Shown piece by piece: positions 1 through 58,361 of a stretch of 58,361 nucleotides of DNA. Source of the stretch: Candidatus Poseidoniaceae archaeon (lineage in GTDB: Archaea; Thermoplasmatota; Poseidoniia; Poseidoniales; Poseidoniaceae); contig JAPKCS010000010.1 in assembly GCA_028822845.1 (NCBI GenBank), positions 1 to 58,361 on the forward strand. Direction: 5' to 3'. The position numbers were made by a program, and so were the translations under genes. The first letter of the stretch is position 1. Every line of letters starts with the position of its first letter. A model generated the notes under the pieces. It did no database searches. It was given only the letters and a program-made list of their open reading frames with translations, and had not been told where the DNA came from.

Positions 1-163
1 CTAGGAATGGCACCCTCGGTCAAGCATCTTCCGATGATGAGTTGAGCAGTCGCTAGGGATTATGCTGCCCGCAGTGTCAGGGTTACTTTGTGACGTATCC
101 AACATCCTGAGCCTCTTAGTATAACCCAAGCAGATAACTATGACAACAAAAGATTAGTCACTT

Positions 164-973
164 CTATCTCGCAAGAATCAAACTGGCCGCCAGCGCCCCA
201 AAGTTCCGAGACTGGATCCAAATCTTGCCTGCTCCGGAAAACTGTAGAATTAGACCTTCACCGCCGAAAAGGGTGGTCTTTAGTCCACCAGCCGGAGCCA
301 CACGGTAGGACACTCCTTCGGTGAATGCTACTAGGTGCCCATTGTCAACCACAATCGGGGCATCTGGTGTGACCTCGATTTCCTTGATTGCTCCATAGGC
401 ATTGTAGAAGACCTGTCCGGAACCACTCTGAGAGAATGCCCTCAGAAAGAATACCCCCACCCCGGAAAAGAGAGACTTGGCCCCTTGGAACTTGGTATCG
501 ATCTCCACGTTCGGCGAGCAGGCCATGAATGCCCCACCTTTCATAAACAGATTCTCCCCGGGAGCTAAGTCAAATGTACGGATATCGCCAGGGGCCGAAG
601 GAGCCATTGATATCCATCCTCCCGAGTTTCCTGCAGTGTATGTGTTGAGGAAGAATGACTCGCCGCCCACTACGGCCTTGAAGAGGCCCTTCGTCACCCC
701 TCCAGAGATAGCCCTACCAGTACTGACGCTAAGGTCCGGTGACTGGGCCACCATGGCACCAGGCTCGACCTTGATTGACTCGCTGGGTCCGAGGTGTGCA
801 GTCATTAGTGTAAAGGCTGGTCTGAATTCGTATTCCACTTTCAAGGGATTAAATGTAGAATTATCAAGTTCCCAATAAAAATCTTGTTCACAATATGGGC
901 ATGAATACGCCCCCTCTTCGGCTTCACCCAAGTCGATAATGTCACTACATTCTGGACAACTTATTTCAACCAT
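164..973 (-). CDS. AIM24-family protein with N-terminal zinc ribbon
   Basis: A 269-residue protein. Residues 6-28 carry two CxxC pairs (CPEC and CPYC) and look like a short zinc ribbon. The rest, from about residue 50, is a glycine-rich beta protein resembling the AIM24/TIGR00266 family, with phrases such as GGxxKGL and GGESFFLNTY typical of that fold. Bacterial and archaeal members have no firmly known biochemical role; the yeast member is a mitochondrial inner-membrane protein. The start at 973 is supported by a GAGGTGGTGA Shine-Dalgarno just upstream. No signal peptide or membrane segment is seen, so it is probably cytoplasmic. It reads in the same direction as the GST-like gene but is 74 bases away from it. 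Family assignment is good; function is unknown. Confidence 0.8.
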   Translation of the reverse strand: MVEISCPECSDIIDLGEAEEGAYSCPYCEQDFYWELDNSTFNPLKVEYEFRPAFTLMTAHLGPSESIKVEPGAMVAQSPDLSVSTGRAISGGVTKGLFKAVVGGESFFLNTYTAGNSGGWISMAPSAPGDIRTFDLAPGENLFMKGGAFMACSPNVEIDTKFQGAKSLFSGVGVFFLRAFSQSGSGQVFYNAYGAIKEIEVTPDAPIVVDNGHLVAFTEGVSYRVAPAGGLKTTLFGGEGLILQFSGAGKIWIQSRNFGALAASLILAR

Positions 974-996
974 AATTCACCACCTCTTGATAGGCT

Positions 997-1006
997 GATA
1001 AAGTTT
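997..1006 (-). promoter_or_regulatory. Possible TATA box for the AIM24-family gene
   Basis: AACTTTATC-like sequence read on the minus strand, centred about 27 bases before the start codon at 973. The position would give a very short leader, which conflicts somewhat with the clear Shine-Dalgarno, so this is tentative. Confidence 0.25.
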
Positions 1007-1047
1007 CTACCGTCAATGGGTACCGACTGCACAAGCCCGACGCACAC

Positions 1048-1656
1048 CTATTCGTTTATCGGAAATTGGACAACAGCGTCCCCGTCAAACCACTGCTTGT
1101 GCTTCTTCATGCACAGCTTGAACGCCTCACTTTCGAGGTTGTTCGCCAACCATTCAAGCACGTTCGTCCACGGTTGAACATCGAACCAATCCCGATCGTG
1201 ATTAGCAAACTGCCTGACAAACGGGAACAAAGCATCGCTCAATGATTCACCGATCGCTGTCTTGCTTGCCAGTCGCTCATCCAAATCCATCAAGTAAGCC
1301 GAAGCAAGCGTTCGCTGTTCAGCCTCATCCACACCTTCGTAGCGGTTGGGGTACTTGTAACGGTCAAGGTGGAATTTGAATTCATCATCGTTGCGTGAAA
1401 TCCAATGCTGTTCTTCTTCTGACAACGTCCAATTGAGGACGTGCTGCATGATCTCAAGGCTTTCTTCGATGACGTCTCCGTCATCCAGCAACAGAACAGG
1501 AACCGTGCCTTTTGGTGAAACTTCCATCATGTGTTCGGGCCGATCTCGAAGGATAACTTCCCGGAGTTCCACTTGGAAGTTCGTACGGACAATGGACATC
1601 CGAGCGCGCATGGCGTACGGGCATCTACGAAACGAATAGAGGATTGGGAGCGCCAT
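1048..1656 (-). CDS. Glutathione S-transferase-like protein
   Basis: About 202 residues. The N-terminal 75 residues form a thioredoxin-like GST domain: LYSFRRCPYAMRAR at residues 5-18 places a cysteine at the active-site position, and SPKGTVPVLLLDDG followed by IEESLEIM matches the glutathione-binding cis-proline and Glu/Ser region. A helical C-terminal domain follows. The start at 1656 rather than an upstream codon is chosen because GGAGG lies 7 bases before it and the domain begins immediately. It follows the GDP-mannose dehydratase by 16 bases, so the two are probably cotranscribed. Most archaea do not make glutathione, so the natural thiol substrate is uncertain. The RRCPYAxRAR motif resembles bacterial GST-like proteins, which suggests transfer from bacteria (inference). 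Confidence 0.85.
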   Translation of the reverse strand: MALPILYSFRRCPYAMRARMSIVRTNFQVELREVILRDRPEHMMEVSPKGTVPVLLLDDGDVIEESLEIMQHVLNWTLSEEEQHWISRNDDEFKFHLDRYKYPNRYEGVDEAEQRTLASAYLMDLDERLASKTAIGESLSDALFPFVRQFANHDRDWFDVQPWTNVLEWLANNLESEAFKLCMKKHKQWFDGDAVVQFPINE

Positions 1657-1663
1657 CAAATGG

Positions 1664-1668
1664 CCTCC
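1664..1668 (-). promoter_or_regulatory. Shine-Dalgarno that fixes the GST start
   Basis: GGAGG on the minus strand, 7 bases upstream of the ATG at 1656. It lies in the short gap after the upstream gmd stop codon and decides between this start and a longer reading frame. Confidence 0.6.
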
Positions 1669-1672
1669 TTCA

Positions 1673-2737
1673 TCACTCAGGTGGGATTGGTGGAGCGTAA
1701 CCACCGGAGACGGCTTCTTGAACGATGGCGACATCAGAATCGACCATCATCTGAACAAGTTCTTCGAAGGTTGTGCCTGGAACCCAACCGAGTTCCTTTC
1801 CAGCCAGAGCAGGATCGCCAATCAACAAATCAACTTCAGCAGGACGGAAGAACTTGGGATTGGTGCGAACACGGATGACGTCGTTTTGATCGGTGGCGAT
1901 GGTGTCAACGCCTTCACCCGACCAGACGAGGTTCATGCCCACGTGACTGAACGCCAGTGTGATCATGTCCCGAACGCTGTGGGTTCGACCTGTTGCAACG
2001 ACATAGTCGCCAGGCTTGTCTTGCTGAAGCATGCGCCATTGCATCTCGACGTAATCGCCGGCAAAGCCCCAATCTCGCTTGGCATCGACGTTGCCGATCC
2101 ACAAGCATTCATCGAATCCTGCAGCAATACGAGCGGCGGTCATCGTGACCTTGCGGGTGACGAATTCGAGACCACGGCGAGGGCTTTCGTGATTGAAGAG
2201 GATACCTGTGCAGGCAAACATGTCGTAGGATTCCCGGTAATTCCGGGTGATTTCGAAGGCGAAGACCTTGGCGCATCCATACGGTGAACGAGGGTGGAAG
2301 GGTGTGGCTTCTGTTTGAGGCACATCGCGTACCTTGCCGTATTGTTCTGAGGAACCAGCTTGGTAGAATCTGCATTTTGGAGCGTGCTTGCGGATGGCTT
2401 CAAGGCAGCGAAGAGCGCCAAGTCCGGTGATGTCAGCTGTCATCATTGGTGAGCGCCACGATTCAGGAACAAAGGACATGGCACCGAGGTTGTAAAATTC
2501 ATCAGGTTGTGAACGCACAACGGCGTTGTCGATGGAATTTTGGTCGGCAAGGTCGCCGTTGACAAGGTGGAATTTCTCATTGGTCAACAGGTGGTTGATG
2601 AGGCTTCGTCCAGATGTGGGTTGGGAGACTCTTCGGACCAATCCATAGACCTCGTAACCCTTTGACAGCAAGAGTTCTGCAAGGTATGAACCGTCTTGGC
2701 CTGTGATGCCGGTGACCATGGCTGTTTTGCCGCTCAT
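1673..2737 (-). CDS. gmd: GDP-mannose 4,6-dehydratase
   Basis: 354 residues, the usual length for the family. It converts GDP-D-mannose to GDP-4-keto-6-deoxymannose, the branch point to GDP-fucose, GDP-rhamnose and GDP-perosamine for surface glycans. Visible hallmarks are the NADP-binding motif TGITGQDGSYLAE at residues 9-21, the short-chain dehydrogenase catalytic SPYGCAK (Tyr near 152, Lys near 156), NHESPRRG and the KRDWGFAGDYVE segment typical of Gmd. Start 2737 is chosen because MSGKTAMVTG opens the Rossmann fold directly; the longer frame adds 49 residues of unlikely composition. It is divergent from the glycosyltransferase at 2815 and upstream of the GST-like gene. No GDP-fucose synthase is in the window. 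Confidence 0.95.
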   Translation of the reverse strand: MSGKTAMVTGITGQDGSYLAELLLSKGYEVYGLVRRVSQPTSGRSLINHLLTNEKFHLVNGDLADQNSIDNAVVRSQPDEFYNLGAMSFVPESWRSPMMTADITGLGALRCLEAIRKHAPKCRFYQAGSSEQYGKVRDVPQTEATPFHPRSPYGCAKVFAFEITRNYRESYDMFACTGILFNHESPRRGLEFVTRKVTMTAARIAAGFDECLWIGNVDAKRDWGFAGDYVEMQWRMLQQDKPGDYVVATGRTHSVRDMITLAFSHVGMNLVWSGEGVDTIATDQNDVIRVRTNPKFFRPAEVDLLIGDPALAGKELGWVPGTTFEELVQMMVDSDVAIVQEAVSGGYAPPIPPE

Positions 2738-2814
2738 GGTGTTCCGTGGGCATTTCCCTTTTTGAACCGGTCGTTTCTTCGTTTCTTGCAAAGTTGATTT
2801 CGATTTTGGCAAAG

Positions 2815-4140
2815 ATGGGTGGATTTGAAGGGTGGTCAAGTGTTGAGCGACGCATGGCAGCGGGTTCGGCGAAGGGGGAGTCACGCCTGCGTGTGCTTGT
2901 CATACGCGCTTCGTTCGCCGCATTGGGTGGAGCAGAGCGCGAATTGCTGCAACTGCTTCGCAACGTCGACAAGCGATGGACGGTCGGATTAGCGACCCTT
3001 GAAATGTCAAATGAAGCGCTTGAATTGCTCGGTGGGGCCGAGGTACGAATGCATCAGCCGACCACCCCCCTCCAATGGCCAGAAGGCCCCTTTGCAGAAG
3101 TGAATGCTTCAGCCAGTAAGGCTGCTGAAAAGGCTTGGAAAAAGATGAACATTCCCTTTGCATCCTACGATGCTGTCCACATATCGGTGTGCCGAGGTTC
3201 CCTTGAGGTTCTCTCAATGATCCCTGATGGCATTCCGGTCCACTATCACTGCCTCGAGCCACCGCGTTGGTTGTACGAAGATGTGTTGCATCGACGGCTT
3301 GATGGAACCCTCAAGCGTCCGTTGTGGATCACAAAACTGCTGTTTAGCATCCAGCGACGACGCGACCAGAAGTTTGTAGGAAAACTGATCGCTCGACCGC
3401 ACGCCACACTTTCAGGAAATTCACCTTGGATACAACGATGGATCTCAGAACTCTATGGAACCTCAAGCAATCCAAACAAAGCCAACGGAGAGCCACCACA
3501 GCGCGATGAAGGGCACAGGCTGATGGAAGCAACCCATCTCATGCACGTCATCGACCCGTCCATGTGGCCTTCTCAAGCGAGCAAGGATGAAGCGGCTGCT
3601 TTGGAAAACATACCTTCCCAACCCAACGAATACGTCGTTACCGTCGGCCGTGTTGGCCATGTCAAAGGCGCTTGGTCCACCGTTCAATCATTGCGCGGCA
3701 CTGGCTTAGGGCTGGTTCAGGTTGGTGGCGGCAGTGAGGCTGACCAAACCGAGTTGATTCAGCATGGCGAAACCCTTGGTGTGGAAGTGGTTTGCATGCC
3801 CCGTCTTCCACATGTGGCGTTGCGCGCACTGGTGCGTGGCGCTCGAGCCATGGTCAGTCACGCTCACATGGAGCCGTTCGGATTGACGCCCATCGAAGCG
3901 ATGGCGGTCGGCACACCAGCCCTCATGGTCGATGAGGGTGGATTTGCAGACACGATGGCGAAATCAAACTCCGGACGATTGTTACCTCGAGGCGACCTTG
4001 GGGCTTGGAAAGCAGCGTACTTAGACGCTAAAGATCCTGTCCTGCGCAACGCTTGGGCCGAGGCTGGACGAACCTATGTCGAAACAAACTTCGCATTGAA
4101 GATCCAAATTGAAGCCCTTGAGCGGTTGTTGAGTCGTTGA
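2815..4140 (+). CDS. GT4-family glycosyltransferase
   Basis: About 441 residues, GT-B fold. The N-terminal domain starts with LRVLVIRASFAALGGAERE (glycine-rich acceptor-side loop). The C-terminal half has VTVGRVGHVKGA and the EPFGLTPIE signature (E-x7-E, about residues 353-361) that binds the nucleotide-sugar phosphate in the GT4 family. The substrate cannot be read; the divergent gmd gene suggests a GDP-sugar or a glycan built with one. Start choice is uncertain: 2746, 2815 and 2854 are all in frame, and no strong ribosome-binding site separates them; 2854 is only 22 codons before the end of the likely leader. Its stop is 12 bases before the E1-like gene, so it seems to head the E1-JAMM operon. 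Confidence 0.88.
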   Translation: MGGFEGWSSVERRMAAGSAKGESRLRVLVIRASFAALGGAERELLQLLRNVDKRWTVGLATLEMSNEALELLGGAEVRMHQPTTPLQWPEGPFAEVNASASKAAEKAWKKMNIPFASYDAVHISVCRGSLEVLSMIPDGIPVHYHCLEPPRWLYEDVLHRRLDGTLKRPLWITKLLFSIQRRRDQKFVGKLIARPHATLSGNSPWIQRWISELYGTSSNPNKANGEPPQRDEGHRLMEATHLMHVIDPSMWPSQASKDEAAALENIPSQPNEYVVTVGRVGHVKGAWSTVQSLRGTGLGLVQVGGGSEADQTELIQHGETLGVEVVCMPRLPHVALRALVRGARAMVSHAHMEPFGLTPIEAMAVGTPALMVDEGGFADTMAKSNSGRLLPRGDLGAWKAAYLDAKDPVLRNAWAEAGRTYVETNFALKIQIEALERLLSR

Positions 4141-4152
4141 TAAACAGTTGAC

Positions 4153-4809
4153 ATGTTCTCTTGGGTGAACACCGAAGGTACCGCAAAAAGAATGGCCATC
4201 ATTGGCGTTGGTGGCATCGGCACCAATTTGATTGAACTGTTGATTCCAGCGCTTCAACGCTTGGGGCTTGATGCCCAACTTACCCTGATGGACGGCGATG
4301 TCGTCGAAGCTGGAAACTTAGGTCACCAAAGGTACACTAAAGATGATTTAGGGCTCAAAAAAGTTGAGGCTCTGGCATCGCGATGGGACGAACAAGGCAG
4401 CGGTGTTGAGGTGGTTGCTTGCGCGGAGAACCTTCGCCAATCGCACCAACTCGAAGGCTACGATTTGCTCGTCGTTTGTGTCGATCGGCCCGAGCCGCGC
4501 CGCCTTGTCCATGCGATAGGAACGCCATGGCTTGATTTGCGATGCGGTGGTGATGGCTACGTGATGCTCAGTTCGGAATCATCAGAACATTTGGTCAACC
4601 ACATGACGCCCGACCACGAACCGATGAGTTGCCAGCACCCTGGAGCACTCGAGGATGGAAACCTCGAATTTGGATTTGCTGTTGCTGCGGCCTATGGAGC
4701 ACAGTGGGTGGTCCAACACCTGAGGGGGAATCAGCCTCCGGTTCAAGCGATGGGGTCACTCACCTATGGTGCTTTCAATTTCCCTGCGGTTCCAGAGGTG
4801 AGCGCATGA
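4153..4809 (+). CDS. E1-like ThiF/MoeB-fold adenylyltransferase
   Basis: 218 residues, one ThiF-type domain. The nucleotide loop IIGVGGIGTNLIE is at residues 16-28. LMDGDVVEAGNLGHQRY (45-61) matches the D-x-VE-xxNLxRQ region, then GLKKVEAL supplies the conserved Lys. D111 in VCVDRPEPRR is the expected metal Asp. Candidate nucleophilic or transfer cysteines are C131 (LRCGGDG) and C160 (SCQHPG). The family adenylates the C-terminal glycine of ubiquitin-like or sulfur-carrier proteins. Differences from MoeB/ThiF: the Arg of NLxRQ is displaced by GHQR, the two zinc-binding CxxC pairs are missing, and the protein is short. Its stop overlaps the start of the JAMM gene (ATGA), so translation is probably coupled. 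A start at 4192 is possible. Confidence 0.88.
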   Translation: MFSWVNTEGTAKRMAIIGVGGIGTNLIELLIPALQRLGLDAQLTLMDGDVVEAGNLGHQRYTKDDLGLKKVEALASRWDEQGSGVEVVACAENLRQSHQLEGYDLLVVCVDRPEPRRLVHAIGTPWLDLRCGGDGYVMLSSESSEHLVNHMTPDHEPMSCQHPGALEDGNLEFGFAVAAAYGAQWVVQHLRGNQPPVQAMGSLTYGAFNFPAVPEVSA

Positions 4810-5363
4810 TTTTCATTCCAAATTTGGACCAACTCGAAGTGTCGAGCAATGATTGGGAGCGTCTGTGTGCTTTGGCAACGGCAAGGGAGGTCACCAATGA
4901 GGCGTTGATTGGGGTGCAATCGAAAGCCGCTCTTCTCGAACGGTGGGATGTGGTTTACACCCTGTCGCTCTTGGCTGGACTTGAAACATCGGTGTTGATC
5001 GATGCGGAAGACACTGTGTCCATTGATTGGGGCAGTCCTGGACGCGTCGCTCTTGCGCCACCTGTTGGTTGCGTTGCACCGTTCAAAGTGTGGACGCACA
5101 CTCACCCGGGTTTTGACGCATACTGGAGCGGCACCGACACCAGAAGTTTGGCCATTGCTGGAACCATTGTCTCAAGAGCGTTGGTTCTTGGCTCTCCTGG
5201 CATCAAGCAAGCCGTGAATGAATCCTTCAACACAATCGAACAAACATCCCTGCGAATCATGCCGAGCGGTCCGCTTCATCTTTGGACGGATGAACCAATT
5301 TTGCCTTGGGAGGCTTACTATGAACGCCTTCATTCAACAACAATGCAGGAGATGAATGTATGA
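4806..5363 (+). CDS. JAMM/MPN+ metalloprotease (deubiquitinase-like)
   Basis: 185 residues. The JAMM zinc motif is perfect: H98-T-H100, seven residues, S108, two residues, D111 (HTHPGFDAYWSGTD). MPN+ enzymes use this site to hydrolyse isopeptide or peptide bonds next to a ubiquitin-like C-terminus; prokaryotic JAB proteins process ubiquitin-like or sulfur-carrier proteins, and others act in Cap3-like phage-defence operons. The upstream catalytic glutamate cannot be placed with certainty. There is no signal peptide or membrane segment, so it acts in the cytoplasm. It overlaps the E1-like gene by four bases at its 5' end and the next small gene by four bases at its 3' end, which strongly suggests a functional unit. 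Target and modifier are unknown. Confidence 0.88.
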   Translation: MIFIPNLDQLEVSSNDWERLCALATAREVTNEALIGVQSKAALLERWDVVYTLSLLAGLETSVLIDAEDTVSIDWGSPGRVALAPPVGCVAPFKVWTHTHPGFDAYWSGTDTRSLAIAGTIVSRALVLGSPGIKQAVNESFNTIEQTSLRIMPSGPLHLWTDEPILPWEAYYERLHSTTMQEMNV

Positions 5364-5599
5364 CTGGAGTTCGTCATCCCAAGGACGATGAAGAATGCCG
5401 GAAGGCACGCCTTGCTCTTGCCTTAGGCATGGGGACAAGTTTGGTCGACGTCGTGACTGAATTCCTTGGCCATGAGCCTGATGAAGCGTTCCTTGAAGCC
5501 GTGAGGAACCGCATTGAGTTTGCACAGGAAACGCAAGAAACGATTGACATCAAGGTCTTAGTCGAACGGATGGCTGACCTTCAAAATGAAAACGCTTAG
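5360..5599 (+). CDS. Small helical protein of the E1-JAMM operon
   Basis: 79 residues, unrecognised. Composition and periodicity suggest three or four alpha helices (DEECRKARLALALGMG, LVDVVTEFLG, DEAFLEAVRNRIEF, VLVERMADLQ). There is no beta-grasp pattern and no C-terminal Gly-Gly, so it does not look like the ubiquitin-like substrate of the neighbouring E1-like protein, unless the modifier is atypical. Its ATG overlaps the JAMM stop (ATGA) and its stop is followed after nine bases by the start of the next gene. Cotranslation with the JAMM protein suggests an accessory subunit or adaptor (inference). Confidence 0.7.
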   Translation: MTGVRHPKDDEECRKARLALALGMGTSLVDVVTEFLGHEPDEAFLEAVRNRIEFAQETQETIDIKVLVERMADLQNENA

Positions 5600-5608
5600 G
5601 TGATTCAA

Positions 5609-6559
5609 ATGATCATAGGACCCGATGACTGTTGCGGGAATAATTGCGTCGTATGCCATGCATGGTCGCCTAAAAAATCTCAACGGCAAAAACTTGTTCG
5701 CGGCTGGAACAGTCACTTGCCAGAACCTGAATCCTTTGATCCAACACCAGGTTTGGAAGCTCAGAGACTCGATTATCAAACCCTGTTGCACGGTTTGCAA
5801 GATGAACCAAAACCATCATTCGCACTCGTTGAGATCCCAAATACCGCTGCAGAATTGATGATGCATTGCATGGGCTACACCGATGAAAATCTGGTCCATC
5901 AACTGGAAGCAAGGGCGCTGAAGGAAGGTGCGCACCTCTCTCAAACTGAGTGGCATGCCCTTGCACCATACATGATTTTGGATGAGGAAGGGGTGTTTTC
6001 CTACGAGCAACGCGGTGTGTTACAAGGAAAAATCGATTTCAGAACGACGAAGCTGTTTGTGGAAATATGGCATGGTCATCATGGCGTTTTGAACGCTTTA
6101 AGGTTGAGGCGACAGGCTCTTATTATGCATTCAACCCTCGAATATATACTTCCCAAAAATGAACGCCGTGCCCTCAAACTTTTGCATCAAACCGTTGCTG
6201 AACAACCTGACCGAATCCTTGTCAACGGAGACGGAGGGCTTGTCGTCAAAGGCGATTCCGGACTGACCTGGTTGATTCAACCAAACGGCAGTTCCAGAGG
6301 GGTGCCAAAGGTTCAATGTCAAGAGACAAGCCAAGTCTTTTGCATTCAACCGGATTTTTGTCAGGCGGAACTCCCAAGCGCTGATTACACCGCAGTCTAC
6401 GTTCTTGCAATGATCAATGACATCGCCACTTCCTTCCGAGTCTCAACGCTTTCAAACGGGTTGAAAAAAGAACTCAAGAAAGCCAATTCAATTGTTGGTG
6501 TAGGTGGGTTTCCGACCCTCGATCAGGGCGGAGAGCCCTTCCAGCGAATCTTGAGTTGA
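5609..6559 (+). CDS. Unknown protein with N-terminal CCx3CxxC motif
   Basis: 316 residues from the ATG at 5609, which is preceded by a GGTGAT Shine-Dalgarno; a GTG at 5600 is also in frame. The N-terminus has C8, C9, C13 and C16 (DDCCGNNCVVCHAW), the spacing seen in the short Oxidored-like motif (CCxxxCxxCxW) of OXLD1-type proteins, and probably binds a metal or cluster. The rest is unrecognised: a helical middle part rich in Leu/His (about 75-200) and a mainly beta part (about 205-270) with further Cys at VQCQ, FCIQ and FCQ. It has no membrane segment. It is the last gene of the plus-strand operon. Its final 24 codons overlap, tail to tail, the end of the fatty-acid oxidation gene on the other strand. 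Confidence 0.75.
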   Translation: MIIGPDDCCGNNCVVCHAWSPKKSQRQKLVRGWNSHLPEPESFDPTPGLEAQRLDYQTLLHGLQDEPKPSFALVEIPNTAAELMMHCMGYTDENLVHQLEARALKEGAHLSQTEWHALAPYMILDEEGVFSYEQRGVLQGKIDFRTTKLFVEIWHGHHGVLNALRLRRQALIMHSTLEYILPKNERRALKLLHQTVAEQPDRILVNGDGGLVVKGDSGLTWLIQPNGSSRGVPKVQCQETSQVFCIQPDFCQAELPSADYTAVYVLAMINDIATSFRVSTLSNGLKKELKKANSIVGVGGFPTLDQGGEPFQRILS

Positions 6560-8578
6560 AAAAATCTCAGTCAAATGATCCAGTTCCATTTGTAGGCCAT
6601 CTGCCAACGAAGTTGAGGCTGTTGCATCGATCAGGTCGCTTGCCATTTTGAGAGCGATCGGTGCCGTTCGGGACAGTGACTTCATTTGACGAGCAACGGA
6701 TTTATCTTCAGCATTGAAGCCATCTGGGCAGGTCCCATTCATGATCGCTGACATGTTGTCATCGCTGAAAAAGGAGGTGGCAAATGCAGCAACTGCGCTC
6801 GAAGAATTTGCAGGCGTCCCTGGGTATTTGTTGGCCGGTTTCCCAGCAGAAGCGAGTTCAGCCAGGCATGTGTTGACCGAAGCCACATCGACCAAATGAG
6901 TCAGCAAGCCCAAATCATGGCCTGTTTGCGCATCCATGAAGTTCCCTGCAAGCACGGCCCAGCGCGCTGCTGGGATGCCACAAATTCGTGCTGGACGTTG
7001 TGAACCACCCAATCCAGGATAGATGCCAATCGAAGTCTCCGGGAAGCGGAATTGGGTGCGCCGGGTGCCGATGCGGTAATCGCAAGCCAGAGCGAGTTCT
7101 AATCCACCACCAAGAGCGAGTCCAGTGGTCAAAGCGATTGTTGTCTTCGAGGACGATTCTAATTTGTTGAGCATCGTGTGGCCGTCTGCAGTGAAGGTCA
7201 CGATGTCAGGTATTGAGTCTGCACGGATTTTGTCGACAAAGAACTTGACATCTGCACCAGCGACGAAGGCCTTTCCAGCACCATCGAGCACAATTGTATG
7301 CACTGAAGGGTTGGCGTTGACCTCGTCTAAGGCTTCGCTTAATTGACCAACAACGGTTTCGTTGAGGGCGTTCATGGCCTCTGGACGATTGATGGTGAGG
7401 GTCGCAACACCTGCTTCGATCGAAGTGTCGACATAAGTGAAATGCCATGGTGTGTTGGCAGTGGCTTGTTCAGTGAAAAACGCGGGAACCGACCAAGCAC
7501 GTTCAGGATCGCTTTGTGCACTCAAATCAGCATAAGCCTCGGCCATTCTGTTGGCTTCTTTGATACCAACGCGATTCATCATTTCGAACGGTCCACGGGC
7601 CCAACGAAGGCCAACCTTGGCACCACGGTCGACGTCTTCCATGGAACAAACGCCTTCTTCAACAATCTGAGCTGCAACGCCAAAGACAACACCGTAGAGG
7701 CGTTCTGCGATGGTTGTGTATTGTTCTGAAGAGAATTCCTCATCGCCTGAGACATCCCAATGCTCGTTGGCTTCAATCAAGTCACGAAGGTTTTGTGCAC
7801 CGACGTACCGAGGCGTGTGGAGTTGTTCAGCCAAGTAGTCGGTGGAGTGCAAAGCAATCGGAGGACCGGTGAGGTTCATCAATCCGAAAGGTCCCAAACC
7901 AATCCGGAACGCCTTGCGAGCGGCTGCATCAATTTGGGCAGCCGTGGCGATGCCTTCTTCCAAAAGCAAGCATGCTTCATTGAGCCAAGGCACGAAAAAG
8001 CGATTGACAACAAAGCCAGGTCGGTCGCCACAAACGATGACGACCTTTCCAAGCATCTTGCAGTATTGAACAACTTTCGCAACCGTTTCTGGGCTCGATG
8101 AAGTCGCTGGAATGACTTCGACCAAGCGGTTCTTTGCTGGGTGGTAAAAGAAATGCAAACCAACGAATCGATCGGCTCGACCGGTTGCTTCTGCAAGCGC
8201 ATTGACCGACAGAGAGGAGGTGTTGGAGGCAAGGATTGTGTTGGGGCCACAGGCTGCATCAAGGGTTGTGAACACAGCGGTCTTCACATCAAAATCTTCG
8301 AACACTGCCTCGATAACAAGGTCGGTGTCGGCAGCGGTGTTTTCCACGCCAACCACGCCAGTGATCCGGCCTTGGATTGATTCAACTTGTGCGGGTGAGA
8401 AGATACGGCGCTCAACTGCTTCTGAGAGAAAATCACGGATGATACCTTGTCCACGGTCAACCCATTGTTGTTCTCGGTCCACCATCTGAACGTCGAATTC
8501 TTCCTGAGCCGTCTTCTGTGCAATGCCGGAACCCATGTTTCCTGCACCGACGATCGCCACACGCTGAATAGGTTGCAT
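6488..8578 (-). CDS. 3-hydroxyacyl-CoA dehydrogenase / enoyl-CoA hydratase fusion
   Basis: 696 residues catalysing two consecutive beta-oxidation steps, hydration of enoyl-CoA and NAD-dependent oxidation of 3-hydroxyacyl-CoA. The order is dehydrogenase first: NAD-binding VAIVGAGNMGSGIA at 7-20, 3HCDH C-terminal domains at about 190-290 and 300-385 (GPFGLMNLTG, GPFEMMNRVG), then a crotonase domain from about 405 with AGADVKFF near 438 and the oxyanion-hole region ALGGGLELALACDYR near 483-497. This order is the reverse of bacterial FadB and is common in archaea. Start 8578 is set by the Rossmann fold. The last residues (EGRKPTYTNN) match the normal end of crotonase fusions, so the 72-base overlap with the convergent gene is real on this side. 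No thiolase is nearby. Confidence 0.95.
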   Translation of the reverse strand: MQPIQRVAIVGAGNMGSGIAQKTAQEEFDVQMVDREQQWVDRGQGIIRDFLSEAVERRIFSPAQVESIQGRITGVVGVENTAADTDLVIEAVFEDFDVKTAVFTTLDAACGPNTILASNTSSLSVNALAEATGRADRFVGLHFFYHPAKNRLVEVIPATSSSPETVAKVVQYCKMLGKVVIVCGDRPGFVVNRFFVPWLNEACLLLEEGIATAAQIDAAARKAFRIGLGPFGLMNLTGPPIALHSTDYLAEQLHTPRYVGAQNLRDLIEANEHWDVSGDEEFSSEQYTTIAERLYGVVFGVAAQIVEEGVCSMEDVDRGAKVGLRWARGPFEMMNRVGIKEANRMAEAYADLSAQSDPERAWSVPAFFTEQATANTPWHFTYVDTSIEAGVATLTINRPEAMNALNETVVGQLSEALDEVNANPSVHTIVLDGAGKAFVAGADVKFFVDKIRADSIPDIVTFTADGHTMLNKLESSSKTTIALTTGLALGGGLELALACDYRIGTRRTQFRFPETSIGIYPGLGGSQRPARICGIPAARWAVLAGNFMDAQTGHDLGLLTHLVDVASVNTCLAELASAGKPANKYPGTPANSSSAVAAFATSFFSDDNMSAIMNGTCPDGFNAEDKSVARQMKSLSRTAPIALKMASDLIDATASTSLADGLQMELDHLTEIFSTQDSLEGLSALIEGRKPTYTNN

Positions 8579-8628
8579 GGTTCTGCGAATGGAACATCGC
8601 ACATGAACAATGCGGCCCTTCGTTCCGC

Positions 8629-9801
8629 TCAGAAGAAACGGTTGTAGGCATCGGATGTGCGTTGACAAAAGGCAACGATATCGAAGGTGCGGGCATGTTC
8701 GATCAAGGTTTGATTCGGCTTAGGCCAAACGTGATGTGAATCTGAAACGCTCCGGTCTTTCCAAGCAGAATGGACCTCAATGATCGCATTTTTCCATTCG
8801 ATGGCTTCGTTCGCTGAGAGGCAGCTGCCTGCTGGCATCAATTCGTTGTGAGACGGCATGTCTGCACACAAAACAGGTGTACCGGTCGCCATTGATTCGA
8901 TTGGTGGATAACCGAACCCTTCACTCACGCTTGGGAACAGAAGAACTTCAGAAGCATGCCGGAGGTTCATCAGGGCCTCGCTTGAGAGGTCACCACCATG
9001 GGCAGTGAAATTGATCACTGCGTGTTGCTCTGCGAGGTGGTTAATGCTCGCCTCATTTGAAGAAGAAATGCTGTTGCCCACATGATGGATATGGAGGTCA
9101 TTTTTGATGCTCGCATCCAAGCCTCCAAGCACTTCCATCAAGAAACCCATGCGCTTTCGTGGATCATGGCTGCCAACAATCAGCAGGTGACAACCTTTCT
9201 GGAAATCTGAAGCGGGACCGACCGGTGCCCGTTCATCGCCCTCTTCCGGCGAGAATGTATCCATGTTCAAACCGAGTGGAAGCCACAAAGAATCCACATT
9301 TGGAAAATGAACCTTGCAGGCTTCCAGCGTCGCATGTGAATCGCAGAGTAAAAGATCTGAACGAGCAAGTCCTCGCTTCAATTGCGAGAGGTCACGGCGT
9401 CGCATCAAAGGCGGTTTGAGTTGCCCGATTTCGACGTTGGTTGTGCCCATATGAAGCTGCTTAGGATACAAATGGAACAGATCATGCACCGTGACGACAA
9501 CGGGCACCTTCGAGTTCTTGGGCACCAGGTGAGCCTGCTCTTGATCGGTGATGTGAATGAGGTCAGGTCTGTGTTCTGAATTGGCCAATGCCCTCACCTT
9601 TCGAGGATGGGTGAACCAACGCTGCATCACTCGACGGAGCACGTTTGGATGAGGACCGAGGTCGTATTCGGCCACGCCCTGCAATCGCCAATCGTGAACC
9701 TTCTCCGCTTCGAGGGCCCCCGCAAGGGTGTGATGCGCCCCTCCGATGCCAGTGTTGGCACCAAGGACACCGCCTCGTACCAGCATCACCTTCCGAGCCA
9801 T
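8629..9801 (-). CDS. GT4-family glycosyltransferase
   Basis: 390 residues, GT-B fold. N-terminal part opens with KVMLVRGGVLGANTGIGG, the glycine-rich loop; VVTVHDLFHLYP and LLLCDSHATLE follow as in GT4 mannosyl/galactosyl transferases. The nucleotide-sugar domain has LLIVGSHDPRKR and EGFGYPPIE (E-x7-E, near residues 293-301), then ATGTPVLCADMPSHNE. It probably adds a hexose from a nucleotide sugar to a surface or lipid-linked glycan; the sugar cannot be deduced. It lies 50 bases upstream of the fatty-acid oxidation gene on the same strand. It is not especially similar to the GT4 enzyme at 2815. Confidence 0.9.
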   Translation of the reverse strand: MARKVMLVRGGVLGANTGIGGAHHTLAGALEAEKVHDWRLQGVAEYDLGPHPNVLRRVMQRWFTHPRKVRALANSEHRPDLIHITDQEQAHLVPKNSKVPVVVTVHDLFHLYPKQLHMGTTNVEIGQLKPPLMRRRDLSQLKRGLARSDLLLCDSHATLEACKVHFPNVDSLWLPLGLNMDTFSPEEGDERAPVGPASDFQKGCHLLIVGSHDPRKRMGFLMEVLGGLDASIKNDLHIHHVGNSISSSNEASINHLAEQHAVINFTAHGGDLSSEALMNLRHASEVLLFPSVSEGFGYPPIESMATGTPVLCADMPSHNELMPAGSCLSANEAIEWKNAIIEVHSAWKDRSVSDSHHVWPKPNQTLIEHARTFDIVAFCQRTSDAYNRFF

Positions 9802-9958
9802 GGATGCACCAAGGGTTTGCCCCTCTTGAAGATGAGTTGCCTTGGATGGAGGTTCGTGGCCATACCGCTTATTTTCACTGTTTTCAGTCGAAAGTGTATG
9901 GTCGGTGTAAAAATGACATTAAGTAGGTGGAAGGAATCGGTAAAATTGAGGAACATAA

Positions 9959-10420
9959 ATGACCACCCCCCCGCTAAAAATTCCACGCGCAGAATACCAA
10001 GCTGTTCGTGCTTCAATCGAATCAACGATCACCAACGGTGGGGAAATTCGGAACATCCTCGGCAATCAAACAGACGGCAGCCCCGCCAACACCCTCCACT
10101 GGGAAGTTCGACGTGCTGAGGAAGCCTTGCATGTCTTTGGCTCCCGTTGGACCACCGAAATCCTCACCGCACTCTACATCGCAGGTCCACGCCGATTTAA
10201 TCAGATGAAAAATCTCCTCCAAGGGATTTCTTCACGTACACTTTCCGACAAGTTGCGCTTTTTGGTCGAGGAAGGCCTCGTCCACCGCCAAGTTCAGGAA
10301 GGCCCCCCTGTGCGGGTTTCGTATGTTCTGAGTGAACACGGGCGAACCTGTGGACGTTTGCTTTCACCCCTCGTGGCTCATTTGAAAATCCACGCTGGTA
10401 TGTTGCTCTCTGATGACTGA
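9959..10420 (+). CDS. HxlR-family winged-helix transcriptional regulator
   Basis: 153 residues. The HxlR domain spans about residues 45-140: EEALHVFGSRWTTEILTAL, then RRFNQMKNLLQGISSRTLSDKLRFLVEEGLV (recognition helix and wing) and RVSYVLSEHG. Family members bind DNA as dimers and often respond to redox or electrophile stress. The canonical Cys just before the first helix is replaced (LHWEVRRAEE), so the cysteine-based sensing of some homologues is not available here. The N-terminal 40 residues are not conserved. It is divergent from the glycosyltransferase at 9801, with 157 bases between them, and is followed by two more winged-helix genes in the same direction. Confidence 0.9.
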   Translation: MTTPPLKIPRAEYQAVRASIESTITNGGEIRNILGNQTDGSPANTLHWEVRRAEEALHVFGSRWTTEILTALYIAGPRRFNQMKNLLQGISSRTLSDKLRFLVEEGLVHRQVQEGPPVRVSYVLSEHGRTCGRLLSPLVAHLKIHAGMLLSDD

Positions 10421-10440
10421 CGTTCCTCGCGAGAGCACGT

Positions 10441-11142
10441 GTGGGATGCTTTAACAAACAAGAAGGTCAACCACAAGGCATGCCTTTGCTTGCTCAGTGG
10501 GTTCGACAGCGTCCTTGGTTGGCCGCTGGATTCGCATCTGCGGCTGGGGGCGTTACGGGACTTGCAGGTGGCTTTGCTGCTGCTGCAGGCGCTGTTGGTG
10601 GTATGGCTTTTGGAAGTGTTTCAACAAAGGCACGCGCCTTAGAGCATCCATTGAGACGCCGTATCCTCTCCACCCTCGAACGCCATCCTGGTTTGTGCTA
10701 CCGGGAATTGCAAGCGACCCTCAATGCGGCAAATGGAACCCTTCGACATCACCTCGATGTGCTTCAAACCCGTCGCTGCGTCACTGTGTTGCCCGTGAAC
10801 GGTCGGACCTGTTACTTTGCTGGCGCTCCGACCCAAATTGAAATCCTACGCGGGATCAACGTCGACGAAGAGCGAGCTGCATCAGCCCTACCGATTGGCC
10901 TATCCCTCGTGCAACGCCTCATTGTCGAAGACATTGTCAAAGAAGGGACCCCTCGCAGTCAAGCAGCACTCGCACGGCGAATCGGTCGTTCAAGGGCGAC
11001 AACCCACTCGGCGGTCAAGGTCCTCCGTCGGCGAGGCATCCTGCGAGAAGATCGAATCGAAATGATGCCTCACATCAACATGGACATCGAATGGCATGGT
11101 ACGAAGGGCGTCGATTATGATTGGAACGACGAGCGACGCTGA
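10441..11142 (+). CDS. Membrane-associated double winged-helix regulator
   Basis: 233 residues if the GTG at 10441 is used; an ATG at 10480, removing 13 residues, is equally likely. Residues 25-60 are a Gly/Ala-rich hydrophobic stretch (WLAAGFASAAGGVTGLAGG and onward) that may form one or two membrane helices with glycine packing. An ArsR-like winged helix follows (ALEHPLRRRILSTLE, YRELQATL, GTLRHHLDVLQTRR) and a second one (SQAALARRIGRSRATTHSAVKVLRRRGIL). This suggests a DNA-binding protein held at the membrane. The signal it senses is unknown. It sits 20 bases after the HxlR gene and 86 bases before another winged-helix gene. Confidence 0.82.
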   Translation: MGCFNKQEGQPQGMPLLAQWVRQRPWLAAGFASAAGGVTGLAGGFAAAAGAVGGMAFGSVSTKARALEHPLRRRILSTLERHPGLCYRELQATLNAANGTLRHHLDVLQTRRCVTVLPVNGRTCYFAGAPTQIEILRGINVDEERAASALPIGLSLVQRLIVEDIVKEGTPRSQAALARRIGRSRATTHSAVKVLRRRGILREDRIEMMPHINMDIEWHGTKGVDYDWNDERR

Positions 11143-11228
11143 CCGTTTTCAGAAACAGGTCTAATTTTCGCCGCTCCAGCGTCATTTACTGCACAGTCTT
11201 CAAAGACCCTCGTCGAGGCACGAGGTCC

Positions 11229-12335
11229 ATGTTCAGTGTTCGAATTCAAGAAGTTCCACTTCCGACCACCGAACGCGACATCGATGGTCTGGTCGCTTGG
11301 TTCATCGAAAGTTTGTGCTTGGTTCGAAAACGCGGCGAAGCAACAGCAGACCTTGGACGGGCCGGCCCTGTTCATCGCTTGCTGAGAGATTTCCTTTTTG
11401 TCCAGCCCACAACAAGCTGGGACGCACAGATGCTTGCTGATGAATTGGCCTTAACGCCAGCGTCGTTGAATCACCATCTGTCCCGGTTGGTTGAATCTGG
11501 CTTGGTTGGCACCACCAATGAAGGAAAGGGATGGCGACGGTATTACCTGCGCGGCGGTTCCTTGAGCAACGCCATCGAGTTTTTCACCGTTCAATGCCAA
11601 ACCATCGTTCGTCAACGGCTCTCGCTGATCGCTGAACAATGGACGCGCGAACCGGTTCGCATGGCCCTTGAAGTGCCAGAAAGTGACACGCCCCCCCTCG
11701 CTCTTGGTGTTGTTGAAGTTCGACCGCTGCCCAATGAAGGGAACACCAGTGAAACCTCTCAATGGATGGGCGACTTTGGCCTGCTCGGCGAACGACCAGG
11801 CAAGGAAGCAAACGCTGATTCCATCTCAGTTCAACTGTTTGAGCTGTTGCTTTCACGAGGTGCACCTCTCTCTTTGGATGAGGCTGCTGAACTCGTTGAT
11901 GGCCCGAAGGCCCGGCTAGGGCGTATTCTCGAGAGGTTTCGAACAAGTGGGTCCGTCGAGAGGGTTCCACGAATTGATCGGCTCAGCGTCGCCCTATGGG
12001 CCGCTATGATGGCACAACATCAACGAAGAGGCGAGGATTGGATGCTGAAGAAGGGTGGGTTCCAGCGTTTGTTGAACACCAAACAGCAATCTCAGCTCTT
12101 GGGTCAACTGAAAAAAGGGAAACTCAAAGTCGAAGATGTTGAAGAAGGCATGGAAGGCATCGAGCCTTCTGAACAAATGTTGCTCCTGAATTTACTCGGC
12201 GGCCGTTTGCCGATGGGGCATCGGATGGCTGGAGAACGGCCTGAAGACGTAGCCCGAAAGGTCACCGAACGTCTCGATCGGGTGTTGCGCCGAATGAGAA
12301 GGGTCGCTGAACTTGTCGAAGAAGTCGATGCTTGA
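11229..12335 (+). CDS. Winged-helix DNA-binding protein
   Basis: 368 residues from the ATG at 11229, which has GAGGT directly upstream; a longer frame from 11121 would overlap the previous gene and adds an Arg-rich, unlikely leader. Residues 45-110 form a MarR/ArsR-like winged helix (MLADELALTPASLNHHLSRLVESGLV, then the wing GKGWRRYYLRGG). A second helix-turn-helix-like part lies near 215-265 (LSLDEAAELVDGPKARLGRILERF). The C-terminus is basic and helical. No membrane segment is seen. Its stop overlaps the Dus gene by eight bases. Together with the two genes before it, this makes a run of three regulators; the regulated genes are unknown. Confidence 0.8.
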   Translation: MFSVRIQEVPLPTTERDIDGLVAWFIESLCLVRKRGEATADLGRAGPVHRLLRDFLFVQPTTSWDAQMLADELALTPASLNHHLSRLVESGLVGTTNEGKGWRRYYLRGGSLSNAIEFFTVQCQTIVRQRLSLIAEQWTREPVRMALEVPESDTPPLALGVVEVRPLPNEGNTSETSQWMGDFGLLGERPGKEANADSISVQLFELLLSRGAPLSLDEAAELVDGPKARLGRILERFRTSGSVERVPRIDRLSVALWAAMMAQHQRRGEDWMLKKGGFQRLLNTKQQSQLLGQLKKGKLKVEDVEEGMEGIEPSEQMLLLNLLGGRLPMGHRMAGERPEDVARKVTERLDRVLRRMRRVAELVEEVDA

Positions 12336-13383
12336 AGGAGGCCTTTGGTTGTCACATCACATCGCTGCAAAACCCGGTGCTTGGGATGGTGAGCCCCGGC
12401 CTTTGTTCCTCGCGCCAATGGCCGGAGTTTCTGATTTGCCGTTTCGATTGCTATCAAAAGCATGCGGTGCTGATGTCACCATCACTGAATTCACCAACAG
12501 CACTGCGTTGACTCGCGAGGCCGCCGTGTCATGGCGAAAAATGGAATCGCATGAAACTGAGGTCCCCTTTATCCCTCAAATCTTTGGAGGCGACCCTGGC
12601 GACATGGCCACTGCGGCTGAAATGCTTGCTCCAACAGCAGATATCATCGATCTTAATTTTGGCTGCCCGGCACCAAAGGTGACCAAAATATGTGCTGGGG
12701 CCGCCCTGATGGGTGAACCTGATAATTTGGTATCAATGGTCGATGGCATCATCCAGCGGGTTGATGTTCCAGTGACTGCAAAGATGCGACTTGGTACGGG
12801 ACAAGGTGCGAACAACGCCCTCGACATCTGCAAATCGTTGGAAGACATTGGGACTGCACGCCTTTGCGTTCACGGCCGCACCTTGCGGCAACGGTATTCT
12901 GGCGAAGCGGATTGGAGTTCAATCAAGGCCATCGTCGACGCTGTGGAAACACCTGTGGTCGCCAACGGTGACGTGATGGACGCTGCAAGTGCCAAGGATT
13001 GCTTGGAAGTGACCGGAGCTGCTGGACTTATGGTCGGGCGAGGTGCCATTGGGCGTCCTTCTGTGTTTGGTGAAATCAAAGTCGGTCTCGGCTGGATGGA
13101 ATTGGAAGATCTCCCTTGGGTCAAAGCAAACGCTGAGGATTGGTACGAACGTTCCCCTATTGGGCAATCATTTGCTGCTCGGCGTTGGTGTTGGGACAAG
13201 TACATCGAATTTTCAAATCAAACAGTGGGCCTACAACCGCGATGGATGCAACGTCATGCTGTGGCGTTCACAAAGGGGTTACCTGGCGGTAAGAAGGTCC
13301 GAGCAGTGATGCATGGTGCTCCAACACCCGAAGCTTTCGCTGAAGGTATCAGTTCGTTCCTAGCGGGCGAAGCCACTGAGTGA
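12328..13383 (+). CDS. dus: tRNA-dihydrouridine synthase
   Basis: 351 residues, FMN-dependent TIM barrel that reduces uridine to dihydrouridine in the tRNA D-loop. Hallmarks: FLAPMAGVSDLPFR at the N-terminus (FMN phosphate loop), PQIFGGDP, the catalytic LNFGCPAPKVTK with Cys near 113, KMRLG, VHGRTLRQRYSG and VVANGDV, then GLMVGRGAIGRP. The start is uncertain: ATG 12328 overlaps the previous gene by eight bases, while a TTG at 12349 has GGAGG seven bases upstream and would remove seven residues. It is translationally linked to the winged-helix gene and converges on the uS2 gene with a 7-base gap. Confidence 0.95.
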   Translation: MLEGGLWLSHHIAAKPGAWDGEPRPLFLAPMAGVSDLPFRLLSKACGADVTITEFTNSTALTREAAVSWRKMESHETEVPFIPQIFGGDPGDMATAAEMLAPTADIIDLNFGCPAPKVTKICAGAALMGEPDNLVSMVDGIIQRVDVPVTAKMRLGTGQGANNALDICKSLEDIGTARLCVHGRTLRQRYSGEADWSSIKAIVDAVETPVVANGDVMDAASAKDCLEVTGAAGLMVGRGAIGRPSVFGEIKVGLGWMELEDLPWVKANAEDWYERSPIGQSFAARRWCWDKYIEFSNQTVGLQPRWMQRHAVAFTKGLPGGKKVRAVMHGAPTPEAFAEGISSFLAGEATE

Positions 13384-13390
13384 TGTGTGC

Positions 13391-13999
13391 TCAGAAGGTG
13401 GACTGCCATTCTTCGAGGTCTTGGGTTTCTGCCCAGGCCTCGTCGGTGGTTGCGCCACGGACCTTCAGCACTTCACGGGCCAAGAGCCAGTAAATCAGTG
13501 CGAGCGAGCGGCGACCCTTGTTGTTGGCAGGGAGCGCCACGTCGACGTTGCGAAGGTTGTTGTTGGCGTCAACGATGCCAACAATTGGCAAACCGGAGTT
13601 GACTGCTTCACGGAGTGCTTGCTGATCTGCAGCAGGGTCGGTGACGAAGAGGATGTCTGGTTCCACGTAGGAGCGCAAGACCGGGTTGGTCAAGGAACCT
13701 GGAATGAAACGGCCAACAGCAGCGTTTGCTCCGATGGACTCTGCAAATTTGCGGGCTGGGCGTTGTCCGTATTGACGAGCCGAGACAACCATGATTCGAG
13801 GTGCCTCGAAGCGGTTAAGGAATTCTGCGATGGCACGGATTCGTGAGTCGGTCATGTTGACATTGAGGAGATAGAGACCGTCTTCGCGAACGGTGTCAAT
13901 AAAGCGAGCCATATCAGCACTCTTTTGTTGAGTACCGATGTTAACGGCGTTTTCCTCATAGGATTCAAACGGGATGAGTAAATTCATTTCTTCGGACAT
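13391..13999 (-). CDS. rpsB: 30S ribosomal protein uS2
   Basis: 202 residues, archaeal-type S2. Recognisable segments are HIGTQ-like NIGTQQKSADMARFI, then MVVSARQYGQRPARKFAE, GRFIPGSLTNP, EPDILFVTDPAADQQALREA and IVGIVDANNN. It is part of the small subunit near the head-body junction. GAGGTC lies five bases upstream of the ATG at 13999 and a TATA-like element is about 37 bases upstream, so it has its own promoter. The usual archaeal neighbours (eno, rpoK/rpoN, mevalonate kinase) are absent here; it stands alone between dus and the membrane nuclease. Confidence 0.97.
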   Translation of the reverse strand: MSEEMNLLIPFESYEENAVNIGTQQKSADMARFIDTVREDGLYLLNVNMTDSRIRAIAEFLNRFEAPRIMVVSARQYGQRPARKFAESIGANAAVGRFIPGSLTNPVLRSYVEPDILFVTDPAADQQALREAVNSGLPIVGIVDANNNLRNVDVALPANNKGRRSLALIYWLLAREVLKVRGATTDEAWAETQDLEEWQSTF

Positions 14000-14004
14000 T
14001 GCAA

Positions 14005-14010
14005 GACCTC
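14005..14010 (-). promoter_or_regulatory. Shine-Dalgarno of uS2
   Basis: GAGGTC on the minus strand, five bases before the ATG at 13999; consistent with the GGAGGTGA-type sites seen across the window. Confidence 0.5.
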
Positions 14011-14030
14011 AGCAGTCGGTCGACTTGAAT

Positions 14031-14043
14031 CCCATATTAAACC
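14031..14043. promoter_or_regulatory. TATA-like element between uS2 and the nuclease
   Basis: Read on the minus strand it is GGTTTAATATGGG, a good archaeal TATA box about 37 bases before the uS2 start, giving a short leader that includes the Shine-Dalgarno. The core is nearly symmetric and could also serve the plus strand, about 54 bases before a small ORF at 14090. Confidence 0.45.
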
Positions 14044-14142
14044 GCTTCGCAGTGAAACCAAACAAGACCAAACCCGAATCAGGGTGAAAATGGCACTCGA
14101 AGCCGTGGAAGAACTCAAGGCTAAGGCGCTCCACTGTGAGCC

Positions 14143-15339
14143 ATGGCGGGAGTATCGAACGACTCCACCGGCTCCAAAATCGGGACCTACAGCGCCAGTT
14201 TGCACAACGATGACATTTGGCGCGACGAAAACAACGACGCGTTGAACTTGAGTGCGAGTGACCTCGAACGTCACGAATACTGCCCAATGTCGTGGGCGCT
14301 CTCCCGAGAGGGGAATTCTGGCCAAGGCGAGGCAATTGAAGCCGGCGCCCGAAAGCACGCAGAAATTCATGATCAAATGGAGTCGTTCAAGGAAATGAAA
14401 TCCACCATGCGCCGAGCAACGATCATCTGGACCTGGTGGTTTTCAGTGACGGTTGCTTTTGTCATCGATGGTATCGCGTTCAATTACATCGACGATGTTG
14501 TGCGGACCCCCCTCGACTTCGCCCGTTACCTCGTGCTGTGGGCCTTGGTTTTGCTGATCGCAGGATTGATTGCGACCTATTTGCCATGGCGAAAGTGGAT
14601 TGGATGGAATGAGACTGTGTCACAAACCAGAACGCGTATCATCAGCCAACACCAGGAAATTCAACCTGTGTTTGAACAACAAAACTTCGTGGGTGGATGG
14701 TTTGAAGCTGGACGGACTGAGGTTTCATTCTTCTTCGGGGCCATTGTCTTGGGCTTGCACGCCATCGCTCTTGCCGGGGCGGACGACCGATCACAAGCAA
14801 CGTTCATTCTGCTCTTGACCGCCATGGGTTGGACCCTTGCGGCTTCGTGGCAACTGCAGAAGGTTCTGTTGTCAGATAACGCCTTGGAACACCTTCGCAA
14901 GGATGTGGATTTGGAGCCTGAAGACGACGTTGCTTACTCTGACGATGAAACCGCAACAAACCTGCTTGTGGATGACATCACTGGCCTGCGGGGAAGGCCT
15001 GATCAAATCGTGATTGTTGATGGGGAATTTATTCCGGTCGAACAAAAGACTGGTAAAGTGCCAAAACAGCCACACGCCTCTCACCGAATGCAGGTGCTTG
15101 CCTACCTTCATCTGGTGGAAATTAGCACCAAGAAAATTTCACCGTACGGCGTGATCCGCTATGGAAAAGAAAACCTGCATCAAATTGAATGGAACGACAC
15201 AGCCAAACAAGATCTGTTTTCTGCCATCGGCGAGATTCAACGGTTGATGGTTGAAGGCGGCGCCAAGAGGAACCATCAACGCCCTGGAAAGTGCCGCAAC
15301 TGTTCGAGAAGGTACGCTTGCACCGAGTCACTGGTGTGA
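14143..15339 (+). CDS. Cas4-like PD-(D/E)XK nuclease with four inserted membrane segments
   Basis: 398 residues. The Cas4/RecB-type parts are SASDLERHEYCPMSW (37-51, C47), GARKHAEIH (68-76), GRPDQIVIVDG with D287, VEQKTGK with E300 and K302, HRMQVLAYLHL with Q317, and a C-terminal CRNCSRRYAC with C384, C387 and C393. The nuclease triad is complete, and the four cysteines match the iron-sulfur cluster of Cas4/AddB nucleases. Between residues 76 and 287 there are four hydrophobic segments (about 93-115, 127-148, 195-213, 219-238), so the nuclease would be held on the inner face of the membrane. No CRISPR or Cas genes are nearby. Start 14143 has a weak ribosome-binding site; role unknown, possibly DNA processing at the membrane. 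Confidence 0.85.
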   Translation: MAGVSNDSTGSKIGTYSASLHNDDIWRDENNDALNLSASDLERHEYCPMSWALSREGNSGQGEAIEAGARKHAEIHDQMESFKEMKSTMRRATIIWTWWFSVTVAFVIDGIAFNYIDDVVRTPLDFARYLVLWALVLLIAGLIATYLPWRKWIGWNETVSQTRTRIISQHQEIQPVFEQQNFVGGWFEAGRTEVSFFFGAIVLGLHAIALAGADDRSQATFILLLTAMGWTLAASWQLQKVLLSDNALEHLRKDVDLEPEDDVAYSDDETATNLLVDDITGLRGRPDQIVIVDGEFIPVEQKTGKVPKQPHASHRMQVLAYLHLVEISTKKISPYGVIRYGKENLHQIEWNDTAKQDLFSAIGEIQRLMVEGGAKRNHQRPGKCRNCSRRYACTESLV

Positions 15340-15341
15340 GT

Positions 15342-15890
15342 TCACGAACAAACATCATTCGGTGGATAGATGATGCAGGTGTTTTGAACGCTTACTGTAA
15401 CGGTGAAGCTGTCTTGTGCTGCAGTACCTGGAATGCCAAAACCACGAGCATCGACCGAGAGGGTCCACTCTCCAATCGGGAGGGTTGGATCAGGTGTGAT
15501 GGTGATGGTGATCGGCTGAACATCTTGGCATTCATCCAATTCCCATGCAGTCTCGCCGTTCGGGTCAACCAATGTTGCTCGGACATAGCGGGTTATGCCG
15601 CCATCGAAACAGGAAATGCTGTCTGTTCCCGTGATGGTGACCTTCCTGTAAATGATGATTTGAGTTGCACCCTCATCGACTTCAATGGTCGATGAGTTGC
15701 TGTAAGGTTCGATTTCAATCGAGTCAAAAACGTGGCTAAGGCTAACGGATTCAACCGTGATTGACTCCTCTGCTTCGCCTCGCATGGCTTCAAGGCTCTC
15801 TCGAGCTTGAATCAGACCCATGCACCCTGCGGTGTTTGAAAGCACCAGGGTGAGGACCAGTGCCAAAGGCAGAAGGTACCGCTTCATCAT
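15342..15890 (-). CDS. Predicted lipoprotein
   Basis: 182 residues. N-terminal signal peptide of about 23 residues (KRYLLPLALVLTLVLS) ends in TAGC, a lipobox-like site with C23. The mature part is a beta-rich domain of unknown type with four further cysteines that could form disulfides (SCFDGG, DECQD, NTCIIY and the penultimate C). It is likely exported and anchored to the outer face of the membrane. It converges with the nuclease, with stops three bases apart. A TATA-like TTTGATATGC lies about 25 bases upstream, suggesting a leaderless or nearly leaderless transcript. Confidence 0.7.
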   Translation of the reverse strand: MMKRYLLPLALVLTLVLSNTAGCMGLIQARESLEAMRGEAEESITVESVSLSHVFDSIEIEPYSNSSTIEVDEGATQIIIYRKVTITGTDSISCFDGGITRYVRATLVDPNGETAWELDECQDVQPITITITPDPTLPIGEWTLSVDARGFGIPGTAAQDSFTVTVSVQNTCIIYPPNDVCS

Positions 15891-16050
15891 TCATCCCAGC
15901 CGCGCCTCGCATATCAAATCAGTGCAGGCCCTTGCGAGGGTTTGAAAAGACAGAACCCGTACATCACATCGCCCGAATGACGACTGGACTTGCCGAGCGA
16001 AAGCTGTGACGTACCCTATGAAAGCCGACGGGCACCCTCTTTTCAGGTGG

Positions 16051-18867
16051 TCACTCGAACTTAGCACCGCATGTGCCACATTCCGTTGCATCCATTGCCA
16101 GATCAGCACCACAGGCGCCACATTCAGACATTTGAGGTGCTGCCTCTTCAGTTGCTTTTCGACGAGGTGCTCGTCGGCGAGCTTGTTTTGGCTTGGATGA
16201 TTCGGGGTTTTCAGACGTCAATGGGCGTGTATCGTCATCGATGACTGTGAAGTCAGCAGTGGTTTCTGCGACTTCGTTGCCTGCGAAGGATGAGTCGGTC
16301 AGTTGCATGCCAATGTTCACTTCGTCGCCAGGCATAATACCGTCTTCACCAGTGATTTCGTACAAACGTCCACGAATCTTTGCGTCGCTTGCACTGAGGG
16401 TTGAGCCATCGTCACCTTCATCTTTCAGAGAGATCATTTCACCCTTGGATTTGATGATAGCATCGAGATCCATGCCTTCTCCACTGAGTTGGTCCATGTT
16501 CTTGAGGGTGGTCGTCACCGTGTTATCGTAGGCTTCCAACTCTTCATCCGTCATGTTTTCTCGCTCAATTTCGTAAGCGTTACGGCGGTCGAATGCTGCT
16601 TCAACTTCTGCCTCTGCGGTGATCATGTTTTTGTCCCATTCATCTCCGAGGTTATCTGCATCGTAACCAAATTCCTTGACAGCTTGTGCAAAGTTCTCAG
16701 TGCCTTCGACGATTTCATTTTCATCTTCTTCTGCATCAGGGATGGCCACGGTCTCCTTGACCTTGGTTTCCCTTTGTTGGCGTTGCTCGAAGTAAGAGGC
16801 GACGTCTTGTTCAGCGCCACAGTAGACGCAGTTGTCGAGAAGATCGGGTATCGATTCACCACACTCGTCGCAATCGTGGAATTGCTTCCTTGCCTTCTTT
16901 AGGTTGAATGCACAGTGTTGGCATCGGTCTTCAGTGCCTTCGAGTTCACCATCGCAAGCAGGGCAATAATCGAAGATGTCGCGTTCGACTTCTTCTTCTC
17001 GATCCCGGGTCATGAAAATCGCTACCACGAGAACGGCAAGAAGAGCGAGGACGCCCAGTCCGATGAGGCTCAATGTACCCAATTCAGCACTGTCATTCAT
17101 GTCCGCAATGGCTTCATCGGTGAGCACCGTGGTGAAGCTACGGGTAAAGGTCGAAGTGACCGTGGAGTCCGAGGGAACAAGCATGATCGTGGAGATCGGC
17201 GCATAGGCGGTGAAATCGCATTGAAGGGCGACTCGGTCGCCACGGTTGTCGACTGAGGCGTTGAGCGTCGTCAACAACTCATTGTTTCCATCCATGCAAT
17301 CGAAGGTCAAACTGCCCGTTTCCGTGCTGATCAGTTCAATAGCAAAGGTGTAGGTTTCCCCAGCGTCCAATGGAGAAGACGCTATGTTGGCTTCATCGTC
17401 AAGAATGCTGAAGGAAGAGAGCCACCATTCGAGGCGGAGTTCCGCTTCGACAACAACAACACCGTTTGCCTCACTGTTCAATGGATTTGAATCCCAACTT
17501 CCTGCCAAGGCAACCCATCCAGCAACGAAGGGCGCTTCGTGGGCTCCGAGGGAGGTTGTCAATTCAACTTCCCAGGTACGGCTTTGACCAGGGTCAAGGT
17601 AGATCACAGGTGATGTGGCTTCTGTCCCTTCCCAAGTGTAATGCAATTTTCCTGAGACCTCAATGTCGCCGTTGTTGCTCATGCTCACTCGCCAGGTCAC
17701 TTTGTCCCCGGAATTCACCGAAGGACTGGATGCAATGGCGATTGGATCGACAAACACATCGGGGATTGGGTAGATGGAAAGGGAAGTTGTCGTTCGGTCA
17801 TTGGCGTTTGATTCTTGAGTGAACGGTGCGTTGCCAAATGGATCGATTTGTGCTGTGAGTTGGTGTTGTCCGACAGAGAGCGAACTGAGGTCGCTCGAGG
17901 TCAGCGTGTGCGTCCATTCCTTCTCAGCATAGCCTTCACCAGTCATGGTGACGGTGAATGGTACCGAAGTTACCAGTCCGCCGTTTTCATTTGGAACTTC
18001 CAGCCACATCGGAACCTCAGTGGTGCCGCTTCCATTGGTTCGAGCAAGTCGCCCTGTGATGACCCATGGCCCTTCAAGCGCTCCTTGTTCGATCTCCACG
18101 GTCAGTTCACCTTGATGGTAAACATCCATGCGGGTTTCGACGTCGAAATCAATGCTTTCTTGCTTGTTCACTTCCGAAGATTCCTCGATGGCCGATTGGT
18201 AATCGGGGGTCACGAAGATGGAATGTGCACCGCTCTCTGGTGCGATAAAGGTGGTGTTGACCCAAGCCAAAGCGCCTGCAGCCAAGCCGGGAGTGGCGAG
18301 GTCTTGGTCGTCATTGCCTGGAAGATCAACATGCAACACGCTTGCACCTGCGGGCTCACTGCCAGTGTTGCGAACGAGGGAGGAAAGGGTCACTGTGTCA
18401 CCAGCAAAAATGCCAGATAAAGGTGAAACCTCGAGCGTTGTTACTTTGAGGTTCGGCAAGCCTGTAACGGTGAATGGAACATAAAAATCAGCCATTGTGC
18501 CCGAATCCCGAGGGTACTCGATTTGCACATACAGGTCATGTTCCCCTTCGATGACGTTGACCCACTGGGTGGAAACCTGTTCTGCGGTTTCTCCATCGAT
18601 GTCAACTCGACCTTGCTCGATGATGTTATTTGGACCAAGCGAATTGCGGTAAAAGGTGTATTCAACATCGGTTGCGAAGCTCTGTCCGCTGTTGTACATG
18701 GTGAGGTAAATCGTGACCGTGTCCCCTGCTTTTGGAGACGAAGGCGAGAACGCAACACCCGATGCTGAAGCCTGAATATCGCCGACTTCGACAGCGCTCA
18801 CGTTCAGTGGCAAGGTGGCCATCCCAAGCAAGAGAATCGCAACAACTGCCTTCCATGAGTTCGCCAT
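16051..18867 (-). CDS. CARDB-repeat surface protein with cytoplasmic zinc ribbons
   Basis: 938 residues. Signal peptide at 1-24 (AVVAILLLGMATLPLNVSA). Residues 25-595 are several CARDB/NEW3-like immunoglobulin-type repeats, shown by recurring phrases such as AGDTVTIYLTMYN, SLVRNTGSEPAG and VSMSNNGD. A membrane helix lies at about 600-622 and is followed by a double zinc ribbon (YCPACDGE, CQHCAFNLKK, CDECGES, CVYCGAE; about 634-690), an acidic helical region, and a last ribbon (CGACG, CGTCG) at the C-terminus. The topology predicted is outside beta domains, inside zinc domains. It may sense or transmit an outside signal or anchor the surface layer (inference). The start at 18867 places the signal peptide at the N-terminus. 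Confidence 0.82.
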   Translation of the reverse strand: MANSWKAVVAILLLGMATLPLNVSAVEVGDIQASASGVAFSPSSPKAGDTVTIYLTMYNSGQSFATDVEYTFYRNSLGPNNIIEQGRVDIDGETAEQVSTQWVNVIEGEHDLYVQIEYPRDSGTMADFYVPFTVTGLPNLKVTTLEVSPLSGIFAGDTVTLSSLVRNTGSEPAGASVLHVDLPGNDDQDLATPGLAAGALAWVNTTFIAPESGAHSIFVTPDYQSAIEESSEVNKQESIDFDVETRMDVYHQGELTVEIEQGALEGPWVITGRLARTNGSGTTEVPMWLEVPNENGGLVTSVPFTVTMTGEGYAEKEWTHTLTSSDLSSLSVGQHQLTAQIDPFGNAPFTQESNANDRTTTSLSIYPIPDVFVDPIAIASSPSVNSGDKVTWRVSMSNNGDIEVSGKLHYTWEGTEATSPVIYLDPGQSRTWEVELTTSLGAHEAPFVAGWVALAGSWDSNPLNSEANGVVVVEAELRLEWWLSSFSILDDEANIASSPLDAGETYTFAIELISTETGSLTFDCMDGNNELLTTLNASVDNRGDRVALQCDFTAYAPISTIMLVPSDSTVTSTFTRSFTTVLTDEAIADMNDSAELGTLSLIGLGVLALLAVLVVAIFMTRDREEEVERDIFDYCPACDGELEGTEDRCQHCAFNLKKARKQFHDCDECGESIPDLLDNCVYCGAEQDVASYFEQRQQRETKVKETVAIPDAEEDENEIVEGTENFAQAVKEFGYDADNLGDEWDKNMITAEAEVEAAFDRRNAYEIERENMTDEELEAYDNTVTTTLKNMDQLSGEGMDLDAIIKSKGEMISLKDEGDDGSTLSASDAKIRGRLYEITGEDGIMPGDEVNIGMQLTDSSFAGNEVAETTADFTVIDDDTRPLTSENPESSKPKQARRRAPRRKATEEAAPQMSECGACGADLAMDATECGTCGAKFE

Positions 18868-19034
18868 ACAGAAGATGGAGGCCCTGCAAAGCACTTGAAC
18901 CCATCTCAAACAGACCCAAAAATTCGCTGTTCCGATGCAGCATGCGGTTTCGCCAATTGGATGTTCTTGGTGCACTTTGGGATCGATTATTCAAGGCGCA
19001 ATCTGACAGCCTGAACCTCTCGTAAAGGGGAGCA

Positions 19035-20885
19035 TTGAAGGACAACCTCACCCGTCAAGGGTCCATGGGAAGGACAGCGGTCACAGCGTTCATCGTGCTT
19101 CTCCTGTTAGGCATGGGTGCTTCCCCTCTCTGGAACGCTCACGATGCTGGCTCGTCAAGCCTGAGTGAAAACAGGGTGATGGCAAGCACCTCCAACCTGG
19201 TCTTGACCTTCTCAAATGGACCCTCCACTGGCGATTCGATCACTGGACAACATCAACTCACCTTCGCCCTTAGCGGCGAAGCAAGCGTGACTTCGATCCT
19301 CATCGAATTGTCTTCTGATGGTACTTCGTGGACCACGATCACGAACCTTACCAGCGTACCATGGTTGACCTACTTCGATTCAACCGCCCATGCCAATGGC
19401 TCATACAACCTACGTGCGACGGCTTGGGATGCTGACGTCAATGAAGATGTCGTGGTGACTTCGGACACCTTTGCCATCGCCAACCAGGTTCCTCTGATCA
19501 CCATCTTCACAGCCCTGAACGCTGATGTTGGAAGCGGTGACTCTGCCAGTGATCGCGCTTGGTTCGGCATCAATGCTGACGAAGCAATTGCATTCCGTTG
19601 GGGTGCAAGCGATGACGACCTGAGCTATGCAAGCCTTGCCAACGCACCGGGCCCTGGCGCACCAACAAACGACGGTCCATCGTCGCTCAATTATGGCTGG
19701 GATTGGACCAGCGGCGCAATGGCTGAGGGCACCTACAATCCACGCCTTACCGTTCATGATGACTCAGGCCTCTCGTCAAGCGAGACCTTGTTCATTGGGA
19801 TTGACCGCAGTGGTCCAAGTTTGGGCACATTGACGGTTGGTTCCGGCAACACATGGCAAAACAGTGGCACTGTAGCCGTGAGCGGTTTGATGACCGCAGC
19901 GAATGATGGCCAGGGCAGCGGGGTTGCTTCGTGCCAAATCAGCACCGATGGCAGCACATGGTCAACCGTGACCACAGATACCACAACGTTTGTTCTGGTT
20001 GAAGGAAACCATACAATCCTGTTCCGTTCAGTTGATCGCGTTGGCAACATTGGCCCATCGTCCCAAGTCATCATCCAAATCGATAAAACGGCACCTGAAG
20101 CGAGCGGTTGGGTCATCGATGAACTGACCACAAGTCGAGTCGGGCCAGCGAACGTAAGTTTCAACGCACAAGACGATGGATCCGGATTGGACCTCATTGC
20201 CTCTTACATGCAGTATGGCTTTGACTCCAACGGTGTTGGCCAAACACCTGACCTTTCAGGACGCTGGCTGAACTTTGGCGTCACCGGACTTGACGCCACC
20301 GTGGCTTTGTCAAACTGGGCAACCAAGTCTCGCCAGCATTTGATGGTCCGAGCGGTTGTGATCGATCAGGCCGGCAACGAATATGCTTCCAACCCGAGTT
20401 CGTTCCAAATCCTACCCGGTCTTGACTTGGCTTGGAACGCAACTCAAACCAACCTCGACAGACTCATCGTTCGCCCGGGTGAAAGCTCCGGTAACATCAC
20501 CATCACAAGCGTTCTTGAAAGCAATCAAGACTACGGTGGCAGCGTTGTCGTTCGCCTCGAATCTGCCCCCGCAGACCGAACAGCGTCGGTGAGTTGGACG
20601 GTTATGGAAGCCAGAACGCTCCCCTCTGGAACGCTTTCTGACAGCACTGAAACGCTGATCTGGAATTACACCGTGCCACAAACCGGCCAGTATGATTTGC
20701 GTTTGGTGATCGATTACCTCAACGTGATCGATGAATACGATGAAGGCAACAACAAAAATCACCTGGTGGTCACAGGAGCGGCCGTGGGTTCACCCGGACT
20801 TGTCCCCTCTTTTGCACCATCATTGCTGGTGCTTCTCTTCGTCGGTGTGGTTGTTGGCTTGCTCCAGCGCCGAACACGACCTTGA
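19035..20885 (+). CDS. Exported Ig-like repeat protein with C-terminal membrane anchor
   Basis: 616 residues from a TTG at 19035 preceded by AAAGGGGAG; an ATG at 19065 is the alternative. Signal peptide: TAVTAFIVLLLLGMGASPLW. The body has Ig-like/bacterial Ig repeats with calcium-binding-style phrases (GSGVASCQISTDGSTW, RVGNIGPSSQVIIQIDKTAP, DDGSGLDLIASYMQ) and a CARDB-like domain near 490-580 (YDEGNNKNHLVV). A final membrane helix at about 588-608 (LLVLLFVGVVVGLLQRR) is followed by only a few basic residues. It is divergent from the CARDB protein at 18867. Probably a cell-surface adhesin or substrate-binding protein; ligand unknown. Confidence 0.75.
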   Translation: MKDNLTRQGSMGRTAVTAFIVLLLLGMGASPLWNAHDAGSSSLSENRVMASTSNLVLTFSNGPSTGDSITGQHQLTFALSGEASVTSILIELSSDGTSWTTITNLTSVPWLTYFDSTAHANGSYNLRATAWDADVNEDVVVTSDTFAIANQVPLITIFTALNADVGSGDSASDRAWFGINADEAIAFRWGASDDDLSYASLANAPGPGAPTNDGPSSLNYGWDWTSGAMAEGTYNPRLTVHDDSGLSSSETLFIGIDRSGPSLGTLTVGSGNTWQNSGTVAVSGLMTAANDGQGSGVASCQISTDGSTWSTVTTDTTTFVLVEGNHTILFRSVDRVGNIGPSSQVIIQIDKTAPEASGWVIDELTTSRVGPANVSFNAQDDGSGLDLIASYMQYGFDSNGVGQTPDLSGRWLNFGVTGLDATVALSNWATKSRQHLMVRAVVIDQAGNEYASNPSSFQILPGLDLAWNATQTNLDRLIVRPGESSGNITITSVLESNQDYGGSVVVRLESAPADRTASVSWTVMEARTLPSGTLSDSTETLIWNYTVPQTGQYDLRLVIDYLNVIDEYDEGNNKNHLVVTGAAVGSPGLVPSFAPSLLVLLFVGVVVGLLQRRTRP

Positions 20886-20911
20886 AAAGAGGCAGGCGGC
20901 ACGCTACAGCC

Positions 20912-21658
20912 ATGCGACAACCCTTACCTCGTGTACCGATGGACCGTATTGCGGTGCTTATTGGGTCGAAAGGTAGCACTGCGAAGGCGTTGCACCGTGC
21001 GGCTGGATGCAAGTCGTTCGACATCGATTCAGAAACGGGCGATGTGGAAGTGGTCTGGGGCGAACCTGGAACATACGACCCTGTCAAGGCCATGAAGTTG
21101 CCAGATGTCATCAAAGCTATTGGACGGGGCATGGCCCCAAAAGCAGCCATCCGTTTGCTCGAAGATGGACACTTCTTCGAGTTGGTCGACATCCGCTCTT
21201 TCGTTGGAAAGCGATCCAATCAACAACGACGAATTCGAGCGCGCATCATTGGAAGCGAAGGTAAAATTCGGAAGTTAATCGAAAACCTCACAGACACTCA
21301 AATCACCATTTACAATTCCACAGTGGTTCTGGTTGGAGAAGAAGAAGGATTAGCCGCTGCCCGTCAGGCAGTCGAGATGCTTGCAGGTGGTGCAGAACAC
21401 GGTACTGTCCTCAACTTCCTCGAACGGGATCGACGACGATCTCGCTTGACCAACCGTTCGTTAGAAACGATTGAACTCAAAGAAGATCCAATGCCATTGC
21501 CGGGTGGATTCGAGAACCTCGTCCCCGGCCTAGCAGATGTCTCTCAACGACGAAGTCGGCGCATGCGTGCTTCACAGGTTGATCCTGAAGATGATGAAGC
21601 CGTTGAATCCATGATGGAATTGGCTGAAGATGAAAAAGTCGATTGGGAAGAAGAGTGA
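20912..21658 (+). CDS. KH-domain protein, archaeal Pno1/Dim2 type
   Basis: 248 residues. Two KH domains: a degenerate first one with GSKG at 18-21 and a second with IIGSEGKIRKLIENLT (112-127) and TIYNSTVVLVG. This is the arrangement of archaeal Dim2/Pno1, which binds the 3' end of 16S rRNA during small-subunit assembly. The C-terminal 70 residues are an Arg-rich then acidic extension (DPEDDEAVESMMELAEDEK) longer than I would expect. Start 20912 is chosen over an upstream TTG because MRQPLPRVPMDRIAVLIG opens the KH fold; 20939 is possible. It ends at the base before the RIO1 gene stop on the other strand. In other archaea this gene is commonly next to rio1 and aIF1A on the same strand. Confidence 0.9.
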   Translation: MRQPLPRVPMDRIAVLIGSKGSTAKALHRAAGCKSFDIDSETGDVEVVWGEPGTYDPVKAMKLPDVIKAIGRGMAPKAAIRLLEDGHFFELVDIRSFVGKRSNQQRRIRARIIGSEGKIRKLIENLTDTQITIYNSTVVLVGEEEGLAAARQAVEMLAGGAEHGTVLNFLERDRRRSRLTNRSLETIELKEDPMPLPGGFENLVPGLADVSQRRSRRMRASQVDPEDDEAVESMMELAEDEKVDWEEE

Positions 21659-22663
21659 TTACTCTTCTTCGTCATCATACTCGATCTGTTTGACGTGATC
21701 AAGGTTCATGTTGAGAACCTCGTACATCGTTTCTGCAAGGGTCACTTCCAGACCATTTTTGACGCCCCATTCAACAAGACGGGTGACGTCACGAACGAGG
21801 AACTCTTCCGCCTTTGGATGGCCTTGGACCACCGCTTGACCAACATCGATCACCACAGCGCGCTCTTGGTGCCACAGGATGTTAAACGGCGAGAAATCAG
21901 CGTGGACAAGGTTGCTTTTTTGCCAGGCGACGGCAAGGAATTCCACCAAGTCCTCAAACACCTCTTCGGGATGTTCAACTTGCACTTCCCTTAATTTCGG
22001 AGAGGAACCGGTTTCATGACCGAGGTAATCCATCACCAAGACGTTCTTGTGAATCCCTAACGGCTTGGGTACGTTCAAACCCCAGCGGGACAAGCGTGAG
22101 AGGTTTCTGTGCTCTTTTCGAACCCAAATGTCAACCAAGTCTCGATGCCTGCGACGAAGACCACCAAACCGTGGATCGCCTTCGATGTACTGGACGAGGT
22201 TCTTGAACACGGCGTTTGATGTGTGGAAGATTTTCACAGCGACGGACCCACCATCGATGTTGGTGCCGTGGAAAACGTGCGCTTCCTTTCCTCTGGCAAT
22301 AGGATAGTCAAGGGTATCGATGACACCTGTTTTCATCAGTTTGTACAACGACATCAGGGTAAGGCGGTCAAAGACTTGGTCAAAGACACGACGATCGACC
22401 CAGTCAAACGTACCCGTTCCCATGGCTCCTTGGATTTTTGTTTCGATGTCACGGAACATCCGCTTGTATCGAGCTTCTTTCATCCAACCATAGGTGCTCT
22501 GCTTGGAGGCAAGGTTGCTCAGGAATTTATCTTCTTCAGACTCTGCGTACTCATCATCGAGGTCGCGTGATTTCGAAGAGGAACCACCTTTCGATTTCCG
22601 ACTGCGTCGGTTGAACCGGTTGTGCTTGGTGTCGTGCAGTTCATCCCAGTTGTCTTTGACCAT
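21659..22663 (-). CDS. rio1: RIO1-family serine/threonine kinase/ATPase
   Basis: 334 residues. RIO1 features: GKEAHVFHG at 125-133 (flexible P-loop-like), AVKIF with Lys144, GDPRF, HRNLSRL, hinge VMDYLG, catalytic HADFSPFNIL with Asp256 and Asn261, metal-binding VIDVGQAV with Asp273, and HPKAEEFLVRD. In archaea and eukaryotes it releases assembly factors from the pre-small subunit. The catalytic loop usually reads HGDLSEYN; this variant keeps the Asp and Asn. The first 85 residues are a basic, low-complexity extension with a short acidic patch. The start at 22663 has GGTGAT five bases upstream. Cotranscribed after aIF1A with a 36-base gap. Confidence 0.95.
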   Translation of the reverse strand: MVKDNWDELHDTKHNRFNRRSRKSKGGSSSKSRDLDDEYAESEEDKFLSNLASKQSTYGWMKEARYKRMFRDIETKIQGAMGTGTFDWVDRRVFDQVFDRLTLMSLYKLMKTGVIDTLDYPIARGKEAHVFHGTNIDGGSVAVKIFHTSNAVFKNLVQYIEGDPRFGGLRRRHRDLVDIWVRKEHRNLSRLSRWGLNVPKPLGIHKNVLVMDYLGHETGSSPKLREVQVEHPEEVFEDLVEFLAVAWQKSNLVHADFSPFNILWHQERAVVIDVGQAVVQGHPKAEEFLVRDVTRLVEWGVKNGLEVTLAETMYEVLNMNLDHVKQIEYDDEEE

Positions 22664-22699
22664 GACATCACCTTCGGGTATGCATGGCTCTCAACTTGG

Positions 22700-23389
22700 T
22701 CAGCCAAAGAGATCTTCCAAATCTTCGTCTTCTTCGTCGTCCGATTCTTCATCTTCAGAAGGATACTCTTCAACGGCTACAAACGGTTCTTCAGCAGGTT
22801 TTTCTTCGGTTTCTGCCGCCTCTTCTGTGGCTTCAGTGGCTTCTTCCGTTGCTTTACCATCCTCGCTGACAACCGCCTCATCGGCATCGTCGTCGCCGAA
22901 CAAATCGTCGTCATCATCATCTTCTTCAGGCTCATCTGCAGCGCCGAAGAGGTCTTCTTCGTCGTCCATGGTACCAAACAAGTCATCGTGATCATCATCG
23001 TCATCAACAGCGGTGTTCATGCCAAAGATGTCGACATCTGGAGGGAGGATACCCTTACGAGAAAGGTACATTGCTTGTGTTTTGGTGTAACGGTGCTTAA
23101 CGTCAGCTTTCGCATCTTGGAAGTCCCACGGCCAGACAATGATCAAATCGCCTTCGCGAACCCATTGACGGCGACGCATCTTTCCAGGAATTCGTGCCAT
23201 ACGGGTTTCACCGTCTGCACATAGGACTGTAACTCGTCGTCCACCGAGGATCTGTTCGGCAAGAGCAAACATTTCGTTGACCCTGAGGTTCGGCATCTTG
23301 ACTCGAATCCTTCCACCCGAGGAGCCCTCTGGCGATTCAAGCCGAGCGAGTTCTTCCTCGTCCACTTTTTCTTCACGACGACGACCCAT
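22700..23389 (-). CDS. eif1A: Translation initiation factor aIF1A with long acidic tail
   Basis: 229 residues. The OB-fold factor occupies about 1-115: RVKMPNLRVNEMFALAEQILGG, RVTVLCADGETRMARIPGK, MRRRQWVREGDLIIV and KADVKHRYTKTQAMYL. It binds the A site of the small subunit during start selection. The remaining about 110 residues are extremely acidic and carry four copies of [DE]DLFG, the last at the C-terminus. Archaeal aIF1A normally ends soon after the OB-fold, whereas eukaryotic eIF1A has an acidic tail ending in DIDDI that binds eIF5B; this tail is reminiscent of that. Start 23389 has GGTGG nearby. It lies directly after nuoN with 96 bases between and precedes rio1. Confidence 0.95.
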   Translation of the reverse strand: MGRRREEKVDEEELARLESPEGSSGGRIRVKMPNLRVNEMFALAEQILGGRRVTVLCADGETRMARIPGKMRRRQWVREGDLIIVWPWDFQDAKADVKHRYTKTQAMYLSRKGILPPDVDIFGMNTAVDDDDDHDDLFGTMDDEEDLFGAADEPEEDDDDDDLFGDDDADEAVVSEDGKATEEATEATEEAAETEEKPAEEPFVAVEEYPSEDEESDDEEDEDLEDLFG

Positions 23390-23485
23390 ACGGTTCCACC
23401 ATTTATTGCGTGCAGCCTACCCTTCTTGAATACAGCACATGGGCGACGAGGTCTTGGCGTGGTCCAAAACCAATCTTGCACTGCT

Positions 23486-25186
23486 TCACCATTTCGTGGT
23501 GAGGCTTTCTGCTGCAGTTCGGCACATCTCCAGCAACGAATTGCCAAAGACACCAATCAGGACGGTTGCAAGCACGCATACGAGGATGGAGGTTCGAACT
23601 TGCCACCCTTTTGGAAGCGGTCCTTCACGGCCTTCTTCAGGTTCGTCAAAGAACATAACAACGGCCACTCGAAGGTAATAGAACACGGAAACTGCAGAGT
23701 TGAGGACCATCAGAAGAGCAAGCCACCAAACCCAATGGAAGTCACCAAGACCGCCTGCACCGGTGCCGACACCGACGTTGACAATCCCCATGATGACCAT
23801 CAACTTGGAGAGGAAACCAGCCATTGGCGGAACTCCTGCTAGCGAGATCATGAAGATGAACATAGCAAAGGCGAGGAGGGGTTCTCTTTTTGCTAGGCCA
23901 CCAAGCGAGGAAAGGCGGGATGCATCGCCGTCAGATTCCAAGATTGAGAGCACAAGGAACGCACCGAGCTTGAACGCAACGAGGACCAGCAGGTGGAACA
24001 GCACGGCAGTCAGGACCATCAAGGCAGCATCGCTTTCATTTCCAGCGAAGGTTGGGTCCCAGGTCCATGCGCCAACAGCGGTAAGACCGGCCAACATGTA
24101 ACCAGCGTGAGCAACGGATGAATACGCAAGCATGCGCTTTGGATTGGTGCTCCCAAGGGCTGCAATGTTGCCCCAGGTCATGGTGAGGGCTGCGAGTGCA
24201 CCGAGGCAAACCAACCAAACTGCGGATCCATCAGAAGCATCGGGTGCTGCAACGATGAGCAGCATGCGAATCAAACCAACCATACCCATGGCCTTGCTTG
24301 CAGTTGCCAAAACTCCAGCAACTGGGCTGCTGGCTCCGGCGTATGCATCTGGAGCGGCGAAGTGGAAGGGTGCTGCGCTGACCTTGAAACCAAAACCAAC
24401 CAACACGAATCCAATTCCAATCAGTGGCAATGGTTCGGTGCCAGAAACGGCAAAGGTTGCTGCAAGCACGTCGAACTGCAACGAGCCTGCCCAAAGGTAG
24501 AGCATGGAAAGACCATACAAACCGACGCCTGAAGCGACCGATCCAACGATGAAGTACTTCATACCGGCTTCAGAGCCAGCCTTGGTTTCTTTCAAGAACG
24601 CCACGAGAACGTAGGTGGAGAAGGAAGCAAGTTCCAAACCGATGAACAAAACAAACAGATCTTGAGCCAGTGCAACGACGGACATCCCCAAGCCACAGGT
24701 GAGCATCAGGATGTAGAAATCGGCTTGTCGGCGGTTGTTGTAGAGTTGATCGACCTTGAGTTTGCCTCCGACGCCTTCGACCCTGAGACGGTTCATGCTC
24801 GAAAAAGAAGCAAGAGCAAGAGCGCCGAAGAAAATCAATTCAAACACACGGCTGAAGCCGTTGATCATGAGCAATTCCTTCGCAGACTCAGCATCACTGC
24901 TGACAATGTGAACTGCGTCAACTCCACCGCGGAGTGAATCTGCAACAGCCACAAACGCACCTGTGAGGGTGAGGGTTGCAATCCATGCTGGAAGGTGAGG
25001 GTTGCTGCTCCAGGCGTAACGTTGACCGCCCAGGAACCAAGGCAAACGGATTTGTGTGCCTCGAATTCTAAAGGTGCCCTTTCCAAGATTAGGGATGATC
25101 ATGAGCGCAAGAAGACCGAAGAACAACAGCATCTCAGGCATCACAGCGGTGTAGAACTCAGGGGTGAAAGCTTGTGTGGTTTCCAT
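23486..25186 (-). CDS. nuoN: Complex I antiporter-like subunit N
   Basis: 566 residues, about 14 membrane helices, homologous to NuoN/FpoN and Mrp antiporters; one of three proton-pumping channels. Typical phrases are VALAQDLFVLFIGLELASF, FKVSAAPFHFAAPDAYAGASSPVAG (conserved Lys), TNPKRMLAYSSVAHAGYML and AGVPPMAGFLSKL. The start at 25186 has GGAGGTG upstream and is one base after the nuoM stop. It is the last gene of the operon. It is slightly longer than the E. coli protein (about 485) because of a central loop (residues about 90-140). Confidence 0.95.
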   Translation of the reverse strand: METTQAFTPEFYTAVMPEMLLFFGLLALMIIPNLGKGTFRIRGTQIRLPWFLGGQRYAWSSNPHLPAWIATLTLTGAFVAVADSLRGGVDAVHIVSSDAESAKELLMINGFSRVFELIFFGALALASFSSMNRLRVEGVGGKLKVDQLYNNRRQADFYILMLTCGLGMSVVALAQDLFVLFIGLELASFSTYVLVAFLKETKAGSEAGMKYFIVGSVASGVGLYGLSMLYLWAGSLQFDVLAATFAVSGTEPLPLIGIGFVLVGFGFKVSAAPFHFAAPDAYAGASSPVAGVLATASKAMGMVGLIRMLLIVAAPDASDGSAVWLVCLGALAALTMTWGNIAALGSTNPKRMLAYSSVAHAGYMLAGLTAVGAWTWDPTFAGNESDAALMVLTAVLFHLLVLVAFKLGAFLVLSILESDGDASRLSSLGGLAKREPLLAFAMFIFMISLAGVPPMAGFLSKLMVIMGIVNVGVGTGAGGLGDFHWVWWLALLMVLNSAVSVFYYLRVAVVMFFDEPEEGREGPLPKGWQVRTSILVCVLATVLIGVFGNSLLEMCRTAAESLTTKW

Positions 25187-25187
25187 A

Positions 25188-26834
25188 TCAGGCACCTCCC
25201 TTGAAAATACCATTCGAGATCATGTGCTCGAAGAATGTTCGACAGTAGTCGTCCATCATGTCAAGGCCAATCCATGGCATGACACCGAACAGGATGGTGA
25301 AAGCAGCCAAAATGAGCATGGCGATTTTCTCCTCACGGGAAAGATCAGGAATAGGTCCACCGTGCAACGAGGCCGGTGGTTGGGTTTCGTCGCCACCTTC
25401 GAAAATGGTGCGTTGCATCGACCAGAGGTAGTACGCTGCTGTGAGTGCCAAGACCAACGCAGGTCCAACCATCCACAGCACGCTCCAACCCTCGAGGGCA
25501 ATAAAGTACCACAAGGCGATGAGCATCATCAATTCTGCAACGAAGCCAGCGAGCAAAGGAAGACCAAGTGAAGCCATCCAGGCGAACATCATCGAAGTGG
25601 CAAGCCAAGGTGAATGCTTGGCCATACCTCGCATAGAGCCAATTTCCATGCTGTGGTAATGATGCTTGAAGGCACCACACACAGCGAAGAGCATTGGGCT
25701 GATGATGCCGTGAGCGAACATCATGAACAAAGCCGCAGCCCAGCCCATTGGTTGCATTGTAGCGATACCGATGAGAATGACACCCATGTGCGACACCGAG
25801 GAATAGGCGACCATCTTCTTGAGGTTGGTTTGACCCAAACAAACGATGGCACCCCAAACAAGGGAAACCATACCGAAGATCATCAGGGCCAATTGGAAGT
25901 GTTGCAGGGCGTGAGGGAACATACTCAGTGGCAGCCTGAACATACCGTAAGCACCCATCTTCAACATCACGCCAGCCAACAGCATCGAACCGCCAGTTGG
26001 TGCCTGAACGTGAGCATCAGGAAGCCAAGTGTGGAAAGGAACCGCTGGTAGTTTCACGAGGAAACCAAGCATGAGCATAACGAAGAGGACCTTCTGCATG
26101 CTTTCACCCAAGAACCAACCGTTCTGGTTTGCTGCAGTCGCGTGGTCAACAAGCGTTGGAATATCGAAGGTGCGCCCGGTGATGGTACCGTATTTCCCAC
26201 CGCTTCCAATTTGATCAGGTTGCATCAAGTACAGCGTCACAAGACCCAAAAGCATCACGACTGAAGCAGTGAAGGTGTAGATGAAGAACTTCTGCGAGGC
26301 GTACTTGCGGTCTTTGCCACCCCAGTTCAGAATCAAGAAGAACATTGGAATGAGTGTCAATTCCCAGAACACATAGAACATGAACAAGTCAAGCGAGACG
26401 AACACACCAATCAGTGCACCACCCATCAACAGGATGGTTGGGAAATAGGTTGCACCGTTTTTCTCATGCCATGTAGCGATGATGGTCACGGGCAGTAAGA
26501 AGGTGGTGAGCCAAACCATTGGGAACGAAAGAGCGTCCAATCCAACCGTCCAATGAATTCCCAAAGCAGGGAACCACTCATATGAATCATGGAATTGGTA
26601 GGTGTTGAACGAAAGACCTGCGCTCGAGATGTCTGAGAACACTTCGAAGAACATCATCGTCGTGTAGGTGAACAGCCCAAGAGAGAACGCAAAACTCGCC
26701 ATCCGAATTGGGTTGTTCAACTTCTCATGTGCCGTTTTGTTGGTGTTCGCAACGAACGCCAACAGCACGATACCTGCGATCACAGGGAAACCAACAAGTT
26801 GCATCGAAATCCAATCAGTACCAGCTTCGAACAA
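25188..26834 (-). CDS. nuoM: Complex I antiporter-like subunit M
   Basis: 548 residues if the TTG at 26834 is used, 538 from an ATG at 26804. The TTG has GGGGGTGG upstream and directly follows the nuoL stop, which favours it. About 14 membrane helices. Key motifs are YVFWELTLIPMFFLI (conserved Glu), VKLPAVPFHTWLPDAHVQAPTGGSML with the conserved Lys, TNLKKMVAYSSVSHMGVIL, and AHGIISPMLF. It forms the middle proton channel of the membrane arm. Confidence 0.95.
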   Translation of the reverse strand: MFEAGTDWISMQLVGFPVIAGIVLLAFVANTNKTAHEKLNNPIRMASFAFSLGLFTYTTMMFFEVFSDISSAGLSFNTYQFHDSYEWFPALGIHWTVGLDALSFPMVWLTTFLLPVTIIATWHEKNGATYFPTILLMGGALIGVFVSLDLFMFYVFWELTLIPMFFLILNWGGKDRKYASQKFFIYTFTASVVMLLGLVTLYLMQPDQIGSGGKYGTITGRTFDIPTLVDHATAANQNGWFLGESMQKVLFVMLMLGFLVKLPAVPFHTWLPDAHVQAPTGGSMLLAGVMLKMGAYGMFRLPLSMFPHALQHFQLALMIFGMVSLVWGAIVCLGQTNLKKMVAYSSVSHMGVILIGIATMQPMGWAAALFMMFAHGIISPMLFAVCGAFKHHYHSMEIGSMRGMAKHSPWLATSMMFAWMASLGLPLLAGFVAELMMLIALWYFIALEGWSVLWMVGPALVLALTAAYYLWSMQRTIFEGGDETQPPASLHGGPIPDLSREEKIAMLILAAFTILFGVMPWIGLDMMDDYCRTFFEHMISNGIFKGGA

Positions 26835-29108
26835 TCAAGCCACCCCCCAAACGAGCATGAAAATCACCAGCATACCAACGGCGACCATCAAGATGTAATC
26901 ACGGGCTGAACCCGTCGTAAGTGAGCGGACTGCGCCTGAAAGCGATTGTGAACTGGTCTCAATGGTTTTGATTGTTCCATCGATGACCTTGGTGTCAACT
27001 TCTGCTGCCTTCGATGAGAAACCAGCAACGATCTTCATCATCGCCATATCGTAATACTGGTCGATGTACAAGCGGTTCTGAAGGGCAACAGCGAGTGTGG
27101 ACTCAGCAAAAGCGGTGTTGTCGAAGTTGAATCGACCCTTGACCCATGCGTTGAGACGGATGACCGGAGTCATCCATGGCTTGGCTGTTTCACCCTCTTC
27201 GAGTTGACCACCATACAAGGCCATAGCAAGACCAGGTCCAGCAACTGCGCCAAGGGCGATGGCGATGTAGGTCAAGACAAAGAAGTACATGTCACTGTTA
27301 GCAAAGGCGTGTTCCATCTCATACAGGATACCTTCGAAAAGGGATTTTTCGCCCATTAGAGCATAGTGTTCATCGGGTGCCCAGTGGGTGAAGCCCATAC
27401 CGGCGAAGAAGACCGAAGATAGACTGACAAAGATAAGAATAAACAGTGGAGTTTTGATCCATGTGTTGGTTGGTCCAACGTGAGCTGCAACCTCGGTCTT
27501 TGGCTTTCCTGCAAAGGTTTTGAGCCACATACGGGACATGTAAAATCCGGTCATACCAGCGCCGATAAGCACGCACATGGCAGGGAAGAGGAACCGTGGA
27601 TCGTCTTGAACGACTCGCCAAGCGTTAGCGATGATGCCTTCCTTGGACCAGAATCCACCAATCAATGGAAGACCCATGATCGAGGCGGAACCAACGAGCA
27701 TAGCCGTGGCGGTGAGTGGCATCTTTGACGCCAAGCCGCCCATGTTCTCCATCGACTGAGCATCAAAGTCGTCATCGTGATGGTCATCATGGTCATCCCC
27801 GTGGTCATCGTGGTGGTGCAAGTGATGGTGTGCATGGTGCATCTCGTGAATCACTGAACCGCTGGCCATGAACAACATGCCCTTGGCCATAGCGTGGTTA
27901 AACAGATGGAACAAGGCTGCTCCAAAGGCAACGATAACGATGTAATGATCGGCGTCATTGTGATGCCAATCAAGCGTGTTCGCGAGGTACATGGCGCAAC
28001 CCAATCCGGTGAAGATGTAAGCGAGTTGGCTCATGGTGGAGTATGCCAAGACTTTCTTGAGGTCGATTTGGACAAAGGCAATTGCTGCTGCCATGACTGC
28101 GGTGATACCACCGATAACAGCGATAATGTACGCCAAATCAGCGAGGTCACCGTGCAAGGCTTCAGCGCCAAAGAATGGGAACATTCGAGCCACGAGGTAG
28201 AGACCTGCGTTGACCATGGTCGCAGCGTGAATCAAGGCTGAAACTGGCGTCGGGCCTTCCATTGCATCTGGCAACCAAACGTGGAGTGGGAATTGGGCCG
28301 ATTTACCGACCGCACCGATGAACATCAATCCAAGCGCCCACTGAAGGGTGCCTGCCGACTGTTCTGCGACGTGCTCAATGTTTGCTGTATCGAACACCAC
28401 GACGTAATCCAAGGAACCGAAGAGGTCCCAGAGCATGACCAAACCGATCATCAGGAACACATCGCCAATTCGAGTGGTCAGGAAGGCCTTCTTGGCAGCA
28501 TAGGCTGCGCTTGGGCGCTCGTAATAGAATCCGATGAGAAGGTAAGAACAAAGCCCCATAATCTCCCAGAAGATGAACAACCAAAGGAAGGAATCCGCCA
28601 GAACCATACCGAGCATACCTGAACAAAACAAGGTGAACTCAGCGTAGAACCGGTGGTTGCGGTTGTCGTTGATTGGGTCGGTGTTCATGTAACCAATGCT
28701 GAAGACGTTGATCAACAGGCAGAGGAATGAAGCGACGAACAAAAGCATCACGGTGAGGTGATCGACATACAATCCAAAGCCGAACTTCTCTGTTGTCACG
28801 CCAGCGGATGTGCCGTCCCATACACCGGAAGTAAACCAGTGCAAAACCGACTCATGACCTGCACCAGCGCCGCCGATGAAGTCCATGATCAAAAGAACAG
28901 AGATGATGAGAACTGCACTCATGACACCGAGTGCAATCATACCGCCTTCTTTGACGGCGTTTTTCCAGGTGGGGTTCCCGTTGAACACCCGGCCGAGGAA
29001 AAGGATCACTGCGAAAGCCATCATTGGCAAAAGAATGATCAGTGGAGCGAATTGGAACATGTCGGAAGCGACATACATGGTTTCTTTGAGTTCTGTGCCT
29101 TCCATCAT
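26835..29108 (-). CDS. nuoL: Complex I antiporter-like subunit L with His/Asp-rich loop
   Basis: 757 residues, against about 610 in E. coli. It is the distal proton channel with the lateral amphipathic helix. Motifs include FWEIMGLCSYLLIGF, SAQFPLHVWLPDAMEGPTPVSALIHAATM, QIDLKKVLAYSTMSQLAY and FHLFNHAMAKGMLFMASGSVIHE. An insertion at about residues 422-448 is almost only His and Asp (MHHAHHHLHHHDDHGDDHDD and onward) between GSVIHE and SMENMGGL; it may bind metal. A second enlargement lies in the C-terminal lateral-helix region. The start at 29108 has GAGGTGAG upstream; a second ATG follows at once. Confidence 0.95.
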   Translation of the reverse strand: MMEGTELKETMYVASDMFQFAPLIILLPMMAFAVILFLGRVFNGNPTWKNAVKEGGMIALGVMSAVLIISVLLIMDFIGGAGAGHESVLHWFTSGVWDGTSAGVTTEKFGFGLYVDHLTVMLLFVASFLCLLINVFSIGYMNTDPINDNRNHRFYAEFTLFCSGMLGMVLADSFLWLFIFWEIMGLCSYLLIGFYYERPSAAYAAKKAFLTTRIGDVFLMIGLVMLWDLFGSLDYVVVFDTANIEHVAEQSAGTLQWALGLMFIGAVGKSAQFPLHVWLPDAMEGPTPVSALIHAATMVNAGLYLVARMFPFFGAEALHGDLADLAYIIAVIGGITAVMAAAIAFVQIDLKKVLAYSTMSQLAYIFTGLGCAMYLANTLDWHHNDADHYIVIVAFGAALFHLFNHAMAKGMLFMASGSVIHEMHHAHHHLHHHDDHGDDHDDHHDDDFDAQSMENMGGLASKMPLTATAMLVGSASIMGLPLIGGFWSKEGIIANAWRVVQDDPRFLFPAMCVLIGAGMTGFYMSRMWLKTFAGKPKTEVAAHVGPTNTWIKTPLFILIFVSLSSVFFAGMGFTHWAPDEHYALMGEKSLFEGILYEMEHAFANSDMYFFVLTYIAIALGAVAGPGLAMALYGGQLEEGETAKPWMTPVIRLNAWVKGRFNFDNTAFAESTLAVALQNRLYIDQYYDMAMMKIVAGFSSKAAEVDTKVIDGTIKTIETSSQSLSGAVRSLTTGSARDYILMVAVGMLVIFMLVWGVA

Positions 29109-29114
29109 CTCACC

Positions 29115-29417
29115 TCAGTTCTTGAGGACGTTTACATCGTCCAAGGAAATCGTGTCGTGTTGGCCGTACATTGCCAAGAAGATTGCCAAACCTATGGCGA
29201 CTTCACTGGCTGCAATGGCAATGGCGAAAATGGTGTAAACCCATCCGGTGGTGTCACCGTGATAGATGGCTGCGGCTGCAAACTGCATGTTGGCAGCGTT
29301 GAGCATCAATTCAATGCACATCAAGACGATGATGGCGTTCTTTCGAGTGAACGCTCCACCGAGTCCAATGACGAACATAAGAGCGGAAAGTCCTGAGACA
29401 AGAGCTGGATCAATCAT
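29115..29417 (-). CDS. nuoK: Complex I subunit K
   Basis: 100 residues, three membrane helices, the normal size. NAIIVLMCIELMLNAANMQFAAAA contains the conserved Glu of the E-channel, and a second conserved Glu is in IAASEVAIGLAIFL. Start overlaps the J2 stop (ATGA) and is preceded by GGAGGTGAAGAAG inside the J2 coding end. Confidence 0.96.
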   Translation of the reverse strand: MIDPALVSGLSALMFVIGLGGAFTRKNAIIVLMCIELMLNAANMQFAAAAIYHGDTTGWVYTIFAIAIAASEVAIGLAIFLAMYGQHDTISLDDVNVLKN

Positions 29418-29683
29418 TCTTCTTCACCTCCGAATTCCCACAAGAGATTTTCCATTCTCTCGTCACGAACGAGGTAGGCTGCGCCAATCATGGCCATCGA
29501 CATTAACACGCCGAGGATCAACAATGGAAGGGCCCAATCGGTCAACAGAGCATCGGCAAGACCGCTGGTGCTCGGTTCGTCCTCGCTTGCATTTGCCCAA
29601 ACTGAATCTGCGCTAAGAACAGAAACAAGGATCATACCAAGAGCAAGCAAACCCATACGGGTAGCCAAAGAGAGGACCTTCAT
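29414..29683 (-). CDS. nuoJ2: Complex I subunit J, C-terminal half
   Basis: 89 residues. The second half matches the end of NuoJ (WALPLLILGVLMSMAMIGAAYLVRDE). The first 30 residues look like a signal peptide or a membrane helix (GLLALGMILVSVLSADSVWANA). Together with the preceding 94-residue protein it adds up to 183 residues, about the length of a fused NuoJ, so the subunit is split. The stop and start of the two parts overlap by four bases. Split NuoJ is known in some archaea, including haloarchaea. Confidence 0.85.
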   Translation of the reverse strand: MKVLSLATRMGLLALGMILVSVLSADSVWANASEDEPSTSGLADALLTDWALPLLILGVLMSMAMIGAAYLVRDERMENLLWEFGGEEE

Positions 29684-29964
29684 TCGAAGTCCTCCTCAAG
29701 GATTTGACGGCGGGTCAACATGATACCGAACAGCACCACAAGTCCCACGCTCGCCAGATAGACAAGGATCTGAATGGCTGCCAGAAATTCAGCACCCAGA
29801 AGGATGAAGATTCCTGAGACCGCCATGAAACTAAAGATCAAGGAAAGCATCGAATGTGCCACTCGTTGAGCAAGGATGAGTCCAAGTGCACCACCAAGGG
29901 CGATGGTTGCGAACAGGAAAAAGACCCCCAGTTCTGCTGCGCTTGCGACGTCCATCTCAAGCAC
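29680..29964 (-). CDS. nuoJ1: Complex I subunit J, N-terminal half
   Basis: 94 residues with three membrane helices. ALGGALGLILAQRVAHSMLSLIFSFMAVSGIFILLGAEFLAAIQILVYLASVGLVVLFGIML is the N-terminal half of NuoJ, including the central glutamate-containing GAEFLAAIQ and the VGLVVLFGIM helix that carries the pi-bulge in other enzymes. Overlaps nuoI by eight bases and J2 by four. GGAG upstream. Confidence 0.9.
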   Translation of the reverse strand: MLEMDVASAAELGVFFLFATIALGGALGLILAQRVAHSMLSLIFSFMAVSGIFILLGAEFLAAIQILVYLASVGLVVLFGIMLTRRQILEEDFE

Positions 29965-30937
29965 TCTCCTCTACAGCTGCCGCCTTGGCAGCCTTCTTGG
30001 CGCGCTTGGTGCGTTCCTTGTTTGCTCGCTTGGCCAACTCAATGTCGACCACTTCTTGGTGAACACCAGGAAGCACACGAGTGCGGCTTGCATCAAACCA
30101 CAATTCTTGACGGGTGAAACCAGACATTCCGTCGTATTCATTGGTCATGAAGAACGATGTGAAACCACATGCTTCCATGCACAGTCCACAGAACATGCAG
30201 CGTCCCAAATCAATGCGCCCGGAGACGATTTGATCGTCGGCGACACGAAGTTCACTTTGGTCGACTTCGGCTTCTTCGCCGGAATCGTTCCAACGAACGG
30301 TTGCGGTGCTGCCTGAGAGGTCGAGGACCTCGGCAAATCGCCACTCGCTTGGAGTGTCGGTGTGAGCGGTTGCGAGGTTGAAGTCTTCGAGGGTTGCAGC
30401 AACTTCTGGTTGAAGCATAGCAGCATTGCCGCCAACTTCGAGGTCCGCGCCGAGGCCTTCATGCTCCCCTTCTGCGCCGTCGAGAACGTCGACACGAAGT
30501 TCAGTGGTCATGTGCAGGCAATCGTTCGGGCAAATGTTGACGCACATCTTACAGGCTGTGCATGTCTCCCAAATGACTCCGATTCGGCCGTTGTAGTTCC
30601 CTGGAACGAAGAGCCAAGGTTCCATTTCCTCGAGTCGTTCGTAAGGGTACTGGACGGTTTGTGGCTTCCACAAGGTCGGGAACAAATCAGATGTCACTCG
30701 ATCCGGTGCGAATTGTTGGTTCTCGATGTCGTTGAATTGTGATGTCTTTCGAGCCCGTACCCTGTCATCATCCGACAAAAACTCGGGGTGCTCGGTGTTG
30801 TGATAGCCCATTCCGATGCGCTTTCCGAACAACTTTCCAACGATTGGGAAGGTTCGTAGGGCGGTGATCAAGGTGATCTTGAACGGGTACCAGAACAGGT
30901 TTCTGAAGCTTGGTCGTGCGTGTGGGTGCATTGGCAT
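29957..30937 (-). CDS. nuoI: Complex I 2x[4Fe-4S] subunit I with large insertion
   Basis: 326 residues, about twice the usual 160-180. The two cluster motifs are CTACKMCVNICPNDC near 122 and CMFCGLCMEACGF near 250, both intact, carrying the N6a and N6b clusters that pass electrons to NuoB. Normal spacing between them is about 25-30 residues; here it is about 115, with an Ala/Glu/Asp-rich segment containing a small beta-like part (STATVRWNDSGEEAEVDQSE). The N-terminus has the expected amphipathic membrane-contact stretch (LITALRTFPIVGKLFG). The C-terminus is Lys/Ala-rich. GAGGTGAT lies before the ATG at 30937. Confidence 0.94.
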   Translation of the reverse strand: MPMHPHARPSFRNLFWYPFKITLITALRTFPIVGKLFGKRIGMGYHNTEHPEFLSDDDRVRARKTSQFNDIENQQFAPDRVTSDLFPTLWKPQTVQYPYERLEEMEPWLFVPGNYNGRIGVIWETCTACKMCVNICPNDCLHMTTELRVDVLDGAEGEHEGLGADLEVGGNAAMLQPEVAATLEDFNLATAHTDTPSEWRFAEVLDLSGSTATVRWNDSGEEAEVDQSELRVADDQIVSGRIDLGRCMFCGLCMEACGFTSFFMTNEYDGMSGFTRQELWFDASRTRVLPGVHQEVVDIELAKRANKERTKRAKKAAKAAAVEESA

Positions 30938-30948
30938 TCTAAATCACC

Positions 30949-32466
30949 TCATTCCTTTCCTGGAGTGTGCGTTCCCGCAGCCTGCACTGTGTAGACGTGG
31001 TACATACGGTCTGGTGCAGCATCTTTGTCTTCATCGTTCAACAGAATGAAGAAGATAGCCAACCACACAAGCGTGGTTACTAAGGGAAGGAGGAAGGGGA
31101 CTTCGAGACCAGGAATCATCCAAGCATTGCCACCAGCAGCGGTGTCTTTCAGACCGTTTGGATCGTACAAGAACAAGCGGTAAAGGGTCGAGAGTACGAG
31201 TTGGAGCACCGACAATGGAAGCAGCATGCGCCAGCCGAATTCCAAAATCTGGTCGGTTCGGATACGAGCAAGGGAGAAGCGAGCCCAGACGAAGACGATC
31301 AGGAAGACGAGCCAGGCTTTGACCAGCACAACGATTGCGCCCGGGATCAACACATAGGCATCTCCAAGAAGCGGGATTTGGCTGATTGTGCCTTGGAATG
31401 GAAGGTGCCATCCGCCAAGGAAGAAGTGAGTGAACAAGAAACATGCAGCGTAGGTCCGGATGTATTCTGCCATGAAGAGCATACCAAATCGCATGCCTCC
31501 ATACTCAGTCCACCAGCCTTCGACCAGTTCTGCTTCTGCTTCTGGCATATCGAAAGGTACACGCTCGACTTCAGCGATCATGGTGATCAAGAAAAGAGCC
31601 CCACCGAGGGGCATCAAGAACAGGTTCCAGGATCCAGCGCTGTGCTGGAAGTGGATGCTATCGATGATGTTGAAGGTGCCTGAAAGGATGGCCACTGAGA
31701 GCAAGGTCAGCAACAATGGAATCTCATATGCAGTCAGTTGTGCCGCCGAGCGAATACCACCGATGAGGGTGTATTTGTTGTTCGAAGACCAACCTGCGAA
31801 GAAGACACCGATTGGGGCAATACCAAAGATGGCGATGGCGTAGAGAATAGAAAGATCTGGATTGGTGGCATAAATGCCGCTTGAAAGAGGAATGATACCG
31901 AGGATCAAAAGCGTTGAAGAGACGATCAAGAAGGGTGATATCTCGAAAATTAACTTGTCTGCTCGACGGGGAACCATGTGTTCCTTAAGCAGGAATTTCA
32001 TACCATCTGCAACGTTTTGGAAGAAACCTGGAAGGATGGAGTAACCCATCCAAGAACGGTTGTTGACACGATCGACGGTTGGATATTTCTCATCCCGGTT
32101 GCCGAACTTCTTGTTCAACCAGCGGTTGGCTGCTCCAACGGGGATGCCTGCGCCAAACGGTAACATGTTCCACCATTCACCAGCAGTTACGCCGTTTTCA
32201 CCAACCCAAAGCGAGCGAAGTGCAGTGGTTGCGCCACGGCGATCGTTCATTCGAGCCACAGCCTTTCGCTCAATCCATAGGATGGCGAATTGGCTAAAGA
32301 ACAGCATCAAAAACACAATGTTGACGACTGCGAAGGTTCCTGCGGCAAAAGCGATTGAGGTTGCGCTTTCTTCCAAGGGGGTGCCCTCAAGAGAAGAGAT
32401 GACAAGTTCGCGAACAGGGCTGTCCTTACCCAAGAAAATGCCTCGTAGGTCATAGATGTCATCCAT
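30949..32466 (-). CDS. nuoH: Complex I subunit H
   Basis: 505 residues, longer than the 325-400 typical of the family. It joins the peripheral and membrane arms and forms the quinone entry. Conserved parts are WIERKAVARMNDRRG, NVADGMKFLLKEHMVP, GGIRSAAQLTAYEIPL, AEVERVPFDMPEAEAELVEGWWTEYGG and WARFSLARIRTDQILEFGWRMLLPL. Extra length is in the N-terminal 40 residues, a loop after the first helix (residues about 80-140) and the C-terminus. The start at 32466 has GAGGTGAT 5-8 bases upstream and replaces a longer frame that would overlap nuoD. Confidence 0.95.
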   Translation of the reverse strand: MDDIYDLRGIFLGKDSPVRELVISSLEGTPLEESATSIAFAAGTFAVVNIVFLMLFFSQFAILWIERKAVARMNDRRGATTALRSLWVGENGVTAGEWWNMLPFGAGIPVGAANRWLNKKFGNRDEKYPTVDRVNNRSWMGYSILPGFFQNVADGMKFLLKEHMVPRRADKLIFEISPFLIVSSTLLILGIIPLSSGIYATNPDLSILYAIAIFGIAPIGVFFAGWSSNNKYTLIGGIRSAAQLTAYEIPLLLTLLSVAILSGTFNIIDSIHFQHSAGSWNLFLMPLGGALFLITMIAEVERVPFDMPEAEAELVEGWWTEYGGMRFGMLFMAEYIRTYAACFLFTHFFLGGWHLPFQGTISQIPLLGDAYVLIPGAIVVLVKAWLVFLIVFVWARFSLARIRTDQILEFGWRMLLPLSVLQLVLSTLYRLFLYDPNGLKDTAAGGNAWMIPGLEVPFLLPLVTTLVWLAIFFILLNDEDKDAAPDRMYHVYTVQAAGTHTPGKE

Positions 32467-32476
32467 AGCAATCACC

Positions 32477-33616
32477 TCAACGGTCGGTTTCTCCAATGCA
32501 GGGGTCAAAGCTACCCATGATGGCAGGGATATCTGCAATCTTGTAGCCAATCATCGTCTTTGCGACGAAGGGGATGGTGATGAACATCGGTGAGCGGATG
32601 GAAAGTCGGTATGGATTCTTTCCTCGGCCTTCGCCGCCACCCTGGACGTAGAATTGTGATGCGCCACGGGTGCACTCGTAGTTGCTGAAACCAGTTGCGC
32701 CTTCAGGGGCACGGGTTGGTGCCTTGGTGAGGATCATTTCGTCTCCGCTGGCGTAGTTGGTGTTCATGCCACCGGGGATTTTGTTGAGTGCGTCGAGGAC
32801 CATGCGGCACGATTGTCGCATTTCTTCCATTCGGACACGGTAACGGTCGTAACAGTCGGCACCCTTGACGGAGGTCGGCTTTTCGACGGATGGTTCCCAG
32901 TCGATTTCGTCATAGACGGAATATGGGTGAGCCCAGCGAACGTCGTAGTTGACGCCTGCTGCACGGACGTTGGGTCCAGAAACACCAGCGTCGACCATTT
33001 CTTCGGCGTTGGCATAACCCACACCTTGCAAGCGAACCAACCAGATGGTTGATTCATCGAGCATCATTTCGTATTCTTCAATACGCTTTTCGAACAACTT
33101 GGTCTTAGCGATGACACGGTCGGCGAATCCGATTGGCATGTCACGCTTGACACCGCCGATGCGGGGGTAATTGTAGTGCATTCGGGAGCCACCGAGTTCC
33201 TGCAACAGATCGAGGAACATTTCTCGGTCTCGCATGCACCAGGTCATGAGCGTGAGGTTTCCAATGTCAGGACCGAACGCACCGAGCCACATCAGGTGTG
33301 AAGCAAGGCGTTGCAGTTCTGCGGAAATGAGTCGAATGTATTCAGCTCGCTCAGGAACATCTGCTTCGAGGAGGTCTTCTGCTGCATAGATGTATGAGTT
33401 CGCCCAAGTCATGGCGCTCACATAGCACAAGCGATCGCAGTAGGGTGTCACTTGAGTGAAATCCCGTGCTTCACAGATTTTCTCTACACCGCGATGGATG
33501 TAGCCGAGTTCTGCATCTGTGTCGACGACGGTTTCTCCGTCAACCTTCACACGAAGTGTCCACAAGCCGTGTGTCATTGGGTGCTGAGGCCCCATTGTAA
33601 TCCACATTTGTGCCAT
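32477..33616 (-). CDS. nuoD: Complex I 49-kDa-type subunit D
   Basis: 379 residues. It forms the quinone site with NuoB. GPQHPMTHGLWTLRVKVDGE at the N-terminus contains the conserved quinone-site His; ELGYIHRGVEKICE, NYPRIGGVKRDMP and the end DIPAIMGSFDPCIGETDR are typical. It lacks the hydrogenase Cys ligands for Ni-Fe, as expected for complex I. Separate from nuoC, unlike the CD fusion of some bacteria. The ATG at 33616 is preceded by GTGAGGGAT. Confidence 0.97.
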   Translation of the reverse strand: MAQMWITMGPQHPMTHGLWTLRVKVDGETVVDTDAELGYIHRGVEKICEARDFTQVTPYCDRLCYVSAMTWANSYIYAAEDLLEADVPERAEYIRLISAELQRLASHLMWLGAFGPDIGNLTLMTWCMRDREMFLDLLQELGGSRMHYNYPRIGGVKRDMPIGFADRVIAKTKLFEKRIEEYEMMLDESTIWLVRLQGVGYANAEEMVDAGVSGPNVRAAGVNYDVRWAHPYSVYDEIDWEPSVEKPTSVKGADCYDRYRVRMEEMRQSCRMVLDALNKIPGGMNTNYASGDEMILTKAPTRAPEGATGFSNYECTRGASQFYVQGGGEGRGKNPYRLSIRSPMFITIPFVAKTMIGYKIADIPAIMGSFDPCIGETDR

Positions 33617-33625
33617 AACAATCCC

Positions 33626-34279
33626 TCACTTAACACGGCCCTCGTCCGCTGGTTTACGCATGAATCCTTGCGGGTCATCGTACATTTCGTTGTGGTCGTG
33701 ATAGCGAAGTTTGTGTTGCTTCTGCAACGGATGGAAACCTTCAGGGCTGTCGTTTGGATTCAAAACGCGGTGCATGTTCTCATGGCCTTCGAATCGGATA
33801 CCGACCAAATCCCATGTTTCTTTTTCATTCCAATCAGCGCCGACCCAAATCGACTGAATCGATGGAACGGTCGGTGTGTCGCCTTGTGGGAGTGGCATGA
33901 AGACTTCGAATTCCATTGGAATGTCCATGCCTTCAAGTTCTTCAGCAACGATCACGTAGTGAGTGTTTGGCTTCTGATTCTTAATCGGTTGGCGCAAGAA
34001 GTGGTAGGCGACTTCCCAACCTCGTTCATCGGGGCCATCAGGGAAATGTGTCCCTGTGACCATCGAGCAATAATTGACGCCGAGATCGTGACGCAACCAT
34101 TTTGCCAATGCGATCCAGTGCTGAGGCGGGCAGTTGAGGCGGACAAAGGCGTACTTCTTGGCGTTGCTATGATGCTCAACGGAAGCGGTGATGCCGCTTC
34201 CTTCGAATCGCTGGTTAATGGCGTCCAAACAGGCATTGGCTGCCGTGGTGTTTTGCTCTGCGGTGATGGAGGTGCCCAT
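33626..34279 (-). CDS. nuoC: Complex I 30-kDa-type subunit C
   Basis: 217 residues. The family signature is ADWNEKETWDLVGIRFEGHENMHRVLN near residues 150-176, followed by an HPLQKQHKLRYHDHNEMYDD tail. It packs against NuoD and NuoB. The start at 34279 is two bases after the nuoB stop and follows GAGAGGAC. Confidence 0.95.
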   Translation of the reverse strand: MGTSITAEQNTTAANACLDAINQRFEGSGITASVEHHSNAKKYAFVRLNCPPQHWIALAKWLRHDLGVNYCSMVTGTHFPDGPDERGWEVAYHFLRQPIKNQKPNTHYVIVAEELEGMDIPMEFEVFMPLPQGDTPTVPSIQSIWVGADWNEKETWDLVGIRFEGHENMHRVLNPNDSPEGFHPLQKQHKLRYHDHNEMYDDPQGFMRKPADEGRVK

Positions 34280-34281
34280 GG

Positions 34282-34875
34282 TCAGTCCTCTCCCACAATC
34301 ATTGGCTTCTCGCCCATTCGATCGACGCTTGGCGCTGCGCCAATACGGATGATCTTCTCACGGAGAAGGCCGAAGCCATCGATCAAAGCCTCGGGACGAG
34401 GTGGGCATCCGGGGATGTACACGTCGACGGGGATGACAGTGTCTACGCCTTCGAGAATGTTGTATGATTGGAAATAAGGGCCGCCGGAGATGGCACATTC
34501 GCCCATGGCGATGCAGTACTTTGGCTCTGGCATTTGCTCCCACAATCGTACCACCTTGTCGGCGAATTTCTTTGTGATTGGGCCGTTGATGAGCAGGACA
34601 TCGGATTGCCGAGGGGATGAACGGAACAAGACACCGAATCGGTCGCCGTCAAATCGAGGGGTTGCCGCAGCTGCCATCTCGATTGCACAGCACTTGATCC
34701 CCAAGTGGAGGGTGAACAGTGACTTGCGCCCTGCCCAATTGAAGTAACGCCCAGCGAGAACGCTGAGGAACTTCTTGATGCGTGTGGCCTTGAGGGCCTC
34801 ATCGGTCACGTTGCCGACCATTTCGACAAGCGCGCGGCTGTTGAATGCTGCGAAATTTTCTCCTGCTTCTGCCAT
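34282..34875 (-). CDS. nuoB: Complex I N2-cluster subunit B
   Basis: 197 residues. It binds the terminal [4Fe-4S] cluster N2 through C62, C63 (IKCCAIEMAAAATPRFD), C127 (AMGECAISGG) and C157 (IPGCPPRPEAL), all intact. Start 34875 is supported by GAGGTGAT just upstream; the longer frame to 35076 would run through nuoA. Confidence 0.97.
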   Translation of the reverse strand: MAEAGENFAAFNSRALVEMVGNVTDEALKATRIKKFLSVLAGRYFNWAGRKSLFTLHLGIKCCAIEMAAAATPRFDGDRFGVLFRSSPRQSDVLLINGPITKKFADKVVRLWEQMPEPKYCIAMGECAISGGPYFQSYNILEGVDTVIPVDVYIPGCPPRPEALIDGFGLLREKIIRIGAAPSVDRMGEKPMIVGED

Positions 34876-34885
34876 AAGAATCACC

Positions 34886-35359
34886 TCAGATGTAAATGCG
34901 CCCTCGCTTTCGGAACACGTACCAGACGCCGAGAGACATCGTGGCAAAGAAAACGGAGAGCACGGCGAGTGCGTTGATGGCTTCGTCCACAGCACCCGGT
35001 GCTGCGCCTTGGGCGGTAGCATCGGTTGCAACCATTCCGCCAAGCACCATGAACATGAACGCCACATCGAACACAAGGAAGATGATGGCGTACCAGTAGT
35101 ATTGGAAGTGGAATTGGATCATAGCATCCCCGACAGGTTCACTGCCGCACTCGAAGGTGGTCAAACGGCGTGGGTAGAGGCTGTGATCTCGCTCATAGCC
35201 TTCGAGCAAGTACGATCGAGTGATGTGTGGGCGGGCTGGATCAACGCGAGGTCGGACAACCCAAGTGATGAGGAAATTCGTCAGCGGCATGATGATTCCG
35301 AGGATCGTCAAAAAACCTATCGAAAGATAAGCACTCGGTACCGATTCAAGTCCGGACAT
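34886..35359 (-). CDS. nuoA: Complex I subunit A
   Basis: 157 residues, three membrane helices. The conserved parts are RRLTTFECGSEPVGDAMIQFHFQYYWYAIIFLVFDVAFMF, with the loop Cys of the quinone-site region. Longer than E. coli NuoA mainly in the loop after the first helix (RPRVDPARPHITRSYL). Start 35359 has GGGTGAA upstream and removes a 19-residue leader. It heads the operon. Confidence 0.95.
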   Translation of the reverse strand: MSGLESVPSAYLSIGFLTILGIIMPLTNFLITWVVRPRVDPARPHITRSYLLEGYERDHSLYPRRLTTFECGSEPVGDAMIQFHFQYYWYAIIFLVFDVAFMFMVLGGMVATDATAQGAAPGAVDEAINALAVLSVFFATMSLGVWYVFRKRGRIYI

Positions 35360-35413
35360 ATGTTCACCCTGTTGCGAAGCATACGCTCCGCATTTGTCTC
35401 GACTTGAGGGACC

Positions 35414-35422
35414 CACATAAGC
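35414..35422 (-). promoter_or_regulatory. Possible promoter of the nuo operon
   Basis: GCTTATGTG on the minus strand, about 58 bases before the nuoA ATG; it would give a leader of about 30 bases holding the GGGTGAA site. The match to a TATA box is modest. The whole gap to the next gene (35360-35570) contains no convincing ORF. Confidence 0.3.
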
Positions 35423-35532
35423 GTTCCCAAATCAGACTCAAGGAGAGCCACGATATCATGTGTTGGGAACAAGGTCACTGCGAGGTTGTTCGCCGGTACA
35501 ATCTCACAGTGAAATTCAAAGTCCTATCAACC

Positions 35533-35575
35533 AGTGATTCTTGCCGAATTTCGACAAGGAACCTTAGGAATCACT
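35533..35575. repeat. Inverted repeat over the stop codon of the CARDB protein
   Basis: AGTGATTC (35533-35540) and GAATCACT (35568-35575) are perfect complements separated by 27 bases. One arm covers the stop codon at 35571. There is no T-tract after it, so a terminator role is doubtful; it may be a chance pairing. Confidence 0.3.
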
Positions 35576-38477
35576 TCTTTGAACCTTTGATGAGGCGCGG
35601 GAGGAGCGCCGCAACAAGAAGCAGGAAGACTCCAAATCCAATCGAAGAGACCAGCTGTTCACTCAATCCGAGCCCAAGCAGACCCTTTGAAGGCTCACCT
35701 AGAATTTCGAATTCAATGTTCACTCGGTCGACAACACCCGTATCAAGCGGTTCAGCTGAAACGGTGAATTTGAACGTGTCTTCAATCTCTGCAGAGAACG
35801 GAGGGCGAACGAGCACATCGATGGTGACCGTCTCACCGACATCGATCCAACAGGTGAATTCGGAGCCGGTGGTGGAACAATCAGATTCTTCCGAAAGACT
35901 GTCCAATCCAATGTTCCAGCCACGGAAACTCTCCGAAGAGAAGATCAGCACTTCTGCCCTGGTGTTCCCCGTGTTGGAGAGGTTCAGCATGAACTCCAGC
36001 TTATCTGGGTATTCAAGGGACATTTCAGTCTCGAGGCCTTCGGTTTCAAACTCAAAGTCATAGACGATTTGGACATCGAGGGTGATGGCGATTTGACCTG
36101 AACGGTTTGCAGCGTTTGAAACGCTGGTCACGATCAAATCAAGCACGCCGCCTTCACCTGTGCTTGCGCTTGGGTTGACGGTGATTTCAAGTTCCATGTA
36201 GAGTCTGAATGGACGGGCTTCATGGGACTGGTTGGCATAAACTGGCAAACCAACCATGATGGTTTCTGCTCCGTTCTTCGTGGATGAAGTGATTGGAAGG
36301 TCGTTGACATCAAGAAGGAAGGATTGATTCTCAAAGTCCCAAATTCCGAAGCCGACTGGGACGCTGATTGAGCCTTCAACCGGCAATCCGTAAAGGGTAA
36401 GTTGGCGCGTAGCAATGCCTTGGAGCCCGGACAAATCAAACACTGCTTCATCGTTGCCATCGCCGGTGTTCTCGATCCACAAACCATAGGTTTGGCTGCC
36501 CGATGGTGGAAGGACTGCTGTGCCCGAACGCTGATCAATGCCGCCGTCAACAAGGCGGACATCCATAGCAAAATTCCGGTCTGAGAGGATGGCAAGGAAC
36601 TCGAACTGCCGTTGATTGTCAGGAACGCCATCTTCATTTTCATCAGCAGTGTTGCTGTCTCCGCGGTTTGTGATCCGAGAAGTGATCCGGGTGTAGGCCA
36701 GCTCTTCTTCTCCATCAACACTGACGACGAGGAAGACCTCAACCGTGCTTCGTGCGTCAATTTCCAAGTCAACGAACTGAACGCCGTTCGAATCTTCATA
36801 ATGGATACCCCATGCCGGAGAGGCGGTTTGCTGCATCACTGAACATCGGAAACTGTCCTTGACGTTGCCCAGATTTTCAATGGTGATCGGGAAACGAACT
36901 TCGCCTCCTGAACGCCCTGTTTGATCGGTGGCTGTTGCCTCAGCTTCCATGGCATGCACGGCTTTGACAGTGATACGAAGCACGACTTCATCGTAAGCGG
37001 CCCCGCCACTTGAAGGTAAAACAGTGAACGTAAGATCGATTTCTTCTGTCGCGAGAGCATTGATGGGGACATCGATGGTCACCGATACATCGCCGCTCTT
37101 TTCAGAGCCATGCTTGGAATCGACGCTCACTGTCGAGGCATCCAAGCGAACCGACCAACCGGAGGGGGGGCTTGAGGAGGAGATGCGAAGCGTGTCAGGG
37201 CCGTTGCCTTCGTTGGTGATGGTGAGGGTGGTGGTTCCGTTGCTCCCTGGTTCGATGTTTGGCATCAAGGACTGAGCAAGGGATATGCTGGCTCCATAGG
37301 ATTGGCCGACCTTGACTCGCAACTCTTTGCTGCACTTGATTTGAGACCCATCTTTGCCGAGGATATTGATTACGGATTCAACACCAGCGGTGACCGAATC
37401 ATCTGGTGAAACTTTGAGATCGAACACTCGGGTTCCGTCGCCGTCATCATAGGGCAAAAGGCCGGAAGACGCTCCGTCATAGGTGACCCATGTGGCACGG
37501 CTGGCTGGTGAAGAGGATTTCGACATGGTGACTGACCAGTCGCTGTTGCCTTCATTGGTGAGTGTTGCTGTCAGCGTCCCCTCAGATCCTGGGTTGACGG
37601 TGATTGAGGTCTTGGAGAGGGACATTTCGCATTCGTGGAGTTCGGGAACGGTCAAATCAAATTCTTCAGAATCGCTTGCGTTTTGGGTCGGATCACTTGT
37701 CACGACACCCGTAATTTCCCAGCAGTACTTTTCGGCTGCTTGACCATCTGGAACTTCAACGGAGACAACCACAGTCACCGATTCATTCTGGTCGAGGTTG
37801 ACAGACTCTTCATCGAGTTCAACGGTCAAATCGTCTGTGTTTTGGCATCCTGAGCCATCTTTTTCTTCGACAGTAAGGGCGATGGTCTCGTTGGTCTGCC
37901 CAGTGTTTTCGACATCAACATCGTATTCCACGATGGATTGACCGCCCCAGGTTTTGGAGGTAAGAGGCATGGTCACTTCAACGCCAAAGACTGCGCTTCC
38001 AGAGCCATCACCTGCGGTTGTTGTGACTGTTTTTGTTTCGGTTGCAGGTTGACCAGGCGGGGTTGCTTGCTCGGTGGCTGTTGCCGTGATGGTGGTGTCA
38101 CAGGTGCCCTCTGCGGTTGTGGTCAGGGTAACGTTCATGCTCGTTTCCTCATAAGAACCGGCGTCGATTGGAGCTGGAATTGGTGCAATTGTTGAAGAAT
38201 AAGCGCCGCATTCTTGGGTTTGTTCTTCATTGGTCGACAGCGTCACCGTGATTGGATCTGCGCCAGTGTTGTAAATTCGAACGGTGTATTCGCCCGACTC
38301 CCCAGGGTTTACTTCCAAACCGTTTGATGGCGAAGTTTGGATGGTGATGCTCGCATCTCGGCCCTCGTCACCAGCGACGGTTTGCGTGAGCGCTGGCACC
38401 ACTGAAAGCAACAGCAAACCCACGAGCAAAAGGGCACGGCGTGATGCGTGCTTTGTTGATTCCTGACGGGGGTCCAT
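35571..38477 (-). CDS. Exported NEW3/CARDB-type repeat protein, membrane anchored
   Basis: 968 residues. Signal peptide: RRALLLVGLLLLSVVPALTQTVAG (about 14-37). The body is a series of about seven Ig-like domains of the NEW3/CARDB kind, seen from repeated phrases: VNPGESGEYTVRIYNTGADP, VNPGSEGTLTATLTNEGNSDW, IEPGSNGTTTLTITNEGNGPD, RSGGEVRFPITIENLGNVKDS. The end has a membrane helix (SSIGFGVFLLLVAALLPRLI) and a short basic tail. It likely stands on the cell surface; ligand unknown. The start at 38477 sits in the centre of a perfect palindrome. It follows the subtilase on the same strand. Confidence 0.82.
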   Translation of the reverse strand: MDPRQESTKHASRRALLLVGLLLLSVVPALTQTVAGDEGRDASITIQTSPSNGLEVNPGESGEYTVRIYNTGADPITVTLSTNEEQTQECGAYSSTIAPIPAPIDAGSYEETSMNVTLTTTAEGTCDTTITATATEQATPPGQPATETKTVTTTAGDGSGSAVFGVEVTMPLTSKTWGGQSIVEYDVDVENTGQTNETIALTVEEKDGSGCQNTDDLTVELDEESVNLDQNESVTVVVSVEVPDGQAAEKYCWEITGVVTSDPTQNASDSEEFDLTVPELHECEMSLSKTSITVNPGSEGTLTATLTNEGNSDWSVTMSKSSSPASRATWVTYDGASSGLLPYDDGDGTRVFDLKVSPDDSVTAGVESVINILGKDGSQIKCSKELRVKVGQSYGASISLAQSLMPNIEPGSNGTTTLTITNEGNGPDTLRISSSSPPSGWSVRLDASTVSVDSKHGSEKSGDVSVTIDVPINALATEEIDLTFTVLPSSGGAAYDEVVLRITVKAVHAMEAEATATDQTGRSGGEVRFPITIENLGNVKDSFRCSVMQQTASPAWGIHYEDSNGVQFVDLEIDARSTVEVFLVVSVDGEEELAYTRITSRITNRGDSNTADENEDGVPDNQRQFEFLAILSDRNFAMDVRLVDGGIDQRSGTAVLPPSGSQTYGLWIENTGDGNDEAVFDLSGLQGIATRQLTLYGLPVEGSISVPVGFGIWDFENQSFLLDVNDLPITSSTKNGAETIMVGLPVYANQSHEARPFRLYMELEITVNPSASTGEGGVLDLIVTSVSNAANRSGQIAITLDVQIVYDFEFETEGLETEMSLEYPDKLEFMLNLSNTGNTRAEVLIFSSESFRGWNIGLDSLSEESDCSTTGSEFTCWIDVGETVTIDVLVRPPFSAEIEDTFKFTVSAEPLDTGVVDRVNIEFEILGEPSKGLLGLGLSEQLVSSIGFGVFLLLVAALLPRLIKGSKK

Positions 38478-38485
38478 GACCCCCG
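38467..38485. repeat. Palindrome centred on a start codon
   Basis: CGGGGGTC-CAT-GACCCCCG: two 8-base arms and a 3-base centre, which on the minus strand is the ATG of the CARDB protein. As RNA it would fold into a very stable hairpin with the start codon in the loop, so it could control translation. Confidence 0.6.
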
Positions 38486-38542
38486 GTGGAAGCCTTAGTA
38501 TCAAAAGGCTCCCCACTGATGTTTCGAGGCGTTGTTTTTTCT

Positions 38543-41500
38543 TTAAGCAAGGACAAATGTCGAAGGTTTTGCTGAGCAGTTTGCACAGGTCTCCAAAGCG
38601 CCAGATTGGCATCCTTCAAACTCGCTTCGATGGTATCGAGCGCCGCATCCTGGGCATCCTTGCATCGGCCCCACGATGGTCTGACGGCACGACCAGCACA
38701 TTGGTCCAGAGACAGGTTGGGGGGCAATGGTCTTCAAATTTGGACCTGCTGAATCTTTTTCTTTTGATTTGCGGAGCACCAAGAATCCAAGCATACCAGC
38801 AAGCAGAAGAAACATGATCGGACCAAGCACACTGATTGGCAATGTACCACCAGATGTAGCAGTTGGTTCGCCGTTCGACTCGACCTCGAGGACCACGCTT
38901 GATGTTGCGATCAACTCACCTTCGACGAGCAACAAATCGATGGTTCCGGTCCCGGGCCGACGTGCTTCAACAAGCAAGCGAACGGTCATTGATTCACCTG
39001 GTTGGAGATCTGCGATATCATCGCCATCGATGGAGGCCGTCCAATCCGTGCTTGCTTCGACCTTCAACTGGTGTGAGAACAGTGTGTTTCCGGTGTTGGT
39101 AAGGGTCACTTCGAGCATGGACTGCGTACCGGTTTGGAAAGGCACGGTTCGCTCCTGTACCCATGATGCATCAAGGACGCTGGCCACATAAAGCCCAACT
39201 TGTTCAGTTCGTTCAACACCGCTGCCAAGCAGCGTCATACTGAACGAGGGTTCACTCAAAGGCGCCATGGTCGCGGGAATCAAGACGGTGCAAACAACGG
39301 GTGACACATCGTTGAGACCGACAGGTTCCACACCTTCGCACTCACCAAACAATCCTTGGTCGAGCGAAATTGAAACTGTAGGAGCCCACTCCACATCAGC
39401 ATCATTGCCAACCAGCCATGTGAACACCAGAGGCTGGCCTGAAGGATGGGCGCCTGGTCCAAGCGGGTTCGCCCAACTTGTTCCATCTTGAAGCACTAAA
39501 CTGACAAACTGAAGGGTGGGCACTGGTAAAACTTCAACTTCAAACTGCCCAACCCAAGTCGTGCGATCAGATCCTGAATCCATATGGAATTTCACTTCAC
39601 CAGACCGGCCTGTTCCATCGCCTTGAATGCCGATGAGGATGTTTTCAGTCGAAGTCCAATTTAATTGGAGCATGTCCGTTCCAGAGACGACAGCCCATCC
39701 GGTTGGCAATTCAAACGATGGTGTGAGGTTCAAATTGATGTTTCCTTTGTGTTCGACTGAAAACATCATGCTGAACGCAGAATCTGGGCGTAAGACGCCA
39801 AGGTTGGTTTCTAAATCGATGGCAACAGTTCGAATTTCTTCGACCTTAATCGGGATTTCAAAGACCCAACTGTCTTGGATTTCTGTTTGAGAGATCGCCG
39901 TCAATTGGACAATCCGTTCGGCCCCAGCCCCCGTCATCACCTGAGGCGGCGTGAAGCTCATTCCAATCGTGCGTTGGGTGTCTTGATCGATCAAGCCGGT
40001 TGAGCCAGAAGTGGCCCCCGGGTCACTGGCTAGATCATCGAATCCAGCAGACCATCCAGCAGGAGCCTGAAGGAAAAGGTCGTAACCGATGTTGGCGTTT
40101 CCAATGTTAAACAAGCGTATGTCGATTGTTGTTGGCGTTGTTGGGGACACTGGTACGATTTGATAATCGTACTCCAAGCGCAAATTAGCAAGTTCTGGTA
40201 CGATAAAGTCGAGTTGGTAAGGGTAGGTCACACCGTTGTCAACATCGAACCCCGTGAGACCAATCTTGTAGGTTCCGGGGGTCGGAGGTGTAGGGTGAAC
40301 CAAGGTCACAGTGATGTTGGCAGTGCCTTGACCTTCAAGACTGAAATTGGATTCTGTCGCTCCAACATACCATGACTCTGATTGCCCAGTGCCTGTGTTG
40401 ATGATGCCGTCTGTGCTCATGCTGGCGTTGGTTGCAATCAAGGCTGTGTTCGTAAGGGCGACGGTCCATGAAGTGGTTGAAGCGCTGGTGTTCAGGAGGG
40501 TTTTCAGTTGGGGTTCTGCAAGCAACTTCACACCGGGTGCTGTGACATCAACAATGATTTGATGCTGGTTGTTATTTTCCAAAATCTCTTCGATTTCGTC
40601 ATCTGGGTCGATGGTGAACGACAAGGTTGCTTCTCCCGAATCTTGGGGGGTCCAATACCACACTTGGGTCTTGGTTGAACCTGCGCCAACATCGGTGTTC
40701 TTGGTGTCGATAAGGATGTTGTCGACTTTGAACTCGATGTCAAAGAAATCAGCCCGGACGTTTCCAACATTGAACACCTTGGTTGTGAGTTGAACTTGAT
40801 CACCGACTTGAGGAATGGAAACAGACATCTGGAAATCACCAATAATGAACTCAGGATCAGGACGCAAATCATTGACACCATGGCCGCGTACGGCGATTGA
40901 GAAGGGTTGTGATGTGGAGCCACCGTGGTAGGTGTCTTTGACCTTCACGGTCCATACACCAGTTTCTGGAGAATCCAGCAAGACCACTTCGAGGTTGTTC
41001 AGCGTATCACCGCTGCCGCCCGTGGTCGAACGACCGTTGGCGAAATCATTGCCCAAGTAAACGATCCCCGATGGTGAGGTGAGTTCTAAATCGAGGTTGT
41101 TGACCAATTGTGTGTTCGAAAAAGTCGACCCTCGTTCATCGGACCATGCAAGCACGGTCTTGAGCCCACCATTGGATTGTGTGATGTTGAAGGTGTATGT
41201 CTTTGCGTTTCCAGTCCCTGAAAGCACTGAGCGATCATCGACCCAGATGCCTTGTCCCGATGTCGGAGCAAGGGTGTCTCTTAGGTTGACTTTCCCCCAA
41301 CCTTCGTTGTCGTTTGGAATGTCTCTGGAACCAATGTCTGTGGCACCTAAGATCATCAATGCCTTGACGAGCGCACCTTGAGGGGATGGGCGTTGAGCGA
41401 TTTCTTCGAGGTATTCACGGATCATGGCGGCTGCACCTGCAGCGTTCGGAGTCGCCATCGAAGTGCCAGTGTATTCGAGGTAGTAAGTGCTGGACCAAGT

Positions 41501-43054
41501 TGAGCCACCAGTGTCTGTTGCTTCTTGAGCTCGGCATGAGCGCACATAGCCACCAGGAGCGATGAGGTCCGGTTTGATTCGGCCGTCATCGGTTGGCCCA
41601 CGAGAAGAACCGGACATGATGGAATCGGGTGATCCAGAGTAGCGGTTTTGGTGATTGCCGACTGAGATTGTGTTCTTGGCTGTGGCTGGCGAACCGACCG
41701 TACCGGTGTCTGGGCCATCGTTACCGGCTGCGAAAAGGATGGTGAGCCCGTCTCGACCGTTGTAATAGCGATCGTAATAATTGGCCCGATCATCAACATC
41801 TTCGGCTGAGGAAGTGTACCTTCCTTGATCGCTTGTTTGAGAGGAACCCCATGAATTGGTGTGTGTTCGTGCCCCTGCTGAGTAGGCTGAATTGAGCAAG
41901 TAGTTCAACGAAGGTGATTGGAAATTCCCCGTGTTGTCGTTTTCCATTGCTTGGAAGTAAAGTTCTGCTTCTGGCGCAACACCAGCATAGCCTCCTTGCG
42001 CGCCATCACCAAGCACCGAGCATGAAACGTGGGTTCCGTGACCTGAGTGTTTGTCGGCGGTTGAACCGTCGCCGATCACGTCGCTGTTCGACACCACACG
42101 GGTGCCAAAGTCGCCGTGGTCATCGTCCAAACCTGAATCCGCCACGGCTACAATCTGGCCTGAACCGTCGAGGTCGGTGGTAAAGTAGGACGTCATTTGG
42201 CCGGTTTTCATGTTGGATCGGGCGTTGTCGTTGTAAATCGTAAAGGCGGGATCAAACTGGAATGAACGCAAGGAGGGTTGTGCGATGAGAGCCAACAGGT
42301 CTGTTGTGGAAAGGGTCCCTTCATATCGGCCTTCGTCCCATTTCCGGACATCTTCAAACACCAAGGGAGCAACATCAGCGAGCTTCTGCATCAATGATGC
42401 ACCTGAATCATCTGAAAAATCAACGCCGTCGACGGGTCCGAGTTCATCTCGCCACCCTTCAATTCTCATCAATTCTCCTTGCAGGTTTGCAACGCCATCT
42501 TCGAGCAGCAGAACATCAAGAACTGCACCATCGACCAACAAACCCAGTGGAACGCTGTGCTGAGCAAGAACACCTTGCATGCCTGCCGCTTGTTCAAGAG
42601 CATGTGGCGTGCCTTGGACGATGAGGCCTGAAGGGAAAATGAATTCTCGAACCGTTGCACCTTGAATGTCTTCGAGTTGATGCCGGGCATCTTGCATTTC
42701 AATCGTCTCGTCAATCAAGAGCAAACGAAGGTCTGCACGGCCTTGCAGCCAAGCATTGGACATTGGACGATCGAGATGGAGGCCATCGAAATCGAAGGTT
42801 CCGATTCGAGTTTCAGCCTCAACCAGCCGATGTTCGAGGACCGATTCATCGCTGTAAACACCCACTGCATCAGCATAAACGCCGTCAACTAAATCGAAAC
42901 TGACCCATTCAACATCGTCTCCATTTTGGAGGGTTTCACCACCAACGTGTTGGTTGATATCGATTGATGAGAAGGTGCTCTGCAAGACGAATAGAACGAC
43001 GAGAAACCACGCCCCCAACACCGTGCGGCGTCCTTGCATGGAATGGCCTTCCAT
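38543..43054 (-). CDS. Membrane-anchored subtilisin-like (S8) protease with cytoplasmic zinc domain
   Basis: 1,503 residues. Signal peptide near 7-31. A propeptide-like region precedes the S8 domain, whose triad is intact: ADSGLDDDHGDFG (Asp near 302), SGHGTHVSCSV (His near 339) and YTGTSMATPNAAGAA (Ser near 531); the oxyanion Asn is in AAGNDGPD. Then a P-domain-like part (LTSPSGIVYLGNDF), CARDB domains (VFNVGNVRADFFDIEF, LENNNQHQIIVD) and more Ig-like repeats. A membrane helix lies near 1408-1428 and the last 60 residues contain Cys/His pairs (CWSC, CPGCGARYH, CQSG, CANC) like a RING-type or zinc-ribbon fold, inside the cell. Start at 43054; 43039 would also keep the signal peptide. It may degrade proteins in particulate organic matter or process surface proteins. 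Confidence 0.9.
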   Translation of the reverse strand: MEGHSMQGRRTVLGAWFLVVLFVLQSTFSSIDINQHVGGETLQNGDDVEWVSFDLVDGVYADAVGVYSDESVLEHRLVEAETRIGTFDFDGLHLDRPMSNAWLQGRADLRLLLIDETIEMQDARHQLEDIQGATVREFIFPSGLIVQGTPHALEQAAGMQGVLAQHSVPLGLLVDGAVLDVLLLEDGVANLQGELMRIEGWRDELGPVDGVDFSDDSGASLMQKLADVAPLVFEDVRKWDEGRYEGTLSTTDLLALIAQPSLRSFQFDPAFTIYNDNARSNMKTGQMTSYFTTDLDGSGQIVAVADSGLDDDHGDFGTRVVSNSDVIGDGSTADKHSGHGTHVSCSVLGDGAQGGYAGVAPEAELYFQAMENDNTGNFQSPSLNYLLNSAYSAGARTHTNSWGSSQTSDQGRYTSSAEDVDDRANYYDRYYNGRDGLTILFAAGNDGPDTGTVGSPATAKNTISVGNHQNRYSGSPDSIMSGSSRGPTDDGRIKPDLIAPGGYVRSCRAQEATDTGGSTWSSTYYLEYTGTSMATPNAAGAAAMIREYLEEIAQRPSPQGALVKALMILGATDIGSRDIPNDNEGWGKVNLRDTLAPTSGQGIWVDDRSVLSGTGNAKTYTFNITQSNGGLKTVLAWSDERGSTFSNTQLVNNLDLELTSPSGIVYLGNDFANGRSTTGGSGDTLNNLEVVLLDSPETGVWTVKVKDTYHGGSTSQPFSIAVRGHGVNDLRPDPEFIIGDFQMSVSIPQVGDQVQLTTKVFNVGNVRADFFDIEFKVDNILIDTKNTDVGAGSTKTQVWYWTPQDSGEATLSFTIDPDDEIEEILENNNQHQIIVDVTAPGVKLLAEPQLKTLLNTSASTTSWTVALTNTALIATNASMSTDGIINTGTGQSESWYVGATESNFSLEGQGTANITVTLVHPTPPTPGTYKIGLTGFDVDNGVTYPYQLDFIVPELANLRLEYDYQIVPVSPTTPTTIDIRLFNIGNANIGYDLFLQAPAGWSAGFDDLASDPGATSGSTGLIDQDTQRTIGMSFTPPQVMTGAGAERIVQLTAISQTEIQDSWVFEIPIKVEEIRTVAIDLETNLGVLRPDSAFSMMFSVEHKGNINLNLTPSFELPTGWAVVSGTDMLQLNWTSTENILIGIQGDGTGRSGEVKFHMDSGSDRTTWVGQFEVEVLPVPTLQFVSLVLQDGTSWANPLGPGAHPSGQPLVFTWLVGNDADVEWAPTVSISLDQGLFGECEGVEPVGLNDVSPVVCTVLIPATMAPLSEPSFSMTLLGSGVERTEQVGLYVASVLDASWVQERTVPFQTGTQSMLEVTLTNTGNTLFSHQLKVEASTDWTASIDGDDIADLQPGESMTVRLLVEARRPGTGTIDLLLVEGELIATSSVVLEVESNGEPTATSGGTLPISVLGPIMFLLLAGMLGFLVLRKSKEKDSAGPNLKTIAPQPVSGPMCWSCRQTIVGPMQGCPGCGARYHRSEFEGCQSGALETCANCSAKPSTFVLA

Positions 43055-43108
43055 CACCGTGCTTTATCGCTTGGGGTCTGCTGAACAGGGTTTGAGTCAC
43101 AATAGGCA

Positions 43109-43768
43109 TCAGTTCAAAGGCCAAAACTCACGGTCGGCCTTGTCTTTGAAAATCTCCGTCGCCCATTCCCCTACTTCATGATCCCAGGATTGACGTTTCT
43201 CTTCCCCGGTATACTCGGTCCATTCAAGTTCGATCGTGATCAGGTATTGATCCCAAACCGTGTAGCCGACAACGAGCATTTCCAAATCATCACCAGCAAT
43301 GGAAGAATGGGCGTTGATTGATTCAACCTCGATTCGCATCGTTTGGTGAATCTCGCTGCCGTTTTCAGACGCAAAATGAACTTGCACCACCACATCTGTG
43401 ATGGCACGGCTCCCTGTGTTGTGGATTTCAGACATCATCAGATGGCCACCACGTTGCATGTAGTGTGTCTCTACGTTGACAGAATCCCTGGGCAGCACCC
43501 AGTACCAACCGCTCATAACCACGCCGAGGAACATCAAGAGAACAATTCCGGCAAGGGCGACTTGCCGCGGTGAAATCTTTCGCCCAAGTGAGTCGACTAC
43601 ACGCTTTGCACGGCGTACATCGGCCATGGTCTCTGCCATATCTTCGGCAGCATCGAGTGCAGCCAAGTTCAACAAACCAGTCGGATTGCCTCCTGAAATA
43701 TCGTCCTCATGGACAAGCATCTCCCCATCTTCACCGATTGGGATCTGCCGTCGTTCACCTTCCATCAT
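43109..43768 (-). CDS. Single-pass membrane protein of unknown function
   Basis: 219 residues. Residues 1-65 are hydrophilic (QIPIGEDGEMLVHEDD, DAAEDMAETMADVRRAKRVV) and contain no signal peptide. One membrane helix at about 70-90 (VALAGIVLLMFLGVVMSGWYWVL) leads to an Ig-like extracellular beta domain (SEIHNTGSRAITDVVVQVHF). It lies between the 1,559-residue protein (six bases) and the protease (54 bases) and is probably cotranscribed. A Shine-Dalgarno GAGGTGG precedes the double ATG at 43768. It may help assemble one of its large neighbours (inference). Confidence 0.72.
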   Translation of the reverse strand: MMEGERRQIPIGEDGEMLVHEDDISGGNPTGLLNLAALDAAEDMAETMADVRRAKRVVDSLGRKISPRQVALAGIVLLMFLGVVMSGWYWVLPRDSVNVETHYMQRGGHLMMSEIHNTGSRAITDVVVQVHFASENGSEIHQTMRIEVESINAHSSIAGDDLEMLVVGYTVWDQYLITIELEWTEYTGEEKRQSWDHEVGEWATEIFKDKADREFWPLN

Positions 43769-43774
43769 ACCACC

Positions 43775-46700
43775 TCAGAAGATCATGGCCAATCCACTGG
43801 CGATGATGGAAGTCACTGGTTCCACCAAAAGTACGTGGCGTGTTTCAACACCGCCGCCAGAAAGGGTTCCAATCAACGAAAGATCGGTGACCATACCATT
43901 GACGCCAATCGAGGATGCTGTCGGAATGATTCCTGTGAATTGAGTGTCGAGCAAAACCCCTCGCCCTTCGAGCTCCCACCCATCAAGCAAGGGCACGTAA
44001 TAGCCGGGTTCCATGGAAACTTCAGCGCTTGCAATGATTCGACCATTGGTGATGTCATCAAGCACAATGATGGGGTATTGCATCGGTCCAGTGTAGACGT
44101 GAATTGTAGCAGACTTGAGGTTCTCGCCGATGACTTCAACGCGTTCGATGGTGACACCGGGCGCTGATGGAACATCTGTTTGTTTGATGTACACTCGCTC
44201 GACTCCTTGGCCGTCAGACGCTATGCGCATGCCCCAATCGTCGGTGGCCTCCATCACGAAGGTCTTCGGTAGACCTTCCGCCAACATCAGAACATCACCT
44301 CGAATATCCACGGCTCTGCCGCTTGCTTCGAGGTACAAATCCATGTCTTCGGTGTTGGAACGGTAGTCGAGGGACATCATGCCTTGGAAAGCAATATCAG
44401 CGCGGATATCGAACTCTTTCTCTGGCTGGGCTGCAAGCCGCATCTCCCCTGGAAGGTTTCGCATGAACGCTGTTGCAGGCCACCATTGGTCGTCAACGTA
44501 GCGCATTTGTTGAATCATCAGTGAATCTGCTGAGTGGCCACCGGCGGTTTGGTACTGGGTTGGCACCGTGACGTTGATCAAGAAAATGTCACCAACCGTG
44601 GTCGAGAAGTCTGTTGATTGCGGAACGCCGATGATCAATGCTTCAACACGTGTGAGGGCTCTGCGATCGATGAACACAGCATGAGCTGAGTCCAAACGGG
44701 TACCAAGGTCGTAGGTCATGTCAATCGAAACCCGAGGCACGGTGAGGTTGTCTTGGGTGGAAAACACTGCGTTCGCAATGACGTTGTTTGGTTGGGTCGT
44801 ATCCAATCCATCGATGATCAATTGTGAATCCCGCCCTTCGAGCCCGTTGATGATCAGACTGAACTGTTCTCGCAAAGGCTGCCACGCATCCATTGCCAAA
44901 TCCACTTCATAGACAGGAATTTCATTGATCATTCGGAAATCATATTCGATGAAAATCCGACCAGATGGAAGGCTTGGCATCCACGACTTGAGGTGCCATG
45001 AGCGACGCGATTCGATGGTGATGCCTTGATTGGCCCACGCCGTGGTGTTGATGGTTTCCAACTCGCTGTCGAGCACGATGCCGTCTGCAAGGATTTCCGC
45101 AGCCAGTGCTGGATACGACACATTGCCCTGTTCGAGGGCTTCGATGAAATCATCCACCTCATCAGGCGACACTTGGTAATCAGCAAGGATTGCATCGACG
45201 ACGCTGCGACTTGTCAGGGTGAAGGTCGGCATTCTGCTGTAGTTGAAACTCACCATTGTGGCTTCGTTGAAATTGGCTGAAAGACCGTGGACCCACGATG
45301 GTTCCTCACCGACGTTGGACCCTTTCATGACATCTGCAGTGAGGTTAAACGCCTCACCAGTGACGAGGTCAATACCAAGCGACATGTCGTTTTCATCGGT
45401 GCTGACGCCGCCGAGATCAACAGTCATTCCATAGATGAGGTCGTTGACAATCGTACCAAAACCAACAAGATCGCCAAGGAAAAACGACAGGGCTTCAACG
45501 CCATCCCCTTCATCGAAGGTCGGGAGTTCAAGGCCTGTTGAGTCAACATCGCTCGGGTAAGCAATCGTGATGTCCGCAGGCAGTGGATTGATGGCAATTC
45601 GACCATTCATGCCTTTGAATCGGTCAGTGTACTGGCTTTCATCTTCAAGCAAGATGTTGAACGGTGCTGATGAAGCGCGAGTCATTTCAACCCTCGAATT
45701 GCCCTCTGGTCCCTTTGAGCCAGGCTCGAGCGGAGACAGTCTTTGGATGCTTGTCACTTCGGAAATAGCGACGCTGAGGCTTGCTTCGCCCGTGTCTTCA
45801 TCGACCCAGAAGCGGAAGTGGTCGCCATCCATGGTCAACGGTTGAGTGGCGTTTGTCATCTGAATGTGAATGGACTCCATTGGTTCGCTCGCCACATAGC
45901 CAACCGTGTCGCCAAGGATCAAAGAAAACTCTGCTGGAAGGCCCTTTAGACGGATGGCATTGCGTTGGTCTGGACTCTCACCACCATAGGTGATGGTTCC
46001 AATTGGATCGCTTGCTGTGTACGTCATCGCTTCAGAAGTTTGGGTTAAATTGAATGTTGTTGGGCGGTTTGAAACGGTCGCTGATTGACGTATTGCTGAA
46101 GTCAAATCACCGTCTGTGTGCATCATGTGGCCGATCAACAAAGGTCCGCCTTCAAGCCCTCTCAGCTCCATCTGTCGAACATCGTTGACTGGATCATAGG
46201 AGTGTTCGACATCGGTGATGCCGCCGATTCGCGCACTCATCGCTACTGGAACAAGCGGGGCAATCGGTCCAAGCCGTCCGTTCACGCTCGTCAATTCGGT
46301 GTCTTCTGAAAGCAAGATGTGATCGATTTCAGGCAACCACGGGTTGTCGCTGCTTGATATTGAAAAGGTGACTTGCCCGATTGGCATCGGCTCACGCACG
46401 GAGTTTGAAAGGGTGGCTCGTACTTGGTTGCGGCAATGCAAGGCAACTGAACCGCCTTCTGATCCAGCCGTGCCGACAATCGATTCTGGCAGACCGTTCA
46501 CGATGTCTCCAACATCCAGGATCACTTCGATCACCGTCAGTAGGGCATTGTCCAAGATTTGGGCGATGGAGTTGAGGTTGGGGTTGTCAAAGTTGACTCG
46601 GCTGATACCACTCTCGGGAATTTGAAAACTACCTTCGACGATGACAACCTTGGGGACGTTGTCAATCATCAGTTCAAGAGAAGACCGATCTGCTTCATAG

Positions 46701-48454
46701 CCACCTCGCATGAACGTCGATTTGTATTCAATGCGGTCGATCGATTCTGTCGCCGCCATGACAATCAGGGTGTTTGGTGGTTCAGCGGGATTCACTGGAA
46801 GGGTTGGATCGTTGATGTTGCTTGTCGTATCGCCGGTGAAGTTCTTGATAGCAATGATCAGTGAAAGGCGTTCAGGGAGGTCGCCGGGGAACCCTTGGCT
46901 GCCTGGTGCTTCGCCGATCATGGTGAAGATCGCTGCAATCTCTTCAGCTGGCATGGTGCCCGATGGAAGACCACGAATCCAACTGCGTGAGTCGGTGGTG
47001 TTACCAAAGGGTTGGTCGCCTTCTGTTGTGTTCGAGCGATCTTCGAAGTAATGCAGGTAAAGATCAGCACCCACATCTGAATAAATTTCAACCGTGTCAA
47101 AGGTGTTTTGGCCAAGGTTATCATTTCTCAACGTAATGTCGATCTCTTCTGGCAAACGAGTTTCGCCTTCCTCTGGGTGAAATCCTACATCGATGTAAGC
47201 GACCTCAAGAACGGGAGCAGTCGTTCCACCTCCGTAACCATCGAAGCGAATGAAACCAACACCAACGCCAAGGCCACACTTGTGATCATCGCTCTTGGCA
47301 AGATGGTCCGCTATTGGATCGAAGTAGGACTCATCTTCACAATCGGTTTGACGGTTGTCGCCCGGTGCATCAGGGTTTGACACCCGGATAGCGTATGGAG
47401 CGGAAATCGAAGTAAGACTGATGTCGCTTGAATCGATGGATCCTCCGACCAGATCAGAAAGGAAACTGAGCCCGTTGGTGATGACGGTGTTGACTGAGAA
47501 GGTCATTCGCTGTAAGCCTACAGAAAGGGTGTACTGGTAAGGTGGTTGAGTAAATTGAGTGTCAATAATGATGGCGTATGATTCTGAATCTTCCAACGTT
47601 AAGTCGAAAGCAAGACCTTTCATCAGGCTCACTTCGAGATTTGCCAAATCATCCCAAAGTGGGTCGTTTTGATCCAACGCAGTCACAGCCCATTGGAAGG
47701 TGGGGCGGATCCAAAGTTCTTCGATGCAGGGAACGGTCAACGGTGGCACGCCACAGTCACCAAATTCGAAACCGAAACCATCGTCTTGGGTGACGAGGCC
47801 CTGAATGGTCAGACCGACCGATAGATCGTCACCCCCATCGCCGTCGATGTCGATGTAATTGTTGAACAACACCAGGTCTGTGCCGACGATAAGTTCCCCT
47901 GTGAAGGTGCCGTTTTGCCAAGCTTCGAAGGATGGCCCATCGTTACGAGAAGAGAAGTTAACGTAGATGGCATAGGTGTTGATTCCGACTCCCAAAGGGT
48001 TGCTAAGGCCAAGTGAATTGACTGAAAACAAGGTCTCGAAGAGGTTGTATGGCCATCCGTCAGGTTGTGTTGAGGTGTCGATCAGAAACTCATAGGGGCG
48101 AGGATGTTCCACTTCGAAAGGAGCGCTGTCTCGTAAAGTGACATTGTCGAGGTAAGCGCTCGCTTCGCTGAGTGCGTCATTTTCACCCATTGGTCGTGCG
48201 TTCAAGTCAACAGCATTCAGGGCTTCAAGGGCCTCCTGGGTTGCAATTTCGTCTTCACCGCTTTGGGTTCTGGAATTGAGCGTGTCTTCCAATGCATCAA
48301 GGACTCCGAAATCTTCTCGAGAGACCGATAAATCTGCTTCGGCGGGTGTGGCAATCGATGCGAACATCAGCACGACTAGGAACAGCGCCATACGACGTGG
48401 GTCCCGTTTCTGAGGCAAACCAGCACGTACGACACGAACCGCTACCTCATCCAT
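43775..48454 (-). CDS. Very large exported protein of unknown function
   Basis: 1,559 residues. Signal sequence MALFLVVLMFASIATPAEA begins at residue 22, so a start there is possible. The body is mostly beta and has repeated phrases like GLPAEFSLILGDTVGY, NPLPADITIAYPSDV, GLPSGTMPAEEIAAIF, NLPGEMRLAAQPEKEF and EGLPKTFVMEATDD, which suggests degenerate repeats of about 70-120 residues that end at a LP-x-x-hydrophobic hinge. A weakly hydrophobic C-terminus may anchor it. I do not recognise any catalytic domain. It is followed closely by the small membrane protein and the protease on the same strand. It may be an S-layer or adhesin component. Confidence 0.8.
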   Translation of the reverse strand: MDEVAVRVVRAGLPQKRDPRRMALFLVVLMFASIATPAEADLSVSREDFGVLDALEDTLNSRTQSGEDEIATQEALEALNAVDLNARPMGENDALSEASAYLDNVTLRDSAPFEVEHPRPYEFLIDTSTQPDGWPYNLFETLFSVNSLGLSNPLGVGINTYAIYVNFSSRNDGPSFEAWQNGTFTGELIVGTDLVLFNNYIDIDGDGGDDLSVGLTIQGLVTQDDGFGFEFGDCGVPPLTVPCIEELWIRPTFQWAVTALDQNDPLWDDLANLEVSLMKGLAFDLTLEDSESYAIIIDTQFTQPPYQYTLSVGLQRMTFSVNTVITNGLSFLSDLVGGSIDSSDISLTSISAPYAIRVSNPDAPGDNRQTDCEDESYFDPIADHLAKSDDHKCGLGVGVGFIRFDGYGGGTTAPVLEVAYIDVGFHPEEGETRLPEEIDITLRNDNLGQNTFDTVEIYSDVGADLYLHYFEDRSNTTEGDQPFGNTTDSRSWIRGLPSGTMPAEEIAAIFTMIGEAPGSQGFPGDLPERLSLIIAIKNFTGDTTSNINDPTLPVNPAEPPNTLIVMAATESIDRIEYKSTFMRGGYEADRSSLELMIDNVPKVVIVEGSFQIPESGISRVNFDNPNLNSIAQILDNALLTVIEVILDVGDIVNGLPESIVGTAGSEGGSVALHCRNQVRATLSNSVREPMPIGQVTFSISSSDNPWLPEIDHILLSEDTELTSVNGRLGPIAPLVPVAMSARIGGITDVEHSYDPVNDVRQMELRGLEGGPLLIGHMMHTDGDLTSAIRQSATVSNRPTTFNLTQTSEAMTYTASDPIGTITYGGESPDQRNAIRLKGLPAEFSLILGDTVGYVASEPMESIHIQMTNATQPLTMDGDHFRFWVDEDTGEASLSVAISEVTSIQRLSPLEPGSKGPEGNSRVEMTRASSAPFNILLEDESQYTDRFKGMNGRIAINPLPADITIAYPSDVDSTGLELPTFDEGDGVEALSFFLGDLVGFGTIVNDLIYGMTVDLGGVSTDENDMSLGIDLVTGEAFNLTADVMKGSNVGEEPSWVHGLSANFNEATMVSFNYSRMPTFTLTSRSVVDAILADYQVSPDEVDDFIEALEQGNVSYPALAAEILADGIVLDSELETINTTAWANQGITIESRRSWHLKSWMPSLPSGRIFIEYDFRMINEIPVYEVDLAMDAWQPLREQFSLIINGLEGRDSQLIIDGLDTTQPNNVIANAVFSTQDNLTVPRVSIDMTYDLGTRLDSAHAVFIDRRALTRVEALIIGVPQSTDFSTTVGDIFLINVTVPTQYQTAGGHSADSLMIQQMRYVDDQWWPATAFMRNLPGEMRLAAQPEKEFDIRADIAFQGMMSLDYRSNTEDMDLYLEASGRAVDIRGDVLMLAEGLPKTFVMEATDDWGMRIASDGQGVERVYIKQTDVPSAPGVTIERVEVIGENLKSATIHVYTGPMQYPIIVLDDITNGRIIASAEVSMEPGYYVPLLDGWELEGRGVLLDTQFTGIIPTASSIGVNGMVTDLSLIGTLSGGGVETRHVLLVEPVTSIIASGLAMIF

Positions 48455-48537
48455 GACTCTAAGGGAGCAGGGCCACTATGAGAACCCATCCCCTTGTTGG
48501 GTGAATTTTCGCTGATACACACCCGATAAAGGCCGAT

Positions 48538-51003
48538 TCAAGCGTTGATGACATTGTCGATGTTGCATGACGGACAAGCAACCACTGCTTGCTCTATGCC
48601 GTCTGGCAGGGTCACTGAAAATGGCGCGTTGCAGGCTGTGCACATCTGGGATGTTGAAGCACTTGCCTCAGGGACGTTTGGTTCAGGTGCGCTTTCCTCA
48701 ACGAGTGGTGCGTTTTTTTGCATGCTTGGTGGAAGTTGAACCCCACCGCTTTTCACCACAGTTTTTGGCGCTTCAGCCGTCATAGCCTCGTCGATGAAGT
48801 CATGCATTGGCGCTTGGGATACGGGTTGAGGTTGGGGCTGACGGCGCGGTTCTTCATCGTTCAACAACGCCATTGCATCTGCCGCAGCGGCTTGGCTTCC
48901 TGCACTGAAAGATGGAGCAGCGGTTGGAGGTGCAAACGCTGAACTTGGTTGGACTGAAGCACTGTCGCCATAGATCGATTCAAGTTCAGCTGCTCTCGCT
49001 TCCTCTTCTTTCACAACCGTTGAGGTGACCTCGCCAACGTCCAAGCCTGCCAGAACAATTGCTGGGGCAAACAGTGGAGTTTTCCGCGTGTCCACGACAT
49101 GAGCGATGTGGGTTTTCGCTTCAGATGCACTCAGCCCACGGCCAACGAGCAGTTCCACAGCGATGCTGTGCTGCCAACGACGATGGCCGACGAGGGCGAC
49201 GCCCATGGTCACGGTACCGATGAACAGGACCATCAGCAACAAGCCAGCGATGCTGCCTTCTTCTGCAGGCTCGTCAACGGTGATGGTGAAAGCGTGGCTG
49301 TCGGTGTTCCCCGAGGGGTCGAAGACCGTGACCACGACGGTGTAACTGCCAGCCTGCTTGAACGTGATATCAGCGCTGCTTCCAGTCCGGTCCGGATCGT
49401 CCCGAACATCGCCGTTCCCATCGCTGTCCAATTCAGGATTGAGATCCCAATGGTAACGAAGAACCGTGAGGTCGTCAAACGGATCATTGGCAGAAACGCT
49501 GCATCGGATTGCTTCATTGGTCATGCCGCTCGATGGGAGGATGTTGATGGTGCTTTGCTGAAGCACTGGCAAGGTGTTGTCAACCACGGTAACAGTTGTT
49601 TCACTGGTGTTGGTGTTACCAGAAGCATCGGTGACCGTGAGCAGAACTTCATGGGTTCCGATGGTGGTCCAAGACAGGAGGATTGAGGTGTTTTGACCGT
49701 AGGGTGCTCCGTCGAGGTTCCAGGCACACAAGGCAACAAGATGGTTGTCGCTGCTGCTGTCGCAGTTCAAGGTGAGTGGGGTGTTGACAAGCAAGCGCCA
49801 TCCCCCTGCAACCGGTTGGCCGTCGCCACCAATTCGAGCGGTTGGGTCTGTGATGTCTTCAACGTCAATCGCAACGGTCGCTGAAGCCATTTGGCCGGTC
49901 GGTGAGACAACCCACAATGTAACGGTTCGCTCCCCTGGCGTGGCCCATGAGGTTTCGGCGTTCCAACCAGTTGCGTCAGCGTCATTGTTTGCAATTCCGT
50001 CGTTATCTGCATCAATGTCCGCATCAAAGTCCCAAATGGCAGAATCAACTTGGTTGAGGCGGTTTGGGGTCGCCATGGCGTCAAAGGCAACAGAAGTACC
50101 AATGGTGGTGGAACCGTTCGCATCCGTGGTGAGGACTGGGTTCAAGGTCGGCGATAATTCGACCCGAATGGTCATTCGTACCGCTGCAGTTCCATCAGCT
50201 CCACCGACCGGTGTGTCCGTGTTATCAGCAACAACGATCAATGCTTCACCATCGAGTTCGTTTGGAACAATCCAAGAAAAAGAAGCGGTGCCGCCAACCG
50301 ATTGCAAGGAACCTCCAGTGATCGAAAGGGTTCCAACCCCTCCTGATGTGTAAAGGTCGTTCATGCTCTGTGTTTGCAGGTAAACGTCCCCTTGGCCTTC
50401 GAGCGCCCATGCGCTGACGACCACGGTTGTCCCCGCATCAAGGCGGAGATCATTGCCGAACAGGAGTGTTTGGTAGGCGCCTGGCTCCATCCCGATCAAG
50501 TCATGGAAAGGAGTCCAATAAGCCTCATCAATCGCTTGGACACTCAGGCTTGCACGGCTGTCATTGCCACCTAAATCACCCATGCCTTGGTCGCCATTAT
50601 GGTTGAGGTTATCGAACACGATGTACCATGCTTTTTCCGAGATTGAGGCTGGCACCTTCCAGTGGAATGAGTACGCTCCCAATGCAAATTCGGTCGAGGG
50701 GACTTGTTCGAAGGATGAGCGGTAAGATTGGCCAAGGTCATAGGGCTGAATTGTGTTCTGATCGAACACCAACACGTCAAGAGCATCATCAATGATGTTG
50801 ATGTTGATGTCAAACACATCACCTGGCATCAATACGCCAAGCGATACTTTGACGCAGGTACCGTCAGGAATTGGATCTGAACTCGAGAACGAGGCAGCAT
50901 CGGTCTCGGTGCACGATGGGGCGGCACGGCCAGCCTCGCCAAAAGCAGAAGGTGGCACCATGAGCATGATGAACAGGAACGCCACTGCAACACTGGAACG
51001 CAT
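48538..51003 (-). CDS. PKD-domain surface protein with membrane helix and cytoplasmic zinc ribbon
   Basis: 821 residues from 51003, where MRSSVAVAFLFIMLMVPPSAFG gives a signal peptide; an ATG at 51066 would add 21 residues. Exported part: a region similar to PPC-like beta-sandwiches, then PKD-type repeats (WDFDADIDADNDGI, GERTVTLWVVSPTG, WTTIGTHEVLLTVTDASGN, TFKQAGSYTVVVTVFDPSGN). A membrane helix lies at about 600-620 (GLLLMVLFIGTVTMGVAL). The inside part has a SHOCT-like short helical segment (RGLSASEAKTHIAHVVD), a Pro/Ala/Ser-rich linker and a zinc ribbon at the C-terminus (CTACNAPF, VVACPSCN). Same overall plan as the proteins at 16051 and 38543. Function unknown. Confidence 0.82.
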   Translation of the reverse strand: MRSSVAVAFLFIMLMVPPSAFGEAGRAAPSCTETDAASFSSSDPIPDGTCVKVSLGVLMPGDVFDININIIDDALDVLVFDQNTIQPYDLGQSYRSSFEQVPSTEFALGAYSFHWKVPASISEKAWYIVFDNLNHNGDQGMGDLGGNDSRASLSVQAIDEAYWTPFHDLIGMEPGAYQTLLFGNDLRLDAGTTVVVSAWALEGQGDVYLQTQSMNDLYTSGGVGTLSITGGSLQSVGGTASFSWIVPNELDGEALIVVADNTDTPVGGADGTAAVRMTIRVELSPTLNPVLTTDANGSTTIGTSVAFDAMATPNRLNQVDSAIWDFDADIDADNDGIANNDADATGWNAETSWATPGERTVTLWVVSPTGQMASATVAIDVEDITDPTARIGGDGQPVAGGWRLLVNTPLTLNCDSSSDNHLVALCAWNLDGAPYGQNTSILLSWTTIGTHEVLLTVTDASGNTNTSETTVTVVDNTLPVLQQSTINILPSSGMTNEAIRCSVSANDPFDDLTVLRYHWDLNPELDSDGNGDVRDDPDRTGSSADITFKQAGSYTVVVTVFDPSGNTDSHAFTITVDEPAEEGSIAGLLLMVLFIGTVTMGVALVGHRRWQHSIAVELLVGRGLSASEAKTHIAHVVDTRKTPLFAPAIVLAGLDVGEVTSTVVKEEEARAAELESIYGDSASVQPSSAFAPPTAAPSFSAGSQAAAADAMALLNDEEPRRQPQPQPVSQAPMHDFIDEAMTAEAPKTVVKSGGVQLPPSMQKNAPLVEESAPEPNVPEASASTSQMCTACNAPFSVTLPDGIEQAVVACPSCNIDNVINA

Positions 51004-51049
51004 GGCCTGCTGTTGTTCATCGACCACTTGAATGATGTGGAAGAATGTG

Positions 51050-52186
51050 TCACGCGGTCCAGCCATTTCCCGACCATGACAAATGGGCCACGCGCCCTTC
51101 TGGACTCAACTGAATGCGGTCGCCATCGCGAGCCAATGTGAGGCCCAGAGCGGCGCCTGTAGAGGCAGTGGCCGCTTCACTCAGCGGTATTTTCCCGTCC
51201 TTGATTCGTGCACTGAAATGGGTCAGCACCAGATGATGAGCACCGCATGCAAGAGCGGTACGCATTGCACCTGAAGCGGTGGAATGGAGGTGTTCGATGG
51301 CATGATCAGCGGTGTCTTCCAAGAACGTCGATTCATGGACCAGCACATCGACGCCATCGACACCAGTCAGGCCCATGGCTTGTTCAGCAGTATCGCCGGA
51401 AATGATGATGCGTCTTGGCTGCACTGCGTCGCCTCTGAACGCTGATGCCTCCAACACAGCCCCGTCATCAAGCGTCACATCCCGGCCTTGGCCCAGTTCG
51501 GTTTGCTGTTCTTTGGTCAGGCGAAGTTCAGCTGCCTTCAATCGATTGAATTTCCCCACTTTAGTTTTGGTTTCAAACATCCACGCGCATGATGGGACGG
51601 TGTGTTCGGTTGGCAATGGAACGATTTTGACATGACTCCAGCCTTCTGGCTGAGGCAGTGAAGGAAGGAGTGTGGCGGTGTCAGAATTCGCTCCAAGTTC
51701 AACCCAGCGGTTTGAGACCGGGTCGCCAAGGATCCAGCGAACTTCGTAACCGAGGTGCTCGGTGGTGCCTCCAAGGCTGTGCCAAGATGCCATCTGGCGA
51801 GCAAGTTCAGCAGGTGGGGCATCATCAGGAAGAGGTGCCCCCGAAATCAGAGCATCCAACACTCCAGCCGAGGTTGGGCCAACCACCATCAACGGGCGAT
51901 TGCGACGGTCGAGGGCCATGGTTTGCAACCACGGCAAGAGCCCCCATGTGTGATCTAAATGCCCGTGAGTCAAACACACAACACCGATGCGAGCAGATCG
52001 TAGAGAGCCCGTAGGTGTGCTGTTTTTCAGGCGTCTTCGTTGAGCAGCATACCGCATTTGGAAGCCTTCGCCAGCATCGATGACGGCAATACCGTCGTCG
52101 CATGAAAGCAAACTTCCACTGACTTCTCGAGCACCGCTGGGGCGGGCTGATGCAGTTCCAAGAATGTGAAGTTCCAAACCATTCAC
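51050..52186 (-). CDS. rnz: RNase Z-like metallo-beta-lactamase
   Basis: 378 residues. Predicted to cut tRNA 3' trailers. The metal site is LTHGHLDHTWGLLPWL (motif II, HxHxDH), preceded by LGTASARPSGAREVSGSLL and DAGEGFQMRYAAQRR, with later ISGDTAEQ (Asp), HEST FLEDTADHAIEH and LTHFSARI (His) all conserved. The start is GTG at 52186, four bases after the PRC-barrel gene; an ATG two bases further is out of frame. Longer than the usual archaeal enzyme (about 300) by an insertion of about 60 residues around 110-200 (flexible-arm region). If the long start of the next gene is used it overlaps by 17 bases. Confidence 0.88.
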   Translation of the reverse strand: MNGLELHILGTASARPSGAREVSGSLLSCDDGIAVIDAGEGFQMRYAAQRRRLKNSTPTGSLRSARIGVVCLTHGHLDHTWGLLPWLQTMALDRRNRPLMVVGPTSAGVLDALISGAPLPDDAPPAELARQMASWHSLGGTTEHLGYEVRWILGDPVSNRWVELGANSDTATLLPSLPQPEGWSHVKIVPLPTEHTVPSCAWMFETKTKVGKFNRLKAAELRLTKEQQTELGQGRDVTLDDGAVLEASAFRGDAVQPRRIIISGDTAEQAMGLTGVDGVDVLVHESTFLEDTADHAIEHLHSTASGAMRTALACGAHHLVLTHFSARIKDGKIPLSEAATASTGAALGLTLARDGDRIQLSPEGRVAHLSWSGNGWTA

Positions 52187-52190
52187 CGCC

Positions 52191-52451
52191 TCAAGAGTTC
52201 ATTGGGATTGGCGTGGCAGGGAACCAGCGTAAGAGCACAATTTGATCGACTGCTCGGATCCACCGCCAAGGAATAGCAATGTGAACCGAACCTTCGACAA
52301 GGGCTTCATCAGGATCGCGAACAAAGAGGTGCGTGCACTGCATCCCACTGGCGTCAATGACAGCGTCATGAACCACGCCTAAGCGACGGCCATCAGGAAG
52401 GAACACTTCCAATCCCGTCATGCGGGAAACCGTGTCTTCGCCTTGAACCAT
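52191..52451 (-). CDS. PRC-barrel domain protein
   Basis: 86 residues, one PRC-barrel: MTGLEVFLPDGRRLGVVHDAVID followed by the strand VHIAIPWRWIRAVDQIVLL. Small proteins of this type occur in many archaea and the same fold is found in RimM, which assists 16S maturation. It is just upstream of the RNase Z gene (four bases), suggesting a link to RNA metabolism (inference). Confidence 0.85.
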   Translation of the reverse strand: MVQGEDTVSRMTGLEVFLPDGRRLGVVHDAVIDASGMQCTHLFVRDPDEALVEGSVHIAIPWRWIRAVDQIVLLRWFPATPIPMNS

Positions 52452-52561
52452 GGTTGAGCCTCACATGTGCGAGTGGTTCAAAGGAAATAAACCAAACCCG
52501 AGCGGATAGAGAAACGATAACATTCGCTGCTGGTAGGCAGGCGTTGACATCAGAAGATGCT

Positions 52562-53164
52562 TCACTTGCCACGGTTGAGGTTTGCTTTGAGGGAAGGTCG
52601 CAACTTCTCTGCTCCCTTACCCTTCTTGTGCAATCCACGTCCGCGCTTTCCGGCAGAGGTCTTACCACGGTAGGCTCGTCCTCGGTGAGAGGTCTTGCCG
52701 TTTGCAGCGCTGAACACACCGAGTTGCTTGTCCTTGATGATAGCAGGGTGGTGCGTATCGATCATGATTACTTCGTAGAACTTGTGCTTACCATCTTGGC
52801 CAACCCAGTAGGAGTTGAGGACTTCGAGGTTAGGGAAATGGCGTCCAACACGCTCTTCAGCCATGCGTTGGGTGTTCTTGGCCATGGTGATCTTCTTGAT
52901 ACCAGCCTTCGATGGCTTGCGCTTCATGTGAATCTTACCCTTTCGCAATCCACCTCGGCGGATTCGGGTGCGGATGAGGACAACGCCTTGCTTGGCTTTG
53001 TATCCAAGAGAACGAGCGGCGTCTAAGCGAGTTGGGCGTTCGATTCGGCAATTGACCGGTTCTCGGCGCCATAGAGCCATGCGTGTTTGCCTGTACATGT
53101 GAGGCAGTGCATCGTTTGGACGCTTGTAAGTTTGACGAATGTGTTGGTACAATCCTTGAGCCAT
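52562..53164 (-). CDS. rpl15e: 50S ribosomal protein L15e
   Basis: 200 residues, archaeal/eukaryotic-specific large-subunit protein. MYRQTRMALWRREPVNCRIERPTRLDAARSLGYKAKQGVV, RIRRGGLRKGKIHMKRKP and the basic end TSHRGRAYRGKTSAGKRGRGL are typical. Start 53164 gives the expected MAQGLYQHIRQTY. It stands between the PRC-barrel gene (110 bases) and rhodanese. Confidence 0.97.
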   Translation of the reverse strand: MAQGLYQHIRQTYKRPNDALPHMYRQTRMALWRREPVNCRIERPTRLDAARSLGYKAKQGVVLIRTRIRRGGLRKGKIHMKRKPSKAGIKKITMAKNTQRMAEERVGRHFPNLEVLNSYWVGQDGKHKFYEVIMIDTHHPAIIKDKQLGVFSAANGKTSHRGRAYRGKTSAGKRGRGLHKKGKGAEKLRPSLKANLNRGK

Positions 53165-53207
53165 AATGAACACCGACGCTTCTCAGCATCCTGTCGAGAA
53201 AACTCCC

Positions 53208-53216
53208 CTTTATGAG
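53208..53216 (-). promoter_or_regulatory. Possible promoter of L15e
   Basis: CTCATAAAG on the minus strand, about 48 bases before the ATG at 53164. It would give a leader of about 20 bases. Confidence 0.3.
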
Positions 53217-53284
53217 TCTGTCCACGCGAACAGACGCTCACAGACCCGGCTAAAACGCGTACTGCTGGGGGGAATCTGGTGGGC

Positions 53285-53659
53285 TTATTCCTCGGTTGAC
53301 AGCCCTTCAGCCTGGATTCCTCGCCAGCCGCCCCAAAGAGAAAAGGCGTTGCTGTAACCCATTTGTTTCAACGAAAGAGCGGCGATGGCGCTTCGAAAGC
53401 CTCCGCCACAATACAAAATCAACCGGGTATCTTCTGGGAGGTCATGCTTCTCAATGTCGCGTTCGAGCACACCTTTGCCGATGTGAATCGCGCCAACCAG
53501 ATGGCCCGCTTCGTACTCATGGCGCTCCCTGACATCAATGACAACGAGGCGTTCACCGTCTGCAAGCATTGCACGCAGATCGGGGGCTTCGCATTCTGGA
53601 ATCTGAGCGCGAGCCTGTTCGACGATGCTCAAGAACCGAGGGCTGTGTGTTTTGGCCAT
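53285..53659 (-). CDS. Rhodanese-like sulfurtransferase
   Basis: 124 residues, single rhodanese domain. VVIDVRERHEYEAGHLVGAIHIG and the catalytic-loop CGGGFRSA with the active Cys are intact, then LSLKQMGYSNAFSLWGGWRGIQ. Members transfer sulfane sulfur. The start at 53659 removes a leader from the longer frame. Divergent from the SpoU gene, 50 bases apart. In this window it could be the sulfur donor of an E1-like reaction, but the genes are 47 kb apart (weak inference). Confidence 0.9.
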   Translation of the reverse strand: MAKTHSPRFLSIVEQARAQIPECEAPDLRAMLADGERLVVIDVRERHEYEAGHLVGAIHIGKGVLERDIEKHDLPEDTRLILYCGGGFRSAIAALSLKQMGYSNAFSLWGGWRGIQAEGLSTEE

Positions 53660-53709
53660 ACACCGCCCAGTTCGGATAGCCTCATGAGGACTGCGGCCCA
53701 CGCCGAGGT

Positions 53710-54426
53710 ATGGCAGGTCAAATCACAGGTGCTGAAGCGGTCCTTCGGGCGCTTGAAGCCGGTGAAGCCATCACAATGGTGCTGGTTGACCGAGAAAAGG
53801 ACACAGAACACATCCGTTCGGCTTGTGAAGTCCGCGGCATTCCTGTCGAAGAAGGTTCAACAAACGACTTGTGGCGTATGTCAGCAGAGGGCTTTGTTGA
53901 TGCTCTTGCTTTGATTGATCGCCAGCCTGTGGCCAGCTTGGACGAAGTGTTCGAACGCGGAGGGACCGTGTGGTTCTTTGACGGCGTAACATACTCAACA
54001 AACCTTGGCTTTGCCATCCGCACTGCGGAAGTCTCTGGTGCTGATGCGGTGGTGCTCAATGTCATGAAAACCCATGAAGAACGTCGGACAATCCGACGCT
54101 CAAGCATGCGAGCGGATCGATTCCTCCCCGTTGTGTACAGCACAACTGAAGAAATTCTAGCGGCTGCGAAAAAGAACGGTGTTCGTGTGATTGCCGTGGA
54201 AGATGTTGGCACCCACGGGCCCTGGGATGAGGATTTGACCGGCGATGTCTTGCTTGTTGTTGGGGCGGAAAAAGAAGGCATCAGTGATGCTGTTCTCGAA
54301 GCTGCTGATGCTTGCGTGCTCTTGCCGATGGATGGGTTTGTGCCATCGTACAACCTTCAAGTCGCAGTCAGCGTCGTTGCTGTCGAAGCCTTGAGGCAGC
54401 GCCTCCAAGCCTCAGTCAAAAAGTGA
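53710..54426 (+). CDS. SpoU-family tRNA/rRNA methyltransferase
   Basis: 238 residues. A short substrate-binding domain (1-80) precedes the SPOUT domain. Motif 1 NLGFAIRTAEVSGADAVV (Asn, Arg), motif 2 LLVVGAEKEGIS and motif 3 LLPMDGFVPSYNLQVAVSV are present. It should methylate a ribose 2'-O with SAM; the RNA target (for example tRNA Gm18 or rRNA) cannot be told. Ends 15 bases inside the end of the convergent HEAT-like gene. Confidence 0.93.
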   Translation: MAGQITGAEAVLRALEAGEAITMVLVDREKDTEHIRSACEVRGIPVEEGSTNDLWRMSAEGFVDALALIDRQPVASLDEVFERGGTVWFFDGVTYSTNLGFAIRTAEVSGADAVVLNVMKTHEERRTIRRSSMRADRFLPVVYSTTEEILAAAKKNGVRVIAVEDVGTHGPWDEDLTGDVLLVVGAEKEGISDAVLEAADACVLLPMDGFVPSYNLQVAVSVVAVEALRQRLQASVKK

Positions 54427-55530
54427 ACCGAAGTCCCGGAGCGCTTCAGCCGGCGAGTCATTTTTTAATCCAACAATGAACGCCGCCACAGTTTCTTCGA
54501 GTGATGTTGCTGGGCCCATTCGGAGGTGCTGGAAAATAGCCTCCCGAATCTCCTTCATGGCAACCATGGCGTAAGCTGAAAGGGCTTGCATTGCCAAAGG
54601 ATGGTCGATCACCATCAATGCTCGGACGGCCCCTTCATGCCATGACGAGTCACGATGGTCAAGAATGGAGAGCAAATCTTCAATCGCTTCACTCCCGGCC
54701 ATTTGAGCATAAGGGCGCAACACAAAAGCCGGCACGCACATATCCGAGAAATGGACCAGTCGCTTGAGGATTGGAATGTATTCCTTTTGAGTGGTGTCCA
54801 AATGGAAGCAAAACAACTCGATGGCACGGGCCTTGACATCAGACTCTTGGCTGTTGGTCAATTCAACAAGCAGGGGCATGTATGGCTTCGCTTTGACATC
54901 CCGGCCCATCAAAAGTGCTTCAACAGCGGTGAAGACAAGAATGGATGAAGAGGCCTGACTGATCGAATCTTTCAACAAACTCAGCGAAGCACGGCAAGAT
55001 CGTTGACCAAGGGATGCAAGGGCGCTTTCCACGACATCGCAATTGGAATCCAACAGCAGTTCTCGGACATTCTCGAGTGGTAAATAGGCGTAAAGCGTCG
55101 AAGGCAGCATTGCGTGGCTCACACCTTCTGCACTGAGCAAAAGCAAAAGCGACGCGCACAAGTCAAGGTCTGGGACTTCTGGATAGTACTCGTCGCTCAT
55201 GTTGATGCACACCTCACGGCCATTGACTGACGCCGGTACATGCCCGTGAAACCAGTGATTGCTGGAAAGAGAACGTTGAGCACATAGACGGACATCAATG
55301 ATAATTTCCACGCCAGTCATTTCGACGACGATCAACCGGTTCGTGTCATCCATCGCGTAGGTCAATGCACCATTCGAATCTTCGACGATTTCTTCAATCC
55401 ATGAAAGAGCGCGCAGGTTTCGTTCAACATCTTCTGGAGTTGCATCGGTGTCAATCTCAAGAGAACCAAACGCGGTGGAGAGAACCCTCGGTGGTTTTTC
55501 CGCTGGTGCTTCGCTCTCTGCCTTCCCCAT
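54412..55530 (-). CDS. HEAT-like repeat protein, unknown function
   Basis: 372 residues. The first 110 residues form an unrecognised alpha/beta part (TGVEIIIDVRLCAQRSL). From about 130 to the end there is an array of paired helices of 30-40 residues (LDSNCDVVESALASLGQRS, ESDVKARAIELFCFHL, DSSWHEGAVRALMVIDH, KEIREAIFQHLRMGP) as in HEAT or armadillo-type repeats. It is probably a scaffold. The promoter is clear. No membrane segment. Confidence 0.72.
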   Translation of the reverse strand: MGKAESEAPAEKPPRVLSTAFGSLEIDTDATPEDVERNLRALSWIEEIVEDSNGALTYAMDDTNRLIVVEMTGVEIIIDVRLCAQRSLSSNHWFHGHVPASVNGREVCINMSDEYYPEVPDLDLCASLLLLLSAEGVSHAMLPSTLYAYLPLENVRELLLDSNCDVVESALASLGQRSCRASLSLLKDSISQASSSILVFTAVEALLMGRDVKAKPYMPLLVELTNSQESDVKARAIELFCFHLDTTQKEYIPILKRLVHFSDMCVPAFVLRPYAQMAGSEAIEDLLSILDHRDSSWHEGAVRALMVIDHPLAMQALSAYAMVAMKEIREAIFQHLRMGPATSLEETVAAFIVGLKNDSPAEALRDFGSLFD

Positions 55531-55551
55531 CAAAAAAGAAAGAATTCAAGG

Positions 55552-55570
55552 TTATTTAACCGATTTAAAC
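55552..55570 (-). promoter_or_regulatory. AT-rich promoter of the HEAT-like gene
   Basis: Minus strand GTTTAAATCGGTTAAATAAC: two overlapping TATA-like boxes 22 and 33 bases before the ATG at 55530. The nearer one would give a leaderless transcript, which is common in archaea. Confidence 0.5.
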
Positions 55571-55591
55571 CCCAAACGGAGAAGTGGAACA

Positions 55592-56257
55592 TCACTCTTG
55601 TTCGCTCGATGCTTTTTCTGAATCATCTGAGCGACGAACAACCAACAGCACGAGCAGCAAAATTGCCGCCCCACCAGTGCCCACCGCCACGTAGAGAAGG
55701 GCGTCTTCTGCCGTCATTGGATCTTCGGGTTCTGTCGCTTCCACTGGTTCCCCTTCAGGTTCATCGGTAGCGCCAAAAGTGCTGCCAATCGTTGGAGCAG
55801 TCGATGCGTTATGGCTTGCCATGTCCTCAAACAAACGGATGGTGGCGTTAACAACGCTGCCGTCTGAACGAAGGTCCTGATAGTCATACTCACCAGCGGT
55901 CCAATTGGTGTTGAACTCGACATAGAAACTGGTTCTGCATGTTGAATCAATCTTGGTGTTGTTTTCATCGGTTTCACAGTAAGCGTTGAGTTCGCCCGAA
56001 TCCCAGTCAAGCGAACCGTTGTACAGGCCATCGCCATCGTGATCGTGGACCAGCCGATGGGTGAGGTTCGATGCGTTATCGGTGTTGTACCACAAGATGG
56101 AATCGTTATGATAAATCTCTGGTGAAGTCTGAGAGAAGCCGTTTTCTTTGACCAGCACGGTGAAGGCGTCGGCGGTGTGAGCGCTTGTGATGGCTGGCAT
56201 CACGGCCACCATGGACAGAAGAAGCACCATGAGAACCGGAACAACGACGCGTCGCAT
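55592..56257 (-). CDS. Cupredoxin-like membrane-anchored protein
   Basis: 221 residues. Signal peptide at 1-26 (VVVPVLMVLLLSMVAVMPAITSA). Residues 30-145 resemble a cupredoxin fold: VLVKENGFSQTSPEIYHNDSILWYNTDN and LTHRLVHDHDGDG, but the late Cys-x-x-His-x-x-Met copper loop is missing (AGEYDYQDLRSDG), so a type 1 copper centre is unlikely. DHDGDGLYNG resembles a calcium loop. An acidic Thr/Pro linker precedes the final membrane helix (YVAVGTGGAAILLLVLLVV) and short tail. Start 56257 has a TATA-like box 25-30 bases upstream. Confidence 0.72.
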   Translation of the reverse strand: MRRVVVPVLMVLLLSMVAVMPAITSAHTADAFTVLVKENGFSQTSPEIYHNDSILWYNTDNASNLTHRLVHDHDGDGLYNGSLDWDSGELNAYCETDENNTKIDSTCRTSFYVEFNTNWTAGEYDYQDLRSDGSVVNATIRLFEDMASHNASTAPTIGSTFGATDEPEGEPVEATEPEDPMTAEDALLYVAVGTGGAAILLLVLLVVRRSDDSEKASSEQE

Positions 56258-56279
56258 GACCAAAAGGCTGCGCCGGTGA

Positions 56280-56288
56280 TAGATAAAA
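56280..56288 (-). promoter_or_regulatory. Promoter of the cupredoxin-like gene
   Basis: TTTTATCTA on the minus strand, about 27 bases before the ATG at 56257; consistent with a leaderless transcript. Confidence 0.4.
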
Positions 56289-56360
56289 CATGGCGAGCAA
56301 GCCCGGCTTTACGACTTGAACGAAGCGTCACTTGAAATACAACACCTCAGGTCATCGGCC

Positions 56361-58361
56361 ATGCAACCTCGTCGATTGCTTCGAGACAGTGAAGCCGCAG
56401 ACCAACTCATCACCTACGCCTTTGTCGGCTTGGTGATTGTCTGTTTGCTCTCCGCAACAGCCTATTTGGCCCTTGGTGGCGACAACAACGTCGAAGAGGC
56501 AACCACCAGCGCTTGGGTTGACCCGGTCGTTGAAATTGAAGACGACAACCACAGCCACACCGATCTGTTGGCTCACCGATTGAAGACCGACAACATGCAG
56601 CTCATCGATTATCACAACCTCAACTGTGATGGCAACGTCAAGCCACCAACCGAGCTTGACAACGTCGCTGGACGACCATGTTCACCTGAGTTCAAAAACA
56701 TCGGACCAACACCTGGTGACTCTTCTGAGATCTCCATTGAAGGGAATTTCATGGATGATTGTGTCACCTATCCAGATGGCACAGGTGGCTGCTATGCTTA
56801 CGTTTCATCCTACAACCAATTCGAAATTTTAGACATCTCTGAACCGAACAACATTGTCCTGCTTTCAACCTACTTTGCTGAAGTTGGCCGCATGATCGAC
56901 ATCAAGGTGACCCCTGACAACAACTGGGTGTTGGTCAACCACGAACTGAGCAACAGCGAATTGGATCCAATCCCCACCGATGACGATGCCAACAGCGGTG
57001 CCAACCGACTTGACGTGATTTACGTCGCCAACAAGAACGAACCGATCAAGGTCGCTGAATGGAACAACCCACCCGCAGGTTTTCACAATCAAGACCTTCA
57101 CGTTGACTGCGATTGGGAAAATGCCCCTTTGATCTACGCCAATGAGGAATGCCACCTGTTCTTGTACGGTGCTGACCCTTACCCAGAGATGGTTGAAGGC
57201 GACTCTGGAACCTTCTACAAGGGAACTCAAGTGTTCTATGTCCCGCTTGGATTCGAATCTTGGTTGCCCACTCAAACCGATGAAGACCAAAACAGCAGCA
57301 GAGAAATCATTCGCTGGGGCGGCTATTCACCTGAGCCTGATACCACCTGCGGTGGTTCAATCTTCAACCACGACAACGTGCTCGCCAAGCATCCAATCAC
57401 CGGTCAGCAATTGCTCTACATCTCCTACTGGGACGCTGGACTCCGAATCGTCGATGTCTCAACACCACCTGCAATCCCCGACCCTGAAGGCATCAGCTGG
57501 CCACAAGACAACGAAGTCGGACGATGGCTTGGTTGCTCAAGTGCAGATGATGGCTGGTACGGACCTGATGGTGGCGGCCATGCCAACCTCACCTCTGAAG
57601 AATGGGGCGGAAGCACCGGCGCACTCAACGGCAACGGCTGGATTCACTACGCAGTTCCTTACGACCACCTGTTATGCAACGGCGCCAAAGACACCGACCC
57701 AATGGAAACATGGGATGCAGAATGTGGCACGGGACCCAACGATGCTGAATACGGCATCAACTGGCGTCACCTCACCATGATTGCACCAGAGTACGGTACC
57801 AACACCAACCACACCGGTTTCATTTGGACCATCGACACCACCGATCCGACCAAGCCCTTCTTGCTCAGCAAGTGGAAGTTGCCAGGTTCAAGCATCTTGC
57901 CTGACGGCACCGAACACCCTCACCACTACATCCCAGGGGGCTACATCTACAGCCCACACAACGGAGACACCGGCACCAATGGACACGTCTACTGGACGCA
58001 TTACCACGCCGGTAACTGGGTGACCGACCACAGCGACATCTGGCAAGATGTCGAATGGGTTGACGGCGTTCCTGCACCTGAAATCGGCTACCCTGCCATC
58101 GCTCAGTTGGCTGAAACCAAAATCATGGGGTACTACCTTCCATCGGGTCCAACTTGGATTGATGACCCTGCTGCAACCATGGGCTATGACATGGCTGACT
58201 GCTGGGCATCATGTATGATTCCATTCGATTGGGGCTTGCAGTATGATCCACGTGGTTATCTCTTCATCTCTGAGATGGTGACGGGCGTCTATGTGGTGCA
58301 AATGGATGAAGATAAGAATCCGAACTTTGTCTATCCGGCGTTGTACCCAAGCGATGACTAA
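56361..58361 (+). CDS. Membrane-anchored LVIVD-type beta-propeller protein
   Basis: 666 residues from ATG 56361; a TTG at 56316 is possible. An N-terminal membrane anchor lies at about 16-40 (LITYAFVGLVIVCLLSATAYLAL). The large outside part has LVIVD-like blades: FEILDISEPNNIVLLSTYF, LRIVDVSTPPAIPD, IDTTDPTKPFLLSKW, which suggest a beta-propeller. Also many His/Asn/Gly phrases (GGGHANLTSEEWGG, HPHHYIPGGYIYSPHNGDT) and paired cysteines. No enzyme motif recognised. The TAA is the last base of the window, so the gene is complete. Confidence 0.8.
   Translation: MQPRRLLRDSEAADQLITYAFVGLVIVCLLSATAYLALGGDNNVEEATTSAWVDPVVEIEDDNHSHTDLLAHRLKTDNMQLIDYHNLNCDGNVKPPTELDNVAGRPCSPEFKNIGPTPGDSSEISIEGNFMDDCVTYPDGTGGCYAYVSSYNQFEILDISEPNNIVLLSTYFAEVGRMIDIKVTPDNNWVLVNHELSNSELDPIPTDDDANSGANRLDVIYVANKNEPIKVAEWNNPPAGFHNQDLHVDCDWENAPLIYANEECHLFLYGADPYPEMVEGDSGTFYKGTQVFYVPLGFESWLPTQTDEDQNSSREIIRWGGYSPEPDTTCGGSIFNHDNVLAKHPITGQQLLYISYWDAGLRIVDVSTPPAIPDPEGISWPQDNEVGRWLGCSSADDGWYGPDGGGHANLTSEEWGGSTGALNGNGWIHYAVPYDHLLCNGAKDTDPMETWDAECGTGPNDAEYGINWRHLTMIAPEYGTNTNHTGFIWTIDTTDPTKPFLLSKWKLPGSSILPDGTEHPHHYIPGGYIYSPHNGDTGTNGHVYWTHYHAGNWVTDHSDIWQDVEWVDGVPAPEIGYPAIAQLAETKIMGYYLPSGPTWIDDPAATMGYDMADCWASCMIPFDWGLQYDPRGYLFISEMVTGVYVVQMDEDKNPNFVYPALYPSDD

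Follow-up and report, generated by a model that had tools for sequence, protein, structure and literature searches.

The window analysed here, a stretch of 58,361 nucleotides from a Candidatus Poseidoniaceae archaeon (contig JAPKCS010000010.1), carries a row of four genes, whose frames, positions and overlaps, as described in an earlier note on this DNA, agreed with a recheck of the codons:

4153..4809, + strand: E1-like adenylyltransferase (E1), 218 aa, Pfam ThiF at E 4.2e-18
4324-4326, + strand: codon of E1 His58
4630-4632, + strand: codon of E1 Cys160
4806..5363, + strand: JAMM metalloprotease, 185 aa, with the motif H98xH100x7S108xxD111 at 5097-5138
5360..5599, + strand: P3, 79 aa, gene 3 of the operon, helical by reading
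5600..6559, + strand: P4, 319 aa from GTG 5600 or 316 aa from ATG 5609
6341-6343, + strand: codon of P4 Cys245 (ATG numbering), in the C-terminal 'CI' domain

The end of E1 and the start of JAMM share an ATGA at 4806-4809, and the end of JAMM and the start of P3 share another at 5360-5363. P4 starts at GTG 5600 or at ATG 5609, the latter lying nine bases past the P3 stop; its N-terminus begins MIIGPDDCCGNNCVVC and holds a cysteine cluster. The operon's neighbours code for GDP-mannose dehydratase, glycosyltransferases and 3-hydroxyacyl-CoA dehydrogenase, and the same neighbours are found in 17 of 20 same-genus genomes with E1.

A conserved operon of E1, JAMM and P3

From a scan yielding 111 loci, 80 archaeal loci were retained, some of them near-copies. 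JAMM adjoins E1 in 78 of these, E1, JAMM and P3 stand together in 70, and ATGA-type overlaps link E1 to JAMM in 69 of 78 and JAMM to P3 in 69 of 70 loci, so that the grouping of these three genes goes beyond chance. Recurrence of the gene order in relatives, which the earlier note had proposed as a check, was therefore observed for E1-JAMM-P3. Its suggestion that all four genes form a unit is limited by the fourth: a P4-type gene lies within only 19 of the 80 stretches.

Residues C131, C160, D111, K70, Q59 and H58 are invariant in 13 aligned E1s, and C160 shares its alignment column with the PRTRC ThiF Cys. His58 stands where the NLxRQ motif usually has its Arg; judged from the sequence, this invariant exchange could weaken adenylation. 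The best single NCBIfam match of E1 is ThiF PRK08644 (E 1.1e-14), followed by PRTRC ThiF (E 3.2e-14), and all NCBIfam matches stay under the curated cut-offs (52.9 bits for PRTRC_ThiF, where 144.75 bits are required). In a tree calculated without eight virus rows and PRTRC_L268, and with housekeeping rows trimmed to 270 aa, the system E1s form a clade of their own (support 99/93), separate from the PRTRC E1s and from a clade of six housekeeping E1s of the same order (360-406 aa, 100/100), which we have named UbaA/MoeB-like ourselves. The outcome anticipated as fatal to the proposal, an E1 grouping with ordinary MoeB/ThiF, did not occur. Taking conserved order and separate E1 clade together, we consider an archaeal E1-JAMM modification operon supported.

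The HxHx7SxxD spacing reported earlier for the JAMM protein is readable in the sequence as H98-T-H100-x7-S108-x2-D111, and the motif is invariant in 13 aligned rows. Prok-JAB matches at E 0.031, below the Pfam cut-off, and among solved structures the JAMM profile comes closest to AMSH-like proteases and to a protein resembling proteasome N11, at E 0.029-0.044. P3 and P4 had been described as belonging to no known family, in agreement with one Pfam match for P3 at E 0.24, below the cut-off, and none for P4; P3 also had no match over cut-off in the family-model searches. P3 was rejected as the missing ubiquitin-like protein (Ubl), as it has no Gly tail and stands beside a true Ubl in three loci (L152, L161 and L163).

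The putative ubiquitin-like modifier and its tandem precursor

In related loci a small Ubl ending in ...PGLVGG is found, either alone or with E1, a P4-type domain or an AAA+ ATPase as its fusion partner. The fusions comprise Ubl-Ubl-E1 (L163 (= L274), L275, L144 (= L276)), Ubl-CI domain (L141 (= L281), and with two Ubls L152) and Ubl-AAA+ (L161), and E1 is itself fused to JAMM in L055, L277 and L278; the equated numbers, like L166/L282 and L091/L272, are duplicate loci at the same places. On another contig, the genome of the window has a single gene for two Ubls joined head to tail, followed by the tail MAQAER. Tandem Ubl genes of relatives hold two to four units; some lineages have AG instead of GG at the end of the repeats.

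A profile of 18 Ubls searched against the PDB returned ubiquitin in 59 of the 60 matches listed (of 212), and with a profile of 40 Ubls all 60 matches listed (of 223) were ubiquitin or ubiquitin-fusion records by name, while a control profile of PRTRC-C found no ubiquitin. With the Ubl profiles, single-domain ubiquitin reached only E 0.018-0.12, and a single-sequence phmmer search with the window genome's di-Ubl did not find ubiquitin. The model of this di-Ubl has the order b-b-a-b-b-b twice, and Foldseek gives it three matches at E<=0.001, each of them a structure of tandem or linear di-ubiquitin. A beta-grasp modifier with a C-terminal Gly, as belongs to ubiquitin-like conjugation systems, is present. 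Prok_Ub gave no match at E<=5 for the 18 Ubls, and PF14454 matched in 0 of 59 genomes, with control genomes likewise lacking a match. The Ubl profile found no confirmed relative in IMG/VR, nor did the di-Ubl match in the phage collection; E1 matches 29 records there, those listed being named as crAss-like or uncultured phages.

The earlier view of an E1-JAMM operon without a recognisable modifier is correct as to the operon; as to the missing Ubl it is true of the window only. In this genome the partner is encoded on a different contig, and in other relatives it lies within the operon or is fused to E1. Among 389 Thermoplasmatota genomes, partly incomplete assemblies, E1 occurs in 64, Ubl in 65 and CI in 70, with E1 and Ubl together in 60, E1 and CI in 62, Ubl and CI in 63, all three in 58 and any of them in 72; four E1 genomes have no Ubl match and five Ubl genomes no E1. 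Another set of counts takes in G016, whose match is on a contig-edge fragment, and leaves out a weak match in G058. Ubl and E1 seldom share a contig in the first family; there they are paired on the strength of their co-occurrence and of relatives in which they are linked. On the single-contig chromosome CM001443.1, E1-JAMM-P3-P4 lies near 505.7-508.2 kb and the di-Ubl near 111.2-111.6 kb.

P4 and the CI domain

C245, D259 and D271 of the CI domain are invariant in 41 rows. C245 is the only invariant Cys, no second Cys or His being invariant, and no His is among the columns conserved at 90%. Most genomes with the family hold two or three copies, and the paralogues differ in their other parts; those of P4 in the window's genome have 796 and 256 aa. 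In the AlphaFold2 model of P4 (pLDDT 74) the Cys stands before a predicted helix, in UBC-like order. In the fold comparison with E2 proposed earlier, Foldseek found nothing in the PDB at E<=0.001; 8tyz_C, which belongs as one chain to a bacterial E1-E2-Ubl complex, ranked 11 (E 2.3, prob 0.07). Comparison of the CI profile with one UBC gave 0.44%, in a low-power test in which PRTRC-B itself scored 1.9-4.1% against the same UBC. In a viral fold library the best two matches of P4 were viral proteins without a name, 441 and 452 aa long (E 1.7e-3 and 1.4e-2), and weak SWIM-type matches followed at ranks 3, 25 and 37 (E 0.18, 1.2 and 1.7). The phage collection held no match to the P4-type protein. 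Fold and profile searches did not support P4 as a proven E2, and an identity with PRTRC-B was not supported either (hhalign 0.09-0.16% for the CI domain); P4 as the Ubl was rejected. From the sequences and the model, the P4 family may be an E2-like carrier.

Candidate pathway, alternatives and known systems

We propose, as the probable reading, ubiquitin-like conjugation that starts from a poly-Ubl precursor, in which the operon supplies the activating and deconjugating half and the modifier comes from a separate gene. JAMM would cut the tandem precursor (two units and the tail MAQAER) after each C-terminal Gly, whereupon E1 would adenylate the freed Gly and take the Ubl on Cys160. P4 or its two paralogues, acting as E2-like carriers, would then receive the Ubl on their invariant Cys, and their other domains would perhaps choose the targets; these would be tagged, and JAMM would take the tag off again. 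P3 may serve as an adaptor of E1 and JAMM. A wider version, in which Poseidoniales possess their own chromosomal polyubiquitin-like network of one E1, one JAMM, head-to-tail poly-Ubl and several carriers that share a new conserved-Cys non-UBC domain, with matching sets in viruses and mobile elements, is possible but doubtful.

It is a realistic possibility, though one we lean against, that Ubl, E1 and JAMM do belong together while no P4-type protein is an E2, the CI domain binding Ubl or targets as a reader or adaptor and perhaps descending from a SWIM-like zinc domain. E1 would then conjugate without an E2, as is reported for other archaeal Ubl systems. The lack of an E2 fold or profile match for P4, its weak SWIM-type matches in the viral library and the several CI paralogues with differing other parts are consistent with this. 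Against it speak the single Cys invariant in 41 of 41 CI rows with no second Cys or His, the position of this Cys before a helix, the Ubl-CI fusions, and the finding that no CI row matches Pfam SWIM at E<=0.1. An E1 for sulfur transfer (thiamine, molybdopterin or tRNA thiolation) with the Ubl as sulfur carrier is very improbable: PRK08644 ThiF is the top NCBIfam match, but it stays under its cut-off, the housekeeping E1s form a separate clade, the system E1 occurs in only 64 of 389 genomes, and a JAMM partner, a tailed tandem precursor and Ubl fusions suit a carrier poorly. We consider it unlikely that the genes are a defence module against viruses (CBASS/Bil/Bub-like) or a version of one that belongs to viruses themselves. 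PADLOC E1-E2 models cover about 100 E1 residues (best 5.8e-11), and complete versions adjoin T7-like RNA polymerase genes (L047/L049, L152, L164) and lie on the virus contigs L061/L062, found by the E1 scan of IMG/VR, their Ubl then by profile. However, the operon keeps the same neighbours in 17 of the 20 same-genus genomes, and the ten neighbour genes in the window have no PADLOC match except where three proteins resembling regulators have a helix-turn-helix (E 2e-4 to 1e-8).

Compared with known systems, the proposed pathway shares parts with several. CBASS Cap2/Cap3 has a related E1 domain (E 0.0034 against Cap2, by profile 4e-6) and a JAMM partner, whereas the window has a separate 218-aa E1 instead of an E1-E2 fusion and a separate modifier gene; at the thresholds used, neither the four genes nor their ten neighbours included a cyclase. 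The SAMP/Urm1-UbaA systems of archaea likewise comprise Ubl, E1 and JAMM, but SAMPs are single units and the UbaA-type housekeeping E1s fall in another clade.

Bacterial operon type 6d of Iyer et al. 2006 (PMC1779556), which we ourselves equate with the PRTRC plasmid system, combines an E1-like protein, a JAMM, a small Ubl, a conserved-Cys protein and an alpha-helical protein. The Poseidoniales system is akin to it in parts and is not a member. The E1 profiles match at 99.6% over 182 columns with the Cys aligned, and PRTRC-A partly matches JAMM, at 74% over 35 columns when five of its rows are used, or at 52% when the PRTRC-B-looking L265 is included. PRTRC-C, in contrast, does not match the archaeal Ubl (hhalign 0.72%), PRTRC-B has a conserved His after the Cys that is not seen among the invariant or 90% columns of the CI domain, and the archaeal system is chromosomal, split over loci and has a tandem Ubl. 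The bacterial poly-Ubl type 6e (PMC1779556) has one to three Ubl-domain repeats, with E1 mostly fused to JAB and a UBC-like domain without the Cys; the archaeal system has mostly separate genes and an invariant Cys. As in eukaryotic polyubiquitin and the Caldiarchaeum ubiquitin operon (PMC6043591, PMC5654768), the precursor would need processing; ubiquitin is the best Ubl profile match and JAMM is nearest to N11-like and AMSH proteins among solved structures, but the archaeal system E1 is short and ThiF-like. UQ_con (PF00179) matched in 0 of 59 genomes and in none of 14 control genomes, while the model does match in the L284 record (E 5.4e-55).

Eukaryotes typically possess tandem polyubiquitin genes, which have also been described in some bacterial operons (PMC1779556, PMC11354881), and our literature search found no report of such a gene in archaea. 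In an abundant surface-ocean archaeal order, a Ubl precursor, an E1, a JAMM and a conserved-Cys family go together, split over loci and with versions on virus contigs. Defined parts are therefore at hand for asking whether tagging from a poly-Ubl precursor runs in archaea, and the CI domain may represent a new class of carrier.

Operon, gene order and E1

4153-4809, E1-like gene
4806-5363, JAMM gene
5360-5599, P3 gene
5600/5609-6559, P4 gene

The four-gene row proposed in the earlier note could be confirmed in the sequence, both in its coordinates and in the two ATGA overlaps, which join E1 to JAMM and JAMM to P3, the first two of three junctions. The window is contig C53 within a 1.92-Mb assembly of 92% completeness, and its closest relative in a scan of named genomes was a Poseidoniales bin (L087, E1 identity 92%). 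The operon is flanked by genes for GDP-mannose dehydratase, glycosyltransferases, 3-hydroxyacyl-CoA dehydrogenase/enoyl-CoA hydratase and regulators, and 17 of 20 E1 carriers of the same genus share these neighbours. In one close relative P4 is split over two overlapping frames (L031:9198-10159; a broken gene or a sequencing indel).

At a cut-off of E<1e-30, which was our choice, 25 of 59 related genomes carry the E1, while six weaker matches that we checked were all housekeeping E1s (360-406 aa). The scan of named genomes found 111 loci, of which 80, still containing near-copies, were retained for counting. The gene order, whose recurrence in relatives the earlier note had raised as a question, is indeed widespread: JAMM adjoins E1 in 78/80 loci and P3 is additionally present in 70/80, with some of the ten loci without P3 stopping at a contig end. 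ATGA-type overlaps occur at 69/78 E1/JAMM and 69/70 JAMM/P3 junctions. A P4-type (CI) domain lies within the stretch in 19 of the 80 loci, a ubiquitin-like modifier (Ubl) in 10 and all five parts in three.

Thirteen aligned E1 rows conserve GxGGIG, D47, D49, N55, Q59, K70, D111, C131 and C160, and all 13 carry His at position 58, the site of Arg in canonical E1s. The E1 profile matched ThiF of the bacterial PRTRC system at 99.6%, with C160 aligned on the PRTRC ThiF Cys. In a 45-row tree, 24 system E1s form one clade (support 99/93), separate from those of six housekeeping E1s (100/100) and seven PRTRC E1s (97/96), which answers the possible grouping with ordinary housekeeping E1s in the negative.

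The ubiquitin-like modifier

The reported lack of a ubiquitin-like partner holds for the window itself but not genome-wide, since relatives contain Ubl operons and fusions and the window's own genome encodes a tandem Ubl:

G000:C34:1656-2060, di-Ubl gene, 145 aa, two Ubls, tail MAQAER, GGAG ahead of the ATG

The profile that detected these two adjoining units (E 4.8e-19 and 6.1e-22), alignment A4, was built from 18 Ubl rows, the window's genome not among them. Against solved structures it gave 212 matches (E<=10), with ubiquitin as 59 of the best 60 (poly-ubiquitin E 7.6e-21 with repeats summed, single ubiquitin E 0.023-0.12). A 40-row profile including the window's genome gave 223 matches, the best 60 all named ubiquitin or ubiquitin-fusion records (single ubiquitin E 0.018-0.095), and a control PRTRC-C profile had no ubiquitin among its matches. 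A single-sequence search with the di-Ubl did not find ubiquitin, and the link therefore depends on the profile; a Pfam search of the Ubl returned nothing worth naming. The AlphaFold2 model of the di-Ubl (20 rows, mean pLDDT 74, pTM 0.42) shows b-b-a-b-b-b twice, and its three Foldseek PDB matches at E<=0.001 were the OASL tandem Ubl domain (two chains) and linear di-ubiquitin.

Tandem Ubl genes of relatives contain two, three or four units, while the Ubls seen in the second family are mostly single. Units end in AG in part of the genus; in L188-L191, L198 and L200-L202, stretches from one part of it, the repeats end in AG and Gln is the final residue. Both the operon locus and the tandem Ubl locus lie on the single-contig chromosome CM001443.1 (L091; G073; 2,064,136 bases), and the split pairing is therefore not a binning error. 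In another type of locus, five stretches show a protein of 73-102 aa, ending in LPGL(I/V)GG with or without a further tail, next to P4-type genes and E1. Fusions comprise a doubled Ubl N-terminal to E1 (L163, L275, L144), Ubl with CI domain (L141), two Ubls with CI (L152) and Ubl in front of an AAA+ ATPase (L161:4296-5969). AAA-like genes were also read within the L051 and L054 stretches; together with the ATPase fusion they hint at what may be Ubl-dependent unfolding.

P4 and co-occurrence

C245, D259 and D271 of the P4 C-terminal domain are invariant in 41 aligned rows, and the genome encodes two further CI-domain proteins at unlinked loci:

L234:4817-7207, second CI-domain protein, 796 aa
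L235:4559-5329, third CI-domain protein, 256 aa

In the P4 model (41 rows, pLDDT 74), helix 183-198, five strands (203-244), Cys245 and helices 257-291 follow in an order that resembles a UBC domain. Foldseek found nothing significant for this model in the PDB, the best two hits in a viral fold library were unnamed proteins (E 1.7e-3 and 1.4e-2), Pfam assigned no E2 family to the 41 CI rows, and hhalign gave no match of the CI domain to PRTRC-B or one UBC, the best (insignificant) UBC alignment placing Cys245 on the active-site Cys. Because these searches gave no significant match, an E2-like role of P4 is put forward only as a proposal.

Among 389 Thermoplasmatota genomes, Ubl was found in 65 (E<=1e-3), all of the window's order, E1 in 64 (E<=1e-20) and the CI domain in 70 (E<=1e-6); 58 hold all three and 72 at least one. 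E1 and Ubl occur together in 60, Ubl without E1 in five and E1 without Ubl in four. Fisher p is < 1e-58 for every pair, which is not independent evidence, since the genomes are related, many are incomplete and linked genes pair trivially. The first family (n=35) is the better test, because its loci lie mostly on different contigs: 18 genomes have E1 and Ubl, two E1 only, two Ubl only and 13 neither. G320 and G379, the two genomes with E1 in which no CI domain was matched, both hold divergent CI-like domains (Ubl fusion L281, E 0.0021; L166, which coincides with L282 of G379, E 0.022 when filters were off).

Viruses, known systems and overall reading

Two virus contigs, which we infer to be from Poseidoniales viruses (magroviruses), combine Ubl, a weak CI-match protein (E 0.0033 and 0.015), E1 and JAMM in one stretch, and L061 also encodes a Cpn60-family chaperonin and an RFC-like (clamp-loader-like) ATPase. 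On Poseidoniales contigs, a T7-like single-subunit RNA polymerase adjoins Ubl operons, perhaps marking a class of mobile elements or proviruses.

L061:7371-11073, Ubl-system stretch, virus contig
L062:7312-11079, Ubl-system stretch, virus contig
L047:6582-10430, minus strand, T7-like RNA polymerase, by similarity
L049:249-4115, plus strand, T7-like RNA polymerase, Pfam PF00940
L152:2-3736, T7-like RNA polymerase, Pfam PF00940
L164:2463-6305, T7-like RNA polymerase, Pfam PF00940

E1-like genes also occur on other virus contigs, and crAss-like Bacteroides phages (e.g. crAss001) encode a ThiF-like E1 that most records label 'thiamine biosynthesis protein'.

Bacterial type 6d combines Ubl, a JAB that has an N-terminal domain, E1, an E2-like and a helical protein, and bacterial type 6e comprises a poly-Ubl (Iyer et al. 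2006, PMC1779556); bacterial poly-Ubl is described again in PMC11354881. Bil and Bub operons are named in bacteria (PMC13373217), and one MGII genome is listed with UCH and RINGs, not the present system (PMC4327156). Term searches of PMC10160649 (magroviruses) and PMC6461757 (Poseidoniales) gave no mention of ubiquitin, ThiF or JAB, and among the matches listed in searches of openly licensed papers we found no report of a poly-Ubl or the present system in Poseidoniales.

The gene set is real and conserved. That Ubl, E1 and JAMM belong together is very likely, while for conjugation with P4-type proteins as carriers the chances are about even. Taken as a whole, it probably makes up a complete ubiquitin-like conjugation system whose parts lie at separate loci and which has an archaeal poly-Ubl precursor.
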